Of a stretch of DNA of 64,000 nt, positions 1 to 64,000 are shown piece after piece. How positions within the stretch are numbered: the first letter of the stretch is position 1; every line of letters starts with the position of its first letter. The translations under genes were made by a program, and so were the position numbers. Source of the stretch: Bacteroides sp. (GTDB lineage Bacteria; Bacteroidota; Bacteroidia; Bacteroidales; Bacteroidaceae); contig JAJQAY010000039.1 in the NCBI GenBank assembly GCA_021203515.1, positions 16,570 to 80,569 of the forward strand, given 5' to 3'. Below the pieces are notes generated by a model that was given only the letters and a program-made list of their open reading frames with translations, did not search any database and was not told the origin of the DNA.

Positions 1-226
1 CGAAGGTGGTAACCGTCCGCAGCGCCCTTATGGAAACAATGCAGGTGGCGGCGATAGTCCTTACCGTCCGAGATTTAACAGTGAAAATGGTGGCGACCGT
101 CCGCAACGTCCTTACAACAACGATCGCTCGTATGGCAACAGCGAGCGCCCTTACCGTCCGCGCTACAACAGCGAAGGTGGTAACCGTCCGCAGCGCCCTT
201 ATGGAAACAATGCAGGTGGCGGCGAT
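1..226 (+). repeat. Direct repeat in the coding sequence of the Arg/Gly/Asn-rich tail
   Basis: Bases 1-55 recur exactly at 172-226, an offset of 171 bp (57 codons), so the protein tail contains a duplicated block. Shorter degenerate units (CCTTACCGTCCG, CGCTACAACA) recur between them. The repeat keeps the reading frame and probably expands or contracts by slippage or recombination. Confidence 0.9.
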
Positions 227-1111
227 CGTCCCTATCGTCCGCGCTACAACAATGGCAGCGGCAGACCCGGCGGCAATTATGGTAATAGAGACAGTTTCAG
301 CCGTCCGATCCGTCGTACGGATGATTACGATCCCAATGCTAAGTATAGCAAGAAGAAACAAATAGAATATAAAGAACAATTCGTTGATCCCAATGAACCG
401 ATCCGTCTGAATAAGTTCCTTGCTAATGCAGGGGTTTGTTCACGCCGCGAGGCTGATGAGTTTATCACGGCCGGAGTGGTTTCGGTGAACGGAGAAGTGG
501 TGACCGAATTGGGAACCAAGATTAAGCGTGGTGATGAAGTGAAGTTCCACGACCAGACCGTCAGCATCGAACGCAAGATTTATGTTCTGTTGAACAAGCC
601 GAAAGATACGGTGACAACTTCGGACGATCCGCAGGCACGCCGTACGGTGATGGATTTGGTGAAGGGTGCTTGTGACGAGCGTATCTATCCGGTGAGCCGT
701 CTGGACCGCAATACCACCGGTGTGCTGTTGCTGACGAACGACGGTGACCTGGCTTCCAAACTGACTCACCCTAAGTATCTGAAGAAGGAAATATATCATG
801 TACACTTGGACAAGAACCTGACAAAAGCCGATATGGAGCAGATTGCAGCCGGCATCCAACTGGATGACGGTGAAATCCATGCAGATGCCATCAGCTATAC
901 GGATGACTTCAAGAAAGATGATGTAGGTATTGAAATTCACTCCGGCAAGAACCGCGTCGTGCGTCGTATTTTCGAATCGCTCGGATATAAGGTGATGAAG
1001 CTGGATCGTGTATTCTTTGCCGGATTAACCAAGAAAGGCCTGCGTCGCGGCGAATGGCGTTACCTCACCGAGCAGGATGTAAACTACCTGCGCATGGGGT
1101 CTTTTGAGTAA
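2..1111 (+). CDS. rRNA large-subunit pseudouridine synthase (RluB/RsuA family), 5' end outside window
   Basis: Isomerises a specific uridine in 23S (or 16S) rRNA. The frame is open from base 2, so the start lies upstream. About 130 residues of low-complexity tail rich in Arg, Gly, Asn, Tyr and Pro ([20 protein letters not shown]) precede an S4 RNA-binding domain ([20 protein letters not shown]) at about residues 134-180. The catalytic domain follows, with the active-site motif [16 protein letters not shown] near residue 233, whose Asp is the family nucleophile. The ATG at 476 in the ORF track lies inside the S4 domain and cannot be the real start. asnS begins 29 bp downstream and is probably co-transcribed. 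The family is certain from S4 plus the RLD motif; the exact target base is not. Confidence 0.93.
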
Positions 1112-1140
1112 TATATATAATAAGGTATAATAACTGTTTT

Positions 1141-2544
1141 ATGGAAAAGATTAGTAGAACAAAGATTGTCGACCTGTTGAAGCGCGAGGATTTTGGCGCC
1201 ATGGTCAACGTGAAAGGCTGGATGCGTACCCGCAGAGGTAGTAAGCAAGTAAATTTTATCGCGCTGAACGACGGTTCTACAATAAATAATGTGCAGGTTG
1301 TAGTGGATTTGGCTAACTTCGACGAGGAGATGCTGAAAGACATTACTACCGGCGCTTGTCTAAGCGTAAACGGTGTGCTGACCGAATCTGTAGGCTCCGG
1401 CCAGAAGGCAGAGGTGCAGGCTCGTGAAATCGAGATACTGGGAACTTGCGATAATACATATCCGTTGCAGAAGAAGGGTCATTCTATGGAGTTTCTCCGG
1501 GAGATTGCCCATTTGCGTCCCCGTACGAATACGTTCGGTGCAGTGTTCCGCATCCGCCACAACATGGCGATTGCCATTCATCAGTTCTTCCACGAGAAGG
1601 GTTTCTTCTATTTCCACACGCCTATTATTACGGCTTCGAACTGTGAAGGTGCCGGTCAGATGTTTCAGGTTACTACGATGAACCTGTACGACTTGAAGAA
1701 AGATGAGGTTGGTTCAATCGTTTACGATGACGACTTTTTCGGAAAACAGGCAAGTCTGACGGTTTCCGGTCAGTTGGAAGGCGAGCTTGCTGCAACTGCA
1801 CTGGGTGCTATCTATACGTTCGGACCTACATTCCGTGCCGAAAACTCCAATACTCCCCGCCACCTGGCGGAGTTCTGGATGGTGGAGCCGGAAGTTGCGT
1901 TCAACGATATTAACGATAACATGGATTTGGCGGAAGAATTCATCAAGTATTGCGTGCAGTGGGCTTTGGACAACTGTGCCGACGACGTGAAGTTCCTTAA
2001 TGATATGTTCGACAAGGGTCTGATAGAGCGTCTGCAAGGCGTACTGAAGGAAAGTTTCGTTCGTCTGTCTTATACAGAAGGTATCAAGATACTGGAAGAG
2101 GCCGTTGCCAAAGGACACAAGTTCGAGTTCCCTGTATATTGGGGAGTCGACCTGGCTTCCGAGCACGAACGCTATCTGGTGGAAGAACACTTCAAACGTC
2201 CGGTTATCCTGACGGATTATCCGAAGGAAATCAAGGCGTTCTATATGAAGCAGAATGAAGACGGCAAGACGGTGCGCGCCATGGACGTGCTTTTCCCGAA
2301 GATTGGCGAAATCATCGGAGGTTCCGAGCGTGAAGCCGATTACAACAAGCTGACTACCCGTATTGAAGAACTCCACATCCCGATGAAGGACATGTGGTGG
2401 TATCTCGATACCCGTAAGTTCGGTACATGCCCTCACTCCGGTTTTGGACTGGGCTTCGAACGTTTGTTGCTGTTCGTAACCGGTATGACGAATATTCGTG
2501 ACGTAATCCCGTTCCCGCGTACTCCGCGTAACGCAGATTTTTAA
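1141..2544 (+). CDS. asnS: Asparagine--tRNA ligase
   Basis: Cytosolic class IIb aminoacyl-tRNA synthetase charging tRNA-Asn. At 467 aa it has normal family length. An N-terminal OB-fold anticodon-binding domain (about 18-110, with [20 protein letters not shown]) is followed by the class II core: motif 2 around [17 protein letters not shown] and motif 3 [12 protein letters not shown] near the C-terminus. The start ATG lies 29 bp after the pseudouridine synthase stop. A strong nested hairpin follows the stop. The gene is intact. Confidence 0.98.
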
Positions 2545-2568
2545 TCGTTCCGGAATAAAATACTGTTC

Positions 2569-2643
2569 AGGCACGAATTACACAGATTTCACGGTCTTAG
2601 TTTATAAGACTGTGTTGGTCTGCGTAATCCGTGCCTTTCTTTG
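2569..2643 (+). terminator. Nested hairpin after asnS
   Basis: An 18-nt arm (2569-2586) pairs with 2619-2636 with two mismatches. Inside it a second hairpin pairs GTCTTA with TAAGAC. A short T-rich run follows. The position directly after asnS and before a new promoter fits a terminator; the arms also resemble a dispersed intergenic palindrome. Confidence 0.65.
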
Positions 2644-2723
2644 TAATGTAACCATCTCTCATTTATTTTCCAATAATCCTGTTTTTTTATCTTCGCAGAT
2701 GTTATTTTCTCGAAATAAATCTT

Positions 2724-2731
2724 TATATTTG
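2724..2731 (+). promoter_or_regulatory. Bacteroidetes -7 element TATATTTG before the DUF4488-like gene
   Basis: TATATTTG matches TAnnTTTG and sits 37 bp before the ATG at 2768. No good TTTG was found at the -33 spacing, so this is a moderate call. Confidence 0.5.
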
Positions 2732-2767
2732 TGCCAACCGATGTGACATAACTCTAACCAATATCAT

Positions 2768-3265
2768 ATGAATATGAAAAAAAACTATTTCTTTACCATT
2801 CTTGCAGCTATGCTGCTGGCGGTAACAGGGCTTCACGCGCAGAGTAACCCTGCTTCCACTCCTGCGCATCTCGAAGGTATCTGGCAGTTGTGTCATTATG
2901 TATCCGAAAATCAGGATGTTCCCGGAATGTTGAAACCGAGTAATACATTCAAGGTGTTGAGCGATGACGGGCGTATCGTTAATTTCACGATTATTCCCGG
3001 TTCGGATGCCATCATTACCGGATATGGCACGTATCGGCAGATCTCAGACCATACCTATAAGGAAAGCATCGAGAAAAATATCCACCTGCCCATGCTGGAT
3101 AATAAGGATAACATCCTTGAATTTGAAATGGGTGAAGGCGGAGTGATGTATTTGAAATATTTTATTTCCAAAGATTTGAACGGAAATGAACTGAACACCT
3201 GGTTCCATGAAACGTGGAAAAGGGTAGGTATGCCGGATAAATTCCCCGGAGACATCATTCGATAA
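2768..3265 (+). CDS. Secreted DUF4488-like protein
   Basis: A 165-aa protein with an N-terminal signal peptide ([23 protein letters not shown]; cleavage likely after HAQ). The mature part opens with [13 protein letters not shown] and contains [11 protein letters not shown] and [11 protein letters not shown]. This is the layout of DUF4488 and lipocalin-like Bacteroides periplasmic proteins, where GxW near the N-terminus starts a small beta barrel. Function is unknown. It stands alone between the asnS terminator and the ribosomal operon promoter. Translation could begin at 2768 or at the second ATG at 2774. Confidence 0.75.
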
Positions 3266-3285
3266 CAGAAGCCTTTACAGGGATA

Positions 3286-3381
3286 AAGTATTAGGTATTA
3301 GGTATTAAGTATTAGGTGTTAAGCTGCGCTATAATCTGCATAGCTAATACCTAATACTTAATGCCTAATACCTAATGCTTT
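3286..3381. repeat. Low-complexity inverted repeat (TTAGGTATTAAGTATT type)
   Basis: The left arm (about 3286-3324) is built of TATTAGG/TATTAAG units. It pairs with the right arm (about 3342-3381), built of CCTAATACTTAAT units, around a loop of about 17 nt. It could act as a terminator for the upstream gene. It is one of three intergenic palindrome types in this window. Confidence 0.8.
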
Positions 3382-3426
3382 GTTGTATATTAGTAGCAGG
3401 GTAGCTTTCAAAAAAAGAAGAAAACG

Positions 3427-3457
3427 TTTGCCAGTTATAAGAAAATCCGTACCTTTG
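3427..3457 (+). promoter_or_regulatory. Promoter of the ribosomal protein operon
   Basis: TTTG at 3427-3430, a 19-bp spacer, then TACCTTTG at 3450-3457 form a full match to the Bacteroidetes consensus. It implies a 5' leader of about 120 nt before rplM. It is the best promoter in the window. Confidence 0.85.
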
Positions 3458-3582
3458 CAAGCCGATTATTATCTCATAAGGATAAGCATTTAATTCATAG
3501 CGAGTTAATCTTCCAATGTCCGGGATGATTGGCTTGTGGTGAAGAGAAGCATTTAGTAGTAACATTTAAAAAACAATTAAGA

Positions 3583-4044
3583 GTGGATACTTTAAGTTAC
3601 AAGACCATTTCTGCAAACAAAGCTACAGTAACCAAAGAATGGGTTATTGTTGACGCCACAGACCAAGTATTAGGTCGTCTGGGCGCAAAAGTTGCGAAAC
3701 TGTTGAGAGGGAAGTATAAACCAAACTTTACCCCTCACGTTGATTGTGGCGATAATGTAATCATTATCAATGCCGACAAAGTAAAATTAACCGGTAACAA
3801 ATGGAATGACAAGGTATATCTGTCATATACAGGTTATCCCGGCGGTCAGAGAGAAATCACTCCTGCTCGTTTGCAGGCAAAACCGAACGGTGATGATAGG
3901 TTGCTGAGAAAAGTAGTAAAGGGTATGCTGCCTAAGAACAAATTGGGCGCACAATTGCTGGGTAATATGTATGTATATGCCGGCAGCGAGCACAAACATG
4001 AAGCTCAGAGCCCGAAAATGATTGATATTAACGCACTTAAATAA
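3583..4044 (+). CDS. rplM: 50S ribosomal protein L13
   Basis: Large-subunit protein. The ORF track starts at 3529, but Bacteroides L13 begins (M)DTLSYKTISANKATVTKEW. The codon giving that start is GTG at 3583, preceded by AATTAAGA, and it makes a 153-aa protein of the usual length. Core segments WVIVDATDQVLGRLGAKVA and FTPHVDCGDNVIIINADKV are clear. rpsI follows after 6 bp, the conserved rplM-rpsI pair. Confidence 0.96.
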   Translation: MDTLSYKTISANKATVTKEWVIVDATDQVLGRLGAKVAKLLRGKYKPNFTPHVDCGDNVIIINADKVKLTGNKWNDKVYLSYTGYPGGQREITPARLQAKPNGDDRLLRKVVKGMLPKNKLGAQLLGNMYVYAGSEHKHEAQSPKMIDINALK

Positions 4045-4050
4045 GAGATA

Positions 4051-4437
4051 ATGGAAGTAGTAAATGCATTAGGCAGACGTAAACGTGCAATTGTGCGCAT
4101 TTTCGTAAGCGAAGGTACAGGAAAGATTACTATTAACAAGAGAGACCTCGCAGAGTACTTTCCATCAAGCATTCTTCAGTATGTAGTTAAACAACCGTTG
4201 AACAAGCTGGGTGTTGCTGAAAAGTATGACATCAAGGTTAACCTCTGCGGTGGTGGTTTCACCGGTCAGTCTCAGGCTTTGCGTTTAGCTATCGCCCGTG
4301 CACTGGTGAAGATGAATGCTGAAGATAAAGCTGCTCTCCGCGCTGAAGGCTTCATGACTCGTGACCCGCGTTCTGTTGAACGTAAGAAACCGGGACAGCC
4401 GAAAGCACGTCGTAGATTCCAGTTCAGTAAACGTTAA
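4051..4437 (+). CDS. rpsI: 30S ribosomal protein S9
   Basis: Small-subunit protein of 128 aa whose C-terminal tail reaches the P-site tRNA. The start MEVVNALGRRKRAIVRIFV, the middle GGGFTGQSQALRLAIARAL and the basic C-terminus KPGQPKARRRFQFSKR are all present and end in the typical KR. It is co-transcribed with rplM. A 179-bp gap before rpsB holds a run of CTCAACT units related to the palindrome downstream of rpsB. Confidence 0.98.
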   Translation: MEVVNALGRRKRAIVRIFVSEGTGKITINKRDLAEYFPSSILQYVVKQPLNKLGVAEKYDIKVNLCGGGFTGQSQALRLAIARALVKMNAEDKAALRAEGFMTRDPRSVERKKPGQPKARRRFQFSKR

Positions 4438-4616
4438 GAGTTGCAGAAGCGTTGGAGCGGACAAGTTGCTTAATTCTCAACTTATAACTCTCAACTCTCA
4501 ACTGAAAAAGCGTTTAGCATCTAAACTACCGGGACTCTTCATCTGGATAGACTGCCCGGCGGTTGGTTTAGAAAAAAAACAAAAAAGAAAGTAAACGATT
4601 TAAAGATTAAAACAAA

Positions 4617-5453
4617 ATGTCAAGAATAAATTTTGATACATTATTGGAAGCCGGCTGTCACTTCGGTCACTTGAAAAGAAAGTGGAACCCAGCTATGGCT
4701 CCTTACATCTTCATGGAGCGCAATGGTATTCATATCATTGACCTCAACAAGACGGTTGCTAAAATTGACGAAGCTGCTGAAGCTTTGAAGCAAATCGCTA
4801 AATCAGGAAAGAAAGTCCTGTTTGTTGCTACTAAAAAACAAGCTAAGCAGGTGGTTGCCGAAAAGGCTGCATCTGTAAATATGCCTTATGTAATCGAGCG
4901 CTGGCCGGGTGGTATGTTGACTAACTTCCCGACAATCCGTAAGGCCGTTAAGAAAATGGCTACTATCGACAAGTTGACTAACGATGGTACTTACTCTAAC
5001 CTCTCTAAGAGAGAAATTCTGCAAATCTCTCGTCAACGTGCCAAATTGGACAAGACTTTGGGTTCTATTGCTGACCTGACCCGTCTGCCGTCTGCTTTGT
5101 TCGTAATCGACGTAATGAAAGAAAATATTGCAGTTCGCGAAGCTAACCGTTTGGGTATTCCGGTGTTCGGTATCGTTGATACGAACTCTGACCCCTCAGA
5201 CATCGACTTCGTAATCCCGGCAAATGACGATGCTACCAAGTCAATAGAAGTTATTTTGGATGCTTGCTGCGCTGCTATGCAGGAAGGTCTGGAAGAACGC
5301 AAGGCTGAAAAGGTAGACATGGAGGCTGCCGGTGAAGCTCCTGCCAACAAAGGCAAGAAGAAAGCTACAAAAGCAAGACTTGACAAATCCGACGAGGAAG
5401 CAATCAACGCAGCCAAAGCTGCTGCTTTCATGAAGGAAGACGAAGAGGCTTAA
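4617..5453 (+). CDS. rpsB: 30S ribosomal protein S2
   Basis: Small-subunit protein of 278 aa. The start is MSRINFDTLLEAGCHFGHLK. The conserved blocks NGIHIIDLNKT, WPGGMLTNFPTIRK and GIPVFGIVDTNSDPS are present. After about residue 225 comes an Ala/Lys/Glu-rich charged tail (NKGKKKATKARL) that is longer than in E. coli S2. Bacteroides S2 is known to carry such tails. tsf follows, as in most bacteria. Confidence 0.98.
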   Translation: MSRINFDTLLEAGCHFGHLKRKWNPAMAPYIFMERNGIHIIDLNKTVAKIDEAAEALKQIAKSGKKVLFVATKKQAKQVVAEKAASVNMPYVIERWPGGMLTNFPTIRKAVKKMATIDKLTNDGTYSNLSKREILQISRQRAKLDKTLGSIADLTRLPSALFVIDVMKENIAVREANRLGIPVFGIVDTNSDPSDIDFVIPANDDATKSIEVILDACCAAMQEGLEERKAEKVDMEAAGEAPANKGKKKATKARLDKSDEEAINAAKAAAFMKEDEEA

Positions 5454-5459
5454 TTATAT

Positions 5460-5537
5460 AATTGAGAGTTGAGAGTTGATAGTTGAGAGTTACTTGTCAG
5501 TAGCAATTCTCAATTCTCTGTTCTCAACTCTCAATTG
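5460..5537. repeat. Low-complexity inverted repeat (TTGAGAGTTGAGAG type) between rpsB and tsf
   Basis: A left arm of GAGAGTTGA units pairs with a right arm of TCTCAACTCTCAA units around a loop of about 15 nt. One-armed relatives lie after rpsI (about 4472-4503) and after mnmA (about 19211-19232). Its position inside a co-regulated pair suggests an attenuating or processing hairpin. Confidence 0.8.
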
Positions 5538-5582
5538 CTTTTTAAAACAAATTTATTAACTCTAAATATAAGGAAAGATATT

Positions 5583-6575
5583 ATGGCTGTAAGTATGGCT
5601 GATATAACCAAGCTCCGTAAGATGACGGGTGCTGGTATGATGGATTGCAAGAACGCGTTGACTGAAGCTGAAGGCGATTTCGACAAGGCAATGGAAATTA
5701 TCCGTAAGAAAGGACAGGCTGTTGCTGCTAAGCGTTCAGACCGCGAAGCTTCTGAAGGTTGTGTTTTGACTGCAACTACCGGTGACTTTGCCGTTATCAT
5801 TGCTTTGAAATGCGAAACTGACTTTGTGGCTCAGAATGCCGACTTCATAAAGTTGACTCAAGATATTCTTGACCTTGCCGTAGCTAACAAGTGCAAGACT
5901 TTGGACGAAGTGAAAGCGTTGCCGATGTGTAAAGGCACTGTACAGGATGCAGTGGTTGACCGTAGCGGTATCACGGGTGAGAAGATGGAACTCGATGGTT
6001 ATATGATTGTGGAAGGTGCAAGCACTGTTGTTTACAACCACATGAACAGAAACGGTCTTTGTACTATCGCTGCTTTCAACAAGGAAGTTAACGAGGCGTT
6101 GGCTAAGCAAGTAGCTATGCAGATTGCTGCCATGAACCCGCTTGCCATTGACGAAGACGGTGTTTCTGAAGAAGTGAAGCAGAAAGAAATCGAAGTTGCC
6201 ATTGAGAAGACAAAAGCAGAACAAGTGCAGAAAGCTGTTGAGGCTGCTTTGAAGAAAGCCGGTCTTAACCCGGCTCATGTGGACAGCGAAGACCACATGG
6301 AAAGCAACATGGCTAAAGGCTGGCTTACGGCTGAAGATGTAGCAAAGGCAAAAGAAATCATTGCTACTGTTTCTGCTGAAAAGGCTGCCCGCCTGCCCGA
6401 ACAAATGATTCGGAACATTGCTCAGGGTCGTCTGGGCAAGTTCCTGAAAGAAGTTTGCTTGTTGAACCAGGAAGACATCATGGACGCTAAGAAGACAGTG
6501 AGAGAAGTGCTGAAGGAAGCTGACCCCGAACTGAAGATTGTAGATTTCAAGCGTTTCACTTTGCGCGCTGAATAA
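5583..6575 (+). CDS. tsf: Translation elongation factor Ts
   Basis: Nucleotide exchange factor for EF-Tu. The ORF track begins at 5535, but family alignment and the AAGGAAAG ribosome-binding site place the start at ATG 5583 (MAVSMADITKLRKMTGAGMM), giving 330 aa. The N-terminal UBA-like domain (TGAGMMDCKNAL), the core motif CETDFVAQNADF and the C-terminal module are present. It ends just before a strong intrinsic terminator that closes the ribosomal operon. Confidence 0.97.
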   Translation: MAVSMADITKLRKMTGAGMMDCKNALTEAEGDFDKAMEIIRKKGQAVAAKRSDREASEGCVLTATTGDFAVIIALKCETDFVAQNADFIKLTQDILDLAVANKCKTLDEVKALPMCKGTVQDAVVDRSGITGEKMELDGYMIVEGASTVVYNHMNRNGLCTIAAFNKEVNEALAKQVAMQIAAMNPLAIDEDGVSEEVKQKEIEVAIEKTKAEQVQKAVEAALKKAGLNPAHVDSEDHMESNMAKGWLTAEDVAKAKEIIATVSAEKAARLPEQMIRNIAQGRLGKFLKEVCLLNQEDIMDAKKTVREVLKEADPELKIVDFKRFTLRAE

Positions 6576-6595
6576 TTCTATTTGAGAATATACAG

Positions 6596-6633
6596 AAACG
6601 GTCGCACGGAATACCCGTAGCGACCGTTTTTTT
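6596..6633 (+). terminator. Intrinsic terminator of tsf
   Basis: AAACGGTCGC (6596-6605) pairs perfectly with GCGACCGTTT (6620-6629), with a 14-nt loop and a T tract. It lies 21 bp after the tsf stop. Confidence 0.93.
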
Positions 6634-6654
6634 ATGCCTGCTTATTCGCTTCGA

Positions 6655-6736
6655 AACAGATGATGCATTTGCTCCGAACAGATGATGTGTTTGTCCTCAA
6701 CGCATCATCTGTTCGGGGCAAACGGATGATGTATTT
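6655..6736. repeat. Cluster of ACAGATGATG units with a perfect inverted repeat
   Basis: AACAGATGATG occurs twice in direct order and AACGGATGATG once, and one copy is inverted. CCGAACAGATGATG (6674-6687) and CATCATCTGTTCGG (6703-6716) form a perfect 14-bp inverted repeat with a 15-nt loop. It lies between the convergent tsf and SUI1 genes. Confidence 0.85.
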
Positions 6737-6748
6737 TGAAAGGGTGGA

Positions 6749-7102
6749 TTATCCTACCGGTTTGGTTTGCGTATATCCCTCTTTTTTAAGCAGTTCCAAC
6801 ACTTTCAGCTTGAAGTCACCCTGTACGATGATTTCTCCGTCTTTGGCACTTCCGCCTACGCCGCATTTGCTTTTCAGCAGTTTTCCCAATTCCTTCAGGT
6901 TGTTGTCCGCACCGACAAAGCCGGTGACAAGGGTAACCACTTTGCCTCCGCGGTTCTTGCGGTCCAGTTGTACGCGCAGGCGCTGCTGGGCGGGTGGGAG
7001 TGTGGCTTGTACTTTATCATCTTCTTTCTCGTAGCCATAGTCCGGATTGGTGGAATAAACCACGTTCAACCGGTCTTTCCAGTCATTATTCTTCATATTC
7101 AT
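6749..7102 (-). CDS. SUI1-domain protein (YciH/eIF1-like)
   Basis: A 117-aa protein (115 if started at the second Met) whose C-terminal two thirds form a SUI1 fold: [20 protein letters not shown], then [20 protein letters not shown] and IIVQGDF. The bacterial family (YciH) is related to eukaryotic eIF1 and is thought to influence start-site fidelity, though its role is poorly defined. It is convergent with tsf and divergent from the DUF5686-like gene. It is intact. Confidence 0.9.
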
Positions 7103-7157
7103 TCTATATTAGGGAGGTCAAAAGTAATATTTTAGGCGGAACCTTGCAATCTTTTGC

Positions 7158-7165
7158 TATTTTTG
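7158..7165 (+). promoter_or_regulatory. Bacteroidetes -7 element TATTTTTG before the DUF5686-like gene
   Basis: TATTTTTG matches TAnnTTTG and lies 44 bp before the ATG at 7209. A TTTA at 7131-7134 could serve as a weak -33 element (23-bp spacer). Confidence 0.55.
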
Positions 7166-7208
7166 TCGTCTAATAGGAAAATGAATGCTTCGTTTAACTG
7201 ATAAAAGC

Positions 7209-9732
7209 ATGAGGAAAGCTATCTGTTTATTATATCTGAGTCTTCTGTTAATCCTGTCTTTTGCACAAACTTTCAAAGGTTCCGTCACCGACGATGCAGG
7301 CAATCCGGTACCTTATGCCGCTCTCTATCTGCGGGAAACAAAATCGGGTTTCACTACCGACGAGCACGGATACTTCCAGACGCAGCTTCCGCGAGGCCGA
7401 TATACCTGCGAAGTCTCTTCCCTGGGATTTACCTCGCAGACATTCTCTTTCGAGATGCCCGGACATGATTATGAGAAGAACTTAATCCTTGCCGAGCGTA
7501 TCTATTCGTTGCCTGAGGTCAGTGTGCTGAAAGGAAGCGAAGACCCTGCCTATGCCGTGATGCGCAAGGCGATAGCGCGTGCCTCTTATTATCGCACCCA
7601 GATAAAGGGCTTCAAAGCAGGTACTTATCTGAAAGGAACAGGCAAGGGCACTTCTATTTCGGCCCTGCTGAAAGTGTCGAAGTCAGTAAGAAAAGCATCG
7701 AAGGAGTTTCTGGACAAGCTGTTTGTGCTGGAAGAGCAGCAGCAAGTCACCTTTACCGCCCCCGACACCTGGAATAGCCGGGTGATTGCCTATAAGAACT
7801 CCTTCCCCGACGAACTCCAGATAGATATGGGGATGACTACCGTCAACCTGTATGCACCGGAGATTTTCGATAAAATATCTCCCTTGAACAAAGGAGCTTT
7901 TTCCTACTATCGTTTCAGGCTCGATGGCTACTATCAGGAAACGGGCATATGATTAATAAGATACGCGTTATTCCCAAGCGTGAGAATACCCGTTTGCTGG
8001 AAGGCGATTTGTTTATAGTAGAAGATTTATGGTGCGTTTCTGCCGCCGACTTCAATATACGGGAGAGCGGGCTGAAAGGCCACGTCCGTACTGCTTGCAA
8101 GGAGGTGCAGCCTGCTGTTTTTCTTCCGGTTTCCACCACGATATCTGTCTCCATAGATATGATGGGCTTTAAGGGAGAGGCGTCTTATCTGGCTGCCATC
8201 CGCTATGCAGAGGTGCAGACGGATATAAAACCGACAGCCTCCACCAGCCAGGAAACTCCAACGGGCAAGAAGACAACTTCTGCCGCAAAAGCAACCGATA
8301 CAGCCAAAGCATCCGCTCCCTCCCCGCAGAAACATAAGTATGAACTCCCGTCGCGCATCACCCGCAAAGAGGTACAGACCGACTTGCTGGCGGGTAAGAG
8401 GGACTCTTCGTATTGGGCTTCTGTGCGTAGTGTGCCGTTGCGTTTGGAGGAAATGCAGAGCTATCAGATTAAAGAAGAAAAGATACTTCAGAAAGATACA
8501 CTGCCCGGTGAGAAGAAACGTAAACCGACGGTTGCCGGCCAGGCACTGAATGCCTTCATGTTTGGAAAGACCTTTCGCACTTCCGACAAGAAGGCATGGT
8601 TGACGCTTCCGGGACTTCCCGGCTATGTGCCCGAATATAATTTTGTGGACGGCTTTTGGCTGGGGCTTGCTCTGAAATCGGGCGTGAAGCTTTCTTCGGA
8701 TTCCACACTCTATTTCTCTCCATCTTTTTACTATACCACTGCCCGGAGGAATTGGGTGGGGCAGGGAAACTCTCGTTGGAATATGCTCCCCGGAACCGGG
8801 GAAGCCTGAGCCTTTCCGGTGGCGTGACCTCTGCCGATTATAACGGTGAGAGTGGGGAGTCGCGTGTCATCAACTCAATATCCAGTTCCCTGTTCGGGCA
8901 TAATCATATCAACTTCTATGAGATCACCTATTTTACGGCAGACCATGCCATAGAGCCTTTCAACGGATTGCTTTTCACTACTTCCCTCTCTTGGCAACGC
9001 AGAAAGATGCTGGACAATCATATCCACAAAAGCTGGTTTAAGAGAGAGGCCGAACCGAACATTCCGGAAAACACAGCTTTTCGTCCGATGCCTGAGAATG
9101 ATATACTGACAGCATCTTTCGGACTGGAATATACTCCGGCACATTATTACCACATGTACCGGGGCAGGAAAGTGTACGAAAACCCCCATTATCCTACCTT
9201 TGCCCTGAAGTACGACCGGGCTTTCCCGATGGAAGGAAGCCGCTATCTCACTTCTTATCACTTGATGCAGTTCTCTGCAAGACAGAAGATAGAGTTCGGC
9301 ATGTTCAATCGCCTGAACTGGTCGGCCAATGCCGGTACGTTCTGGGACGCCGATAACCTGCAATTCCCCGATTTCAAGCACTTTACATCTACCCACATAC
9401 TCGTTACGGAGCGTACTTTCGATACCGGATTTAGCCTGCCCGACAACTATGCACTGGCAACGGATACCCGCTGGGCACAAGCGCACGTATCCTGGTACAC
9501 GCCCTATTTGCTGCTAAAACAGATCCCCTGGCTTTCAAAGAAATCTTTTGATGAAGCCTTGCGTCTTCGTTCCATCGTGCTCTACGGACAGCGGCCTTAT
9601 ACGGAACTGGGCTATTCGCTTGGCTTTTCAGATATAGCGCGCATCGGCGTATTTGTAGGATTTGAAGCCTTGAAGTACCATTCGGTCGGAGTATCTGTAA
9701 GCCTGCCCTTATCCGTACTTGCCATCGAGTAA
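7209..9732 (+). pseudogene. DUF5686/carboxypeptidase-regulatory-like outer membrane protein, two frameshifts
   Basis: The reconstructed protein is about 840 aa. It has a signal peptide (MRKAICLLYLSLLLILSFAQ), a carboxypeptidase-regulatory-like domain at about 22-95 (FKGSVTDDAGNPVPYAALYL), a DUF5686-type middle and a C-terminal outer-membrane beta-barrel region. Three reading frames carry consecutive parts. The first break is near 7945 (GYYQETG continues as MINKIRVIP). The second is near 8765 (NWVGQG continues as KLSLEYAPR). Each is repaired by adding one base. The start at 7209 suits the signal peptide better than 7185. Function is unknown in this family, which may act in envelope assembly. 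The barrel region shows no other damage, so the breaks are recent or sequencing errors. Confidence 0.8.
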
Positions 9733-9773
9733 GTCTTTTGTAGAAATTATGTTAACTTTCTGGTGCTTGCCCC

Positions 9774-9801
9774 TTGTTTTAGAGAAAAAAACGTATTTTT
9801 G
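9774..9801 (+). promoter_or_regulatory. Putative rex promoter
   Basis: TATTTTTG at 9794-9801 matches TAnnTTTG. A TTG at 9774-9776 lies 17 bp upstream as a partial -33 element. It sits 20 bp before the rex ATG. Confidence 0.55.
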
Positions 9802-9820
9802 TCCATCCGTTACCTAATAG

Positions 9821-10492
9821 ATGAAGAAAATGACTGCGAACCAAGCAAATCAATACAAGGAAAGCATGAAAGTGCCGGAGCCTACTTTGCGCAGGTTGCC
9901 ATGGTATTTGTCTAATGTAAAGCTGCTGAAGCAAAAAGGCGAACGTTTTGTCTCTTCCACCCAAATCTCCAAAGAAATCAATATCGATGCTTCCCAGATA
10001 GCCAAAGACCTGTCATATGTCAATATCTCAGGGCACACGCGTGTGGGCTATGAGGTCGATACGCTGATTGCCGTACTGGAAGATTTCCTGGGGTTTACCA
10101 ATCTGCACAAGGCGTTTCTATTCGGTGTCGGAAGCCTGGGAGGCGCATTGCTGCGCGACTCCGGTCTGAGTCATTTCGGCTTGGAGATAGTGGCGGCATT
10201 CGATGTTAACCCCGACTTGGTGGGGACTAGCCTGAACGGCATTCCCATTTTCCACTCCAATGAGTTTGAAAAGAAAATGCGCGAGTTCGATGTCAATATC
10301 GGTGTGCTGACCGTACCCATTGAAATTGCGCAGCAGATTACGGATATGATGGTGGCGGGCGGCATCAAAGCCGTGTGGAACTTTACCCCGTTCCGTATCC
10401 GCGTGCCGGAAAATATAGTTGTACAGAACACTTCTCTATACGCCCATCTGGCGGTCATGTTCAACCGGTTGAACTTTAACGAAATCAAATAA
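9821..10492 (+). CDS. rex: Redox-sensing transcriptional repressor Rex
   Basis: Senses the NADH/NAD+ ratio and represses fermentation and respiration genes when NADH is low. Of 223 aa, an N-terminal winged helix (about 18-75; PEPTLRRLPWYL, SSTQISKEINIDASQIAKDL) precedes a Rossmann domain with the dinucleotide loop GVGSLGGAL near residue 100. FDVNPDLVGT follows the second strand, and the C-terminal swap helix is present. The stop overlaps the next ATG (TAATG), so rex and the FAH gene are translationally coupled. ispF follows closely. Confidence 0.96.
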   Translation: MKKMTANQANQYKESMKVPEPTLRRLPWYLSNVKLLKQKGERFVSSTQISKEINIDASQIAKDLSYVNISGHTRVGYEVDTLIAVLEDFLGFTNLHKAFLFGVGSLGGALLRDSGLSHFGLEIVAAFDVNPDLVGTSLNGIPIFHSNEFEKKMREFDVNIGVLTVPIEIAQQITDMMVAGGIKAVWNFTPFRIRVPENIVVQNTSLYAHLAVMFNRLNFNEIK

Positions 10493-11109
10493 TGAAGATT
10501 ATTGCGGTAGGAATGAACTATGCCCTCCACAACCAGGAGCTGGGGCATACTCAAGTAAATAAAGAGCCGGTTATCTTCCTGAAACCCGATTCGGCTCTTC
10601 TCAAAGACGGTAAGCCGTTCTTTATTCCCGATTTCTCCAATGAAGTCCATTACGAGACGGAAGTCGTGGTGCGCATCTGCCGTTTGGGCAAGAATATCGC
10701 TCCGCGCTTTGCGCACCGCTATTACGATGCCGTGACGGTGGGCATCGACTTCACCGCACGCGACCTGCAACGCCAGTTCCGCGAAGCGGGCAATCCGTGG
10801 GAACTGTGCAAAGGCTTTGATAACTCGGCAGCTATCGGCACATTCATTCCGTTGGAACAGGCGGGCGGCAACGTGCAGCAACTCGATTTCCACCTGGATA
10901 TCGACGGACAGGAAGTGCAGCGCGGCAATACGGCCGATATGCTTTTCAAGGTAGACGACATCATCGCTTATGTCAGCCGCTTCATGACGTTGAAGATTGG
11001 CGACCTGCTGTATACCGGTACTCCCGCCGGTGTCGGTCCGGTCAGCATAGGCCAGCATCTGCAAGGATACCTCGGGGAGGAGAAATTGCTGGACTTTTAT
11101 ATCCGCTAA
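10492..11109 (+). CDS. Fumarylacetoacetate hydrolase family protein
   Basis: A 205-aa single-domain FAH-fold enzyme of the YcgM/FAHD1 type, usually an acylpyruvate hydrolase or oxaloacetate decarboxylase. Metal-ligand acids are visible in HYETEVVVRICRLGKNI. GIDFTARDLQ and the C-terminal GDLLYTGTPAGVGPV are family signatures. It overlaps the rex stop by one base and precedes ispF by 20 bp. The substrate cannot be told from sequence. Confidence 0.9.
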   Translation: MKIIAVGMNYALHNQELGHTQVNKEPVIFLKPDSALLKDGKPFFIPDFSNEVHYETEVVVRICRLGKNIAPRFAHRYYDAVTVGIDFTARDLQRQFREAGNPWELCKGFDNSAAIGTFIPLEQAGGNVQQLDFHLDIDGQEVQRGNTADMLFKVDDIIAYVSRFMTLKIGDLLYTGTPAGVGPVSIGQHLQGYLGEEKLLDFYIR

Positions 11110-11129
11110 CTATTATACTACAGAACAAT

Positions 11130-11609
11130 ATGAAGATACGTGTGGGTTTTGGCTTCGACGTCCACCAACTGGTGGCAGGCCGCGAACTTTGGTTGGGCGG
11201 TATTCTCCTGGAACATGAAAAAGGATTGCTCGGACACTCGGATGCCGATGTGCTTATCCATGCCATCTGCGATGCCTTGTTGGGGGCCGCCAATATGCGC
11301 GACATCGGCTATCACTTTCCCGATACGGCAGGCGAGTTCAAGAACATCGACAGCAAGGTTTTGTTGAAGAAGACGGTGGAACTGATTGCAACGAAAGGTT
11401 ATTCCGTGGGAAACATCGACGCAACCATCTGTGCCGAACATCCCAAACTGAAAGCTCACATTCCCGCCATGCAGCAAACCCTTTCCGAAGTGATGGGCAT
11501 TGATGAAGAGGACATCTCCATCAAAGCCACCACTACGGAGAAACTGGGCTTTACCGGTCGTGAAGAAGGCATTTCGGCCTATGCGACGGTATTAATAGAA
11601 AAAGATTAA
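11130..11609 (+). CDS. ispF: 2-C-methyl-D-erythritol 2,4-cyclodiphosphate synthase
   Basis: Fifth step of the MEP isoprenoid pathway. At 159 aa it is normal length. The Zn-binding DVH is at residues 10-12 (RVGFGFDVHQLV), with GHSDADVLIHAICDALLGA, and the CDP-binding C-terminal ATTTEKLGFTGREEGI. It is the last gene of the rex cluster, and its 3' end overlaps the converging GH20 gene by 4 bp. Confidence 0.97.
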   Translation: MKIRVGFGFDVHQLVAGRELWLGGILLEHEKGLLGHSDADVLIHAICDALLGAANMRDIGYHFPDTAGEFKNIDSKVLLKKTVELIATKGYSVGNIDATICAEHPKLKAHIPAMQQTLSEVMGIDEEDISIKATTTEKLGFTGREEGISAYATVLIEKD

Positions 11610-13612
11610 TTCTCTGCAAGGGAAGCCGGTGTCGTCTGGCGGCAGTTGATATTCCGCAGTTTCCCTATAAATCCGTTTCTGGCATCACCTATTTGTTGCA
11701 TAGGGAAGACAAGTGTTTCTTGTATATACATCTTGTCTTTGCGCTTATGGGTATAGTTGTAGTGCTGCTGGATGCGGCCCTCCAGGCGTTCCGCTTTCGC
11801 ATCGTTAATGTAGAGGGTCGTACCTTTGTAGTCGCCTTCGATGCGTACTTTCGTCCATTCTCCTGCGGGGAGGGTGGTGCTGTGGAATACGAAGGTATAT
11901 CCGTCACGGCTGAAGGCCAGTTTCCCTTTATTCTCCCTGTTGGCATATACCGTGGAATGCGGGCCTTTGAACAATATGGCACTGATATTCTGCTTCTTAT
12001 CCGGATTTATCTCGAACTCCACCGCATAAGGATAACCTATCTCAGGCAAGGGAGTGACGATGCTGTCCGTTCCGTTCAGGGAAAGTTCCTCTTTCTGTCC
12101 CGGCAGCATGACTTCACCCTGCAAGCACCCCAACAGATTGATACCCGGAGCTTCGGGCATCTCCTTGCACACCTTTTCAAATGCTTCGTAGGAAACCGCT
12201 TCGTTCTTTCCCCTCCACATCTTTTCAGCAAGTACCTGCGCGGCAGGGAAAGTGCGGTAATGAACATCCTGCTCAGAAACACCGTTGCCGCAATGGTCGT
12301 TCCACACGGCAAACATGGCTCCAAGAAGCCCCGGAGTACCTTCGGGCACTTCTTCGCGAGAGTTTACCTTGCCTACCCGCCAGTTCTCGTATAGCCATTT
12401 GGTATCGAGGAAGTCGCGGTAATAGCCGGCAGCGGGCACTATATACAGACAGGTGTCGCAAGTATTGATAATCTTATATCCCTTTTTCAGCGAAGCTATC
12501 GGGTCAATCCAGTCATACGACCACGCATTGATAGTCACATTCTCCGATTTAACCGGAGTGTTCCCCTTCAGCCAGCGCAAGGCGCCCCACATGCGGACAT
12601 TCTTTCCGTATTTCTCCACAAACTTTAAATATCTGTCGGTGAAATAGCGGAAGCGTTCCGCTTCTTTTGCATTATACTCGTCCGTACCGATATGCACGTC
12701 CGGGTCGATAAATACGGGATTGTCACCAGAGAGATATTCATCCAGCAAGGCATCCATGAAGCGGTATGTTTCTTCTTTATACAAATCCAGGTGGTCCATG
12801 CCGTACTTGTCGCTTCCTATCTCGGGCTTGTATTGCGTGAAAGCCAGTGAGTGAGCCGGTATGTCGATTTCGGGAACGATATTTATGCCATACTCCATTC
12901 CCAGCAGTTGGAGGTCGACGAATTCCTTCTTGGTGTAGGAACCGTCTTTGGCGGTCAGTCCCGGAAAACGCTCACTCTCCAGGCGGAAGGCGGCATAGGT
13001 CTTGTTCCAGTCATTGTCGAAGAACTGCACAAAGCCGTTATCGTTGAGATGTACCTGAAATTCGTTTATCTTATAGAAAGAGAGTATCTTGACATATTGC
13101 CGCAGATAGTCCATCGTGAAGAACTTACGTCCGACATCGAGCATAAAGCCACGGTTGGGGTGTTGCGGATAGTCGCGTGCAACCCCTTTGGGCATCGCGC
13201 CTTGCTCGCCATAAAGTATTTGCAGCAGGCTTCGTGTTCCCCAGAATACGCCGCGAGGGGTCGGGGCGGAGATACCGGCATAACGGTTGACCGTGAGGAT
13301 ATACCCCTCTTCACCCAGTTGCTCATCGGGCCTCGTCAGCGAAAGGTAAATATCGCTCTTCCCCGGCTTTCCGGTCTTTACGGAATACTTCCAGCCCAGC
13401 AGGTCTTCCAAGTCCTGCACAAGGGTGGTTGCTACGCTGTTCAATGTTGCTTCATCGGCAGGAGCGATGACGATGCTGCCTTCGGCGGGCAGTACGAGTT
13501 TTCCACTTCCCGCCTTCCACTCTTGCAGGGCGGGGATTACTTTCGGACTTGTTTCTTTGGACGATACAGACAAGGCTATTGTCAATAAACAAATAGTGAG
13601 TAGTTTTTTCAT
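11606..13612 (-). CDS. Beta-N-acetylhexosaminidase (GH20)
   Basis: A secreted 668-aa enzyme releasing terminal GlcNAc/GalNAc from glycans such as mucin or N-glycans. It has a signal peptide (MKKLLTICLLTIALSVSS), a GH20b N-terminal domain (about 25-150) and a TIM barrel opening with RGFMLDVGRKFFTMDYLRQY. The catalytic Asp-Glu pair is at about 311-312 in HIGTDEYNAKE. A C-terminal concanavalin-like jelly roll (about 530-640, VRIEGDYKGTTLYINDAK) follows. It is intact and monocistronic. A -7 element lies just upstream. Confidence 0.94.
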   Translation of the reverse strand: MKKLLTICLLTIALSVSSKETSPKVIPALQEWKAGSGKLVLPAEGSIVIAPADEATLNSVATTLVQDLEDLLGWKYSVKTGKPGKSDIYLSLTRPDEQLGEEGYILTVNRYAGISAPTPRGVFWGTRSLLQILYGEQGAMPKGVARDYPQHPNRGFMLDVGRKFFTMDYLRQYVKILSFYKINEFQVHLNDNGFVQFFDNDWNKTYAAFRLESERFPGLTAKDGSYTKKEFVDLQLLGMEYGINIVPEIDIPAHSLAFTQYKPEIGSDKYGMDHLDLYKEETYRFMDALLDEYLSGDNPVFIDPDVHIGTDEYNAKEAERFRYFTDRYLKFVEKYGKNVRMWGALRWLKGNTPVKSENVTINAWSYDWIDPIASLKKGYKIINTCDTCLYIVPAAGYYRDFLDTKWLYENWRVGKVNSREEVPEGTPGLLGAMFAVWNDHCGNGVSEQDVHYRTFPAAQVLAEKMWRGKNEAVSYEAFEKVCKEMPEAPGINLLGCLQGEVMLPGQKEELSLNGTDSIVTPLPEIGYPYAVEFEINPDKKQNISAILFKGPHSTVYANRENKGKLAFSRDGYTFVFHSTTLPAGEWTKVRIEGDYKGTTLYINDAKAERLEGRIQQHYNYTHKRKDKMYIQETLVFPMQQIGDARNGFIGKLRNINCRQTTPASLAEN

Positions 13613-13637
13613 AAGTATATCAATTAATTAGATTTTA

Positions 13638-13645
13638 CAAAGTTA
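13638..13645 (-). promoter_or_regulatory. Bacteroidetes -7 element TAACTTTG for the GH20 gene
   Basis: Read on the minus strand, TAACTTTG matches TAnnTTTG and lies 25 bp before the GH20 ATG. The -33 element is not clear. Confidence 0.55.
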
Positions 13646-13762
13646 TGGATAATTCGAGAAAAAACACGCCTGTCGGGGGCATAATAATTTGCTATTATTG
13701 CAACATCATAAACCTATTCGGCATAATTTGATTATTTTTGCCTGTAGAAAAAAGAATTGCTT

Positions 13763-14818
13763 ATGGATAAGATAAAAACCGGATTGGCTGCTTACGGGAT
13801 GTCGGGACAAGTATTTCACGTTCCCTTCCTCTCTACCAATCCCCATTTTGAACTGACTGCTATCACCGAGCGTAGCAAAGACCTGTCGCGTGCAAAGTAT
13901 CCCGAGGCCCGCATTGTCCGCAGTTTTGAGGAACTGATAAACACGGACGGACTGGAGTTGGTGGTTATCAATACACCGGACAGCACCCATTACGAATATG
14001 CCCGCCGTGCACTCCAGGCCGGCAAGCATGTAGTCGTAGAGAAACCTTTCACCTCCACGGTAGAAGAAGGGGAGGCACTTGTGGCCCTTGCCGCTGAAAA
14101 AGGGTTGACATTGAGCGTTTATCAGAACCGTCGGTGGGGCAGCGACTTCCTGACGGTCAAAGAGGTGTTGTCCAAAGGCCTGTTGGGACATCTTGTGGAG
14201 TTCGAGTCCACCTTTCCCCGTTATCGCAACTTCATCAAGCCCAACACGTGGAAGGAAACCGGAGAAAGCGGCGGAGGACTGACCTATAACCTGGGTTCCC
14301 ACCTTATAGACCAGGCTGTGCAACTGTTTGGTATGCCTGCATTCGTATTTGCCGATATTGCCACCTTGCGGGCGGGCGGCAAGGTGGACGACTATTTCGT
14401 TATCCATTTGCTGCAACCGTTCCAGGCGCCCGAAGTGAAGATAACCTTGAAAGCCAGCTACCTGATGTGCGAGAATGAACCGCGCTTCGTGCTTCATGGC
14501 AGGGAGGGGTCTTACGTGAAGTACGGTCTCGACCCTAAGGAAGCAGACTTGACAAAAGGCCTGTTGCCCGATACTCCCCATTGGGGCGAGGAAGACAAAT
14601 CCATTTGGGGAATGCTTCATACGGAAAGGAACGGAGAGGTAGTACGTGAACCCTATCCGAGCCTTCCCGGAAATTACGGTGCTTTCTATGAGAACATCTA
14701 CCGGCATATCCGCCAGGGAGAACCTTTGCAGAGCGATGCCCGCGAGGTGATTGGAGTAATCCGGCTGATAGAAGCGGTACTGGAAAGCAATGCTACGCGG
14801 AAAGTGATTGCACTCTAA
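13763..14818 (+). CDS. Gfo/Idh/MocA family NAD(P)-dependent oxidoreductase
   Basis: A 351-aa cytosolic oxidoreductase of the sugar/inositol dehydrogenase superfamily. It starts at ATG 13763 rather than the TTG at 13757. The N-terminal Rossmann domain opens with KTGLAAYGMSGQVFHVPFL. VVEKPFTSTVEEGE carries the EKP lysine near residue 94, and the C-terminal domain holds GGGLTYNLGSHLIDQAV with the catalytic His region. A TATTTTTG -7 element lies at 13733-13740. The substrate is unknown. The stop overlaps the convergent downstream gene by 4 bp. Confidence 0.9.
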   Translation: MDKIKTGLAAYGMSGQVFHVPFLSTNPHFELTAITERSKDLSRAKYPEARIVRSFEELINTDGLELVVINTPDSTHYEYARRALQAGKHVVVEKPFTSTVEEGEALVALAAEKGLTLSVYQNRRWGSDFLTVKEVLSKGLLGHLVEFESTFPRYRNFIKPNTWKETGESGGGLTYNLGSHLIDQAVQLFGMPAFVFADIATLRAGGKVDDYFVIHLLQPFQAPEVKITLKASYLMCENEPRFVLHGREGSYVKYGLDPKEADLTKGLLPDTPHWGEEDKSIWGMLHTERNGEVVREPYPSLPGNYGAFYENIYRHIRQGEPLQSDAREVIGVIRLIEAVLESNATRKVIAL

Positions 14819-15666
14819 TACGCTATCTTCACATGCGTCAGCCGCGTGTATTTCGTATTTCCCGCTATATAAGTACGCGCTATCCGGGCGGATAAGACTT
14901 GCAGGATTTCCCCCTCCTGATAAGCATGCTCCACGGCCGGCAGTCGGCACGACTCCCGGCTGGCAACGTGCGAACTCACCCGGAACGTGACGAAGTTTCC
15001 GGCAGCATCTTTCAACTTCAACACCTGCCGCACATAGAAGTAAGGAGTTGTTCCTTTAACCTGCGTTTTGTAAGGGTCGTCTTCCAGGCGGACGCTGAGA
15101 ACGGTCAGGGACAGATTTCCTATCTTGTCTCCCTCTTTACCCAGAAAGTTACTGGTCGGGTGCTGCTTTGCCCGTCGTTGCAGGATGTCGAGATAAACGG
15201 AATGGTAAATCCTGGCAATCTGCACAAAGCGTTCCTGCTTGGGGATGCGGGGCGTGAACTTGAAGGCTATCCAAGTCAGATAGCCGGGGTCTACTTGCAA
15301 TATCTCGTGAAGATAATGTCCGTGATACTTTCCGACGGAGATGATGTCGTCGCCCTTGCTCCGCATTCGTTTGGCATTATATTCCACCAAGAGCAACGGA
15401 CGCGAAGAGTAATAACACAGGCTGCTCGCCATCCGCAACGTTTCGTTGATGTCCGTACTGAGGTCGAAGATATAAAAGAAAGACAGCCGGGCGGGCAGGG
15501 GAGAGTAAATCCAAAGTGAATACCGAGGATGGTCCGGCCGGGGCAATACCACAACATAGGCTCCTACCTCCTTGAAAGAGGCTTTCTTCAGGTTGTATTC
15601 GTTTAGTTTCTGATACAACACGTCTTGCTCGGCAACAGATATGCCTGGAATAAGCGGATTTGCCAT
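14815..15666 (-). CDS. Hypothetical protein with possible ExoX-like C-terminal segment
   Basis: A 283-aa soluble protein, no signal peptide, not recognised overall. One segment (about 114-145) reads VGKYHGHYLHEILQVDPGYLTW after the initial IIS. This resembles the G-K-x-x-G-x-x-L-x-E-I-x-x-x-D-P-x-Y-L-x-W pattern of the small domain found at the C-terminus of ExoX-like exonucleases and in DUF3820 proteins. The N-terminal part (about 1-90) contains YVVVLPRPDHPRYSLWIYS. The C-terminal part (about 190-283) looks beta-rich, with FVTFRVSSHVA. No nuclease motif was found. The long upstream gap contains a 22-bp repeat array. Confidence 0.8.
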   Translation of the reverse strand: MANPLIPGISVAEQDVLYQKLNEYNLKKASFKEVGAYVVVLPRPDHPRYSLWIYSPLPARLSFFYIFDLSTDINETLRMASSLCYYSSRPLLLVEYNAKRMRSKGDDIISVGKYHGHYLHEILQVDPGYLTWIAFKFTPRIPKQERFVQIARIYHSVYLDILQRRAKQHPTSNFLGKEGDKIGNLSLTVLSVRLEDDPYKTQVKGTTPYFYVRQVLKLKDAAGNFVTFRVSSHVASRESCRLPAVEHAYQEGEILQVLSARIARTYIAGNTKYTRLTHVKIAY

Positions 15667-15824
15667 AGTCGTGTATTTGCTTATTCCAAATATACGAATT
15701 ATTTTTTAAAGGCAAAACATCATTGACTTATATAATGTTTCTTAGGGGAAATGAGATTTTACCCCACGGCCTTATAAATCAGAGCCTTGCATTTACCGAA
15801 TTTTTTTCTCAGAATGTAAAAGCA

Positions 15825-15909
15825 TTTACCTCGTAGTGTAACGCCTTTTACCTCGTAGTGTAACGGCCTTTACCTCGTAGTGTAAATGGAGTTACCACGA
15901 GGGGTAAAC
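15825..15909. repeat. 22-bp tandem array of TTTACCTCGTAGTGTAA
   Basis: The 17-bp unit occurs at 15825-15841, 15847-15863 and 15869-15885, an exact 22-bp period. A diverged form (GTTACCACGAGGGGTAAAC) follows at 15891-15909, and GGAGTAAACGGGG elements continue to about 15957. The unit is itself partly palindromic (TTTAC...GTAA). It lies between the porin 3' end and the start of the minus-strand hypothetical gene. The rest of the 15667-15990 gap holds no gene. Confidence 0.85.
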
Positions 15910-15990
15910 GGAGCCTCCCCAAGGAGAAAACGGGTTCCCCTCTGGAGTAAACGGGGTTATAAGTTACTTCTCTTCTATTAATAATGTAGG

Positions 15991-17045
15991 CTAGAAGCGT
16001 ACCATCAGTTCCAGTACAATTTTATCTTGTTCCGACTCTTTGGCAATACTGTTTTTAGCATAGAAGTACTTTTCGTAGTTCAGCCGCAGGTCGGTGCGGA
16101 AGGCTTTGCTCAGGCTGAAGGTGATGCCACCCGTCAGTCGTTGGCGCTTGTAGTCGGTAGTGATTAATGCGCCCTGCTCGTCAGTGGTTTTGGCGTCGCT
16201 TTGGTCCATCATCATATCGTAGCGCAGCAGGAACGACATCTTATGGAATACTTTCTTCAAGGGGAGGTCGTAATTGACGAAGGCATCCACGGCCTGCACG
16301 TCTCCGAAAGCATTGTCCGAATATTGCTTGTACAGATACTCCCCTTCGATGTGGAAACGGTCGAATTCGTAGTAGGCGCCGATGTCATACGACTGCATTC
16401 TTACCTCTTCCGGCTGGATGCTCTGTACGCTGAGCGTCAGGTTCATCCATTTGGTAACAGGAACTGGGCTTTGGCAGAATAGTTCACCTCTTTGTGCCAT
16501 TCCTTCTGGTTAGTCAGTCCCGAGCCGTTGAATAAGCCACCTTCTACGGTGATGGGTAGCTCGGTGGGCAGCGTATATCCCAGGGTGACACCGACATCGC
16601 GCACATTACCCACTTGCTTGGCAATGAACGAACGGTTGGTGAAATATTGCTGATGGGGCGAGCGGTGGGCGTCAATCGTAAACGGTACGCGCATCTGTCC
16701 GGCGGTCACTGTCAGTCCTTTTGCGGGAAAGAGGCGGGTATAGGCATCCAGCATCTTGATGTTTCCTTCATCCGAAAGGTCGATTTCGGCTTTGTAGGCC
16801 ACGGTGGGCAGCACATTACCCGTCACGCTGACGCGTGCGTTGCGCACTTCAAAGCGTCCGGCTCCCATGGTTGTCTGGTATTCGTACTTGGAACGAATGG
16901 TTCCGTGTATCTCCGGCCAATAGTCACGGTTCTCCAGTTGTTCTTTGTCAATCTTCTTTCCGTCCTCGTTGTTATAGGGACTTTGGGCTGTTGCGGCCAG
17001 GGGCAGCAAAGCGACGAGCAGTATGAGTGCGCTTTTTTTCATCAT
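15991..17045 (-). pseudogene. Phosphate-selective porin O/P-like outer membrane protein, one frameshift
   Basis: The reconstructed protein is about 350 aa. It has a signal peptide (MKKSALILLVALLPLAATAQ) followed by a beta-barrel with alternating strands such as YKAEIDLSDEGNIKMLDAYT and the terminal strand KIVLELMVRF ending in Phe, as expected for an outer-membrane protein. RLFPAKGLTVTAGQMRVPFT is typical of the OprO/OprP family. The frame breaks near 16455: KAQF continues as PVTKWMNLTLSV if one C is restored. A TATCTTTG -7 element lies on the minus strand at 17075-17082. Confidence 0.8.
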
Positions 17046-17074
17046 TTACAGTGTGTCAGTTTATTTATGACGGC

Positions 17075-17082
17075 AAAGATAC
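17075..17082 (-). promoter_or_regulatory. Bacteroidetes -7 element TATCTTTG for the porin gene
   Basis: The minus-strand match to TAnnTTTG lies 29 bp upstream of the porin ATG. No clear -33 element. Confidence 0.5.
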
Positions 17083-17140
17083 GGTCATATGTGTTGTGTT
17101 TTTATGTCATACGTGTTTCGTTTTTGTTACATCTAGTGTG

Positions 17141-17168
17141 AAGGCATGCTAAAAAGGTATGCCTTTTT
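17141..17168 (+). terminator. Short hairpin with T tract upstream of dinD
   Basis: AAGGCAT pairs with ATGCCTT around a 14-nt loop, and TTTTTT follows on the plus strand. No plus-strand gene reads into it, so it may insulate dinD or be a remnant. Confidence 0.45.
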
Positions 17169-17191
17169 TATATCTTCTCCCTGAAAACGTG

Positions 17192-17199
17192 TATTTTTG
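17192..17199 (+). promoter_or_regulatory. Bacteroidetes -7 element TATTTTTG for dinD
   Basis: It matches TAnnTTTG and lies 73 bp before the ATG, implying a leader of about 65 nt. No LexA-type box was recognised nearby. Confidence 0.5.
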
Positions 17200-17272
17200 C
17201 AAGCTAAAGCAATTTGATGCTGGCTTTATATGCCAATGCCCTATTGTTTGTCTTTATTAATAAAAGCAATTT

Positions 17273-18101
17273 ATGAAAACAGAAGAAATAAAAGACCTGT
17301 TCAGAAGATTTGAGGGTATTGTTTGCGAATATAATGGAGTGGAATGTTGGAGTGCAAGGGAACTCCAACATTTATTGGGTTATACAAAGTGGGATAAATT
17401 TGTTAATGTCATAGATAAGGCAAAGGGTGCTTGTGCCAATGCGGGTGAAATAATAGAGAACCATTTTCCCCAAGTGGAGAAAATGGTTGTGATAGGCTCG
17501 GGAGCTGAACGAATGATATTTGATGTGCTTTTAACTCGCTATGCTTTGTTATTTAGTTGCGCAAAATGGAGATTCTAATAAACCTGAAATTGCATTCGCT
17601 CAGAACTATTTCGCAGTACAGACCCGGCGTGCAGAGTTGGTAGAACAGCGCCTGCTTGATTATGAGCGTATACAAGCCAGGATAAAGTTAGCGGCAACAG
17701 AGAAACTTCTTTCCGGTGTTCTGTATGAACGTGGCGTTGATAATAAGGGATTTGGCATCATTCGTTCAAAAGGTGACAAAGCTTTGTTTCATCTTGATAC
17801 GAATATGTTGAAACGTAAGTTAGGAGTGCCGGAAGGTCGTCCTTTGGCCGATTTCTTACCTACTCTTGGTATAAAAGCTAAGGATTTGGCAGTAGAAATG
17901 ACTTCTATCAATGTACAGCAGAAGGATTTATATGGACAAAATCCGGTAGAGCAGGAACATGTGGATAATAATGTCGCTGTCCGTGATATGCTCGTTAGCC
18001 GAGGAATTTTCCCTGAGCAGTTGCCGGCAGGTGAGGATGTGAAGAAAGTAGAGCGTAGGTTGAAATCGGAAGAGAAGAAGATTGTTAAATCAAAGAAATA
18101 G
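17273..18101 (+). pseudogene. dinD: DNA-damage-inducible protein D (DinD) homologue, one frameshift
   Basis: The reconstructed protein is about 276 aa. The N-terminal BRO/KilA-like domain (about 8-100) has ECWSARELQHLLGYTKWDKF. The C-terminal part has the DinD signatures FAQNYFAVQTRRAELVEQRL and EKLLSGVLYERGVDNKGFGI. The frame breaks near 17545, where LTRYA should continue as CYLVAQNGDSNKPEIAFAQ; one T too many in a TTT run explains it. In E. coli, DinD is SOS-induced and inhibits RecA filament activity. No phage or mobile genes flank it. All conserved motifs survive, so the break may be an error. Confidence 0.85.
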
Positions 18102-18142
18102 AAGAGAGATAAATATACTGATGTTTAATAAATGACCAATGG

Positions 18143-19216
18143 ATGAATAGACCAGAGAAGCGAGTATTGGTAGGCATGAGTGGTGGTATAGACAGCACTG
18201 CTACATGCTTGATGTTGAGAGAACAAGGTTACGAAATAGTCGGCCTCACCATGTGGGTGTGGGGAGATGAACCGGAAGAAGCCCGTCGGCTTGCCGACAG
18301 CATGGGCATCGAGCATTATATTGCAGATGAACGCGAGTCTTTTAAAAAGATAATCGTTCAGAACTTTATTGACGAATACCGTCAGGGACGAACTCCCAAT
18401 CCTTGTGTGATGTGCAACCTGCTATTCAAGTTCCGCATCCTGACGGAATGGGCGGATAAGCTGGAGTGTAAGTACGTTGCTACGGGGCACTACAGCCGAC
18501 TGGAAGAACGGAACGGCAAGATTTATATCGTTGCCGGAGATGATGATAAGAAAGACCAGTCCTATTTCCTTTGGCGATTGGGACAAGAGGTGTTGAGGCG
18601 GTGCATCTTCCCGCTGGACACTTTTACGAAGTTGCAGACACGCGCCTATCTGCGCGATAAGGGATATACACTGAAAGCCGAAGAAGGGGAGAGCATGGAA
18701 GTCTGCTTCATTAAAGGAGACTACCGGGACTTCTTGCGCGAACATTCTCCGGAGATAGATAAGGAGATTGGCGCAGGATACTTTGTCAATTCCGAGGGGG
18801 TGAAGTTGGGAGAGCATAAAGGTTTTCCTTATTACACCATCGGACAGCGGAAAGGACTGGAGATTGCCCTCGGCAAACCCGCCTATGTGTTGAAAATCAA
18901 TCCGCAGAAGAATACCGTTATGCTGGGGGATGTAGACCAACTGAAGGCGGAATATATGCTGGTGGAGCAAGAGAACCTGGTGGACGAAGCGGAAATCTTC
19001 GGCAATGATGAACTGACGGTTCGTATTCGCTATCGCAGTAAGCCGATACCTTGCACGGTGAAGCGCTTGGAAGACGGGCGTCTGTTGGTGCATTTCCATT
19101 CGGAAGCGTCTGCCATTGCTCCGGGACAGTCCGCCGTGTTCTATGTCGGGAAGCGGGTAGTGGGCGGTTCGTTCATTGCTTCGCAGAGGGGCATCGGAAT
19201 GTTCCTGGGAAATTGA
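18143..19216 (+). CDS. mnmA: tRNA-specific 2-thiouridylase MnmA
   Basis: Makes 2-thiouridine at wobble position 34 of tRNA. The 357-aa protein has the ATP-pyrophosphatase P-loop SGGIDS at about 13-18, the catalytic cysteines in NPCVMCN (near 93) and [16 protein letters not shown] (near 193), and the C-terminal beta-barrel ([22 protein letters not shown]). Bacteroides genomes commonly hold more than one MnmA-like paralogue and this could be either. The subtilase gene starts 21 bp downstream, so the two may be co-transcribed. Confidence 0.93.
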
Positions 19217-19237
19217 GAATTAAGAATTGAAAAATAA

Positions 19238-20614
19238 ATGATGAAGAGATTGACACTTATTGCCGGGCTTGTTTTGTTTGTCACAAGCCTATCGGCGCAA
19301 CAAGATACACTGAAGTATCGCATCAGCCTGAAAGACAAGGCTGCTACTACGTATTCGTTGAAACATCCGGAGAAGTTCCTTTCGGAAAAGGCGATAGCAC
19401 GCCGGCAGAAGCAGCAGTTGCCGATAGACTCTACCGACCTTCCGGTTTGCCGCCGCTATGTAGATGAGATACGCAAGCAGGGAGTGAATATCGTGGTTAT
19501 CGGAAAGTGGGAAAACTTCGTGACGGTGTCTTGCAACGACTCTACGCTGATAGACCGCATTGCTGCATTGCCGTTTGTACGTGCCACGGAAAAGGTGTGG
19601 ATAGCTCCGAAGAATGCGGAGGTAACAGCCGGACGCGACTCGGTGTATAACAATCCTACTATATATCCCGACAGTCTTTATGGACTTGCCGCAGCGCAGA
19701 TACGTCTCAGTAAGGGTGATAAGCTGCATGAAGCGGGCTTCAAGGGGCATGGCATGACGATTGCCGTGATTGATGCCGGTTTTCATAACTTGGATAAGAT
19801 AACTGCCATGCAGAATATCCGCGTGCTGGGAGTAAAGGATTTTGTTAATCCGACAGGGGACATCTTTGCGGAAAGCAGCCACGGACTGAGCGTGCTTTCG
19901 TGCATCGGGATGAACCAACCCGGCATTATGACCGGTACGGCACCCGAAGCCTCTTTCTGGTTGTTGCGCAGCGAGGATGAGGCTTCCGAGCATCTGGTCG
20001 AGCAGGATTACTGGGCGGCTGCGGTAGAGTTTGCCGACAGTGTGGGAGTGGATGTACTGAACACTTCATTAGGTTATTATGCTTTCGATGACAAATCGAA
20101 GGACTATCAATATCGTGACTTGGACGGACGCCATGCGCTGATGTCCCGTCAGGCGTCGCACATTGCCGATAAAGGAATGGTGCTGGTGTGCAGTGCGGGT
20201 AATTCGGGCATGGGGTCGTGGAAGAAGATTACTCCTCCGGGTGATGCAGAGAATGTGCTGACGGTGGGTGCTGTCAATAAGAAAGCGCTGCTGGCTCCTT
20301 TCTCTTCTATCGGTAATACGGCGGATAACCGGGTAAAGCCGGATGTAGTGGCTGTAGGAGAGGGTTCGGATGTGATACATACGGACGGTAATCAGGGCAA
20401 GGCAAACGGTACTTCTTTCTCTTCATCGATTATGTGCGGCATGGTGGCTTGCCTGTGGCAGGCTTGTCCAACGCTGACGGCGAAAGAGGTAATAGAACTG
20501 GTGCGCCGCTCCGGAGACCGGGCCGAGTACCCTGATAATATCTATGGGTATGGGGTGCCGGATATGTGGAAGGCGTATAGCCATTTACAATTTACCATGT
20601 ACAAAGTACAATAG
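19238..20614 (+). CDS. Secreted S8 family serine peptidase (subtilase)
   Basis: A 458-aa exported protease. It has a signal peptide (MKRLTLIAGLVLFVTSLSAQ), a propeptide-like region (about 22-130) and a subtilase domain. The triad is visible: Asp in AVIDAGFHNLD (near 180), His in ESSHGLSVLS (near 212) and Ser in NGTSFSSSIMCG (near 390). AGNSGMGSW holds the oxyanion Asn. The last eleven residues (about HLQFTMYKVQ) and the stop are encoded by the left arm of an intergenic palindrome, so the native C-terminus was probably replaced or extended. It sits between mnmA and xseA on the same strand. Confidence 0.92.
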   Translation: MMKRLTLIAGLVLFVTSLSAQQDTLKYRISLKDKAATTYSLKHPEKFLSEKAIARRQKQQLPIDSTDLPVCRRYVDEIRKQGVNIVVIGKWENFVTVSCNDSTLIDRIAALPFVRATEKVWIAPKNAEVTAGRDSVYNNPTIYPDSLYGLAAAQIRLSKGDKLHEAGFKGHGMTIAVIDAGFHNLDKITAMQNIRVLGVKDFVNPTGDIFAESSHGLSVLSCIGMNQPGIMTGTAPEASFWLLRSEDEASEHLVEQDYWAAAVEFADSVGVDVLNTSLGYYAFDDKSKDYQYRDLDGRHALMSRQASHIADKGMVLVCSAGNSGMGSWKKITPPGDAENVLTVGAVNKKALLAPFSSIGNTADNRVKPDVVAVGEGSDVIHTDGNQGKANGTSFSSSIMCGMVACLWQACPTLTAKEVIELVRRSGDRAEYPDNIYGYGVPDMWKAYSHLQFTMYKVQ

Positions 20615-20682
20615 GGCTGTGCTGTCACACCGAACTTAATCCGCATGGTAAATTGTACTTTGTACATGGTAAATTGTAAATG
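20582..20682. repeat. Perfect 31-bp inverted repeat (TTTACAATTTACCATGTACA type)
   Basis: 20582-20612 is the exact reverse complement of 20652-20682, with a 39-nt loop. The left arm overlaps the 3' end of the subtilase gene and the right arm ends 5 bp before the xseA ATG. A partial relative lies at 25334-25370. It could terminate, process or attenuate the mRNA between the two genes. Confidence 0.95.
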
Positions 20683-20687
20683 TATTA

Positions 20688-21926
20688 ATGGAAGCCCTGT
20701 CACTATATGGCCTGAATGCGCTTGTGCGCCGTAGCCTAGAACAATGCCTGCCCGATGCATATTGGGTGCAGGCAGAGTTGAGCGATGTTCGTACCAATAG
20801 TACGGGACATTGTTACTTGGAGTTTGTGCAGAAAGATACCCGCAGCAATAACCTGATAGCGAAGGCGCGGGGAACAATCTGGTCGAACGTATTCCGCCTG
20901 TTGAAACCTTATTTTGAGGAGGCTACGGGACAGGCATTCGTTTCGGGTATCAAGGTATTGGTGCAGGTCACGGTGAATTTCCATGAACTCTACGGATACA
21001 GCCTTACGGTGCAGGACATCGACCCTACTTATACATTGGGCGACATGGCGCGCCGCCGTCGGGAAATACTGAAGCAACTGGAAGAAGAAGGGGTGCTTAC
21101 GTTGAACAAAGAACTGGAAATACCCCGTTTGCCACAGCGCATCGCCGTCATATCTTCGTCTACCGCTGCCGGCTACGGCGACTTCTGCCACCAACTGCAA
21201 CATAATCCCAGAGGCTTCTATTTCTACACCGAGCTTTTCCCTGCTTTGATGCAAGGCGAGCGGGTGGAAGACTCCATCCTTTCTGCTCTCGACAAGATAA
21301 ATTCCCGGTTAGACGATTTCGATGCCGTCGTCATCATCCGTGGCGGTGGCGCTACGTCCGACCTTTCCGGTTTCGACACCTACCTGCTTGCAGCCGCCTG
21401 CGCACAGTTCCCTCTGCCCATCATCACCGGCATCGGGCACGAGCGCGACGATACGGTGCTCGACTCCATAGCTCACACCCGCGTAAAGACACCTACCGCA
21501 GCGGCCGAGTTTCTGATAGACTGCATGAACGACGCTGCCGACGAACTGGAATTGCTCGCCAATCGCCTGAACGAAAGTGTGCGGAGCTTGTTGGCGCAAG
21601 AAAGCCGGAAACTGGCTGCCTATAAAAACCGCATCCCGTCTGCCGCCTACCGACGAGTGTCCGATGCAAAACTTGCATTGCTCACCGCCCGAAAAGACAT
21701 TGCGCAGGCAGTTACGGTTTCCTTGTCCCGCCATCGCCATCGGCTGGAACTGTTGCAGCAACGCCTGACCGACGCTTCGCCGGAGAAGCAGCTTGCCCGT
21801 GGTTATAGCATTACGCTGAAAGACGGGAAAGTAGTGAAAGATTTTACGCAAGTACAGGAGGGCGACAAAATCGTGACTCGTTTACATCACGGAGAAGTGG
21901 TGTCTATCATAGAAGACAATACCTAA
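20688..21926 (+). CDS. xseA: Exodeoxyribonuclease VII large subunit
   Basis: Catalytic subunit of the ssDNA-degrading ExoVII. Of 412 aa, an N-terminal OB-fold (about 18-110; YWVQAELSDVR, GHCYLEFVQKD) precedes the nuclease domain with IAVISSSTAAGYGDF (about 148-162), VVIIRGGGATSDLSGFDTY and PIITGIGHERDDTVLD. A coiled-coil region and the C-terminal ARGYSITLKDGK that contacts XseB follow. It is intact. Its usual partner xseB is 1.35 kb downstream, separated by an ATPase gene. Confidence 0.97.
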   Translation: MEALSLYGLNALVRRSLEQCLPDAYWVQAELSDVRTNSTGHCYLEFVQKDTRSNNLIAKARGTIWSNVFRLLKPYFEEATGQAFVSGIKVLVQVTVNFHELYGYSLTVQDIDPTYTLGDMARRRREILKQLEEEGVLTLNKELEIPRLPQRIAVISSSTAAGYGDFCHQLQHNPRGFYFYTELFPALMQGERVEDSILSALDKINSRLDDFDAVVIIRGGGATSDLSGFDTYLLAAACAQFPLPIITGIGHERDDTVLDSIAHTRVKTPTAAAEFLIDCMNDAADELELLANRLNESVRSLLAQESRKLAAYKNRIPSAAYRRVSDAKLALLTARKDIAQAVTVSLSRHRHRLELLQQRLTDASPEKQLARGYSITLKDGKVVKDFTQVQEGDKIVTRLHHGEVVSIIEDNT

Positions 21927-21943
21927 CTCTAAAGCAAGTCTGA

Positions 21944-21992
21944 CACTATCCAAAATAGATTATCTAAAATAGATAATCTATTTTGGATAGTG
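21944..21992 (+). promoter_or_regulatory. Perfect 22-bp palindrome: xseA terminator or operator
   Basis: CACTATCCAAAATAGATTATCT (21944-21965) is exactly mirrored at 21971-21992 with a 5-nt loop. CTGTTTTTG follows, so it can act as a terminator for xseA. TTTG inside the right arm (21982-21985) and TATCTTCG (22004-22011) are 18 bp apart and resemble a promoter for the downstream ATPase. The same palindrome could therefore be an operator. Confidence 0.7.
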
Positions 21993-22037
21993 CTGTTTTT
22001 GTTTATCTTCGCCTTATCATTAATATGAAGTAAAGAT

Positions 22038-23179
22038 ATGGAAGATAGAATGTTAAATCCTTTTATAGTCAAAGGCTATTCTGCAAAAGACTTGTTTTGC
22101 GACCGTGAAAAAGAGCTGGAAGAGCTACTGCAAAATATATATAACGGTGTAGATGTGACTTTGATATCTATCCGCCGTATGGGAAAGACCGGGCTGATTA
22201 TGCGCACTTTTACTGAACTGGAAGAAAGATTTCCCGACAGAATTGCTATCTATGTCGATATTTACTCTTCGCGTTGTTTGAGCGATTTTGTGAAACTATT
22301 GGCAGAAGCAATTCTAAAGAAATTTCCTGAAAAAACTCCGATAGGGAAACAATTTCTTGAACTGCTGAAATCCCTTCGCCCTCTCATTACCTATGATGCC
22401 ATAACCGGAGAACCGCAGGTTTCTATCACCTATCAGACAGCGGTGGAGAAGGAATATACTTTGAAAGGACTGCTGGATTTCTTGGAAAACAAGCTTGCCG
22501 AATTGTCATTGCTTTGGATGAGTTCCAGCAGATTACCGAATACCCGGAAAAGAATATAGAAGCTCTGCTGCGTACCTATATCCAGCAGATGAAGAATGTT
22601 TCTTTTATCTTTTGTGGCAGTAAACGAGCTTTGATGATTGAGATGTTTGGCAATGCCAAAAGACCTTTTTATTCCAGCACGCATAAGATATATCTGGATA
22701 AGATAGCAAGTGAACCGTATCGGGTTTTTATAAAAAGGCTTTTCAATGAACGGGCGGTAGAGATAGATGAAGAGGCTATCACATATATTCTGGATTGGAC
22801 AGAGCGATATACGTTTTATACTCAAAGTCTGTGTCATGCTATGTTCGATCAGGGTCAGAAACACATTTCTGTGGAATCGGCAAAACAAGCATGCCTCTCT
22901 GTTCTCGACCAGAACGAACCGGTATTCCTGCAATACCGGGAGTTTCTGACGCCGGCACAGTGGAACTTCTTGATTGCCGTAGCAAATGAACGGAGTGTGG
23001 AACAAATTACTTCGCAGCGTTTCATTTCTGCCTATAAAATAGGGACACCTGCCAATGCGCGGCGTATATTAAATGCTTTGATTGATAAAGAATTGATATT
23101 GGCTGTACCCGATAAACGGCAAACGGCTTATAAAGTATATGACTTGTTCTTCTCGCGTTGGTTGGAAAGGGAGTATTGA
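22038..23179 (+). pseudogene. AAA ATPase (ATPase_2/DUF234-like type), one frameshift
   Basis: The reconstructed protein is about 380 aa. The N-terminal FIVKGYSAKDLFCDREKEL precedes a Walker A variant SIRRMGKTGL (near 54), followed by the Walker B region IALDEFQQI and SFIFCGSKRALM (sensor). The C-terminal half is a winged-helix region (AQWNFLIAVANE, GTPANARRILNALIDKELI) typical of archaeal-type ATPase_2 proteins. The frame breaks near 22503, where AE should continue as IVIALDEF after restoring one A. Such ATPases are common solitary accessory genes in Bacteroides and their role is unknown. Its position between xseA and xseB suggests insertion. Confidence 0.8.
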
Positions 23180-23278
23180 ATGAATTGGAAATGAATGCAT
23201 TGTGTCTTTTCTCCTTTCTTTATAGATGCCTTTCGGATATTTTTTCTTACTTTGCATTCCAATTAACCGTATGATGAT

Positions 23279-23488
23279 ATGCCTGCAAAAAAAGAAACCT
23301 ATTCCCAGGCCATGGCGCGCCTGGAGAAGATTGTCAACCAAATAGACAATAATGAGTTGGAAATAGATGCGCTTGCCGAAAAGATAAAGGAAGCGAATGA
23401 GATAATCGCATTTTGCAGCGATAAATTGACGAAAGCCGACCGTGAAATTGAAAAATTACTGTCGGAGAAGCGGGAATGTGAGGAATAA
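23279..23488 (+). CDS. xseB: Exodeoxyribonuclease VII small subunit
   Basis: A 69-aa coiled-coil partner of XseA. Diagnostic segment: YSQAMARLEKIVNQIDNNEL, followed by a helical heptad pattern. Normal length. It lies 99 bp after the ATPase gene and 53 bp before ilvE, and is probably transcribed separately from xseA here. Confidence 0.95.
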   Translation: MPAKKETYSQAMARLEKIVNQIDNNELEIDALAEKIKEANEIIAFCSDKLTKADREIEKLLSEKRECEE

Positions 23489-23541
23489 AGACTATTTTTT
23501 GTTGCAAAATGTACGTAATAAAGTAACTAATACTTTGAGAT

Positions 23542-24561
23542 ATGAAAGAAATAGATTGGGCTAATCTGCCGTTCGGATACATGAAGACAGATTACAATGT
23601 GAGAATTTATTATCGTAACGGACAGTGGGGCGAAACGGAAGTTTGCAGCGAGGAAACTATTCCTATGCACATGGCAGCAACTTGTTTGCACTACGGTCAG
23701 GAGGCATTCGAGGGTTTGAAGGCTTTCCGTGGCAAAGACGGTAAGGTACGTGTTTTCCGTTTGGAAGAGAACGCAGCCCGCTTGCAGTCTACTTGCCGGG
23801 GCATCCTGATGCCTGAACTTCCTACCGAACGTTTTAGAGAAGCTATTCTGAAGGTAGTGAAGCTGAACGAACGTTTCATTCCGCCTTACGAATTAGGTGC
23901 GTCTTTATATCTCCGCCCATTGTTGGTGGGCACCGGTGCGCAGGTGGGCGTACATCCTGCCAATGAGTACTTGTTTGTAGTATTCGTCACTCCGACAGGT
24001 CCTTACTTTAAAGGCGGTTTCTCAGCCAATCCTTATGTTATTATCCGCGAGTTCGACCGTGCCGCACCATTGGGTACCGGTATCTATAAGGTAGGCGGCA
24101 ACTATGCAGCCAGCTTGCGTGCCAACAAGAAAGCGCACGACTTGGGCTATGCTTGTGAGTTCTATCTCGACGCCAAAGAAAAGAAGTACATCGACGAGTG
24201 TGGTGCCGCCAATTTCTTCGGTATCAAAGATAATACTTATATTACTCCGAAATCCACTTCCATCCTTCCGTCCATCACCAACAAGAGCTTGATGCAGTTG
24301 GCCGAAGATATGGGTATGAAGGTAGAGCGTCGTCCGGTTCCCGAAGAAGAACTGCTGACATTCGAAGAAGCGGGTGCTTGCGGCACTGCTGCCGTAATCA
24401 GCCCCATTGAACGCATTGACGATGTGGAGAACGGCAAGTCTTATGTCATAGCCAAAGACGGCAAGCCGGGACCGATTTGCACGAAACTGTATAATAAGTT
24501 GCGCGGCATCCAGTATGGTGATGAGCCTGATACGCACGGCTGGGTGACTATTGTGGAGTAG
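23542..24561 (+). CDS. ilvE: Branched-chain amino acid aminotransferase
   Basis: Reversible transamination of Leu, Ile and Val with 2-oxoglutarate. A 339-aa fold-type IV PLP enzyme of the larger, eukaryote-like BCAT subgroup. Visible are LHYGQEAFEGLKAFRGKDGK, the PLP-lysine segment GIYKVGGNYAASL (near 190) and the phosphate-binding ACGTAAVISPI near 280. trmB begins 3 bp after the stop, so the two are translationally linked. Confidence 0.96.
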   Translation: MKEIDWANLPFGYMKTDYNVRIYYRNGQWGETEVCSEETIPMHMAATCLHYGQEAFEGLKAFRGKDGKVRVFRLEENAARLQSTCRGILMPELPTERFREAILKVVKLNERFIPPYELGASLYLRPLLVGTGAQVGVHPANEYLFVVFVTPTGPYFKGGFSANPYVIIREFDRAAPLGTGIYKVGGNYAASLRANKKAHDLGYACEFYLDAKEKKYIDECGAANFFGIKDNTYITPKSTSILPSITNKSLMQLAEDMGMKVERRPVPEEELLTFEEAGACGTAAVISPIERIDDVENGKSYVIAKDGKPGPICTKLYNKLRGIQYGDEPDTHGWVTIVE

Positions 24562-24564
24562 TAA

Positions 24565-25323
24565 ATGGGAAAAAACAAATTAGAGAAGTTTGCCGACATG
24601 GCAAGTTATCCGCATGTCTTCGAATATCCGTATTCGGCGGTAGACAATGTGCCGTTCGAGCAGAAAGGGAACTGGCACAGTCAGTTCTTTAAAAACGACC
24701 ATCCTATAGTGTTGGAACTGGGCTGCGGCCGTGGAGAATACACCGTGGGCTTGGGCCGTATGTTTCTGGACAAGAACTTTATCGGCGTCGACATAAAAGG
24801 CGCCCGCATGTGGACGGGCGCCACCGAGTCTTTGGAGGCAGGCATGACGAATGTCGCCTTTCTGCGCACGAACATCGAGATTATCGACCGTTTCTTTGCA
24901 CCGGGCGAAGTCAGCGAAATATGGCTTACCTTCTCCGACCCGCAGATGAAGAAAGCCACCAAGCGGCTCACCTCCACCTTCTTTATGGAGCGTTACCGCA
25001 AGTTCCTGAAAGACGGCGGCATCATCCACGTAAAGACGGACAGCAATTTCATGTTCACCTACACCCGATACATGATTGAGAAGAACCAACTGCCGGTAGA
25101 GTTCATCACAGACGACCTCTATCATTCCGACCTGGTAGACGACATTCTCGGCATCCGCACCTATTACGAACAACAATGGCTCAACCGCGGTTTAACCATC
25201 AAATACATCAAGTTCCGCCTGCCCCAATCCTGCCCTTTGCAGGAACCGGACGTAGAAATCGAACTCGATGAATATCGCAGCTACAATCGCAGCAAGCGCA
25301 GCGGCCTGCAAACCAGCAAATAA
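24565..25323 (+). CDS. trmB: tRNA (guanine-N7)-methyltransferase
   Basis: Methylates G46 in the tRNA variable loop. A 252-aa Rossmann methyltransferase. The SAM loop [15 protein letters not shown] is at about 49-63, [14 protein letters not shown] follows, and [17 protein letters not shown] replaces the proteobacterial FPDPWPKKRH motif. The N-terminal [14 protein letters not shown] is typical of Bacteroidetes. It is 3 bp downstream of ilvE. A partial palindromic repeat separates it from mrp. Confidence 0.94.
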
Positions 25324-25333
25324 TGATAGTTAT

Positions 25334-25370
25334 ACTAAATTGTACATTGTACATTGTTAAATTGTAAATG
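25334..25370. repeat. Partial copy of the TTTACAATTTAC-type repeat
   Basis: AAATTGTACATTGTACATTG followed by TTAAATTGTAAATG corresponds to one arm of the palindrome at 20582-20682. It lies in the trmB-mrp gap and ends 6 bp before the mrp ATG. Confidence 0.7.
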
Positions 25371-25375
25371 ATATT

Positions 25376-26476
25376 ATGACTCTTTATCCTAAACTGATTT
25401 TAGATGCACTGGCAACGGTGCGTTATCCCGGCAACCGCAAGACCCTCGTCGAGGCGGAAATGGTTGCCGACAATATGCGTATCGACGGGATGAAAGTAAG
25501 TTTTTCGCTGATATTCGAAAAGCCGACCGACCCGTTTATGAAGTCCATGGTGAAAGCTGCCGAGGCAGCCATACATACCTACGTCTCTCCCGAGGTAGAG
25601 GTGGGGATTTCTACGGAAAGCCGTCAGGCTCCTCGCCCGGAGGCCGGCAAACTATTGCCGCAGGTGAAGAACATCATCTGCGTGTCTTCCGGCAAAGGCG
25701 GTGTGGGTAAGTCGACCGTAGCAGCCAATCTAGCGGTGGCTCTGGCAAAGCTAGGCTATAAAGTAGGGTTGCTGGACGCCGATATATTCGGCCCTTCTGT
25801 CCCCAAGATGTTTCAGATGGAAGATGCACGCCCCGTTGCCGAGAGCGTCGGCGGGCGCGACTTGATTGTGCCGATTGAGAAGTACGGCATCAAGCTCCTT
25901 TCCATCGGCTTCTTTGTCGACCCTGACCAAGCTACGTTGTGGCGCGGCGGAATGGCGAGCAACGCCTTGAAGCAATTGATTGGTGACGCCAACTGGGGCG
26001 AACTGGACTATTTCCTGATAGATCCTCCTCCCGGCACTAGCGACATCCATCTGACAGTGGTACAGACGCTTGCCATGACTGGCGCCATCGTAGTCAGCAC
26101 TCCGCAGGCTGTGGCTTTGGCAGATGCACGCAAAGGCATTAATATGTTCACCAACGACAAGGTGAATGTACCTATTCTAGGCTTGGTAGAAAATATGGCC
26201 TGGTTCACCCCGGCCGAACTGCCCGAGAACAAATACTATATCTTCGGCAAGGAAGGCGCCAAGAAGTTGGCAGAAGATATGAATGTGCCCTTGCTGGGAC
26301 AAATCCCCATCGTGCAAAGCATCTGCGAAAGCGGTGATAAAGGCACTCCCGTCGCTTTGGATGAAAATACCGTGACCGGACGCGCCTTCTTGCAACTGGC
26401 CGCCGCCGTCGTTCGTCAGGTAGACCGCCGGAATGTGGAAATGACACCTACACAGATTGTAGAGATGCATAAATAA
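25376..26476 (+). CDS. Mrp/NBP35 family P-loop ATPase (Fe-S carrier)
   Basis: A cytosolic ATPase that delivers Fe-S clusters in its characterised relatives. Of 366 aa, an N-terminal DUF59/MIP18 domain (about 1-90; LATVRYPGNRKTLVEAEMV) precedes a deviant Walker A SSGKGGVGKSTVAANLAVAL near 103. DADIFGPSVPKMF and LIDPPPGTSDIHLTVVQT follow. The usual Mrp segment with a CxxC pair is replaced by ENMAWFTPAELPENKYYIFG, which has no cysteines, so cluster bridging must differ from classic ApbC. It is intact and convergent with the BlaR1-TonB gene. Confidence 0.93.
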   Translation: MTLYPKLILDALATVRYPGNRKTLVEAEMVADNMRIDGMKVSFSLIFEKPTDPFMKSMVKAAEAAIHTYVSPEVEVGISTESRQAPRPEAGKLLPQVKNIICVSSGKGGVGKSTVAANLAVALAKLGYKVGLLDADIFGPSVPKMFQMEDARPVAESVGGRDLIVPIEKYGIKLLSIGFFVDPDQATLWRGGMASNALKQLIGDANWGELDYFLIDPPPGTSDIHLTVVQTLAMTGAIVVSTPQAVALADARKGINMFTNDKVNVPILGLVENMAWFTPAELPENKYYIFGKEGAKKLAEDMNVPLLGQIPIVQSICESGDKGTPVALDENTVTGRAFLQLAAAVVRQVDRRNVEMTPTQIVEMHK

Positions 26477-26491
26477 AATTCTTTTGTGGTT

Positions 26492-26556
26492 GCAATTCCG
26501 AGGCTATGATTTGGGTGATTGGTGGTTCTTCCTCCTTTTCCGTAGCTTCGGATTGC
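26492..26556. terminator. Hairpin between convergent mrp and BlaR1-TonB genes
   Basis: GCAATTCCGAGGCTA (from 26492) pairs imperfectly with TAGCTTCGGATTGC (26543-26556). It lies between two converging stop codons and could act on both strands. Confidence 0.5.
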
Positions 26557-26557
26557 T

Positions 26558-27800
26558 TTATTGTAATCTGAACATAATCGGCACCGTGTACTTCACCCGT
26601 ACCGCCCTTCCTCTCTGCATACCGGGTTCCCACCGGGGCATGGAGTTGATAATGCGAAGAGCTTCCGCATCTATGGATGGAGCAACTCCTCTTATTACAT
26701 TGGCATCGCTGATGCTTCCGTCCGGATTGACGACGAAAGATACGACGACACGTCCTTGTTCCTGGCTGGCGTGGCCTCTGCGGGATACCTGACATTCTCA
26801 CTGATGTATTTCATCAATGCACTCATCCCTCCGGGAAACTCCGGCATCTTCTCCACCACTTCGAACACGACATTCTCCGGCATGCTTTCCGGTTTCATCG
26901 TCTCTTGCACCACTCTCTTCGTAGTACGCGCCACCGTGTCGAGGTTGCTGATAATCATCAGCAAGGCTGCCAAGGGGATAAACATCAAGTATTTGGTTCT
27001 CCCTATCCCTTTGGTTCTTTTCTTGTTCATCATGCTGATGCGCTTCTTCAACGGCAGCACATTGAAACTGTTGTAGATGGTCGCTGTCGCCTTCTGATGA
27101 GACAGTCCCAACAGATGATATTGGTAGGTTTTGGAGTCGTAGCCGTTTTCCAGTACGTGGGCATCGGCCATATATTCCAGATTGGTACGGATTTCCCGCT
27201 TCATAAGCCAAACGAAAGGATTGAACCAGCAGAGCATGCAAGCCAGTTCGCTGACAATCACATCCAGCGAATGCCACTGCCGTGCATGTGTCTGCTCATG
27301 GGTCAATATTTCACTCATCTCTTCCTCGGTGTGCGAAGCCGGATGCACGAATATCCAGTGAAAAAAGGAGAAAGGCCCTTCCGGACGGGGAAGCAGATGC
27401 ACTGTGCTGCCGCCGATACGCGTCATCCGGCATCGAAAGGCAAGTCGCACGATTCCTGTCAATTGCACCAGGAAGCGGATAGAAAGCAGAGCGACTGTTC
27501 CCCAATAAACGATGCTTGTACAATCCCATAGCACGCTTTGCCAATTGACGGCTTCCGTTTGTTGCTCGGTGCAAGCTTCGGTGCCAGAACACTGGCATAT
27601 AAGTCGGCTATTGCAGCCATCGGTTCCTGCGCGGTAATCCATGTCTGTATATTCAGCAATGGATAGACGGAGGAGATAGCGAAAAAGCAGAGCAAGGCCG
27701 TCCTGCGCCAGCCAAAGAATGTGTCCTTGTAGAAAAACGGCCGATAGAATGCATAGAACAGCACTATCGCTACATTCACTTTCAGAAAATAGGCTAACAT
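26558..27800 (-). pseudogene. BlaR1-like M56 peptidase fused to a TonB C-terminal domain, two frameshifts
   Basis: The reconstructed protein is about 410 aa. Two N-terminal membrane helices (MLAYFLKVNVAIVLFYAFY; TALLCFFAISSVYPLL) precede an M56 peptidase domain with the zinc motif HEQTHARQWHS and the downstream segment CWFNPFVWLMKREIRTNLEY. A further membrane helix (YLMFIPLAALLMIIS) leads to a periplasmic part ending in a TonB C-terminal domain (QGRVVVSFVVNPDGSISDAN, and MPRWEPGMQRG). The true C-terminus (IMFRLQ) stops at 26558 and is not in the ORF track. Frames break near 27575 and 26775. blaI lies 20 bp upstream, so the pair is an operon. The fusion could link sensing to TonB-dependent transport. 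Confidence 0.82.
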
Positions 27801-27820
27801 CGTTTGGGGGTTATTTAAGG

Positions 27821-28186
27821 TTAATCTTCTTTTCCTTTCTCGATCATATCTATAATATCTTTCAGGTCATTGGTCGAAATCTTCTGGTCTTTGGCGAAGA
27901 AGGAAACCATTTCCTTATAAGAATTCTCGAAGTAGTTGCGCACAAAGCCACTCATAAAAGTACGTTTGTATTCACTTTCGCGAATGGCGGGCGTGTATTG
28001 GTACGTATTTCCCACACGGACGGAACTGATATACCGCTTCCGTTCCAGGTTTTTCACAATGGATGCCACCGTCGTATAAGGCGGTTTCGGGTCGGGATAT
28101 TTGGCTACGATATCTTTTACGAAGCAACTGCCCAGTTCCCAAACGTAAATCATAGCTTCTTCTTCTTGTAGCGTTAACTTGTCCAT
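27821..28186 (-). CDS. BlaI/MecI/CopY family transcriptional repressor
   Basis: A 121-aa winged-helix repressor. TLQEEEAMIYVWELGSCFVKD starts the DNA-binding domain. PPYTTVASIVKNLERKRYIS is the recognition helix region, and the C-terminal helices dimerise. It is co-transcribed with the M56 peptidase downstream, which by analogy would inactivate it by proteolysis. No beta-lactamase gene is nearby, so antibiotic resistance is not implied. It is intact. Confidence 0.93.
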   Translation of the reverse strand: MDKLTLQEEEAMIYVWELGSCFVKDIVAKYPDPKPPYTTVASIVKNLERKRYISSVRVGNTYQYTPAIRESEYKRTFMSGFVRNYFENSYKEMVSFFAKDQKISTNDLKDIIDMIEKGKED

Positions 28187-28214
28187 GGAGTAAAGTGTTT
28201 AGATGAATTTGATA

Positions 28215-28222
28215 CAAATCTA
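28215..28222 (-). promoter_or_regulatory. Bacteroidetes -7 element TAGATTTG for the blaI-M56 operon
   Basis: Minus-strand TAGATTTG matches TAnnTTTG, 28 bp before the blaI ATG. An AT-rich stretch with TACGAGGTATTCGTA-like symmetry next to it could be the autorepression site. Confidence 0.5.
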
Positions 28223-28309
28223 CGAATACCTCGTAATAAAGAGTTGTACAGTGAGTTAATTAATCTAAATCAGTACTTTATACTTAGAGGAAAGATAAGC
28301 GCCCGGAGA

Positions 28310-28858
28310 TTAAAACAGATAGGAATACCCTTCTCCCAAAGAGCTTTTGATGCGTTTCAGCGCCTTGGTGATTTGTGCTTCTACCGTTTTAACCGAGATA
28401 TTCATGTCGTCTGCAATTTCCTGATTGGGTATGTTTTCTTGTCTGCTTTTTAGGAATACTTCGCGACATTTTTCGGGCAACGCACAAATGGCCTCCTCTA
28501 TCAAATTGTTGAGTTCTTCCATTTCCAAGACAGGATAAACTTTGTCTTGTAATGTTTCGTTTAGGTTTTCGTTTAAGGGGATAGTCTGTTTCCTGTCCCG
28601 CAATGCATTCAGGCATCGGTTGCGGGCAGCTTGAAAGAGGTAGGCTTTTAATGATAATTTAATCTCTATCTGCTCCCTGTTCACCCATATATAGGTGAAG
28701 ATGTCCATCGCCAATTCTTCCGCTTCCACTTGGTTGTCCAGATAGACATTGATGTAACGGCATAATGATACGAAGTAAGTATCAAAGAGATGTTTAAGGG
28801 TATGCTCATCTCCATTCTTAATCAACTTTAAAAGCAATATGTCGTCGGTGATTGTCAT
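28310..28858 (-). CDS. ECF RNA polymerase sigma-70 factor
   Basis: A 182-aa alternative sigma factor of the Bacteroidetes expansion. Region 2 (about 20-90; HLFDTYFVSLCRYINVYL, ELAMDIFTYIWVNRE) and region 4 (about 120-175; PEKCREVFLKSRQENIPNQE, ISVKTVEAQITKALKRIKS) are present. It is divergent from a FecR anti-sigma gene that precedes an STN-SusC/SusD pair. By analogy with Fec-type relays it should drive transcription of that pair. It is intact. Confidence 0.94.
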   Translation of the reverse strand: MTITDDILLLKLIKNGDEHTLKHLFDTYFVSLCRYINVYLDNQVEAEELAMDIFTYIWVNREQIEIKLSLKAYLFQAARNRCLNALRDRKQTIPLNENLNETLQDKVYPVLEMEELNNLIEEAICALPEKCREVFLKSRQENIPNQEIADDMNISVKTVEAQITKALKRIKSSLGEGYSYLF

Positions 28859-28875
28859 TATTAACGTTTATTTGG

Positions 28876-28883
28876 CAAATATA
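28876..28883 (-). promoter_or_regulatory. Bacteroidetes -7 element TATATTTG for the ECF sigma gene
   Basis: It matches TAnnTTTG on the minus strand, 17 bp from the sigma ATG. The -33 element is unclear. Confidence 0.5.
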
Positions 28884-29032
28884 GGAAGTTATCGCGACTA
28901 TTAAAAATAATTTGTCGGGATTAGTTTTTCCATAAAAATAGGGTACAGTCTAAAAAAAAAGAGTATGATGCGTAAGGGGTATGCCTCTTTTTTGTGTCTT
29001 AGCTTACGTGGATATGGATAAAAAAGACAGTT

Positions 29033-30026
29033 ATGACACGAGAAATACCTTGGAATATCATTGTTTCAAACTTGAAGAAAGAAAGTACTGCTGATGAAGA
29101 TAGCGAGCTTGAACGTTGGCTTTCCGACAGTGGGAATAAGGAAATCTTTGAGGAACTTCGCGAACTTTGGAACAGAATACAAAGTAATGCTTCGACTTAT
29201 GCTCCCGATAAAGATTATTATTGGAAAGAACTTTCCCAAAGGATGTCCTTTTTCCTTCAAGAGCCTGTGGAGAAATCATGCCGAAATACGAATTGGTGGA
29301 CTTATGTTGCGGCAGCTTGTGCAATAATAGTCATAATCGCTTCCTTCTATGTAGGACAATGGACGATGGGTATTTCTGACAAAGCTCCTTTACAGTATAT
29401 CAGTATGGGTGGAAAAGCAGAGGCCTCTTTGCCGGACCAATCTTCGGTATGGCTGCATACTGATACCAAACTGGTATATGATATGTCTCATCAAAAGGAG
29501 GAGCGTGTTGTGACTTTGCGAGGAGAAGCTTTTTTTTGATGTAGCACACGATAAGCAAAGGCCGTTTATAGTGCAAACCGACGGTCTGCGTATCGTAGTT
29601 CATGGAACAAAGTTTAATGTGGAGTCTTTTCCCGATATGGAAAACACTTACGTCAGTCTGGTGAAAGGCTCCGTGTCGTTGGAGACGGCGACCGAACATC
29701 AGTATTTATCTCCGGGCGAAGTGGCTACTTATAATAAAAACAGCCGCCAGTTGTCCATAGCCAAAGGTGATGTGGATTTTGCTGCTTCCTGGACTAAAAG
29801 CGAAGTTGTTTTCGAGCAACGTTCTTTGGAGGATATTTGCCGTTTCTTGAGCAAGTGGTATCGTGTGAAGATTGACTTGTCGCCTACTGTATCCGACGAC
29901 TACCACTACACATTTACTTTGCGCAATGAACCTTTGGAGGAGATACTTCGCCTGATGGCACGTATCCATCCGATAAAATATACTTTTAGCGAAGATAATG
30001 AACTTAGAATTTATGGTGATAAATAA
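29033..30026 (+). pseudogene. FecR-family anti-sigma factor, +1 frameshift in a T8 tract
   Basis: The reconstructed protein is about 330 aa. The cytosolic N-terminal sigma-binding part (DSELERWLSDSGNKEIFEEL) is followed by a membrane helix (AAACAIIVIIASFYVGQW, near 95) and a periplasmic FecR domain (LPDQSSVWLHTDTKLVYD, ERVVTLRGEAFFDVAHDK). A C-terminal domain (ERSLEDICRFLSKWY-like, VFEQRSLEDICRFLSKWYRV) follows. The frame breaks in a run of eight T at 29530-29537, where seven would keep GEAFFDVAH in frame. It lies 126 bp upstream of the STN-containing SusC gene. The tract could be a slippage switch or an error. Confidence 0.87.
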
Positions 30027-30151
30027 AAATAGATAGCCTATGTAACATTTCAAATACTATGAATAACTATTTATGAAACGATAAAAGTTTTTTCCATACC
30101 CTTTATTGCAATACACAATTATTCTAAATTAATTTAAATCTAAAGAGAAAA

Positions 30152-33100
30152 ATGAATCTTAAAAAGCATGTGGCAATTTTATTGCTACTCATCCTTTGTA
30201 TGCCTTTGTCGGCACAGGTCAAGGAGAAACTGATTACAATGAATTTCTCAAAAATCCCTCTCTCGGAGGCTATCAGCCGGATCGAAAAGGTCAGTACATA
30301 CACTTTCTTTTATGATGCCAACCAAGTCGATTTACAGCAGAGGGTGAGTTTGAGCGTACAAAAAGCCACCCCAAAGCAGGCAATGGATGCCATGTTGAAA
30401 GGTACGACTGTAAGGTACGAAGTCACCAACACGCAGATTGCCATGTATCCGGTGCAACAAAAAACGACCACCGACAAGCAAATTACCATTAAAGGGCAGG
30501 TAATTGATAACCTGGGCGAACCCGTTATCGGAGCTAATGTGATTGAGGCTGGTACTACGAATGGTGTTATCACCAACCTCGATGGTGACTACACTTTGAC
30601 CGTAAATTCCGGTTCCAATATTTAGGTTTCCTATATCGGCTATGCTACGCAGACGCTGAAAGCCTCTTCAATGCCTTCGATTGTTACTTTGAAGGAAGAT
30701 GCCGAGCTTTTGCAGGAGGTAGTCGTTGTAGGTTACGGTACGATGAAGAAGCAGGACTTGACGGGAGCAGTTGCTTCTATCAAGGCTGAGGACATGGCTA
30801 ATGAGTAACGTCAGACCATTCAGGACATGTTGCGCACGGGAGTTGCCGGGCTTTCAGTCGGTATGGAGACCGATACCAAAGGTAATACCTCCATGCTGAT
30901 TCGTGGTAAGAGTACGATTGCAGCCAGTACCGATCCTCTGCTCGTATTGGACGGAGTGATATATAGCGGTCAGATGACAGATATCAATCCGAACGATATT
31001 GAACGAGTTGACGTTTTGAAAGACGCCAGTTCGGCTGCTGTTTATGGTGCGCAAGCTGCCAATGGTGTTGTATTGATTACCACCAAGAAGGGTACGACGA
31101 GCAAGAAGCCGACCATTAGCTTTAATGGCAGCTGGGGTGTACAGATGATAAACTCATTGCCGGAAGTTTATGAAGGAGACGATTTTGTTAACTTCCGTCA
31201 GGCGGTGATGAAGAGTGCCGAATACACCAAAGCAGCTACCGGCTATTTTGATAATCCGGCTAACTTGAGCGATGCAGACCTGGCTACATGGATGGGCACA
31301 GATACGGGTAATCCCACAGAGATATTGCTTAACCACCTGCGTATGACCAATACTGAAGTCGCTAATTATCTGGCCGGCAATACAGTTGACTGGAAAGACC
31401 TTACCCTCCGCACCGCACTTCGCCAGGACTACACAATCAGCATTGCCGGAAAGAAAGACGAAATGTCTTATTATTCTTCTATCAACTATCTGAAGAATGA
31501 AAGCAACAATAGAGGCGGAGAGTATAGCGCTATACGTGCTCGTGTAAACCTGGAGAACAAGGTGCAAAAGTTCTTGACTTATGGTGTGAACGCTCAATTT
31601 ACTTCCCGCGATGAAAGTAATTTGAATACTACGGATAATGCAACTTATACAAGTTGGTCTTCTGCGCTGTCTCCTTATGGAAGCGTATATAACGAAGATG
31701 GTTCTCTGAAGCTTTATCCCAATGATAACAACAATGCCACGAATCCTTTGCTGAACACTGTTTATTATAACAAGAAGTACGATATCAACAACCTGAATGC
31801 TTCTATTTATCTGAAAATAGATTTGCCGTTGGGTTTCTCTCTGCAAACCACTTATTCTCCGCGCTTCGAGTGGGTCAACTACCTGCACCATCGTTCGGCA
31901 GACCATCCGTCGGCAGGTGATGAAGGTGGGTACGTTCATCGCTATGCGCAGAAAGATTTTTATTGGCAATGGGATAACATGCTGAAGTGGAATAAGAAAT
32001 TCGGTAAGCATGCTTTCGACTTTACCGGACTGATAAACTGGGAGAAATTCCAGCGTTGGAAAACTGCAGCCAAGAACCAGGCTTTTCAGCCGAGTGACAA
32101 TCTTGGTTTTGGCGGTATCGGTTATGGTACTTCTCCTTCGGTAGATGCAGACGATATTTACCGCACGGGAGATGCTCTTATGGGACGCTTGCACCATTCT
32201 TATGACAATCGTTATCTGATAACGGCCACAGTGCGCCGTGACGGATATTCGGCTTTCGGTCAGGCTAATCCGCGTGCCACTTTCCCGTCTGTTGCATTAG
32301 GCTGGGTATTTACGGAAGAATCTTTCTGGAAGAATTTGAATGCCGATTGGTTTGAATATGGTAAGCTGCGTTTCACTTATTGTGAAAACGGTAACCGCTC
32401 TATCGGTGAATATGCGGCATTGATGCAGTTGGAGCCGCGTAAGTATATATATGTAGACCCTGCGACCGGACAATTGGTGAATATCAATACATTCTATTGC
32501 TATAACATGGCAAATCCTAACTTAAAGTGGGAAACGACAACTTCTTATAACGTCGGTTTGGATCTTGCATTCTTAAAGGGACGTTTGAACGGTAGTATCG
32601 ATATTTATCACAAAAGCACCACAGACTTGTTGAACAACCGCCAGCTTCCGAGCTTGATAGGTTATAGCAGCGTAAAAGCCAATATCGGTGAGATTTGGAA
32701 CCGTGGTGTTGAATTTACTTTGAGTTCCACTAATATTCAGAATGATATCCTGACGTGGCGCACAACGTTCAATCTTACATACAATAAGAATACCATCAAG
32801 CACCTGTATGGCATTATGGAAGACGTGACGGATGAGGCCGGAAATGTGATAGGTCAGAAAGAAGCTGATGATATCACGAACGGATATTTCATTGGTCATG
32901 CTTTGGACGAAGTTTGGGGATATAAGTTTATGGGCGTATGGCAGGAAAGCGAGACCGAAGAAGCTGCCAAGTACGGACAAATTCCGGGCGACCCCAAGAT
33001 ATTGGATAAAGACCAGAACTATAAATATAGCAATGACGACAAAGAGTTTTTAGGGAACACAACTCCGAAAGTACGCTGGAATATGCGTAACGAGTTCACC

Positions 33101-33511
33101 CTTTTCAAGAACTTCGACATCTCGTTCAGTATGTATTCCTATCTGGGACACATCAAGAAGATGGACCGCTTCACCAATAACAATGCCTTGCTGAATACGG
33201 TGAACCAAATCAAGCGCGACTACTGGACAGCCGACAACCCCATCAACGGCTTCCCCCGTTTGAGCGCCAAGAACCCCGGCGGCATCACCTACTATATCTA
33301 TAGGAATGCTTCTTTCATGCGTATCGATAATATTTCTTTGGGCTATACTTTCCCGAAACATTTGCTTGCTCCGTTGAAGTTGGAAGCTCTGCGACTGAAT
33401 TTGTCAATGAAGAATGTGGGTTATTTCACCGGATGGCCGGCTTATGACCCGGAGAATTCAGACAGCAATACTCCGAGAACGATTACTTTTGGTATTAATA
33501 TGACATTATAA
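30152..33511 (+). pseudogene. SusC/RagA TonB-dependent transporter with STN domain, two in-frame stops
   Basis: Frame 2 is continuous over 1,119 codons except for TAG at 30623 and TAA at 30806. Order: signal peptide (MNLKKHVAILLLLILCMPLSAQ), STN signalling domain (about 28-85; KIPLSEAISRIEKVSTYTFF), carboxypeptidase-like domain (about 112-190; IKGQVIDNLGEPVIGANV), plug (VVVVGYGTMKKQDLTGAVAS) and a 22-strand barrel ending ITFGINMTL. Both stops sit where SusC relatives carry Gln (NI-stop-VSYIGY; ANE-stop-RQTIQD), each one C-to-T change away. The barrel shows no other damage. It pairs with the SusD gene 18 bp downstream, and the STN domain should contact FecR. Confidence 0.9.
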
Positions 33512-33529
33512 TAAAAGGAAAATAGAACA

Positions 33530-35376
33530 ATGAAAAAGTTAGTAAAATATACGTTAGGACATGTCAGTATACTTGGACTGATGTTCGTTGCAAGTGGATG
33601 TTCCGACTGGCTGGTTCCTAAACCGCTTTCTTTCTTTACTCCTGAGAACACCTTCAATACATACGAAGGTTTGAAGACGAGTACCGACATGTTGAACCGC
33701 GATGTGCGCTATTTTGATTATTATCCTACTGGCGGTTCTGCCGACCCTTGCATCATTTCAGAGTACTTTTTCTCTGAAATGGGAGTGAATGCCCGTACCG
33801 ACGCGGCCAATGCACCGGTCGATTTGGTACGCCAGATTACCCCGTCGGCTTCTCTGACTGGCAATGCAACCCAAATCAACAACTACTGGACATACTTGTA
33901 TAAGGGTATTAAAGATGCCAATACTCTGTATGACCGGGCGCAAGATGTAGAAATGACCGAAAAGCAAAAAGGCGAAATCGAAGCATTGGCGGTTTTCCAC
34001 CGTGCTTTCCGCTACTATCGCTTGGTTCACCAGTACGGTGACGTGCCATTCATCGTGCACGAAGTAACCGGGCCGCGTTATGACTTTTATACCACTAAGC
34101 GCGAAGCCATTCTTCGCTATCTGAAAGAAAACTTGGACCGCACGGCTCCTTATCTGTCAAACGATGTATATATCGGCATGGTGTCGCAAGCTGCTGCCTA
34201 TCATTTGCTGACGAAGATAAACCTGGCGTTGGGCGAGTTCGACGATGCTGTTGAGTCGGCAACAAGGTGATTGGCGACGGAGTGCACCATCTGATGAAAG
34301 ACCGCTTCGGTGTAGACAAGAACGATGCGACAAAAGACGTCATTTGGGATTTGCATCAGTCCGATAACAAAGCATTGCCCGAAAACAAGGAAGTACTCTA
34401 TATGGTAATCGACCGCTACGATGCCGGCACGGACATGCGTTCGGCGGCAGGCTTGGAAATCAAACGTCAGTTGGTTCCCTGGTTCCCGGCTTCCAATCAG
34501 ATTTCGACTCCGGCAGGTGAACAAGGCTTTGCCGATAATGATGAAAAGAAGAACCCTTATCTGCTGGAATACGGACGTGGAATATGCACGCTGCGTTCCA
34601 CCTGGTATCATCAATATTCCATCTGGACATTGGACGATACAGACTTGCGCCATAAGGCAGGCAACTGGGTTCATGTACGCGACTTGAAATATAACAACCT
34701 CACATTGAAGGGCAAGTCCGACTGGTATGGAAAGAATGTGCAGTTGTACAACGACAAAGGTGATATTCTTGTCAAAGATACTATCCGTTGCTGGAGCAGT
34801 TGGCCTCATTACAAATCCAATGTTGCCGACCAGAAAGCAAATTGGTGGCGTGGCGGTTGGGCCGACTGGTACGTGTTCCGTTTGGCAGAAACATACTTGC
34901 TGCGTGCCGAAGCCTATACGTGGCTAGACAAGAAAGACCTGGCAGCAGCCGACATCAACGAAGTGCGCAGACGTGCCGGTGCCCGCGATTTGGACGCGAG
35001 CGAAGTCAGCATCAGCCAGATATTGGACGAACGTGCGCGTGAGTTGTTCTACGAAGAACCGCGTAAGACGGAGTTGACCCGTATCGCTTATCTGTTTGCA
35101 AAGACAGGCAAGGCCGACGAAAAAGGTCGCACATGCTCCATGACCAACTTTACGGAGAACAACTACTTCTATAACCGCATTATGGATCGGACGGAATTCT
35201 ATAATCAAGGTGTGAAGAATGGTGTGGGTAACTCTTATACGATAGCTCCGTACAACGTGCTGTGGCCTATCGCCGAGAAAGCCATCTCTACCAATGTAGA
35301 GGGTCATATCAATCAAACTCCGGGCTATGCAGGTTCCGAGAATAATATCGAGCCGATGGATACTCCGAATAAATAA
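33530..35376 (+). pseudogene. SusD/RagB glycan-binding lipoprotein, one frameshift
   Basis: The reconstructed protein is about 615 aa. It has a lipoprotein signal with lipobox VASGC, SusD N-terminal TPR-like helices (YWTYLYKGIKDANTLYDRAQ, FHRAFRYYRLVHQYGDVPF) and the C-terminal RagB domain (WADWYVFRLAETYLLRAEAY, ELFYEEPRKTELTRIAYLF). The frame breaks near 34262: VESA continues as NKVIGDGVHHLM if one A is restored. It is a surface partner of the upstream SusC. No glycoside hydrolase is linked, so the ligand is unknown. A strong terminator follows at 35469. Confidence 0.9.
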
Positions 35377-35468
35377 TAGTTTTGCTCTTTTTGCCATTAC
35401 CCGTTATTCTTCTGTGATAAGCTATTGAAGCATAGACGTCTAACGGGTGGTGGTAGCAGTTATAGCAG

Positions 35469-35500
35469 GGTGATGGTAAAAGTTTGCCATCACCTTATTT
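35469..35500 (+). terminator. Intrinsic terminator of the first susCD operon
   Basis: GGTGATGGTAAA (35469-35480) pairs with TTTGCCATCACC (35483-35494, one mismatch), followed by a T-rich run. It lies 93 bp after the SusD stop. Confidence 0.85.
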
Positions 35501-35939
35501 TGTTTTCTATTGATTTTCTTTTGTAACTTCCTTATTCTCAGCTTTTACATATACTTTGTGCGACCCTTGTCCAAAGATGCAAAATCCATGAGGCAAAGTC
35601 AAGTTTATCCCTGTTTATTTTTCAATTATTCTTATTGGTTTGAGGCGCTCGTCCTTGAGGCAAATGTTCAAAAGAAAGGGCTTTGTTTGCTTACTTTCGG
35701 TTGGTGTTGCTCGTGCCTATCAGGTTCTGGGGAATAGTAAACCTTATTCAATAATTTTATAATATAAGATTGGGGCGGCATGTCAGTAAATTGATTATTT
35801 TTGTAGTTAGAGTTCGTAATAAGATAGATTTTTATATATTTGTATATAAATTGTTTTCAGCGGCAATGTTATATAACCGCAATAAAATTAATTCTCAATA
35901 CTTATATATCCTAATATTATTCGTTTCAGATATAAATAA
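35501..35939. other. AT-rich gap without a convincing gene
   Basis: Small ORFs here (35510-35737; 35770-35976) lack a ribosome-binding site and family features. Two -7-like elements, TATTTTTG (35796-35803) and TATATTTG (35835-35842), may drive the next gene. Base composition drops sharply towards A/T from about 35770. Confidence 0.6.
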
Positions 35940-37169
35940 ATGTGTAAAATGGTTAGATATAAACAAGCATTGTTAGTGTTCATTGTTGCCTTATATGGGA
36001 TATCAGCCTTCTCTCAAGAGAAAGACTCTCAGAACTTTTCGTTCTCGAACAATATTGTGGGCAATAAAATTATATTAAACTATGTGGATGATCGCATTTA
36101 TATACCGGCAAACATTGAAGAGGGTGTTAAATGCAGTTTATTCTTAGACTCTGAAATTAAAAATGTATCGCTAGATTCTACTTTTGTCGCAAGAAATAAA
36201 ACAAAATTAGGTTTGATAATCAATCCACATCCAAATTATGTCACAAGTTTAGAGGGAGTTGGAAGGTTTTATCAAGCTCTATTTGTTTGGAGTAAAGATG
36301 AGGATAGAAAACGAGACCTAAAAATTCAAATTGGAAACAATGTCGTTTCTGAAGAGCATCCGATTGTTTCAAATCAAAATGATGATAAAATAGGGTCAGG
36401 TATATTTCCTTTATACTTATTGGCAAAAACAGATTGTAAATATTGATGTTAGAGAAAGAAAAATAGTTTTATTAGACAAGATAGATAATAAATCCGATTC
36501 CATCCATTTTGAAATCGATCCTTATACTTCTGCTCCATTAATCAATATTCCTATTCTTGTACGTACTATTGATGCATCCTATACAATAAAAGGAAAGTTT
36601 CTTTTGGATTTGGGATTTAGAGGCGACCTTGTTCTTTCCGAGTCTGTATTGGAAAACCAGGAAAGCAAACTGCCATATCAAGAATATAGCTATACATCCA
36701 ATTCGATAAAAACGCAACCACACTCAAAGAAAGCTATAATATTTCTTTGGATATCAATAATATACAGGTGAAAAATGCAACAATAGTCTACGCAAAGAAA
36801 TTATCGCCCAATATTATAGGAATCATAGGTATGGGAATTTTAAAACATATAAACTTCGCGGTTGACTACAACAAATGTTTTTTTCATTATCACATGGAAC
36901 GTCCGTTCATTCAAAATCCGCCATATGTAGTAAACGAAAAGGGTGTTGGAGTTTACTTAATAAAGAAATCGTCACTATTGTATGTAGGCAAGATTAGAAA
37001 AGGAGGAAAAGCAGACTTGTTGGGTGTAAAATTGCTGGATAAAGTTATTCAAATTGATAATCAATATGTGACAGAAGAGAATTGCGATGCATTGCTTGGT
37101 AAACTTCCATTTGCAAGAAAAATTGTTATTCAAAGTAAGGATGGAAAGAATATTACTCTACAGAAATAG
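35940..37169 (+). pseudogene. Secreted retropepsin-like/PDZ protein, two frameshifts
   Basis: The reconstructed protein is about 405 aa. It has a signal peptide (MVRYKQALLVFIVALYGISAFSQ if begun at 35949), two divergent aspartyl-protease-like halves (CSLFLDSEIKNVSLDS and KFLLDLGFRGDLVLSES) and a C-terminal PDZ domain (VGKIRKGGKADLLGVKLLDK). In both halves the expected D-T/S-G catalytic triplet is altered (DSE, DLG), so proteolysis is doubtful. Frames break near 36435 (one A too many) and near 36715; the middle part lies in a frame absent from the ORF track. Family placement is inferred from layout only. Codon use is strongly A/T-biased. Confidence 0.6.
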
Positions 37170-37281
37170 TATACAAGTATAATTCGTAACATGAAGTCAT
37201 ATATGGCTATGGCTATTTTCTTTGTGATAGTATCGTAGTATTTATCAAAAAGAATATTTGTTTACTTAATATTTAGCGATT

Positions 37282-38230
37282 ATGAAAATCTTAATTACCT
37301 TGTTTTTAGTCCTGTCCTTGTCGACCAGAATGTGTTTGGCCCAATCAATACAAGATAATGAATGGAATGACAGTGAAAATAGCTTGCTCTGGAAAATTTC
37401 CGGTAACGGGTTACAGCATGATTCATTCTTATTTGGCACGATGCATAATGTTGATCGCACGTTCTTAGATAGTATTTCAGGATTTAGAAAAGCCTTTAAA
37501 ACTGCTAAACAAATAGCAGTAGAGTGTGATATATTTACTTATCCGCAAGCTAAAAAAGAGCTAAAAGACTATGCCTTTATGCCAAACGACACTACTTATG
37601 CGATGCTCTACAATCATGATAACTTTCAGTTTATTGATTCCGCACTGAAAAAATACACTCCTGCTTACTCTAAATATAAACCTATGTTTTGGTGTAGTAT
37701 GTTAACCACTATGGCAGTAATTGATAGCATTAAAAATCGAGACATACGAAGTACTTTGGATGGATTCATTTTATTAATGGGATATCAAAACGACAAGAAA
37801 ATCCATTTTATGGAAACTCTTGAAAGTATAGGACGAAAATGGACTGAATATGATTCATTAAGCTATGCAATGGATTTACATTACCAAGCTAAATGTTTAC
37901 AGAGATCATTGGAACATCCGAATGAGATACATTCTTTTTTGAATCAAATGAGGAGATGCTACTTCAAGTAGGATATAAATCATTTGTCTATGTCTTTTTT
38001 TAGGTAAACAAGTAAAAATTGAAGATGAACCAGACTTTGTACTTGATAATGTGAAGCATACTGAATTCTTACTCGTTGCAACTCGAAATGAAGAATGGTT
38101 GAAAAATATTCTTCCAATGATTCATGAAGATTCTTCGTTAATTGCGGTTGGAGTAGGACATCTCATTGGTGTTAATGGCTTGATTGCAAAATTGAGAAAT
38201 CTTGGATATACTGTTGGATCTATGAGATAG
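37282..38230 (+). pseudogene. TraB/GumN family protein, two frameshifts
   Basis: The reconstructed protein is about 315 aa. It has a signal peptide (MKILITLFLVLSLSTRMCLA) and a TraB/GumN (Tiki-like) domain. Both family GxxH motifs are present: FGTMHNVDRTF (about residue 53) and AVGVGHLIGVNGL near the C-terminus. WKISGNGLQHDSFLFG precedes the first. Relatives are putative metalloproteases. The frame changes at a T6 run near 37935 and a T7 run near 37998. The stop at 38228-38230 closes the restored frame. It is AT-rich like its neighbours. Confidence 0.78.
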
Positions 38231-38356
38231 CTTATTATTATGAAGACTTAAGTGCCTTTATGGTTATAAGTTGACAAGAGACGGATGACTAAATGCGCAG
38301 ATGTACAGTCTATTATCAGAATGTAATACATATTCACAAAAGGTCTATAACATAAC

Positions 38357-38653
38357 TTGCATATGAGAAAAGTAGTGACAGTAATCATGTTAGTAGTAAT
38401 CTCGGCTATATATGGTTGCCATAGCGAGAGAAAAACATGTAGAGAACTCTTCGATGAATATTATGATGTTAATATGAAGAGGTGTATAACTGCTATGGAT
38501 GGAGTTGATTCATTGAGAGCAGCTAAGATATGTGCCTGTATGTTCGACAAATTATTTGAGTTGGACTCTACGTTTGTTTACTTGAAGCCCAGGGATATGG
38601 AAGACTTTGTGAACAAGAATGTGTCGAACATTAGTGTCTGTGATAGCCTATAA
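38357..38653 (+). CDS. Small putative lipoprotein
   Basis: A 98-aa protein (96 if begun at 38363) with a lipoprotein signal peptide: MRKVVTVIMLVVISAIYGC, with Cys at the lipobox end. The mature part is about 78 residues, charged, with four further cysteines (KTCREL, KRCITAM, KICACMF, SVCDSL) that could form disulfides. No family was recognised. It stands alone in the AT-rich segment. Confidence 0.65.
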   Translation: MHMRKVVTVIMLVVISAIYGCHSERKTCRELFDEYYDVNMKRCITAMDGVDSLRAAKICACMFDKLFELDSTFVYLKPRDMEDFVNKNVSNISVCDSL

Positions 38654-38776
38654 GCGTCCGCGTCCACATTGCATTCATTATGATAAGTAGAGAAGTGTAA
38701 AGCATCGAATGTCTTTCTTTAGCACTTCCCTGTTTTCATATGTTATGACTAATGCATCATTTTATGCTGCACTATA

Positions 38777-40445
38777 TTATTTCCAGAAAGCATTGTCTCG
38801 GACCGGAAAAACGGGAGTTTTCCTTCCATAAAATGTTTCTTTCACGATTTTCTTCGCCTCGGTCACTGCTCCCATTTTGCAGCCTGCATTTACTTTAAAG
38901 TTAACCACGATATTGTCCTTATCCTTTAGCTTGCTATATTCAAACGCAACTTGATTTAGTTCTTTGCCCGTCGGGTCTTTCAATTCTCTAAGCACCTTAT
39001 CGTCCCTGACAAACTTAACTTCAACACCGGTCAGAGGCTCACTCACTTCTCCGTGGGACGCATTTGTAGGAGAAGAAATGAGAATAGGCCATGCTTTATC
39101 CAGAAATTCCTTGCTATTGTTGCCTGAAGCGATGGCAATGCTGTCTCGAATTTCATTATATGCTTCGTAAGCCAGTTACAGAGCCTGTGTAAACTCTCCC
39201 ACATCAGCTCCCGTATCATAGCCAAACAGTATTATCTGTTCTTCCAAACGATTATACTTTTTGTTTGTTTCCCGCTGTTTTTGGGGTAGTTTGCTTCTGA
39301 TAGCTGCTTTCAGCGTTTCTTTTGTTACACGCTCATTGTCAAACAACATCTCATTCCTGCGGTTCATCAGTAGCTGATGCACCTGGCTTTCACGGCATTG
39401 GCGTGCCAGTGTCTGATTGTGACGGGTATAATAATTCGTTTCTTCCTTATGCAATAAATCCAGCAATGTCTGGTAGTCCATCGTTTTCTGCTGTTCTACC
39501 TGCAGGTTCTCTGCGAGTCCCGGTATCAATGTTTCATTCACTTCCGGCTGTGCAAAAGCATAAAGTGCACCAGCCATCACGGGCACTGCAAGTAATAGCT
39601 TTAACCGTGCCCAACGATTTGTTCTTTCTTTTAACATCATAGTGATACGTTTTTTAAGTTTAGAGTGATTAAAGCCATTGGCCATAGAGTAGAGCCTTGT
39701 ACCAACCGCTTTTTTCACCAGTAATAATTGATATTTAGTTGCATCGATGCCTGCATTGATTACACCGTTATCGGCTTCAAATTCATGTATCTCCTGCAGC
39801 TCCCGTTTCAGTAACCAAACTACGGGATTAAACCAATAGATAAGCAAGAAGATTTGCATAAACAATAAATCTATCGTATGATAATTTCGTAAATGCATCG
39901 TCTCATGAAGCAAAATCTCGTCCGGCTGCTGAGAATAGTCGGATGCTGAGATAACAATGTACTTTTCCCAACTAATGAAGCAATAGGCTGCCGGGGGATT
40001 GCCAATATATATTTTCCGTATTTCTTTTTCTCCGACATACGGATTAGCTGAAACATACGGTAAGTGGACAATGACAACCAGATAAGGGCTACCATAACTC
40101 CTATTCCATAGATAGAACCCAAAATAGCAGGGAGCCTATTGGATGATTTTGCTTCCGGATACTTCTCCGGCATGGAAATATCAAATTCTGCCGGTTCCGG
40201 ATTTTCTGCGATATAGTCCGTATCTTGCAACGCTTCATGAATAGTATGCAAGGTATATGCAAAAACGACTCTTCGGTAGTAGTCAGCTCTACAAACGGAA
40301 GCGAAGTACATCCCAACAATCCTACCAGCAGAGTGATGCGGTTGAAGTGGAAAAAGTACTCCGGCTCATTAGCAACTTAAAGAATATATAGAATATTACC
40401 AAGCAGCATCCGGATTTCAGCAGATAAAATAAAAAAAGCTCCCAT
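38777..40445 (-). pseudogene. Second M56 (BlaR1-like) peptidase, heavily broken
   Basis: Fragments in different frames rebuild a protein of about 550 aa: N-terminal membrane helices (SGCCLVIFYIFFKLL; RITLLVGLLGC), a further helix (GIGVMVALIWLSLSTYRM), the zinc motif LLHETMHLRNYHTIDLL, and IYWFNPVVWLLKRELQEIHE downstream. A last membrane helix (LKLLLAVPVMAGALYAF) and a long periplasmic part follow. There are about four frameshifts (near 40420, 40350, 40270 and 40000) and an in-frame TAA at 39176-39178. Translation can be followed for another 132 codons to the stop at 38777, past a Gln-to-stop site (QAL-stop-LAYEAYNE). No TonB domain was recognised. It is paired with blaI at 40489. Confidence 0.78.
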
Positions 40446-40488
40446 TGTGTTTTCAGATTAAAGTTATCAGACCTCAGGCAGAAAAACA

Positions 40489-40869
40489 TTAACTCTTCTT
40501 CTTTTTAGCTTGCTCTATGTGTTCAATCAACGCCTTCAATTCGTCGACAGACACGCCTTCTTCTTCAATAAAAGAAGACACCACATTTATATATGAATTA
40601 TTATAGTATTGGGATACTACTTCTTTGAGAGCTGAACTTTTATAGTCCTTCTCCGAAACAAGTGCATAGTATTGATAGGTGTTTCCATAAGCTTTGTAAT
40701 CTACGAAACCTTTTTCTTCCAATACCCGCACTAGCGTAGATACCGTATTATAGTGCGGTTTAGGCTCATCATAAAATGATAATAGCTCACGAACAAACAT
40801 AGCTCCATGTTCCCAGAAGATACGCATGATTTCTTCTTCTTTTGCAGTTAATCGTTTCATATATTCCAT
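40489..40869 (-). CDS. BlaI/MecI/CopY family transcriptional repressor (second copy)
   Basis: A 126-aa winged-helix repressor (123 if begun at the second Met). LTAKEEEIMRIFWEHGAMFV and PKPHYNTVSTLVRVLEEKGF mark the DNA-binding domain. A Lys-rich end follows. It is clearly related to the 27821-28186 copy but diverged. It precedes the broken M56 gene by 43 bp. It is intact. Confidence 0.92.
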   Translation of the reverse strand: MEYMKRLTAKEEEIMRIFWEHGAMFVRELLSFYDEPKPHYNTVSTLVRVLEEKGFVDYKAYGNTYQYYALVSEKDYKSSALKEVVSQYYNNSYINVVSSFIEEEGVSVDELKALIEHIEQAKKKKS

Positions 40870-40902
40870 AATTATAATGCTTACTGTTGTTTATCAACAC
40901 GA

Positions 40903-40910
40903 CAAATATA
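40903..40910 (-). promoter_or_regulatory. Bacteroidetes -7 element TATATTTG for the second blaI operon
   Basis: Minus-strand match to TAnnTTTG, 33 bp before the start codon, with TTTG at 40926-40929 (15-bp spacer, shorter than ideal). Confidence 0.5.
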
Positions 40911-41008
40911 ATACTAATTTTCAGACAAACAACTAAAGACTGCAGTTAATCAACTAAAGTAATGCGTTATTTAACTATATTTATTAGTAGATTGGGTCTG
41001 TTTCTAAT

Positions 41009-41302
41009 TTACTTCAAAAGTCCTAAGCGAATTTTAATGCCTACCAAGTATAATTTCATTTTGCAGCGTATGCGGCGTAAGTGTCGCAATCGATAAGATT
41101 TGGCAGTTATCCGGAAAAGCATATTCCCGTATAAACAGCAGGTACATTCGAGGGTGTCTTTTGAAACGTTGCGCATCTCTTCAAACACAATCTCAATAGG
41201 CACATATTCATCTATAAAAGCGATAAAATCATCGGTTTCTTCCAGTTTACGTAACAAGCTGCAGGAACTGGCACAGTAGGGGCAATTGGGTTTTGGCTTC
41301 AT
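41009..41302 (-). CDS. Small Cys-rich hypothetical protein
   Basis: A 97-aa protein, not recognised. The N-terminus has CPYCASSCSLL and the middle ECTCCLYGNML, so two cysteine clusters could bind a metal. The acidic stretch LEETDDFIAFIDEYVPIEIV lies between them, and the C-terminal 35 residues are strongly basic (YRLRHLRRIRCKMKLYL). No signal peptide. The length, start and base use look gene-like, but there is no homology support. It sits next to the structured repeat block. Confidence 0.5.
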   Translation of the reverse strand: MKPKPNCPYCASSCSLLRKLEETDDFIAFIDEYVPIEIVFEEMRNVSKDTLECTCCLYGNMLFRITAKSYRLRHLRRIRCKMKLYLVGIKIRLGLLK

Positions 41303-41351
41303 AGTTTTGAATATTAAGCTATTACTTTATTCCCATTTGTCCATAAAAAGA

Positions 41352-41435
41352 GGCGTGGAAACTATTGTTACTATGCACTCTTGTTAGGCTCTGGTTAGGA
41401 CCGTTCAGGAACATAATAAGCAATAGCTCCACGCC
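41352..41435 (-). ncRNA. Structured inverted-repeat element, copy A
   Basis: Read on the minus strand, GGCGTGGAGCTATTG pairs with CAATAGTTTCCACGCC at the base, and CTTATTATG pairs with the CATAGTAA segment above it. The apical part reads TTCCT, a short stem around AACCA, then AACAAGAGT. Copy B nearby has the same layout with different stem bases. Whether it is transcribed is unknown. Confidence 0.5.
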
Positions 41436-41466
41436 AAAATGTATATAACAAGATTATATGCAATTT

Positions 41467-41550
41467 GGACGTGGAGACTCTCACTTATTATTCGTTCCTA
41501 AAAGTCAACCAGACTTCAACAAGAGTACGAATAATAAAATGATTCTCTCC
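41467..41550 (+). ncRNA. Structured inverted-repeat element, copy B
   Basis: TTATTATTCGT pairs perfectly with ACGAATAATAA. Inside, AAGTC-AACCA-GACTT forms a small hairpin flanked by TTCCT and AACAAGAGT, all shared with copy A. The base has GGAGA against TCTCC. Copies A and B are inverted around a 31-nt AT-rich spacer, so the whole 41352-41550 block is also one large imperfect palindrome. Confidence 0.5.
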
Positions 41551-41675
41551 AAATCAAAAACGTATCCCCTCCTATATCCTAGGAGAAGATGCGACAAAGA
41601 TAAGTATTTTTCTGATTTATGAAGGCATAGGAATAAATATTTTACTGTAATGTTAGAAACTGAATGCTGCGTATA

Positions 41676-41913
41676 GTTAAAGAACATCTCACAATTTACG
41701 CCCTGTTTTGAGTTAAATAGGCTGAAAGCCTATTATCTTATAGCCCAGGGCAACGCCCTGGGTATATATGTCATCTATCTGTCTTTGCGCCTTGAAAGGG
41801 CAAAAGCCCGTATTTATCTTATGCCCTTTCAGGGCGTAAATAGTGGGGCGTTCTTTAACCCAGGGCGTTGCCCTGGGCTGTAAGATAAAAGCCTTTCAGG
41901 CTTAGTTTAAAAT
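41676..41913. repeat. Interleaved double inverted repeat (CCCAGGGCAACGCCCTGGG type)
   Basis: Arm 1 (41676-41705, GTTAAAGAAC...TTTACGCCCTG) pairs with 41830-41859. Arm 2 (about 41711-41763, GGCTGAAAGCC...CCCAGGGCAACGCCCTGGG) pairs with about 41858-41913. The order is 1-2-1'-2', so the two pairings interlock. Arm 2 also folds on itself as CCCAGGGC/GCCCTGGG. It resembles REP/MITE-like dispersed elements. No gene lies between 41303 and 42123. Confidence 0.85.
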
Positions 41914-42086
41914 CAGGAGTATTTATCTTCCCCTTTAGGGGAGTGAGGGGTTCTATTTCTTTTTGTACGAATATGAATTAAATGTAGCGTGTTTTTCCTA
42001 TTTTTTTGTATGCTTTATGCTGTTTTTGGAAGATTTGTGTGGATAAGAAAGGAAAATAGTGCACACAATGTATCTTTTGCAGTGGC

Positions 42087-42094
42087 TATCTTTG
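42087..42094 (+). promoter_or_regulatory. Bacteroidetes -7 element TATCTTTG for the GH105-like gene
   Basis: It matches TAnnTTTG and lies 30 bp before the ATG at 42124. Confidence 0.55.
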
Positions 42095-42123
42095 CGGTAT
42101 TAACTCGAAAAATTATAGATATC

Positions 42124-43228
42124 ATGAAGAAGAATTTTCTGGTGCTTCTCTTTCTCTCGTTTACGGCTTTGGGGTTTGCCCAACAAAGTTTCAGTAACCG
42201 GCAGTAAAAGAAATAATGAAACGTGTTGCCGACTGGCAGATTGCAAATCCTAATACTACGGCCGAGCATGACGACCTGGACTGGACACATGCCGCCTTGT
42301 ATATGAGAATGATAGACTGGGCCGAACTGGCAGAGAAAGAAGACAGTGACAGTACCTATTATAAATGGTTGCTCCGCATCGGGCAACGTAGTCATTTCCA
42401 GGTAGGAAAGTGGATGTATCATGCTGATTTTATTGCCGTTGGACAGCCTTTTATCGACCTTTACTTGAAATATGGCAATAAGAAAATGATTGCTCCCGTG
42501 ATGGCGCGTGCCAACTGGGTAGTGGAAAATCCTGCTCAAACTACGTTGGAACTGGATTATAGCAATCTGGAGACACTGGACCGCTGGGCCTGGTGTGATG
42601 CTTTGTTCATGGCTCCCCCCGTGTATGCCAAGTTGTATGCACTGACCAAGGACAGGAAGTATCTGGATTTCTTGAACAAGGAGTACAAGGCTACCTATGA
42701 CTACTTGTTCGACAAAGACGAGCATTTGTTTTACCGCGATCGCCGCTACTTCGGCAAGAAGGAAGCGAATGGCAAGAAGGTGTTTTGGGGACGTGGAAAC
42801 GGATGGGTATTGGGCGGATTGTCCGAGATACTGCAAGTGTTGCCTCAGGAAGAACCTTCCTACAAGTTCTATAAAGATTGTTCGTTACCTTGGCTACCCG
42901 TGTGGCAGGTTTGCAAAGCCCCGACGGATATTGGCACGCCAGTTTGCTCGACCCTCAGTCTTACCCGTCGCCCGAGACGAGCGCCACCGGTTTTATCGTC
43001 TATGCGCTTGCTTATGGTGTGAATGAAGGACTTTTGGATAAGGCAACTTTCCTTCCGGTGATAGAAAAAGGCTGGAAAGCCTTGACCGATGCCGTGGAGC
43101 CGGACGGCAAACTGGGCTATGTGCAGCCCATCGGTGCCGATCCGCGCAAGGTGACGCGCGACATGACGGAGGTTTACGGCGTGGGTGCGTTCTTACTGGC
43201 CGGATGCCAAATATATAAAATGATTTAA
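42124..43228 (+). pseudogene. GH88/GH105-like unsaturated glucuronyl/rhamnogalacturonyl hydrolase, two frameshifts
   Basis: The reconstructed protein is about 368 aa. The signal peptide MKKNFLVLLFLSFTALGFAQ is followed by an (alpha/alpha)6 barrel with DDLDWTHAALYMRMIDWAEL, TLDRWAWCDALFMAPPVYAK and WGRGNGWVLGGLSEIL, all typical of YteR-like GH105 enzymes. The C-terminal DGYWHASLLDPQSYPSPETS also fits. The Asp in WAWCDALFMAP aligns with the catalytic acid region. Breaks near 42197 (one C lost) and 42875 (one T lost). Such enzymes remove the unsaturated uronate left by polysaccharide lyases. No lyase is present in the window. Confidence 0.85.
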
Positions 43229-43266
43229 AGAGGGCGAATTTCTGCAAATAATTTAAAAGGATTGAT

Positions 43267-43274
43267 TACCTTTG
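43267..43274 (+). promoter_or_regulatory. Bacteroidetes -7 element TACCTTTG for the GH109-like gene
   Basis: It matches TAnnTTTG, with a TTTCTG about 22 bp upstream. It lies 70 bp before the ATG at 43344. Confidence 0.55.
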
Positions 43275-43343
43275 TCAGCAAAACGAAGAAAACTCCTTAA
43301 AAGAGGTCTATTATTTTAATTTTAACTTTAAATTTAAAGAAGT

Positions 43344-44894
43344 ATGAAAATTTTGAGAACATTGCTGTTTGGCATGTGTGCTATCGCATTAGGCGCATGC
43401 TCATCGCAGACGTCTACTGTGCAAACAAACGACAAAGGTACCCAATGGAAATGGGACAACGGAACAATCGTTGTTGAAACTCCTGCACGTCCGGACGACC
43501 AGAAAAGTGTAATCGGACTGGCGCTTCCGAAGATGGAAGTGGTTCGCGTAGGTTTTGTAGGTTTAGGTATGCGTGGTCCCGGTGCCGTAGAGCGTTTTAC
43601 GCACATCCCCGGCACGCAGATTGTGGCACTTTGTGATTATGAACAATCACGTGCGGAAAGATGCCAGAGACTTTTGGAGAGAGCATCTTTGCCCAAAGCT
43701 GCTGTTTATTCCGGTGAAAAAGGTTATGAAGAATTGTGCAAGCGTGATGATATAGACTTGGTTTATATTGCTACCGACTGGTTGCATCATTTCCCCGTAG
43801 CTATGTGTGCGATGGAAAATGGCAAGAACGTGGCTATCGAAGTGCCTTCTGCCATGAACCTGAAAGAATGCTGGGACTTGGTTAACATGAGCGAAAAAAC
43901 TCGCAAGCACTGCATGATTTTGGAGAACTGCTGCTATGACTGGTTCGAAATGAATACGCTGAACATGGCACAACAGGGTGTCTTCGGTGAAGTTATCCGT
44001 GCACAGGGTGCTTATATCCACAACCTGAGCCCGTTCTGGGATCATTACTGGAAGAATGGCGAAGGCGACAAGCTGGGTTGGCGTTTGGATTACAACATGA
44101 GACATCGCGGTGACGTGTATGCTACTCACGGCCTTGGCCCTGTGGCACAAGCTCTTGATATTCATCGTGGCGACCGCATGGCGACTTTGGTAGCTATGGA
44201 TACTAAATCCGTAGTAGGTAAGGCTTTGGTAGAAGAAAGAACTGGCTCTACTTGCAACAACTTCCGCAACGGTGACCACACTACGACTTTGATTCGCACT
44301 GCCAATGGTAAAGTTATCGAAATCCAACATAACGTAATGACTCCGCAACCTTACAACCGTCTGTATCAATTGACCGGTTCTAAAGGTTTCGCTAATAAGT
44401 ATCCGATTGAAGGTTATGCTCTTGATGCAGACCAGATGGCTGCTTCGGGCGTACAACCTAAAGTGGACGACTTGAACTCACATAGTTTCATGCCGAAAGA
44501 AGAAATGGCTGCTTTGGTAGCGAAGCACCAGCATCCTATCTTGAAGAAGTACGGTGAAATGGCTAAGGAAGTAGGCGGTCATGGTGGTATGGACTTCATT
44601 ATGGATAGCCGTATGGTTTACTGTCTGCAAAACGGATTGCCTTTGGATATGGACGTATATGACCTTGCCGAATGGTGCTGTCTGGCCGAACTTGGCGAAC
44701 TTTCTATGGATAATAACTGTGCAGCAGTAGAATTCCCCGACTTCACTCGTGGCGAATGGAATGTTGTGAAGGGTTACAAACATGCTTATGCATCTCCCGA
44801 AGATGAAGCGGCTGCCATGGAAAAAGCAAAAGCATTTACTGCTAAGCTGAAAGAACAAGGTGCTAAAGAATGGGCGGCAGAAGCTAAGAAATAA
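43344..44894 (+). CDS. GH109-like Gfo/Idh/MocA lipoprotein
   Basis: A 516-aa lipoprotein (lipobox LGAC) with an NAD-binding Rossmann domain (VRVGFVGLGMRGPGAVERF, about 66-84) and the Gfo/Idh C-terminal domain. VYIATDWLHHFPVAMCAMEN and IEVPSAMNLKECWDLVNMSE are typical of the Bacteroides group that includes GH109 alpha-N-acetylgalactosaminidases, which cleave by an NAD-dependent redox mechanism. The acetylgalactosaminidase activity is an inference; other oxidoreductases share this shape. It is intact, has its own promoter and ends at a strong terminator. Confidence 0.85.
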   Translation: MKILRTLLFGMCAIALGACSSQTSTVQTNDKGTQWKWDNGTIVVETPARPDDQKSVIGLALPKMEVVRVGFVGLGMRGPGAVERFTHIPGTQIVALCDYEQSRAERCQRLLERASLPKAAVYSGEKGYEELCKRDDIDLVYIATDWLHHFPVAMCAMENGKNVAIEVPSAMNLKECWDLVNMSEKTRKHCMILENCCYDWFEMNTLNMAQQGVFGEVIRAQGAYIHNLSPFWDHYWKNGEGDKLGWRLDYNMRHRGDVYATHGLGPVAQALDIHRGDRMATLVAMDTKSVVGKALVEERTGSTCNNFRNGDHTTTLIRTANGKVIEIQHNVMTPQPYNRLYQLTGSKGFANKYPIEGYALDADQMAASGVQPKVDDLNSHSFMPKEEMAALVAKHQHPILKKYGEMAKEVGGHGGMDFIMDSRMVYCLQNGLPLDMDVYDLAEWCCLAELGELSMDNNCAAVEFPDFTRGEWNVVKGYKHAYASPEDEAAAMEKAKAFTAKLKEQGAKEWAAEAKK

Positions 44895-44912
44895 GAAGGA
44901 CTTTATATAAAT

Positions 44913-44951
44913 TAAAAAAAGCTCTTCCCAAGTCGGGGAGAGCTTTTTTTT
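44913..44951 (+). terminator. Intrinsic terminator of the GH109-like gene
   Basis: AAAAAAAGCTCTTCCC pairs with GGGGAGAGCTTTTTTTT around a 5-nt loop. On the minus strand it could also serve the convergent TlpA-like gene. Confidence 0.93.
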
Positions 44952-44974
44952 TATCAGGATAGGGCAGTGGAGAA

Positions 44975-46860
44975 ATCAGTCGATTACCTTCAACAACTTT
45001 TGTTTCATGGCATCTACTCCGGGGAACCGGTTTGTTTGGATTTGATATTTCCTTCACGGTCGATTATCAGATAGGTGGGAACTCCTTCTACTTTGAAGCT
45101 CTTGCTCAGATATTCCCATTGCGCATTGGTCACGCGATAGTGTTCGCCGTGAATGTCGGGTATCATATTCTCCCATGTTTTCAACGGGGATGTTTCACCG
45201 GTAATGTATATGTAGACAATATCCTTGTCTTTCAGTTCCTCTTTCATCGGAATCATAGCCTTGTTTGCCATGCGACACGGGCCGCACCAGGTAGCCCAGA
45301 TGTCTACCAGCAGAACTTTTCCCCTGAACGGGCTGATGATAGAAGCAAATAAATCCTCATCGCTAACTTCACCAGCTTCATTGATTGTAAATCCGGATTT
45401 CTTTTTATTGGCTTCGAGTCTTTCCAGTAATTCTACATTGGCCTGTTGCAACATTTCTTTGTAAGCTGCGGGAAGAGTGTCAAGCTCCTTTTGCTGTTTG
45501 TCCGTAAGAGGAGTGAAGTCTTTTATATTCTGATAGAGCAACACAGCGCGGGCAACATCGAAAAATACACCTTCGTCCGTTCCCCATGCTTGGGCATACT
45601 TATCTTTGTTGTAGGCCGATACCATGATACCATGCCGATAGGGCTCGACCAGTAATGCTTGTGGAACATTCAGGGATTTCTGAATGTCTGCCGGGATATA
45701 ATCTTCCGGAATGCTTTGCGCCATTTGCTGGAAATAGGCTCGGCCTTTTTCCCGATCCAGGTGGTTCTTTTCCAGGTAAGCTTGTGTCAACATACCCGGA
45801 GCTTGAGTCAGTTGCTCCAAGGTATCCAACTCTTTCTCCAAAGAAAGAATTTGTTTGGCTGCCGGGCTAAGGTCGGCACGGTCTATATCTTGCTGAATTT
45901 TTCCGGCTTTGTCGAGAAGGTAAGCTTTATAGGCCATTACGTCCATATCACCGACTTCATTCACCAACTTATCATAATCATCTGTCAGGCTGGTGTTGAC
46001 GTGTTTTTTGTTCAGCTCTGCGGATAGGCTTGCCAACGGGCCGTTGAAGTAGGCGATTTCTCCATATGGCTTCTTGTCCTTAAAGAATTTTGACTGTTGT
46101 CTCGAAACTTCCCGCAAGTTGATGTAACTTCGCTGGTCTGTCCCGGTTCGACGAAAAAGCGCATGTTGGAGCCGGGAAGAATGGCGCTAGCCGGTCTCGT
46201 GCCCATAACCGGGAAGGTAATGCTGAAACTTCCGTCTTGATTGACAGCAGCTTTCATGGGATCTTCATACCCTTTGACCGGGTCAGATAGATAGAGTGAA
46301 AGTTCTTTCAACATTCCGGGGTAAAAGTCCAGCAGTTTCCCCTTTACGATGGCATTGCCATAGCGGACAACGGGCTCGGGCAGAGTTGCGCTTTTGTCTG
46401 TCGGATGGACTACGGCTTCTTGCGGCAATACCAACTTCGGCAATTCTTTGCTTTTCAACTGGATGCCCCAGATGCTGAATGAGCCTTCATCTTCTCCTTC
46501 GGTGAAATCGATGGAGGTGGCTTTGCCGGAAAGCGGCGGAAACACCAGTTGGAACTCGGCTTCACCGGACTCCGGCATCCAGAACTCTTTGCCGGGAGTA
46601 ATGCCTATGCCCGAACGCAACAGGTAAGTTTCTCCGTTATTGTCCTTCAGATAGCTGCCCGAAGCAATGCGTATCCAGTATTTGGGACGATACTTGGCAT
46701 AGATATGCAGGACGGTGGCGGTGTCGCTGAGCACTACTTTACTGACTTCAATCGAAGTTGTGTTACGAACGCAGAACGGTGGTTCTTCAATAATTTTACT
46801 TTTAGCTTGAACTGTGCAACATAGCAGCAGACAGGTAATAAGGGATAGTACTTGTTTCAT
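44975..46860 (-). pseudogene. TlpA-like thioredoxin-fold exported protein, two frameshifts
   Basis: The reconstructed protein is about 628 aa. It has a signal peptide (MKQVLSLITCLLLCCTVQA) and an N-terminal beta-rich domain (about 25-240; AKYRPKYWIRIASGSYLKDN). A helical linker and a C-terminal TlpA/AhpC-TSA thioredoxin domain carry the redox motif ATWCGPCRMANK. The first break near 46118 links GQTSEV to YINLREVSRQQ. The second, near 45026, hides the true C-terminus, which reads VDAMKQKLLKVID and stops at 44975. It probably reduces or carries envelope thiols. A TAACTTTG -7 element (minus strand, 46878-46885) lies just upstream. Confidence 0.83.
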
Positions 46861-46877
46861 AATAGTTTGATTTTTAT

Positions 46878-46974
46878 CAAAGTTACGAGTATTTCGTATA
46901 ATGATAATCTGATATGCGTTAATTGATGTAAAACGAAAGAGAATAGTATTTTTGAAAGAAACGTTATATCTTTG
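46878..46974. promoter_or_regulatory. Divergent promoters of the TlpA-like and SGNH hydrolase genes
   Basis: Minus-strand TAACTTTG (46878-46885) faces the TlpA-like gene. Plus-strand TATTTTTG (46947-46954) and TATCTTTG (46967-46974) face the SGNH gene, whose ATG is at 47004. TATCTTTG is nearest and best placed. Confidence 0.55.
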
Positions 46975-47003
46975 GAGGATAACTAACATCATCTATTATT
47001 ATT

Positions 47004-48071
47004 ATGAAAGCAAAACTCTTTCTTCTGGGTCTATTATTGACCGCATCTGTCAGTGCACAAATTGTTTATCATGATGCTGCGGCTTTCCCTTTGTTGGGAA
47101 AGACCACTGATGTCACCATTACACGCTATGAACGCCTGCCGGCTTCTTTGGAAAACGTTTCCCGTAAACCTCTGTGGGAGTTGGGGCGCAATAGTGCCGG
47201 GCTTGCCGTTCGTTTCCGTTCCAACTCTACCCGGATTGCTGCCAAATGGGAGGTTCTATTCGACCGGAACATGAACCACATGACGCCTACGGGCATCAAA
47301 GGACTTGATTTGTATTGCCTGCAAGACGGTAAGTGGGTGTTTGCCGGAAGCGGACGTCCGCAGGGAAAAGTCAATGAAGCGACTATTGTGAAGAATATGC
47401 TTCCCGAAGAACGTGAATATCTCTTGTACCTTTCTTTATATGACGGAGTGACTTCACTTTCGATAGGCGTGGATACGCTGTCGGAAATCGGTCAGCCGGC
47501 GGTGGACTTGCCGGTGCGCCGGAAACCGGTCGTGTTCTATGGAACCAGCATCTTGCAGGGTTGCTGCGCCTCACGGCCCGGCATGGCGCATACCAATATT
47601 CTGGAACGTTGGCTTAATCGGGAGTGCATCAATCTGGGATTTAGCGGAAACGCTTTGCTGGATTTGGAGATAGCCGATGTCATTGCCGGTGTGGACGCTT
47701 CCATGTTCGTACTCGACTTCGTCCCCAATGCTACCGTGGAACAGATGAAAGAGCGTGCTGAGAAGTTTTATTCCATTATCCGCAGCAAGCATCCCGATAC
47801 TCCTATTCTCTTTGTGGAAGACCCTATATTCACGCATTCCCGTTTCGACAGGGAGATTGCCAAAGAAGTGAAAGATAAGAATGAGACTCTGAACACTATC
47901 TTTCGAACTTTGAAGAAGCTAGGAGATAAAAATATTTATCTCTTAGCTTCCAAAGATATCATCGGACATGATGGTGAAGCGACGGTAGACGGAGTGCACT
48001 TCACCGACTTGGGCTTTATGCGTTATGCGGAAGTGCTCTATCCCGTAATAAAGAAGCACATCGAAAACTAG
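47004..48071 (+). CDS. Secreted SGNH/GDSL-type esterase
   Basis: A 355-aa exported hydrolase. It has a signal peptide (MKAKLFLLGLLLTASVSAQ) and an N-terminal SGNH-associated jelly-roll (about 20-165; VRFRSNSTRIAAKWEVLFDR). The SGNH hydrolase domain has block I PVVFYGTSILQGCCAS with the nucleophile Ser, block II LGFSGNALLD, and block V DGVHFTDLGFMRYAE with the Asp/His pair. Such enzymes deacetylate polysaccharides. It converges on the PUL sulfatase (2-bp gap) and may serve the same substrate. It is intact. Confidence 0.92.
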   Translation: MKAKLFLLGLLLTASVSAQIVYHDAAAFPLLGKTTDVTITRYERLPASLENVSRKPLWELGRNSAGLAVRFRSNSTRIAAKWEVLFDRNMNHMTPTGIKGLDLYCLQDGKWVFAGSGRPQGKVNEATIVKNMLPEEREYLLYLSLYDGVTSLSIGVDTLSEIGQPAVDLPVRRKPVVFYGTSILQGCCASRPGMAHTNILERWLNRECINLGFSGNALLDLEIADVIAGVDASMFVLDFVPNATVEQMKERAEKFYSIIRSKHPDTPILFVEDPIFTHSRFDREIAKEVKDKNETLNTIFRTLKKLGDKNIYLLASKDIIGHDGEATVDGVHFTDLGFMRYAEVLYPVIKKHIEN

Positions 48072-48073
48072 TT

Positions 48074-49618
48074 TCAGATTTCATCCGGCCAGGGACAGGA
48101 GGCGCCGGTGGCCTTGAATGTAGGACGTTGTGCGTCCACTTTCCGCAGATGGTTTCCCAATTCTTTGGAAAGGCGTTTCACGATATCCGGATGCTGTGTG
48201 CCGACGTTGTCCTTTTCGCCTATATCGTCCGATAGATTGAAAAGTTCCTTCTTTCCTGTTCCGTAATAATAAACCAGTTTCCAGTCGCCCTTGCGGATGG
48301 CGCAGTTGAAGTTGATGCCCGGGCCGTCGTTGCCCCAGTTATTGGGCATATTCCAATAGAGACTGCGCCCCTTTGAGGTGTCGCCCGTCTGTTTTAAAAG
48401 AGGTACAAAGCTGATGCCGTCTATCGGTTGTACGGTCTTATACTTCCTGATGCCTGCCATTTCAAGAATAGTCGGGTAGAAATCTTCGATTATCAGATAC
48501 TTGTCGCACCTGCTTCCCGGGGCAACTACGCCCGGCCAACTGACAATCATCGGTTCGCGGATGCCTCCTTCGTAAGTAGAACCTTTCCCGCTGTTCAACG
48601 GATAATTTTGTGTGTGGAGTGTTCCGTCACGCCACTGCGATTCGCTGGCAAGTCCGCCGTTGTCACTCATGAAGATGATAATGGTATTATCCGCTTCCCC
48701 ATTCTTTTCGAGCCAGTCCATCAAATCGCCCAGACTCTTATCCATTCCTTCGATAAGGGTGGCGTAGGCGGCCTCGTGGTCGGTCATTCCTTTCTTCTTA
48801 TATTTGTCGTAGAAGCGTTTATCCTTGTCCAGCGGGATGTGAATGGCATACTGCGACATATAGAGATAGAACGGCTGGTTGTATTTCTTCGCTTTGTCAA
48901 GGGCTTTAATAGCCTCTATGGTTAGCGCTTCGGTAACGAATGTTTCCGTTCCCCAATATTTCTCCAATCCGGGCACTGCCATCAACGAGACGGGTTTACC
49001 GTCTTTGGTATGTCCGTAGTTTCTCCTCTCCCAGATAGCTGGCCAGCCCGCCTGCGGCATGTCCGGCAATGTTCACTTCGAACCCCAATGGTGCGGGTCT
49101 TCGCCCGGAGTATCTATTGCTCCGAAGTGTGCCTTGCCGCAATGAATGGTATGGTACCCGTTATCTTTCAATAATTGCACGAAAGAAGTGCCGACATATG
49201 TGTTGTTGGTTCCGGGCACCTGACTGACCCCGTTGTAATTCCAGTCGGGAGTTGCCAGCAGGTTATCTTTACGGTCGGTACTCATGTTCTTCTGCAAGGT
49301 CCAGTTCGTCACCCGGTGGCGGGCGGCATTTGTTCCGGTGATGAGGCTGCATCGCGACGGAGAACTGATACTGCTGGCATAGGCTTGCGTAAACATCATG
49401 CCCTAACGCGCCAGACGCTCCATATTGGGAGTCTCGTACAATTCGTTGTAATGTGTCTTTTGCGTCCAGAAAGGTAGCGAAGTGTCTTGCCACCCCATAT
49501 CATCTACCATAAACAAGATGATGTTGGGACGCTTGGCTGCCTGCGTGTTCTCCTGTGCCTGCAAAGCGGTGGCAGCTACGGGAGCCAATGCGAGGGAAAG
49601 TAATGTTCTCTTATTCAT
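48074..49618 (-). pseudogene. Serine-type sulfatase, one in-frame stop and compensating frameshifts
   Basis: The reconstructed protein is about 514 aa. It has a signal peptide ([20 protein letters not shown]) and the sulfatase start [16 protein letters not shown]. The activation motif is SSPSRCSLITGTNAARH, where the first S of S-x-P-x-R is matured to formylglycine by an anSME enzyme not in this window. MSDNGGLASESQWRDG is the metal-binding second half. TAG at 49403-49405 replaces a likely Gln (ERLAR-stop-GMMFTQ). A one-base loss near 49073 is undone near 49025. It is the last gene of the PUL operon, 19 bp after the GH36 gene. Confidence 0.88.
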
Positions 49619-49637
49619 AAGGATAATTATTTGGTAG

Positions 49638-51713
49638 TTATTTGTTTATGCTTATCTCTCCGGCGGATGTTACAGGAATGCTTCTCAATTCCTGTCCGCT
49701 GTCGGTTTCTACCCAGATTTTCAGTGTTCCGGGGCAGAAGGCATTCAATACAAGTCTTTCCGGAGTACATGAACGTATCTCCACAGTGGCCGGGGAGAGA
49801 TATTTCTCTTGTAGCCCGACGACCGACCAACCGTTACGGATAGGACAAAGATGGAATAGGCGGTCGGTGAAGCCATCCAGTTCTATTTCTTTGTTGCCGG
49901 TCAGTTCTTCGGCGGTCTGCCGTTCCCAATCGTATAGAAGGATATGCTGTGCCTGAGGAACGTCCTCTTTTGTGAAACTGTTCCGTAACTGATAGTCCGA
50001 CGGACAGACGATTGCCGTCACTTTCTTATACTTGGGATTGGTATTCAGGTTGTAGCAAATCAAGGATACCGCTTCTTTCCCGGTAGGGGCGAATACCCGG
50101 TATGCTTTTCCACTTTGCAGGGGATTGGTCAATATGCACTCTGGTGTTGGTATGGCAGGGGCTGATGGGCGGAATAACTTTCCGTTTTCATCAATCAGTG
50201 GCAGAATGTTTTCTTTGACAAACTCTTTGGGAGAATCTGATAGATAAACCGGTCCGCCGGAAATCGCTTTGGAGCGTGCCATCAGACTGCCACAAATACT
50301 GTCGCAGGAATGGAACATGTCATGGTCGGGCCAGACGGTTTGTCCTTGCAACAACGTATTCGTATAGGATTGGAAGAGGTGCGACTTCGCCATGTTCTCA
50401 TCAAACTTCTTATAATCGATGCTGACACGCGTGACGGCGCTATATAGCGTATGGTCTGTATTCAATACGTTCTGCGCCATGCAGTTCATCAATCCCATCT
50501 GTTGCCGGTAGGTTTGTTCTTCCAGAGCGAGGTTGCAATCTTTAGCTTGACGGACAACCTCTGTGCTTCCCATATAAAGCGGAAGGGTGAATGCCTGGTT
50601 GTCTATTTTCAGGAAATCGAAACCTTGTTCTTTAAGTGTATGGATATAGTAGTGGTAAAATGCTTGTATGTTTTCCGGGCTTTTGCCGGGTAGCAAACGA
50701 TTGTTGTAGGGATACAAGACTTTCTTCACCTTTTCCGGGAAATCGTTTTCAGGAGCAATGCCTTCCCAATATCCTGAAAGGCTGTACCATAGTCCCATCC
50801 ATCTGATTTTATCCTTCTGCTTTCGTTCAATGATGGTTTTCCATCCGTTGGGGAAACGGCTTTGCTCCGGTTGCAAACCGGTCAACCGGCGGTTGCTGCT
50901 GGCTATATGTCCATCGTCAATCAGAACGTAGCGTACCGGTATTCCGGATGCTTCGATGGCATCTATGTCGCTTAGGATTTTTGTTTCATCGATGTCGAGA
51001 TGATAATGTTCCCATGTACACCAACCTAAATAGTTGAAGGCCTCGAAGTAAACTTTATCATCCCTCTTGTTCAGAGCGGCAACATCGGAGTCGGTCATTA
51101 ATGAGACGTAAGACTTACGGAGCAGAGTATATATCGACGAGTCTTTTTGCGAAAGCAGCAAGGGTAGCTGCCCGGACAGGGCATCTTCACCCAGCGTAGA
51201 AACATAGAGTGTGAGTGAGCCGTCCGTATTTATCTGAAACCAACTGAGGCTGTTCTTTCCGGAAACCGCTTTGGCAAAAAGGTAATTTCCATCCGGGAGT
51301 TGCAGGATGAGGGCATCGCCCAATGTTGAGGGGCGTGCATTGGAAGGTATGCCGGGATAGTCGTCCCGGGTGATATCTTCCAAATGGTTGAACATCCACG
51401 GAAGAAGCCGGTTCGTATTGTTCGGCCATTCGTAATCACCCGGACGGGAGTCGCGGCTGAAGAATACGCCCCGGATATAGGGTGGTAACACTACGGAATA
51501 CGAAAGAGTGTTCTGACCGCCCGGAACTCGATTTTCATACAAAATGGGGGTAGAGAGTTGATTAAGGTCGATAGCATTCTCCATATCGTATGCGGCAATA
51601 TTCCTGAAAGATTTCCCCTTCTCGTAGACAAAAGAGTTTTGGGCGGATATCGTTGTTTGATTGCCAACGATACCTGCCAAAACCAGCATACATATAATGT
51701 AGTGTTTTACCAT
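49638..51713 (-). CDS. Sip1-like alpha-galactosidase (raffinose-synthase-type GH36)
   Basis: A secreted 691-aa enzyme. It has a signal peptide ([24 protein letters not shown]) and a beta-rich N-terminal part. The TIM barrel has [29 protein letters not shown], the nucleophile segment [10 protein letters not shown] (about 375) and the acid/base segment WPDHDMFHS (about 460). These motifs mark the raffinose synthase/Sip1 branch, which contains alpha-galactosidases. A C-terminal beta domain follows. It is intact, sits 7 bp after the GH29 gene and 19 bp before the sulfatase, and should remove alpha-galactose from the PUL substrate. Confidence 0.88.
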
Positions 51714-51720
51714 GCCTGAT

Positions 51721-53105
51721 TTATTTTACATCAAATACACTGAAGTTTATAATATCCGGCAATGCGATGGATTGCGTAACGGTGAGCCGAAGTTCAGTAG
51801 CCTCGACGGGATTGAATTTCTCAATGCGTTTATGCCCTACAGACTCTCCGCTGCATACCGTTTGCCATCTACCGCTTACTTTGGCTTCCACTTTGTACTG
51901 GCGGATGCGTTCTCCGTTCTTGATATTTTCCTGGATGATGCAGTAGTTCGCGGGTTGCTTTTTCCCTAAATTGAGTGTCAGACTCTTCTTTTGTCCGGCA
52001 GTCTGTGCAAGCGGAGTAGAGAAACGGCGGTTAATTTCATCTCCCATCTCTTTAAGCCGTTTGACGTCGCCGGCAGGAATTAATCCGACCGTATCCGGAG
52101 TAAGGCCCATAATCAAAGTCGCATTCCGGCCCACTGATTTCTCATACTTGTCCATCAATACATCCAGCTGGTAGATGTTGTTTTCGTCATCCGGTTCCCA
52201 AAACCATTCGTGGCGTCCGTTTGCTCCGCGAAGGGGGGGGCGTCTGCCATAGCCGGAACCCAGAACTTACCGTCTTTATCGCCGTGCTTCAGCAGTTCCA
52301 GTAAATCTTTATCTTACTCCAGGCGTTTGTGGTGTGAGCAGGGAGCGGGAAAAGTAGACCAACAGGGATATTGTACCGTTCCTGTCTCAGAACCGCTCCA
52401 ACGGAAGTCGGCACGATCGATATTGTGGTAGAAGAGGCAATTCTGCTGGTATTTATTCACAATCGGTTCTACATCCGGACCGTCACCGCGCGGGTCGTCG
52501 GCTCCTCCATCAAACCAAATCATGTACAGGTCACCGTAACGGGTACAGAGTTCGGTCACCATCTTCTCGCACAAGCGTTTGTACCAAGCCTGGCGGTTGC
52601 GTGCAAACTCACCGTCGCCTTCTGCCTTGAAATTATGTATTCCCAACAAGGAGTTCCAGCGGATACCGATGTAAATACCCGGTTGAAGCCCGTATTTACG
52701 GCAAGAATTTACAAAATCGCGTACAATATCCCCTTTTCCGTCTCTCCACTTCACTGCTTTGAGGCAGTAGGGATTGACGTCACTTTGCCATAGTCCGAAA
52801 CCGGTTTCGTGGGTTGCAGTGAGTACGGCAAACTTGCATCCGGCAGCTTTGGCGGCAAGCACCCACTGGTCGGTGTTCAGCTCGGTGGGGTTGAAGATAT
52901 TGTAATCCTCGATAGGGTTAATGCGGTTATTGCCTTGTCCGTAGCGGATACCATCGAATACATGAAGGTCGTAGTGGAACACCGCGCCCATTTCGGCCTC
53001 ATGCCATTTCAGTTGATGGGGTTTAGGCACGGTAATAGTCTGTTGCTGTGCAAAACTATATGCAGAGCTTATAAGTAGGAAAAATAAAAGATGGAGTCTA
53101 TTCAT
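51721..53105 (-). pseudogene. GH29 alpha-L-fucosidase, in-frame stop plus frameshift at a poly-C tract
   Basis: The reconstructed protein is about 461 aa. It has a signal peptide (MNRLHLLFFLLISSAYSFAQ) and a GH29 barrel with EMGAVFHYDLHVFDG, CKFAVLTATHETGFGLWQS and the nucleophile segment LYMIWFDGGADDPRG (about 205). A C-terminal F5/8-type sandwich (YKVEAKVSGRWQTVCSGES, VEATELRLTVTQ) follows. TAA at 52314-52316 falls at a likely Gln (KRLE-stop-DKDLLELL). A run of eight C (minus strand, about 52233-52240) puts MADAP out of frame with LRGANGRHEWFW. It probably removes alpha-linked fucose. Confidence 0.87.
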
Positions 53106-53114
53106 TATTTTAAT

Positions 53115-54577
53115 TTATTTAGTTGTTAAATAGGAAGCAAATAGGTCATCGGTTTTGACTAACCATTCCTTGAGTTGCTTATTGAATTGACGAACCAGCT
53201 TGGGCTGCCGGTCGGCAATGTTGTGCATTTCGTGCGGATCTTTAGCCCGGTCGAAAAGGGTTACGTCATCAATCTTTCCGTCGGTTGCATGGACTACATA
53301 CGTATGGGTGTGAGTACGAAGTCCGCGATAGCCGGTGGCATGATTGTCGAATTGTACAAAATAATAAGGTTGCACGATATCCTTTCCTCCTTTCCCTGAA
53401 ATAAATTCTTCGGAAAGGTCGAAGGTCTGCACGGTTTCAGGTATTTCTTTCTTAAATCCCATCATAGATAGTAGCGAAGGATAGAGGTCGGCGAAAGCAA
53501 CCATCAAATTGTTATCCTTGTGCGGTTTTATCTTTTCCGGCCAGGAGATAATGACGGGTACGCGCATTGCTTCTTCGTAGAAAATATCTTTTCCCGTATT
53601 GCCATGGGCACCCATGCAAATGCCGTGGTCGGAAGTAAACACCACGATGGTATTATCAAATTGTCCGTTCTGCTTTAATGCTTGGACGATGCGTCCCACA
53701 TTTTCATCTACGCCTGTGATGCAAGCATAGTAATTTCGTATATTCTCTCTGAAATAATCTCCCATGGGAGTTCCTTTGGCGGGAATGTCCGGGCGATTGG
53801 CACAGAGAGCTTCTACATCCAGGTCTTTATATATTTCTTTATAGTTGTCGGGAACTAATTCATAGCCGGTGCGCGGCGGGTTCATGGATACGACTAAGGC
53901 AAAGGGTTGTTGTTTATCCTTTTGTGCGTTGAGATATTCAATGGCTCTGTCCGCTTCGTAAGCCGGTCCCCACTGATTGACGTAATAGAAACTGTCCCGC
54001 GGTGCGGTTTTATTCCAATACATCGGTTTCAAATGATAATCGTAGGTGTCATAAGCTATCCAGTGGTCGAAGCTGTGGCGACGTTCGGGCGGACACCATT
54101 CGTTCCAGGTCACTTTACCATGGTTGTTGTAAGTATCTACGTAAGATTTATAGGGAGCATCCAAATGCCATTTGCCTATATATCCGGTTTGGTATCCCTG
54201 GTCTTTCAATACATCGCTCCAGCAACGGGTATCTTGGGATAGCTCTACCCCCATAAGGAGCTGTGTTTGAGTTACAATTTCCTACTACCTTATTTTTTAT
54301 GGGATACATACCCGTCATCAGCATTGCTCTGGCAGGAGAAGATACCGGGTAACTGCTGACCGAATTGGTGAACAGCACTCCTTCGGATGCCAGATTGTCC
54401 AGGCAGGGCGTTTTTACAGGTTCTTTTCCGATGCACCCTAAAGTATCACCTCGGTATTGGTCGGCCATGATGAATACAAGGTTGGGAGAAGTATTTTGTG
54501 CACCAACTTGTGCACCGGCAGGTAGGATGGCTGCTGTTATGGCGGAGCAAGTGAATAAAAAAGTCTAAATGTTTCAT
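53115..54577 (-). pseudogene. Serine-type sulfatase, two frameshifts
   Basis: The reconstructed protein is about 487 aa. The start ATG at 54577 leads, after one indel in a T run, to a signal peptide (FTCSAITAAILPAGA) and SPNLVFIMADQYRGDTLGC. The activation motif is YPVSSPARAMLMTGMYP (S-x-P-x-R type). VGNCNSNTAPYG continues as VELSQDTRCWSDVLK if one G of five near 54250 is removed. TIVVFTSDHGICMGAHGNTG binds metal. It is the first enzyme after SusD2, across a strong hairpin. Ser-type sulfatases of this kind act on mucin and algal glycans. Confidence 0.88.
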
Positions 54578-54630
54578 GGTATATATCTTACTAAAATGAG
54601 GTCTGTTACAAACATAGGCATTTTAAGAAT

Positions 54631-54670
54631 AGGGTGTACCAATCATTACAGAAAAATCATGGTACACCCT
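54631..54670 (-). promoter_or_regulatory. Hairpin between susD and the enzyme genes
   Basis: AGGGTGTACCA (54631-54641) and TGGTACACCCT (54660-54670) form a perfect 11-bp stem with an 18-nt loop. It lies in the 161-bp gap inside an otherwise tightly packed operon. No long T tract follows on the minus strand, so partial termination or an RNA-stability role is likely. Confidence 0.75.
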
Positions 54671-54738
54671 TAAAGGGGATCTATCTATGATACCTATTGT
54701 ATTGCATACTGATTAGGTTCTATCGGCCATCCCGGATT

Positions 54739-56610
54739 TTAATATACTACCGATGTCTTGGGATCACCACCTTTGGCAGGAGTTGACAAGTGGAATACAT
54801 CGTATGAAATCGGGGTCAGGTAATTAGCCTCTTCAAATGTATAGCCGTTATTTTTAGTGACCAGTTCATTGAGAGCGTGCGGTTGCAGATACTTCGTATC
54901 TTTGATTTTCAATCCGGCTGCAAGTTGCTTTACATAATAGGGTTGTGTTTTATACTCTTCCCAATTGAAGCCTTCAATTTGATAATTCTTCATCTTGTCG
55001 AGAGAACGCCAACGGAAAAGGTCGTCCGTGCGCATTCCTTCTGCAATAAATTCGCAACGGCGTTCGCGGCGGACATTGTATAGAAGTGTACTAACCTTTG
55101 TATTGCCGGACCATACAGCCAAGTCATTCTCTTTGTCCAAATCTGTGTGGTCGATGGTCTTCTGGAAATCTTCAGAGACTCCGGCACGTTTTCTTAAGGC
55201 TTTCCAATACTTCTTACTGAAGTCATCTAACTTTCCATTCTTCATCACGTCGGCTTCCATATAATTCAGATATGCTTCGGTGGCGCGGAAAATCATATAT
55301 GCCAATGGCGAATTGTCTGTCGGTGCTACATTACTATCTCTCCAACCTTTGCGTACAAGATAACCGGTAGCTGTTCTGCCTAAATTCTGATAAGCTTGAA
55401 GCAAATTGGTATAGACCATTCTTCCATCTTGGTCGAGGTTCGCTCCTCTCCATACCATATCTCCGGGTTTGAAAGTACATTCAACCAAACGTAAATCCCT
55501 GTTCTCCATTACATCGGGAATACTTTTATCACCTTTATATTCTTGATTTTCCGGATCATAAATGGGAAGTCCGTTTGTTGTGAGGAATGTTTCCACCATT
55601 GAACGGGTATATCCGCCGCCAAGTCCTACACACCCTTCTCCTTTTTCATTGTAAATGCTGTGATATTGTCCTTCTACCAAGCTATTCACTTTGGCATCCG
55701 CACTATACATGCGCCACAGTAATACTTCTTTATTCGATGAGAGGTCATACTGATTGAACATATTCATATAATCCTCTATCTTATCGGTAATGGTTACGGC
55801 TTCTGTCACTTGCTTGGCTGCATCCATAGCCTGTGTCAGGAAGAAATCAATTTCCGTATCCAAGTTTCCATCGAATGTTCCGCCCGGCCATCCCGGACCA
55901 CCCGGCACACGGGCCGTTCCCTTGTGGTAAGTTTCCCAACTGGCTTCATATAAAGCTACGCGGGATTTAAAGAGTAATGCCGATTCTTTATTCAGGCGAT
56001 GGTTGGTGAGCGCATTGCTTTGGGGAAATAACCGTTCGATAGCCGCGTCCAGGCCTTCGATAATAAAGCGTGCCACTTCATTGCGAGGTTTGCGTTTGTT
56101 TGCTTCCACATTGGCAGCATAGTCATCCACGGTGAGCTCTTCTTTAATAATAGGAAAATCACCGAACTTCTTCAAATAATTGAAATAGACATAGGCACGG
56201 AAGAAATACATCTCTCCGATATATTGTCTCACTTCATTGGAATTTTCAAGTATACCGCTTTTCAGGTTTTCCTGAGTATAATACAGGAAATGATTGCAAT
56301 CGCGTAAATCACCTTGCTGGTTGTAGCCGTTTTTCTCCGCTACTTTGATACGTTGCGGCAGGAATAAATCTTTCGGATCCGTTGCTGCTTGATTATCACT
56401 ATTCTGGTCAAGAGTGAACAGGTGCTCATTGGCACTAAAATCCGGCAATAAATTATATCGCTTGTTGCAATATGCCTGCAATTGTCCGGGTTCCGTGAAG
56501 AAACCTTCGTTTACATTATCTGTCAGAGGTTCTCTGTCCAGAAAATCACTACATGAACTCAGACCGAGTGATGTAGCAATAAATGGTAATATGATATGTT
56601 TAAATTTCAT
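54739..56610 (-). CDS. SusD/RagB family glycan-binding lipoprotein
   Basis: A 623-aa outer-membrane lipoprotein (MKFKHIILPFIATSLGLSSC). The N-terminal SusD-like part (FLDREPLTDNVNEGFFTEPG, MYFFRAYVYFNYLKKFGDFP) and the C-terminal RagB domain (YMIFRATEAYLNYMEADVMK, NVRRERRCEFIAEGMRTDDL) are clear. It caps the SusC barrel and binds glycan at the cell surface. It lies 22 bp after SusC2. It is intact, unlike most of its operon. Confidence 0.95.
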   Translation of the reverse strand: MKFKHIILPFIATSLGLSSCSDFLDREPLTDNVNEGFFTEPGQLQAYCNKRYNLLPDFSANEHLFTLDQNSDNQAATDPKDLFLPQRIKVAEKNGYNQQGDLRDCNHFLYYTQENLKSGILENSNEVRQYIGEMYFFRAYVYFNYLKKFGDFPIIKEELTVDDYAANVEANKRKPRNEVARFIIEGLDAAIERLFPQSNALTNHRLNKESALLFKSRVALYEASWETYHKGTARVPGGPGWPGGTFDGNLDTEIDFFLTQAMDAAKQVTEAVTITDKIEDYMNMFNQYDLSSNKEVLLWRMYSADAKVNSLVEGQYHSIYNEKGEGCVGLGGGYTRSMVETFLTTNGLPIYDPENQEYKGDKSIPDVMENRDLRLVECTFKPGDMVWRGANLDQDGRMVYTNLLQAYQNLGRTATGYLVRKGWRDSNVAPTDNSPLAYMIFRATEAYLNYMEADVMKNGKLDDFSKKYWKALRKRAGVSEDFQKTIDHTDLDKENDLAVWSGNTKVSTLLYNVRRERRCEFIAEGMRTDDLFRWRSLDKMKNYQIEGFNWEEYKTQPYYVKQLAAGLKIKDTKYLQPHALNELVTKNNGYTFEEANYLTPISYDVFHLSTPAKGGDPKTSVVY

Positions 56611-56632
56611 AGTCGTATATTCTTAATGAGAT

Positions 56633-59600
56633 TTATAATGTAATGTTAATGCCACAAGAGAGAGTATAGCTCAACGGATAAGTCATACCATTCTGGTACA
56701 GCAACTCCGGATCAAAGTTCTTACTCATCTTACTGCCTGTCCACAGATTATCGCCAGAGAAAAATACGCGTACTTTTTTGAAGATTGACTCTTTGTGTCA
56801 GCGATTTAGGCAGTGTATATCCTACTTGTAAATTCTTCAGACGAATATAGGCTGCATTTTGTAGATAACGGGATTGTACCTGCTGGTTTTGCTTGCTTCC
56901 AATAATAGGACGCGGATAATATGCATTCAGGTTAGCACCCAGTTCGTCTCCTTCCGGACGGAAAAAGTCCCAATGTTCTTCATAACCGGTAGAATCCCAC
57001 TGACCGCCATTGATACCCCAGAATATCATACCTTTAGAGGTGGCGGTTTTGTCGTCTCCATCTACCCAGATATCACGTTTGGCTACACCTTGGAACATTA
57101 CGCTAATATCAAATCCTTTATAGTCGGCTGCCAGTGTAAAGCCGCAACGATAACGTGGAGTGCTGTTACCTATGACGCATAAGTCTTTAGGATCATTGGC
57201 GGAAGTTCCTTTCTCAATAGCAGGATTATCATCCAGATTGGCATACATAATATCACCGGCTTTCCAGATATTATTACCTACACCCGGCAATTTGCTTTGG
57301 TCGTGAATAGCGATATAATCTGTTATTTCCTGGCCGGTCTTAGCCATACCTACAGTCTTGAAACCCCATATTTCGCCCAGTTTCTTGCCTTTCCAGTAAT
57401 TGTCTACAGTATTTCCGTAAGCATCTTGAGTATAGAGCGTTTTGTCTGGATTCGGGTAGTCTGTAACTTCGGTCTGGGCATCAGATAAGTTGAATGATAC
57501 CCGGTAACCAACTTGTCCTATTCTATCTTGCCAATTCAATTGCAATTCCCAACCTTTAGTACGGAGTGACGTATTGTTCATGCTAGGTGCCGAGGCTCCA
57601 ACAATCGGAGAAATCTCTTCTGCCGGGCCTACCATATCTTTTGTATCTCGGACATAGTATTCTGCATATCCGCTCAACCGATTATTGAATGCCCCGAAAT
57701 CAAGACCTATATTATAACTGGAAACGCGTTCCCAGGTAAGCAGGGTGCTGACAAGTCCCGGAGTCCCGGCTATATTTGATTTGTTTGCCAGATCAAGTAA
57801 CCAACGGCCGCCATCGTCCACGCTACCCACTATAATGTTCTGAATGGAATAAGTGGGATAGAAGCTGTCAGTGTTCTGGTTTCCCAAGCTGCCGTAAGAG
57901 AAACGTATCTTCAACAGATTTACGTAATCTTGCGCATTCTCCCAGAATGCTTCACGGGCGATGTTCCAACCCAAAGAGAAAGACGGGAAAGTTCCCCAAC
58001 GCTCGTCTCCGCGGAAACGGGAAGTGGCGTCACGACGAATGTTGCCTTCAAGCAGGTAGCGCCCGTCATAGCCATAATTCACACGTGCAAAGTAGCCCAT
58101 AGTCGCCCATTCTCTGGAATAGGCTTTCAAGCCACTGGTACCTGTTGCGGTATTGATACTTGGCACTTGCTCATTGAGTACATCGTAACGTTTGCCTTCC
58201 AGTTGGTTGATGTAGTAATATTCGGAATTCATACCTACTGTAGCTTTGAAGTTATGCTTCTTCCATGAATGTTCATAATCTGCATACAATGAAGTGGTCA
58301 TCATGGACGTCTGCTGCGTTTCGCTTTGGACGAATGTTTTTCCGGCTGCGAGGTCAGGGTCTCCTCCCAACCATGCTTCCAGCACCGGTTGATTCTCTTT
58401 GTCATAGAGGAATACTTTGTTTACATTGTACTGGTGACGGTAACTTTCAGTACGGAGAGTTGCCTGTCCGTGAATGCCCAAACCTTTGAGCGGTGTAAGG
58501 TGGAAACCGCCTGAAGTAAAGTAGGTGTCCTTACTGGTATTGGAACGTCCGCCCGAAGTGAGCTGCATCAATTTAGGGTTACGGGTATAATGTCCGTTGT
58601 TATCATAAAGCGGCATCATCGGATACAGTTTGGTCGTTTCCGGGGGAAAGCGGTCTCCATACAACTTCATAAATGTAGGCATACCAATTTCATTGCGAAT
58701 AAAGCGTAAGTTGAAGTCCAGACTTAACCATTTAGTAACTTGCCCGGTGATTTTTCCACTGAAGTTATAGCGTTTTTTCTTCTCGTCCGAATAGTTCATT
58801 TGCCCTTCTTGCGAAAGGAAAGCTCCGGAAATGTAATATTTCACTTTTTCACTTCCACCGGCGATGCTCAAATTATGCTCTTGCCCGAAAGCTGTCTTGT
58901 CAATGAAGTTTCTCGGCCAGTTCTGGTTATCATTCGAGGCCATATTAAAGGGAAAAAGCCACCTTGGTTGCCGTTAGGATCTGAGGTATACGGATATTCA
59001 CCCGCCATGTATTTTTGAATACGGTCGATAGTATCTTCGCTGAAGAGAAATTTAGTGGAGCCGCCACTGTTGGCTTGTGCTGCGTTAAAATATTTAGCAA
59101 AACGATACGAATCGAGCATGTCAGGTATGTTAGTCGGTCTCGACCAACGGAAGTTATCGGAGTACTGAATGGTAGCTTTCCCTGCTTGTCCGGATTTCGT
59201 AGTAATCAGGATAACACCGAAAGGTGCACGCGAACCGTAAATGGAAGAAGCGGCAGCATCTTTCAATACCGAAATATTGGCAATGTCTTGCGGGTTTAGT
59301 GAGTTAATATCTCCTTCGGCGCCATCGATGAGTACCAACGGAGAGGCACTGGAACCTGTTCCTAAGTTTCCGACTCCACGAATGTTCATTGTAGGGCTAT
59401 AATCCAAACGTCCACCTTTGTCATTGACATCGATGTTCAATCCCGGCATTACGCCCTGTAATGCTTGTGATACGGAAGTTACCGGGCGTGACTCCAAGAC
59501 TTTCTGGTCTACGGTAGCTACCGCACCGGTTAGGTTGACCTTCTTTTGAGTACCAAAGCCGACTACAACGACTTCATCCAACGTCTGGGTGTCTTCGATT

Positions 59601-59887
59601 AATTCAATTTTGAACATGGTTTGGTTCCCGGTGACAGTTATTTCCTGTGTACTATATCCTATATAGGAAACAATCAGTACGCTCCCCTTCGGAACGTTCT
59701 CAAGAACGAAATTACCATCCAGATTAGTAATACTTCCGTTGCTTGTACCTTTTACGAGAACACTGGCACCGATAATAGGCTCATTGAGCTTTTTGTCAAT
59801 AACGGTACCTCTGATGCTGAGTTGCTGCGCGTGCAGAAAACTGACACTTAGCAATAGCATGAAAAGTAATGCTGTAATTTTTCTCAT
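56633..59887 (-). pseudogene. SusC/RagA TonB-dependent transporter, two frameshifts
   Basis: The reconstructed protein is about 1,085 aa. It has a signal peptide (MRKITALLFMLLLSVSFLHAQ), a carboxypeptidase-like domain (about 23-95; IRGTVIDKKLNEPIIGASVL) and a plug starting at DEVVVVGFGTQKKVNLTGAV. RAPFGVILITTKSGQAGK and a long barrel ending in GINITL follow. There is no STN domain, as expected for HTCS-controlled systems. Breaks: near 58938 (GGFFP continues as FNMASNDNQNW after adding one C) and near 56772 (six A instead of five). The true end at 56633 is not in the ORF track. First gene of the PUL operon; TACTTTTG promoter element upstream. Confidence 0.92.
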
Positions 59888-59926
59888 TGCATTTTATTTA
59901 AAGTTTAACATAAGGTTTGTTGTGTA

Positions 59927-59934
59927 CAAAAGTA
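59927..59934 (-). promoter_or_regulatory. Bacteroidetes -7 element TACTTTTG for the sulfatase/fucosidase PUL
   Basis: Minus-strand match to TAnnTTTG, 40 bp upstream of the SusC2 ATG. It lies in the 178-bp divergent region shared with the HTCS gene, where the HTCS should bind. Confidence 0.55.
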
Positions 59935-60065
59935 GGTGGATAGCAGCATTCGGAACAGACATAACTCTCTCATTCATCATACATGTTCAATTCATCATGC
60001 AGTTTTTTTAATTCTCTTTTGCATATTTAGACTTTAATTCGTTCATTTGCATAAATAATAATAAA

Positions 60066-63000
60066 ATGATATATAAATCTACTCCTATCTATACTTTTTT
60101 ATTTGTATTTCCACCTGCTTCGTATGGTGCCTTTTTTGATAAAGACATTCATTTGCTTACTATACAAAATGGGTTGGCCGATAATACGGTGAATTGTATT
60201 TATAAAGATTGGGATGGGTTTATGTGGTTTGGAAGCGAAAATGGAATAAGTCGTTATGATGGAAAGAACATCCGGAATTTCGGAAAGGAGAAGATATATC
60301 TGAGCATCTCTGAAATAACAGAAATCTCAGACTATTGTATGGGAATAGTAGCGAACTATTTCCTTTCTTGTTTCAATCGAAAGACGGAAACTTTTATTCC
60401 TATTGTTAATGCTGCGGATAGTAGTGCGGTGAGAGCTCTTCACCTTCTGTCGGCAGAGAATGATTTCTTATGGGTATTGACAGACAAAAAACTGATTTTA
60501 TACAAGCAAACTGAAATATATGATAAGCGGGGAAGAGTTGCGTCTATAGTGTTGAGAATGGAAAAAGAATATACTTATCTGCTTGAAGAAGATGGAGAAC
60601 GCTTTTCTGTTTTTTTGTTATTCTTCGGATAAAAAGACTATTTGTCTGGCGTCCAATCGAGGCAATCTTATACTTTTTCATCCGGAAACCCCGGAAGTAT
60701 TTCAGAAAATACATTTATTAAATGTAATAGATACTTATAGACCCACTCATGTCCTATATTCCGGAGGGTTTGTATGGGTTTCTACTATTGGGTGCGGTAT
60801 TATACGCTATCAACTGTCTTCTGGTAAAATAGACCGCATTACTTATGGCGGGAAAGGTAAAGAAAACTTGCTTTCACATACTGACGCATACCAATTAATT
60901 CCTATCAATAACCAAAATTATCTGGCTGCAACCTGGAATGGCTATACGCTAATAATGCCCGATAAAGAAAACCCGGAAAATCTTACCACTGAAATCTATA
61001 ACAGTACAGTTTCTCCATTGTACAAGAACTTGGAATCTCGTATGCTTTCAGCTTACTATGATACAAATGGGGACTTTGGATAGGTACCAATGGCGGTGGA
61101 GTGATGTATTCTGATTTAAGATTGCAATTTTTCGATCAGTTCTATCAGAACCGACATAATGAAATTTGCGGAATAGTGATGGATGAGGAACATTACTTAT
61201 GGTTAGCTTCGTTTCACGGGGGGGGGATTATGAGAAGTGACGAACCTTTTGATGCTATGAAACAGCTCAGGTTTTCTTCTGTAGGTACCGCAGAAGTAAA
61301 ATCAAAGGCAACTGTTCTCTGTGTTTTGCAGGAGAAGGGTAAAGGGCTTTGGTTCGGCAATGCGGACGGTACGCTGACTTTTTACAATGAAAAGTCGAAG
61401 CAATTCAAGATATATCCCTTGCAATTTGAGGGAGGAAAGCAACTAACTTCCGTATGGTTCCTATGTCTTGACAAGAAAAAGCGCTTTTGGGTAGGCACTA
61501 ACAATGGATTGTTTCTGTTTAATTCCCAAACCGGGCATTACCGGAAAATAGATGTAAAAGTCGGTGAGGAAGAATTGAGTATCAGAGTTATTTCCGAAAC
61601 AGAAGATGGTGCAATCTGGTTGGGGACGAGTAATCAGGGCGTTTGTAGAATTATTGAAGATGCTGATGGAAATATGAAGATAGAAACAGGATATGAACAA
61701 AAAGCGCATATCAATTCTTTATCTGTACGTTCGCTGCTGGCTTCCTCAGATGGCAATCTGTATATCGGATATACTAATGGTTTTGCTATTCTCTCGCCGG
61801 CGAATAATTCCATTCGTAATTTCTATACTACACACGACGGCTTGTGCAGCAACTTCATTGGTTGTCTTGTTGAAGACGGAAAAGGGCGTATCTGGTTGGA
61901 AAACAACTCTGGTATATCGCGTTATAGCCGTCATCAACATTTGTTCTACAACTACTATATTTCCGGTAACAACCGTTCGGTTTTGTTTTGTAATAATACC
62001 TTGTTTTTCGGCAACAACAGAAGCCTGACTTATTTTCATCAATCTGAGGCAGATGTCGATGCTGACAATGAACGGGTGTATATTACCAGCTTGGAGGTAA
62101 ACAATCATTGGGTGAAAATAGGGGAGGAAATCAATAACCAGATGATATTGGACAAAAGCATTATTTATGCCAATTCAATCGTGCTGAACCATGCTAACCG
62201 GGACTTCTCTCTTTCTTTCGATAACCTTTCTTACTCTGAGCGGCAACAAAAGTATAATTACCGGTTGCTGCCCTACCAAAAAAACTGGTTAGTATCCAAT
62301 AACGGCGAAAAAACCTCTTATACCAATCTGCCGGAAGGGGAATATACATTTGAAGTAAAGAGTATTTATCCAGATGGGCATAGCGGGGCAGTAAATACAT
62401 TTGAAAGTAGAAATTCTTCCGCACTGGAGCCATACTTTTACATTTCGTTTTATTCTGTTTATTCTATTCGTTACGGGGGTACTCTATTTGATACGGAAAG
62501 TTAAGCGTCGGCAAAGACGTATCGAACAGGAAATGCAGATGGAACACGAATTGCTGACGGCACGTTTGGAACGTGAAAAAGAACATCAAATACTGATGGA
62601 ACGCGAGAACTTCTTTACCGGTGCGGCGCATGAACTTCGCACTCCATTGACCTTAATCCTCTCCCCCCCTGCAAGAGCTGCTTCAACAGTGCAATCCATC
62701 AGAACCGCTCTATCAGAAGTTGCTCACGATGCACAAGAATGGAACGTCCCTGTATGCATTAGTCGACCAACTGCTGTATGTGCAGAAGATAGATGCCGGT
62801 ATGGTGAAATTGCGTTTGGCTGAAGTAGATATAATAAGTCTGATAAATCATGTTTCCAAATCGTTCCGGCAAATAGCTGAGGCTAAAGGTTTTCGTTTTG
62901 AAGTAAACCTCTCCGAAAAAAACTATTGTTATGGATAGATGCGGAGAAAATAGCTGCGGCAACCAGGAATCTACTGTCCAATGCGTTTAAATATACTCCT

Positions 63001-64000
63001 CGCAGCGGATGCGTCTTACTTACCCTCTCGCGAACGGTAAAAGACGGAAAAGGTTTTTGCCAGATAGCGGTTTCGGATACTGGATCTGGTATTTCTAAAA
63101 ATTTGCAGGAGCATGTTTTTGAATCATTTATTACCGGAGATAATGCACCGGAATTTTCTACTAAAGTCGGTATCGGTTTGCGTATTGTGAAGAATACGAT
63201 GGATTTGCATCACGGACAAGTAACTTTGGACAGTGTTCCGAACGAAGGAACTACGTTCGTTCTGCTGATACCCGAAGGAAAAGAGCATTTTGCCAATGAT
63301 GTTCATGAAATGACAGGTTATAAAGAAGAAACTTTTCCCGAAGCTTTACCTGCCCGGCAGACGGAAAGCGGTAAACTCACCCGGAGAAGCATATTGGTTA
63401 TTGAGGATAATGAAGATGTGCGTGAATATATTGTTAGCCTCTTTAAATCCAAATATACAGTTCTTGAAGCAGTGAACGGTGAGGAGGGGGTGCGTATGGC
63501 AGTAGAACATGTTCCGGATTTGGCAATCTCGGATGTCATGATGCCGGTAAAGGATGGCTTTGCTTGTTGTCGTGAAATACGTGAACGACAAGAAACCGCC
63601 CATATACCTATTATTATGCTGACCGCCAAAGCAGAAGATGCCGATATCTTACAAGGTTCGCGCAGCGGAGCGGATGACTACATGATGAAGCCTTTTAATC
63701 CGGAAGTGCTGAAGGCGAAAGTTGAAAATCTTATTTTGCAACGTGAACGTCTGAAACGCATCTATACTAAAACGCTTTTGTTAAAGCACAATTCGGTGGA
63801 CGGAGAGATAAAAGATGCATTTATGGAGCAAATGATTCATGCGATTGAAGCCAATCTTGCAAATGAGAACTTTAATGTAAAGATGCTGGCCGAACAGATG
63901 AACATGAGCCAACCGACTTTATATCGGAAAGTCAAACAGCACAGCCAATTGTCTGTGATAGACATCATCCGCAATATCCGTGTCAGTAAAGCCGCCTCAT
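60066..64000 (+). pseudogene. Hybrid two-component regulator (HTCS), frameshifted and cut by the window end
   Basis: One-protein sensor and regulator of the adjacent PUL. Order: N-terminal export signal or helix, two-component propeller repeats (WDGFMWFGSENGISRYDGKN; DEEHYLWLASFHGGGIM; KGRIWLENNSGISRYS) and a Y_Y_Y domain (YRLLPYQKNWLVSNN). A membrane helix (FRFILFILFVTGVLYLI) leads to the HisKA H-box (GAAHELRTPLTLILS), the HATPase N-box (LLSNAFKYTP) and G-box (VSDTGSGISKN). The receiver (SILVIEDNEDVREYI; Asp in AISDVMMP) and the start of an AraC helix-turn-helix (MLAEQMNMSQPTLYRKVKQ) follow. About six single-base breaks, near 60615, 61077, 62405, 62670 and 62920, mostly in homopolymers. Every functional motif survives. 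The last about 1,060 bp are in one open frame that is missing from the ORF track. Confidence 0.9.

Follow-up and report, generated by a model that had tools for sequence, protein, structure and literature searches.

A two-hairpin 5' leader with a locus-specific loop code in Bacteroidia, a probable transcription attenuator

In transcription attenuators of the trp type, four leader segments pair either as 1:2 and 3:4 or as 2:3. We describe here a leader from a 64,000-nt stretch of a Bacteroides sp. genome (contig JAJQAY010000039.1; the window) that resembles them, as it lies between a promoter and a gene and carries a terminator hairpin with a U-run, which an alternative pairing would prevent. 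It differs from them in that each of its folds takes in two whole hairpins, the loops of which are complementary to one another, and in that every locus has loops of its own; neither a leader peptide nor a ligand pocket was recognised, and the regulation is predicted. Kissing-loop and paranemic RNA pairings, exemplified by the ColE1 RNAI/RNAII loops, likewise join two hairpins through complementary apical loops of about 7 nt, whereas the leader pairs within one RNA and both of its internal-loop strands are complementary as well. The FopS/GibS sRNAs (Rfam RF04319; PMC11697453) are, like the leaders, a multicopy RNA family of the same genus with Bacteroides-type promoters. FopS, however, are trans-acting sRNAs of about 65-70 nt with a shared seed (PMC11697453), while the leaders have no RF04319 match and their loops are locus-specific. 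A single RF04319 match, at 3829-3895 of locus L106, is a separate FopS sRNA about 0.7 kb from a leader. Bacteroides invertible promoters share with this locus the inverted repeats near a promoter; an invertible promoter was rejected, given that the main promoter lies outside the repeats and the arms are diverged and type-specific, not near-identical. A ligand-binding riboswitch was rejected too, as there is no conserved unpaired aptamer core and the internal loops are the most variable part.

Layout of the leader unit

The first-pass annotation of the window had placed here two diverged, inverted copies of one structured element of about 84 nt. Both hairpins are present, A at 41435-41352 on the minus strand and B at 41472-41550, and both beat dinucleotide shuffles in folding by a wide margin (z -6.3 for A and -4.5 for B). 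As had been noted, the two differ in stem bases without loss of pairing, and the segments TTCCT, AACCA and AACAAGAGT match. The 4.3-Mb genome has exactly two occurrences of the shared loop pattern GTTCCT..AACCA..AACAAGAGT, both at this locus, and none of its reversed control. A hairpin stem looks much the same on either strand; promoter and gene, on the other hand, place both hairpins in one predicted minus-strand transcript, and B is therefore read as its reverse complement, rcB. Read on one strand, the loops that A and B share are complementary to each other. What we find is thus one leader RNA with two hairpins and complementary loops, in place of two copies of one element, and its extent of about 41602-41302 includes both hairpins and exceeds copies of about 84 nt. 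A bridge-RNA-like guide RNA, which the matched loops had suggested, was discarded, because with both hairpins on one strand the loops are complementary.

Promoter and same-strand gene define the unit as promoter, P0 hairpin, rcB, spacer hairpin, A, U-run and gene, all on the minus strand. It opens with the Bacteroides-type promoter element TATCTTTG (TAnnTTTG) at 41602-41595, assigned from its sequence, with no evident TTG at -33 and a predicted transcript start at about 41590. At its 5' end the leader has P0 (41564..41590), a small hairpin with an 11-bp stem that is also the first helix of the minimum free energy (MFE) structure. Hairpin rcB (41550-41472; segments 1 and 2) folds alone at -34.6 kcal/mol. 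The spacer hairpin GCATATAATCTTGTTATATACA (41440..41462) is a palindrome in the sequence, and the equivalent helix covaries in a related subfamily. Hairpin A (41435-41352; segments 3 and 4), which is terminator-like, folds alone at -36.3 kcal/mol and is followed in the sequence by the U-run TCTTTTT (41345..41351). Three loop segments of A have partners in rcB: the 5' strand of the internal loop, GTTCCT (41407..41412), pairs with AGGAAC (41499-41494); the apical loop AACCAGA (41390..41396) pairs with TCTGGTT (41513-41507); and the 3' strand of the internal loop, AACAAGAGT (41377..41385), pairs with ACTCTTGTT (41526-41518). All three pairs also covary across loci. The downstream gene (41009..41302, ATG at 41302) encodes a cysteine-rich protein of 97 aa that belongs to no Pfam or NCBIfam family and resembles, by eye, 74-aa proteins behind other leader copies (MNEPLTCSCQMKTDLE...). 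Adjoining the leader is a separate repeat family: palindromic repeats GCCCAGGGCAACGCCCTGGG at 41718-41762 and 41859-41903, with a weak Acido-Lenti-1 score below cut-off, and related CCCTTTCAGGGCG units nearby.

The same order recurs elsewhere. Once the loci are all oriented by hairpin A, 66 of 74 distinct ones carry an exact TAnnTTTG on A's strand and upstream of B at the same distance, for the most part from -155 to -190 relative to A, other positions being nearly empty; a smaller set lies inside the spacer palindrome of some loci, and a few loci have no promoter motif. An ATG open reading frame of at least 60 aa starts within 450 nt after A in 76 of 81 loci, and a gene start lies within 80 nt of A in 52 of 81, both counted on A's strand alone. 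At least five T in the 8 nt after A are found in 85% of loci and in 8% of control positions, and the mean local energy of A over loci is -36 kcal/mol. The downstream genes encode small cysteine-rich proteins (as at the source locus), DDDDD-lipoproteins, DUF1266 proteins, PDZ/DUF4136 proteins and others; they do not point to a signal, having no common function that would name one.

Some of these neighbourhoods merit mention in their own right. At L077, L078, L080, L089, L109, L115, L122 and others, the leader is common to paralogous lipoproteins whose signal peptides end in ACSDDDDD or ACGDDDD and whose mature parts differ. The second leader of the source genome (L074; G000:C77:2667-2763) precedes a lipoprotein with collagen-like GKDGxxG repeats, and at L123 (264-1788) and L036 (1-486) leaders with small genes adjoin rRNA/tRNA operons.

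Distribution and loop code of the family

The exact loop pattern of the source locus is absent from 40 relatives outside the source genome because the loops are locus-specific. By blastn with the 241-bp region, matches were found in 43 of 151 congeneric genomes (genus as assigned in the genome collection) at E 0.1, about fifteen of them strong. Covariance models R1 (hairpin A) and R2 (hairpin B), whose E-values are rough, were built from the copies found in this way; they match the source hairpins with 71.4 bits (A) and 80.3 bits (rcB). R1 matches 118 of 160 congeneric genomes, including 76 of the 94 good ones, with 1-22 copies each and two in the source genome. At 1e-5, 64 of 344 genomes and 48 of 194 genera in an order-wide sample match, as do 19 of 346 genomes in a phylum-wide sample, nearly all of the same class (Bacteroidia), in which further families are represented. 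Bacteroides faecis, B. cellulosilyticus, B. congonensis, Phocaeicola intestinalis, Parabacteroides massiliensis and Prevotella histicola are among the named holders. In the R1 and R2 searches, nearly all A hairpins are accompanied by their B about 30 nt away on the other strand, and the double-hairpin layout with matching loops is kept in most of the distant matches that could be oriented; in a few distant matches, loop matching is no better than background. Searches with covariance models, an approach that had been proposed, returned more than 100 further copies with compensatory changes and very strong covariation. The element is conserved and structured, and very probably acts as RNA, as first suggested.

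That its family had not been recognised is borne out. Among 4227 Rfam models, a set outside which lie GUCCY-hairpin and Bacteroides-2, with no Rfam accession in PMC2864571, none exceeded its gathering threshold on the leader in the source window and 20 loci, and a relaxed search placed none on the leader either. No description of the leader was found in the literature searched, and an earlier mention elsewhere is possible; the family, spread across the class Bacteroidia and absent from Rfam, looks undescribed. Blastn against phage and plasmid sequences gave no matches. A pattern scan of viral contigs (20 fixed bases, two gaps) was discarded, with 15 matches against about 13 expected by chance, and miRNA matches, far below cut-offs, were taken as chance.

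The unpaired segments had been called conserved. This holds between A and B of one locus; between loci they are hypervariable. Across loci, the entropy of the internal-loop columns is 1.6-2.0 bits, near maximal, and most stem columns are nearly fixed. The core of A scores on average 33.6 against its own B and 17.2 against the B of other loci; its own B ranks best in 59 of 80 loci and among the top three in 72, and many exceptions are near-identical relatives of the same leader in other genomes. In our main alignment (A8), which holds 34 sequences of one subfamily and was made with MAFFT without any structure, 98.1% of the cells in cross-loop pairs are standard, compared with 69.6% after shuffling, and double changes number 216 against 64, pair counts that depend on the alignments. 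The covariation score of the cross-loop pairs is 0.714, against 0.178 +- 0.013 when shuffled, and sliding the alignment by one column destroys it (0.05-0.12). The 34 loci have 31 distinct loop codes. The predicted code is therefore private to nearly every locus, with pairing kept within the locus.

Two competing folds

Comparison between loci points to two conserved, competing folds, in which either the local hairpins form, A being terminator-like, or rcB pairs with A. Local hairpin A has double changes at 21 of 27 pairs across 76 distinct loci, with 148 double-change cells against 27 shuffled, in an alignment that was fitted to the model and so leans towards structure. The spacer hairpin covaries too, in the related subfamily. 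Per locus, 43.7 of 60.3 locally paired bases of A can also pair across. In the 34-sequence subfamily, the cross stems are 95.6% paired without double changes, and neither they nor most local stems vary much. This is as expected if stem bases have two partners; an absence of variation is no proof, and within this subfamily stem switching has little direct covariation support. Watson-Crick pairs make up 74% of the cross stems against 96% of the local stems; wobble pairing thus destabilises the cross form. Each arm has apical stems of its own that lack complementarity to those of the other (0 of 34 at two positions), which favours local folding and speaks against an inverted repeat that has simply been homogenised.

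In 91 of 100 loci, the whole-leader MFE structure has rcB paired with A, on average 11.5 kcal/mol better than the halves folded separately; a few loci have no such extended MFE fold. When rcB was swapped between loci, this fold appeared in 4.7%, with a gain of 2.1 kcal/mol. When growing transcripts are folded, cross pairing is favoured from about 35 nt into A, before the 3' (terminator) arm of A exists; which fold results must then be a matter of kinetics or of some factor holding rcB. In the extended fold the U-run is only partly paired (2.8 of 8 nt). A count of closed quartets from MFE structures (5.4 per locus) was set aside as evidence. By comparison across loci, the promoter, the structure, the U-run, the gene order and the covariation, both within A and between the loops, are established.

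Probable attenuation and its alternatives

How would such a leader act? We consider that this 5' mRNA leader of about 250 nt is probably a transcription attenuator with two competing folds and a private loop code at each locus. It has the same-strand upstream promoter (66/74), the terminator hairpin with U-run before the gene and conserved, mutually exclusive pairing, the cross stems being compatible but nearly invariant. RNA production, termination and read-through are steps that we infer. Segments 1 and 2 would form rcB, and segments 3 and 4 would form A, which with its U-run would be an intrinsic terminator that stops RNA polymerase before the gene. As long as rcB stays folded, A would terminate; when A invades rcB, the two would pair along their length (segments 2:3 and 1:4, internal-loop strands and apical loops), A could no longer form and the gene would be read. 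The balance might be tipped by kinetics or by a factor holding rcB. Stem bases, which must suit two partners, would be conserved, whereas loop bases, partnered only in the other hairpin, could drift freely if both sides change together; such coupled drift would give nearly every locus its private code. Several points count against attenuation: the U-run is, in the modelled extended fold, only partly paired, stem switching has little direct covariation behind it within the 34-sequence subfamily, the downstream genes have no common function naming a signal, and a few loci are without the promoter motif or the extended MFE fold. If it is true, one unannotated RNA family would control many genes throughout a class dominant in the human gut, among them small secreted lipoproteins, DUF1266 proteins and small cysteine-rich proteins, mostly of unknown function. 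The family would also allow two-state RNA folding to be tested cleanly by comparison, as two-partner stems are frozen and one-partner loops drift, and would supply work on gut Bacteroides with naturally occurring leader switches that are orthogonal to one another.

A tentative reading of the paired state is a paranemic, kissing double hairpin, in which all stems are kept and the hairpins are zipped through both internal-loop strands and the apical loop; the conserved apical stems, which do not pair across, fit it. Were it true, a genome would hold as many as about twenty intramolecular lock-and-key leaders, orthogonal to one another and each with a code of roughly 22 bases, a new RNA architecture with natural orthogonality between paralogous leaders. 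It is rather unlikely that the rcB:A hairpin, or a loop-kissed double hairpin, is permanent and serves stability or processing with no terminator switch, for instance as an RNase III substrate or as protection of the mRNA 5' end. The rcB:A fold, the MFE in those 91 of 100 loci, does arise early as the modelled transcript grows, yet a plain long hairpin would need neither the conservation and separate covariation of A nor its arm-specific apical stems nor the U-run behind it.

Mutational homogenisation, by which template switching between the arms would match the loops without selection for their pairing, only the terminator and the hairpin stems mattering, is an improbable account. The element is an imperfect inverted repeat, and template switching is reported to create and maintain RNA hairpins with compensatory changes (PMC8794818); but the apical stems, situated between matched loop strands, are arm-specific and non-complementary, so that the process would need to convert the two flanks and leave the middle untouched at nearly every locus in a whole class. 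We regard as slightly less probable still a free small RNA of about 250 nt that reaches from promoter to U-run and either works in trans or forms dimers via self-complementary loops, the gene being incidental. Its own promoter and terminator-like end would suit it, and multicopy sRNA families such as FopS are known in Bacteroides (PMC11697453), whereas the gene starts so close behind A (52/81 within 80 nt) and the near-absence of shared codes (31 distinct ones in 34 loci), which does not suit a shared trans target, speak against it. Least probable, and very unlikely, is an element acting as DNA: a mobile element end, a REP/BIME-like repeat or an invertible promoter. Copies are multiple and dispersed, their hairpins are in inverted arrangement and some have common flanks; however, the main promoter lies outside the hairpins, a same-strand gene follows most loci, the arms are diverged and type-specific, and no transposase is a regular neighbour among the loci examined. 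The earlier suggestions of a hairpin recognised as single-stranded DNA and of a transposon end thus find no support, an upstream promoter and a downstream same-strand gene being the rule and no transposase accompanying the loci in general. The sole transposase seen, by eye of the IS110 family, interrupts the element: at L087 (G124:C1:1617300-1623300), an insert of about 1.67 kb (3031-4696) in the spacer hairpin splits the two hairpins, a natural disruption of the leader.
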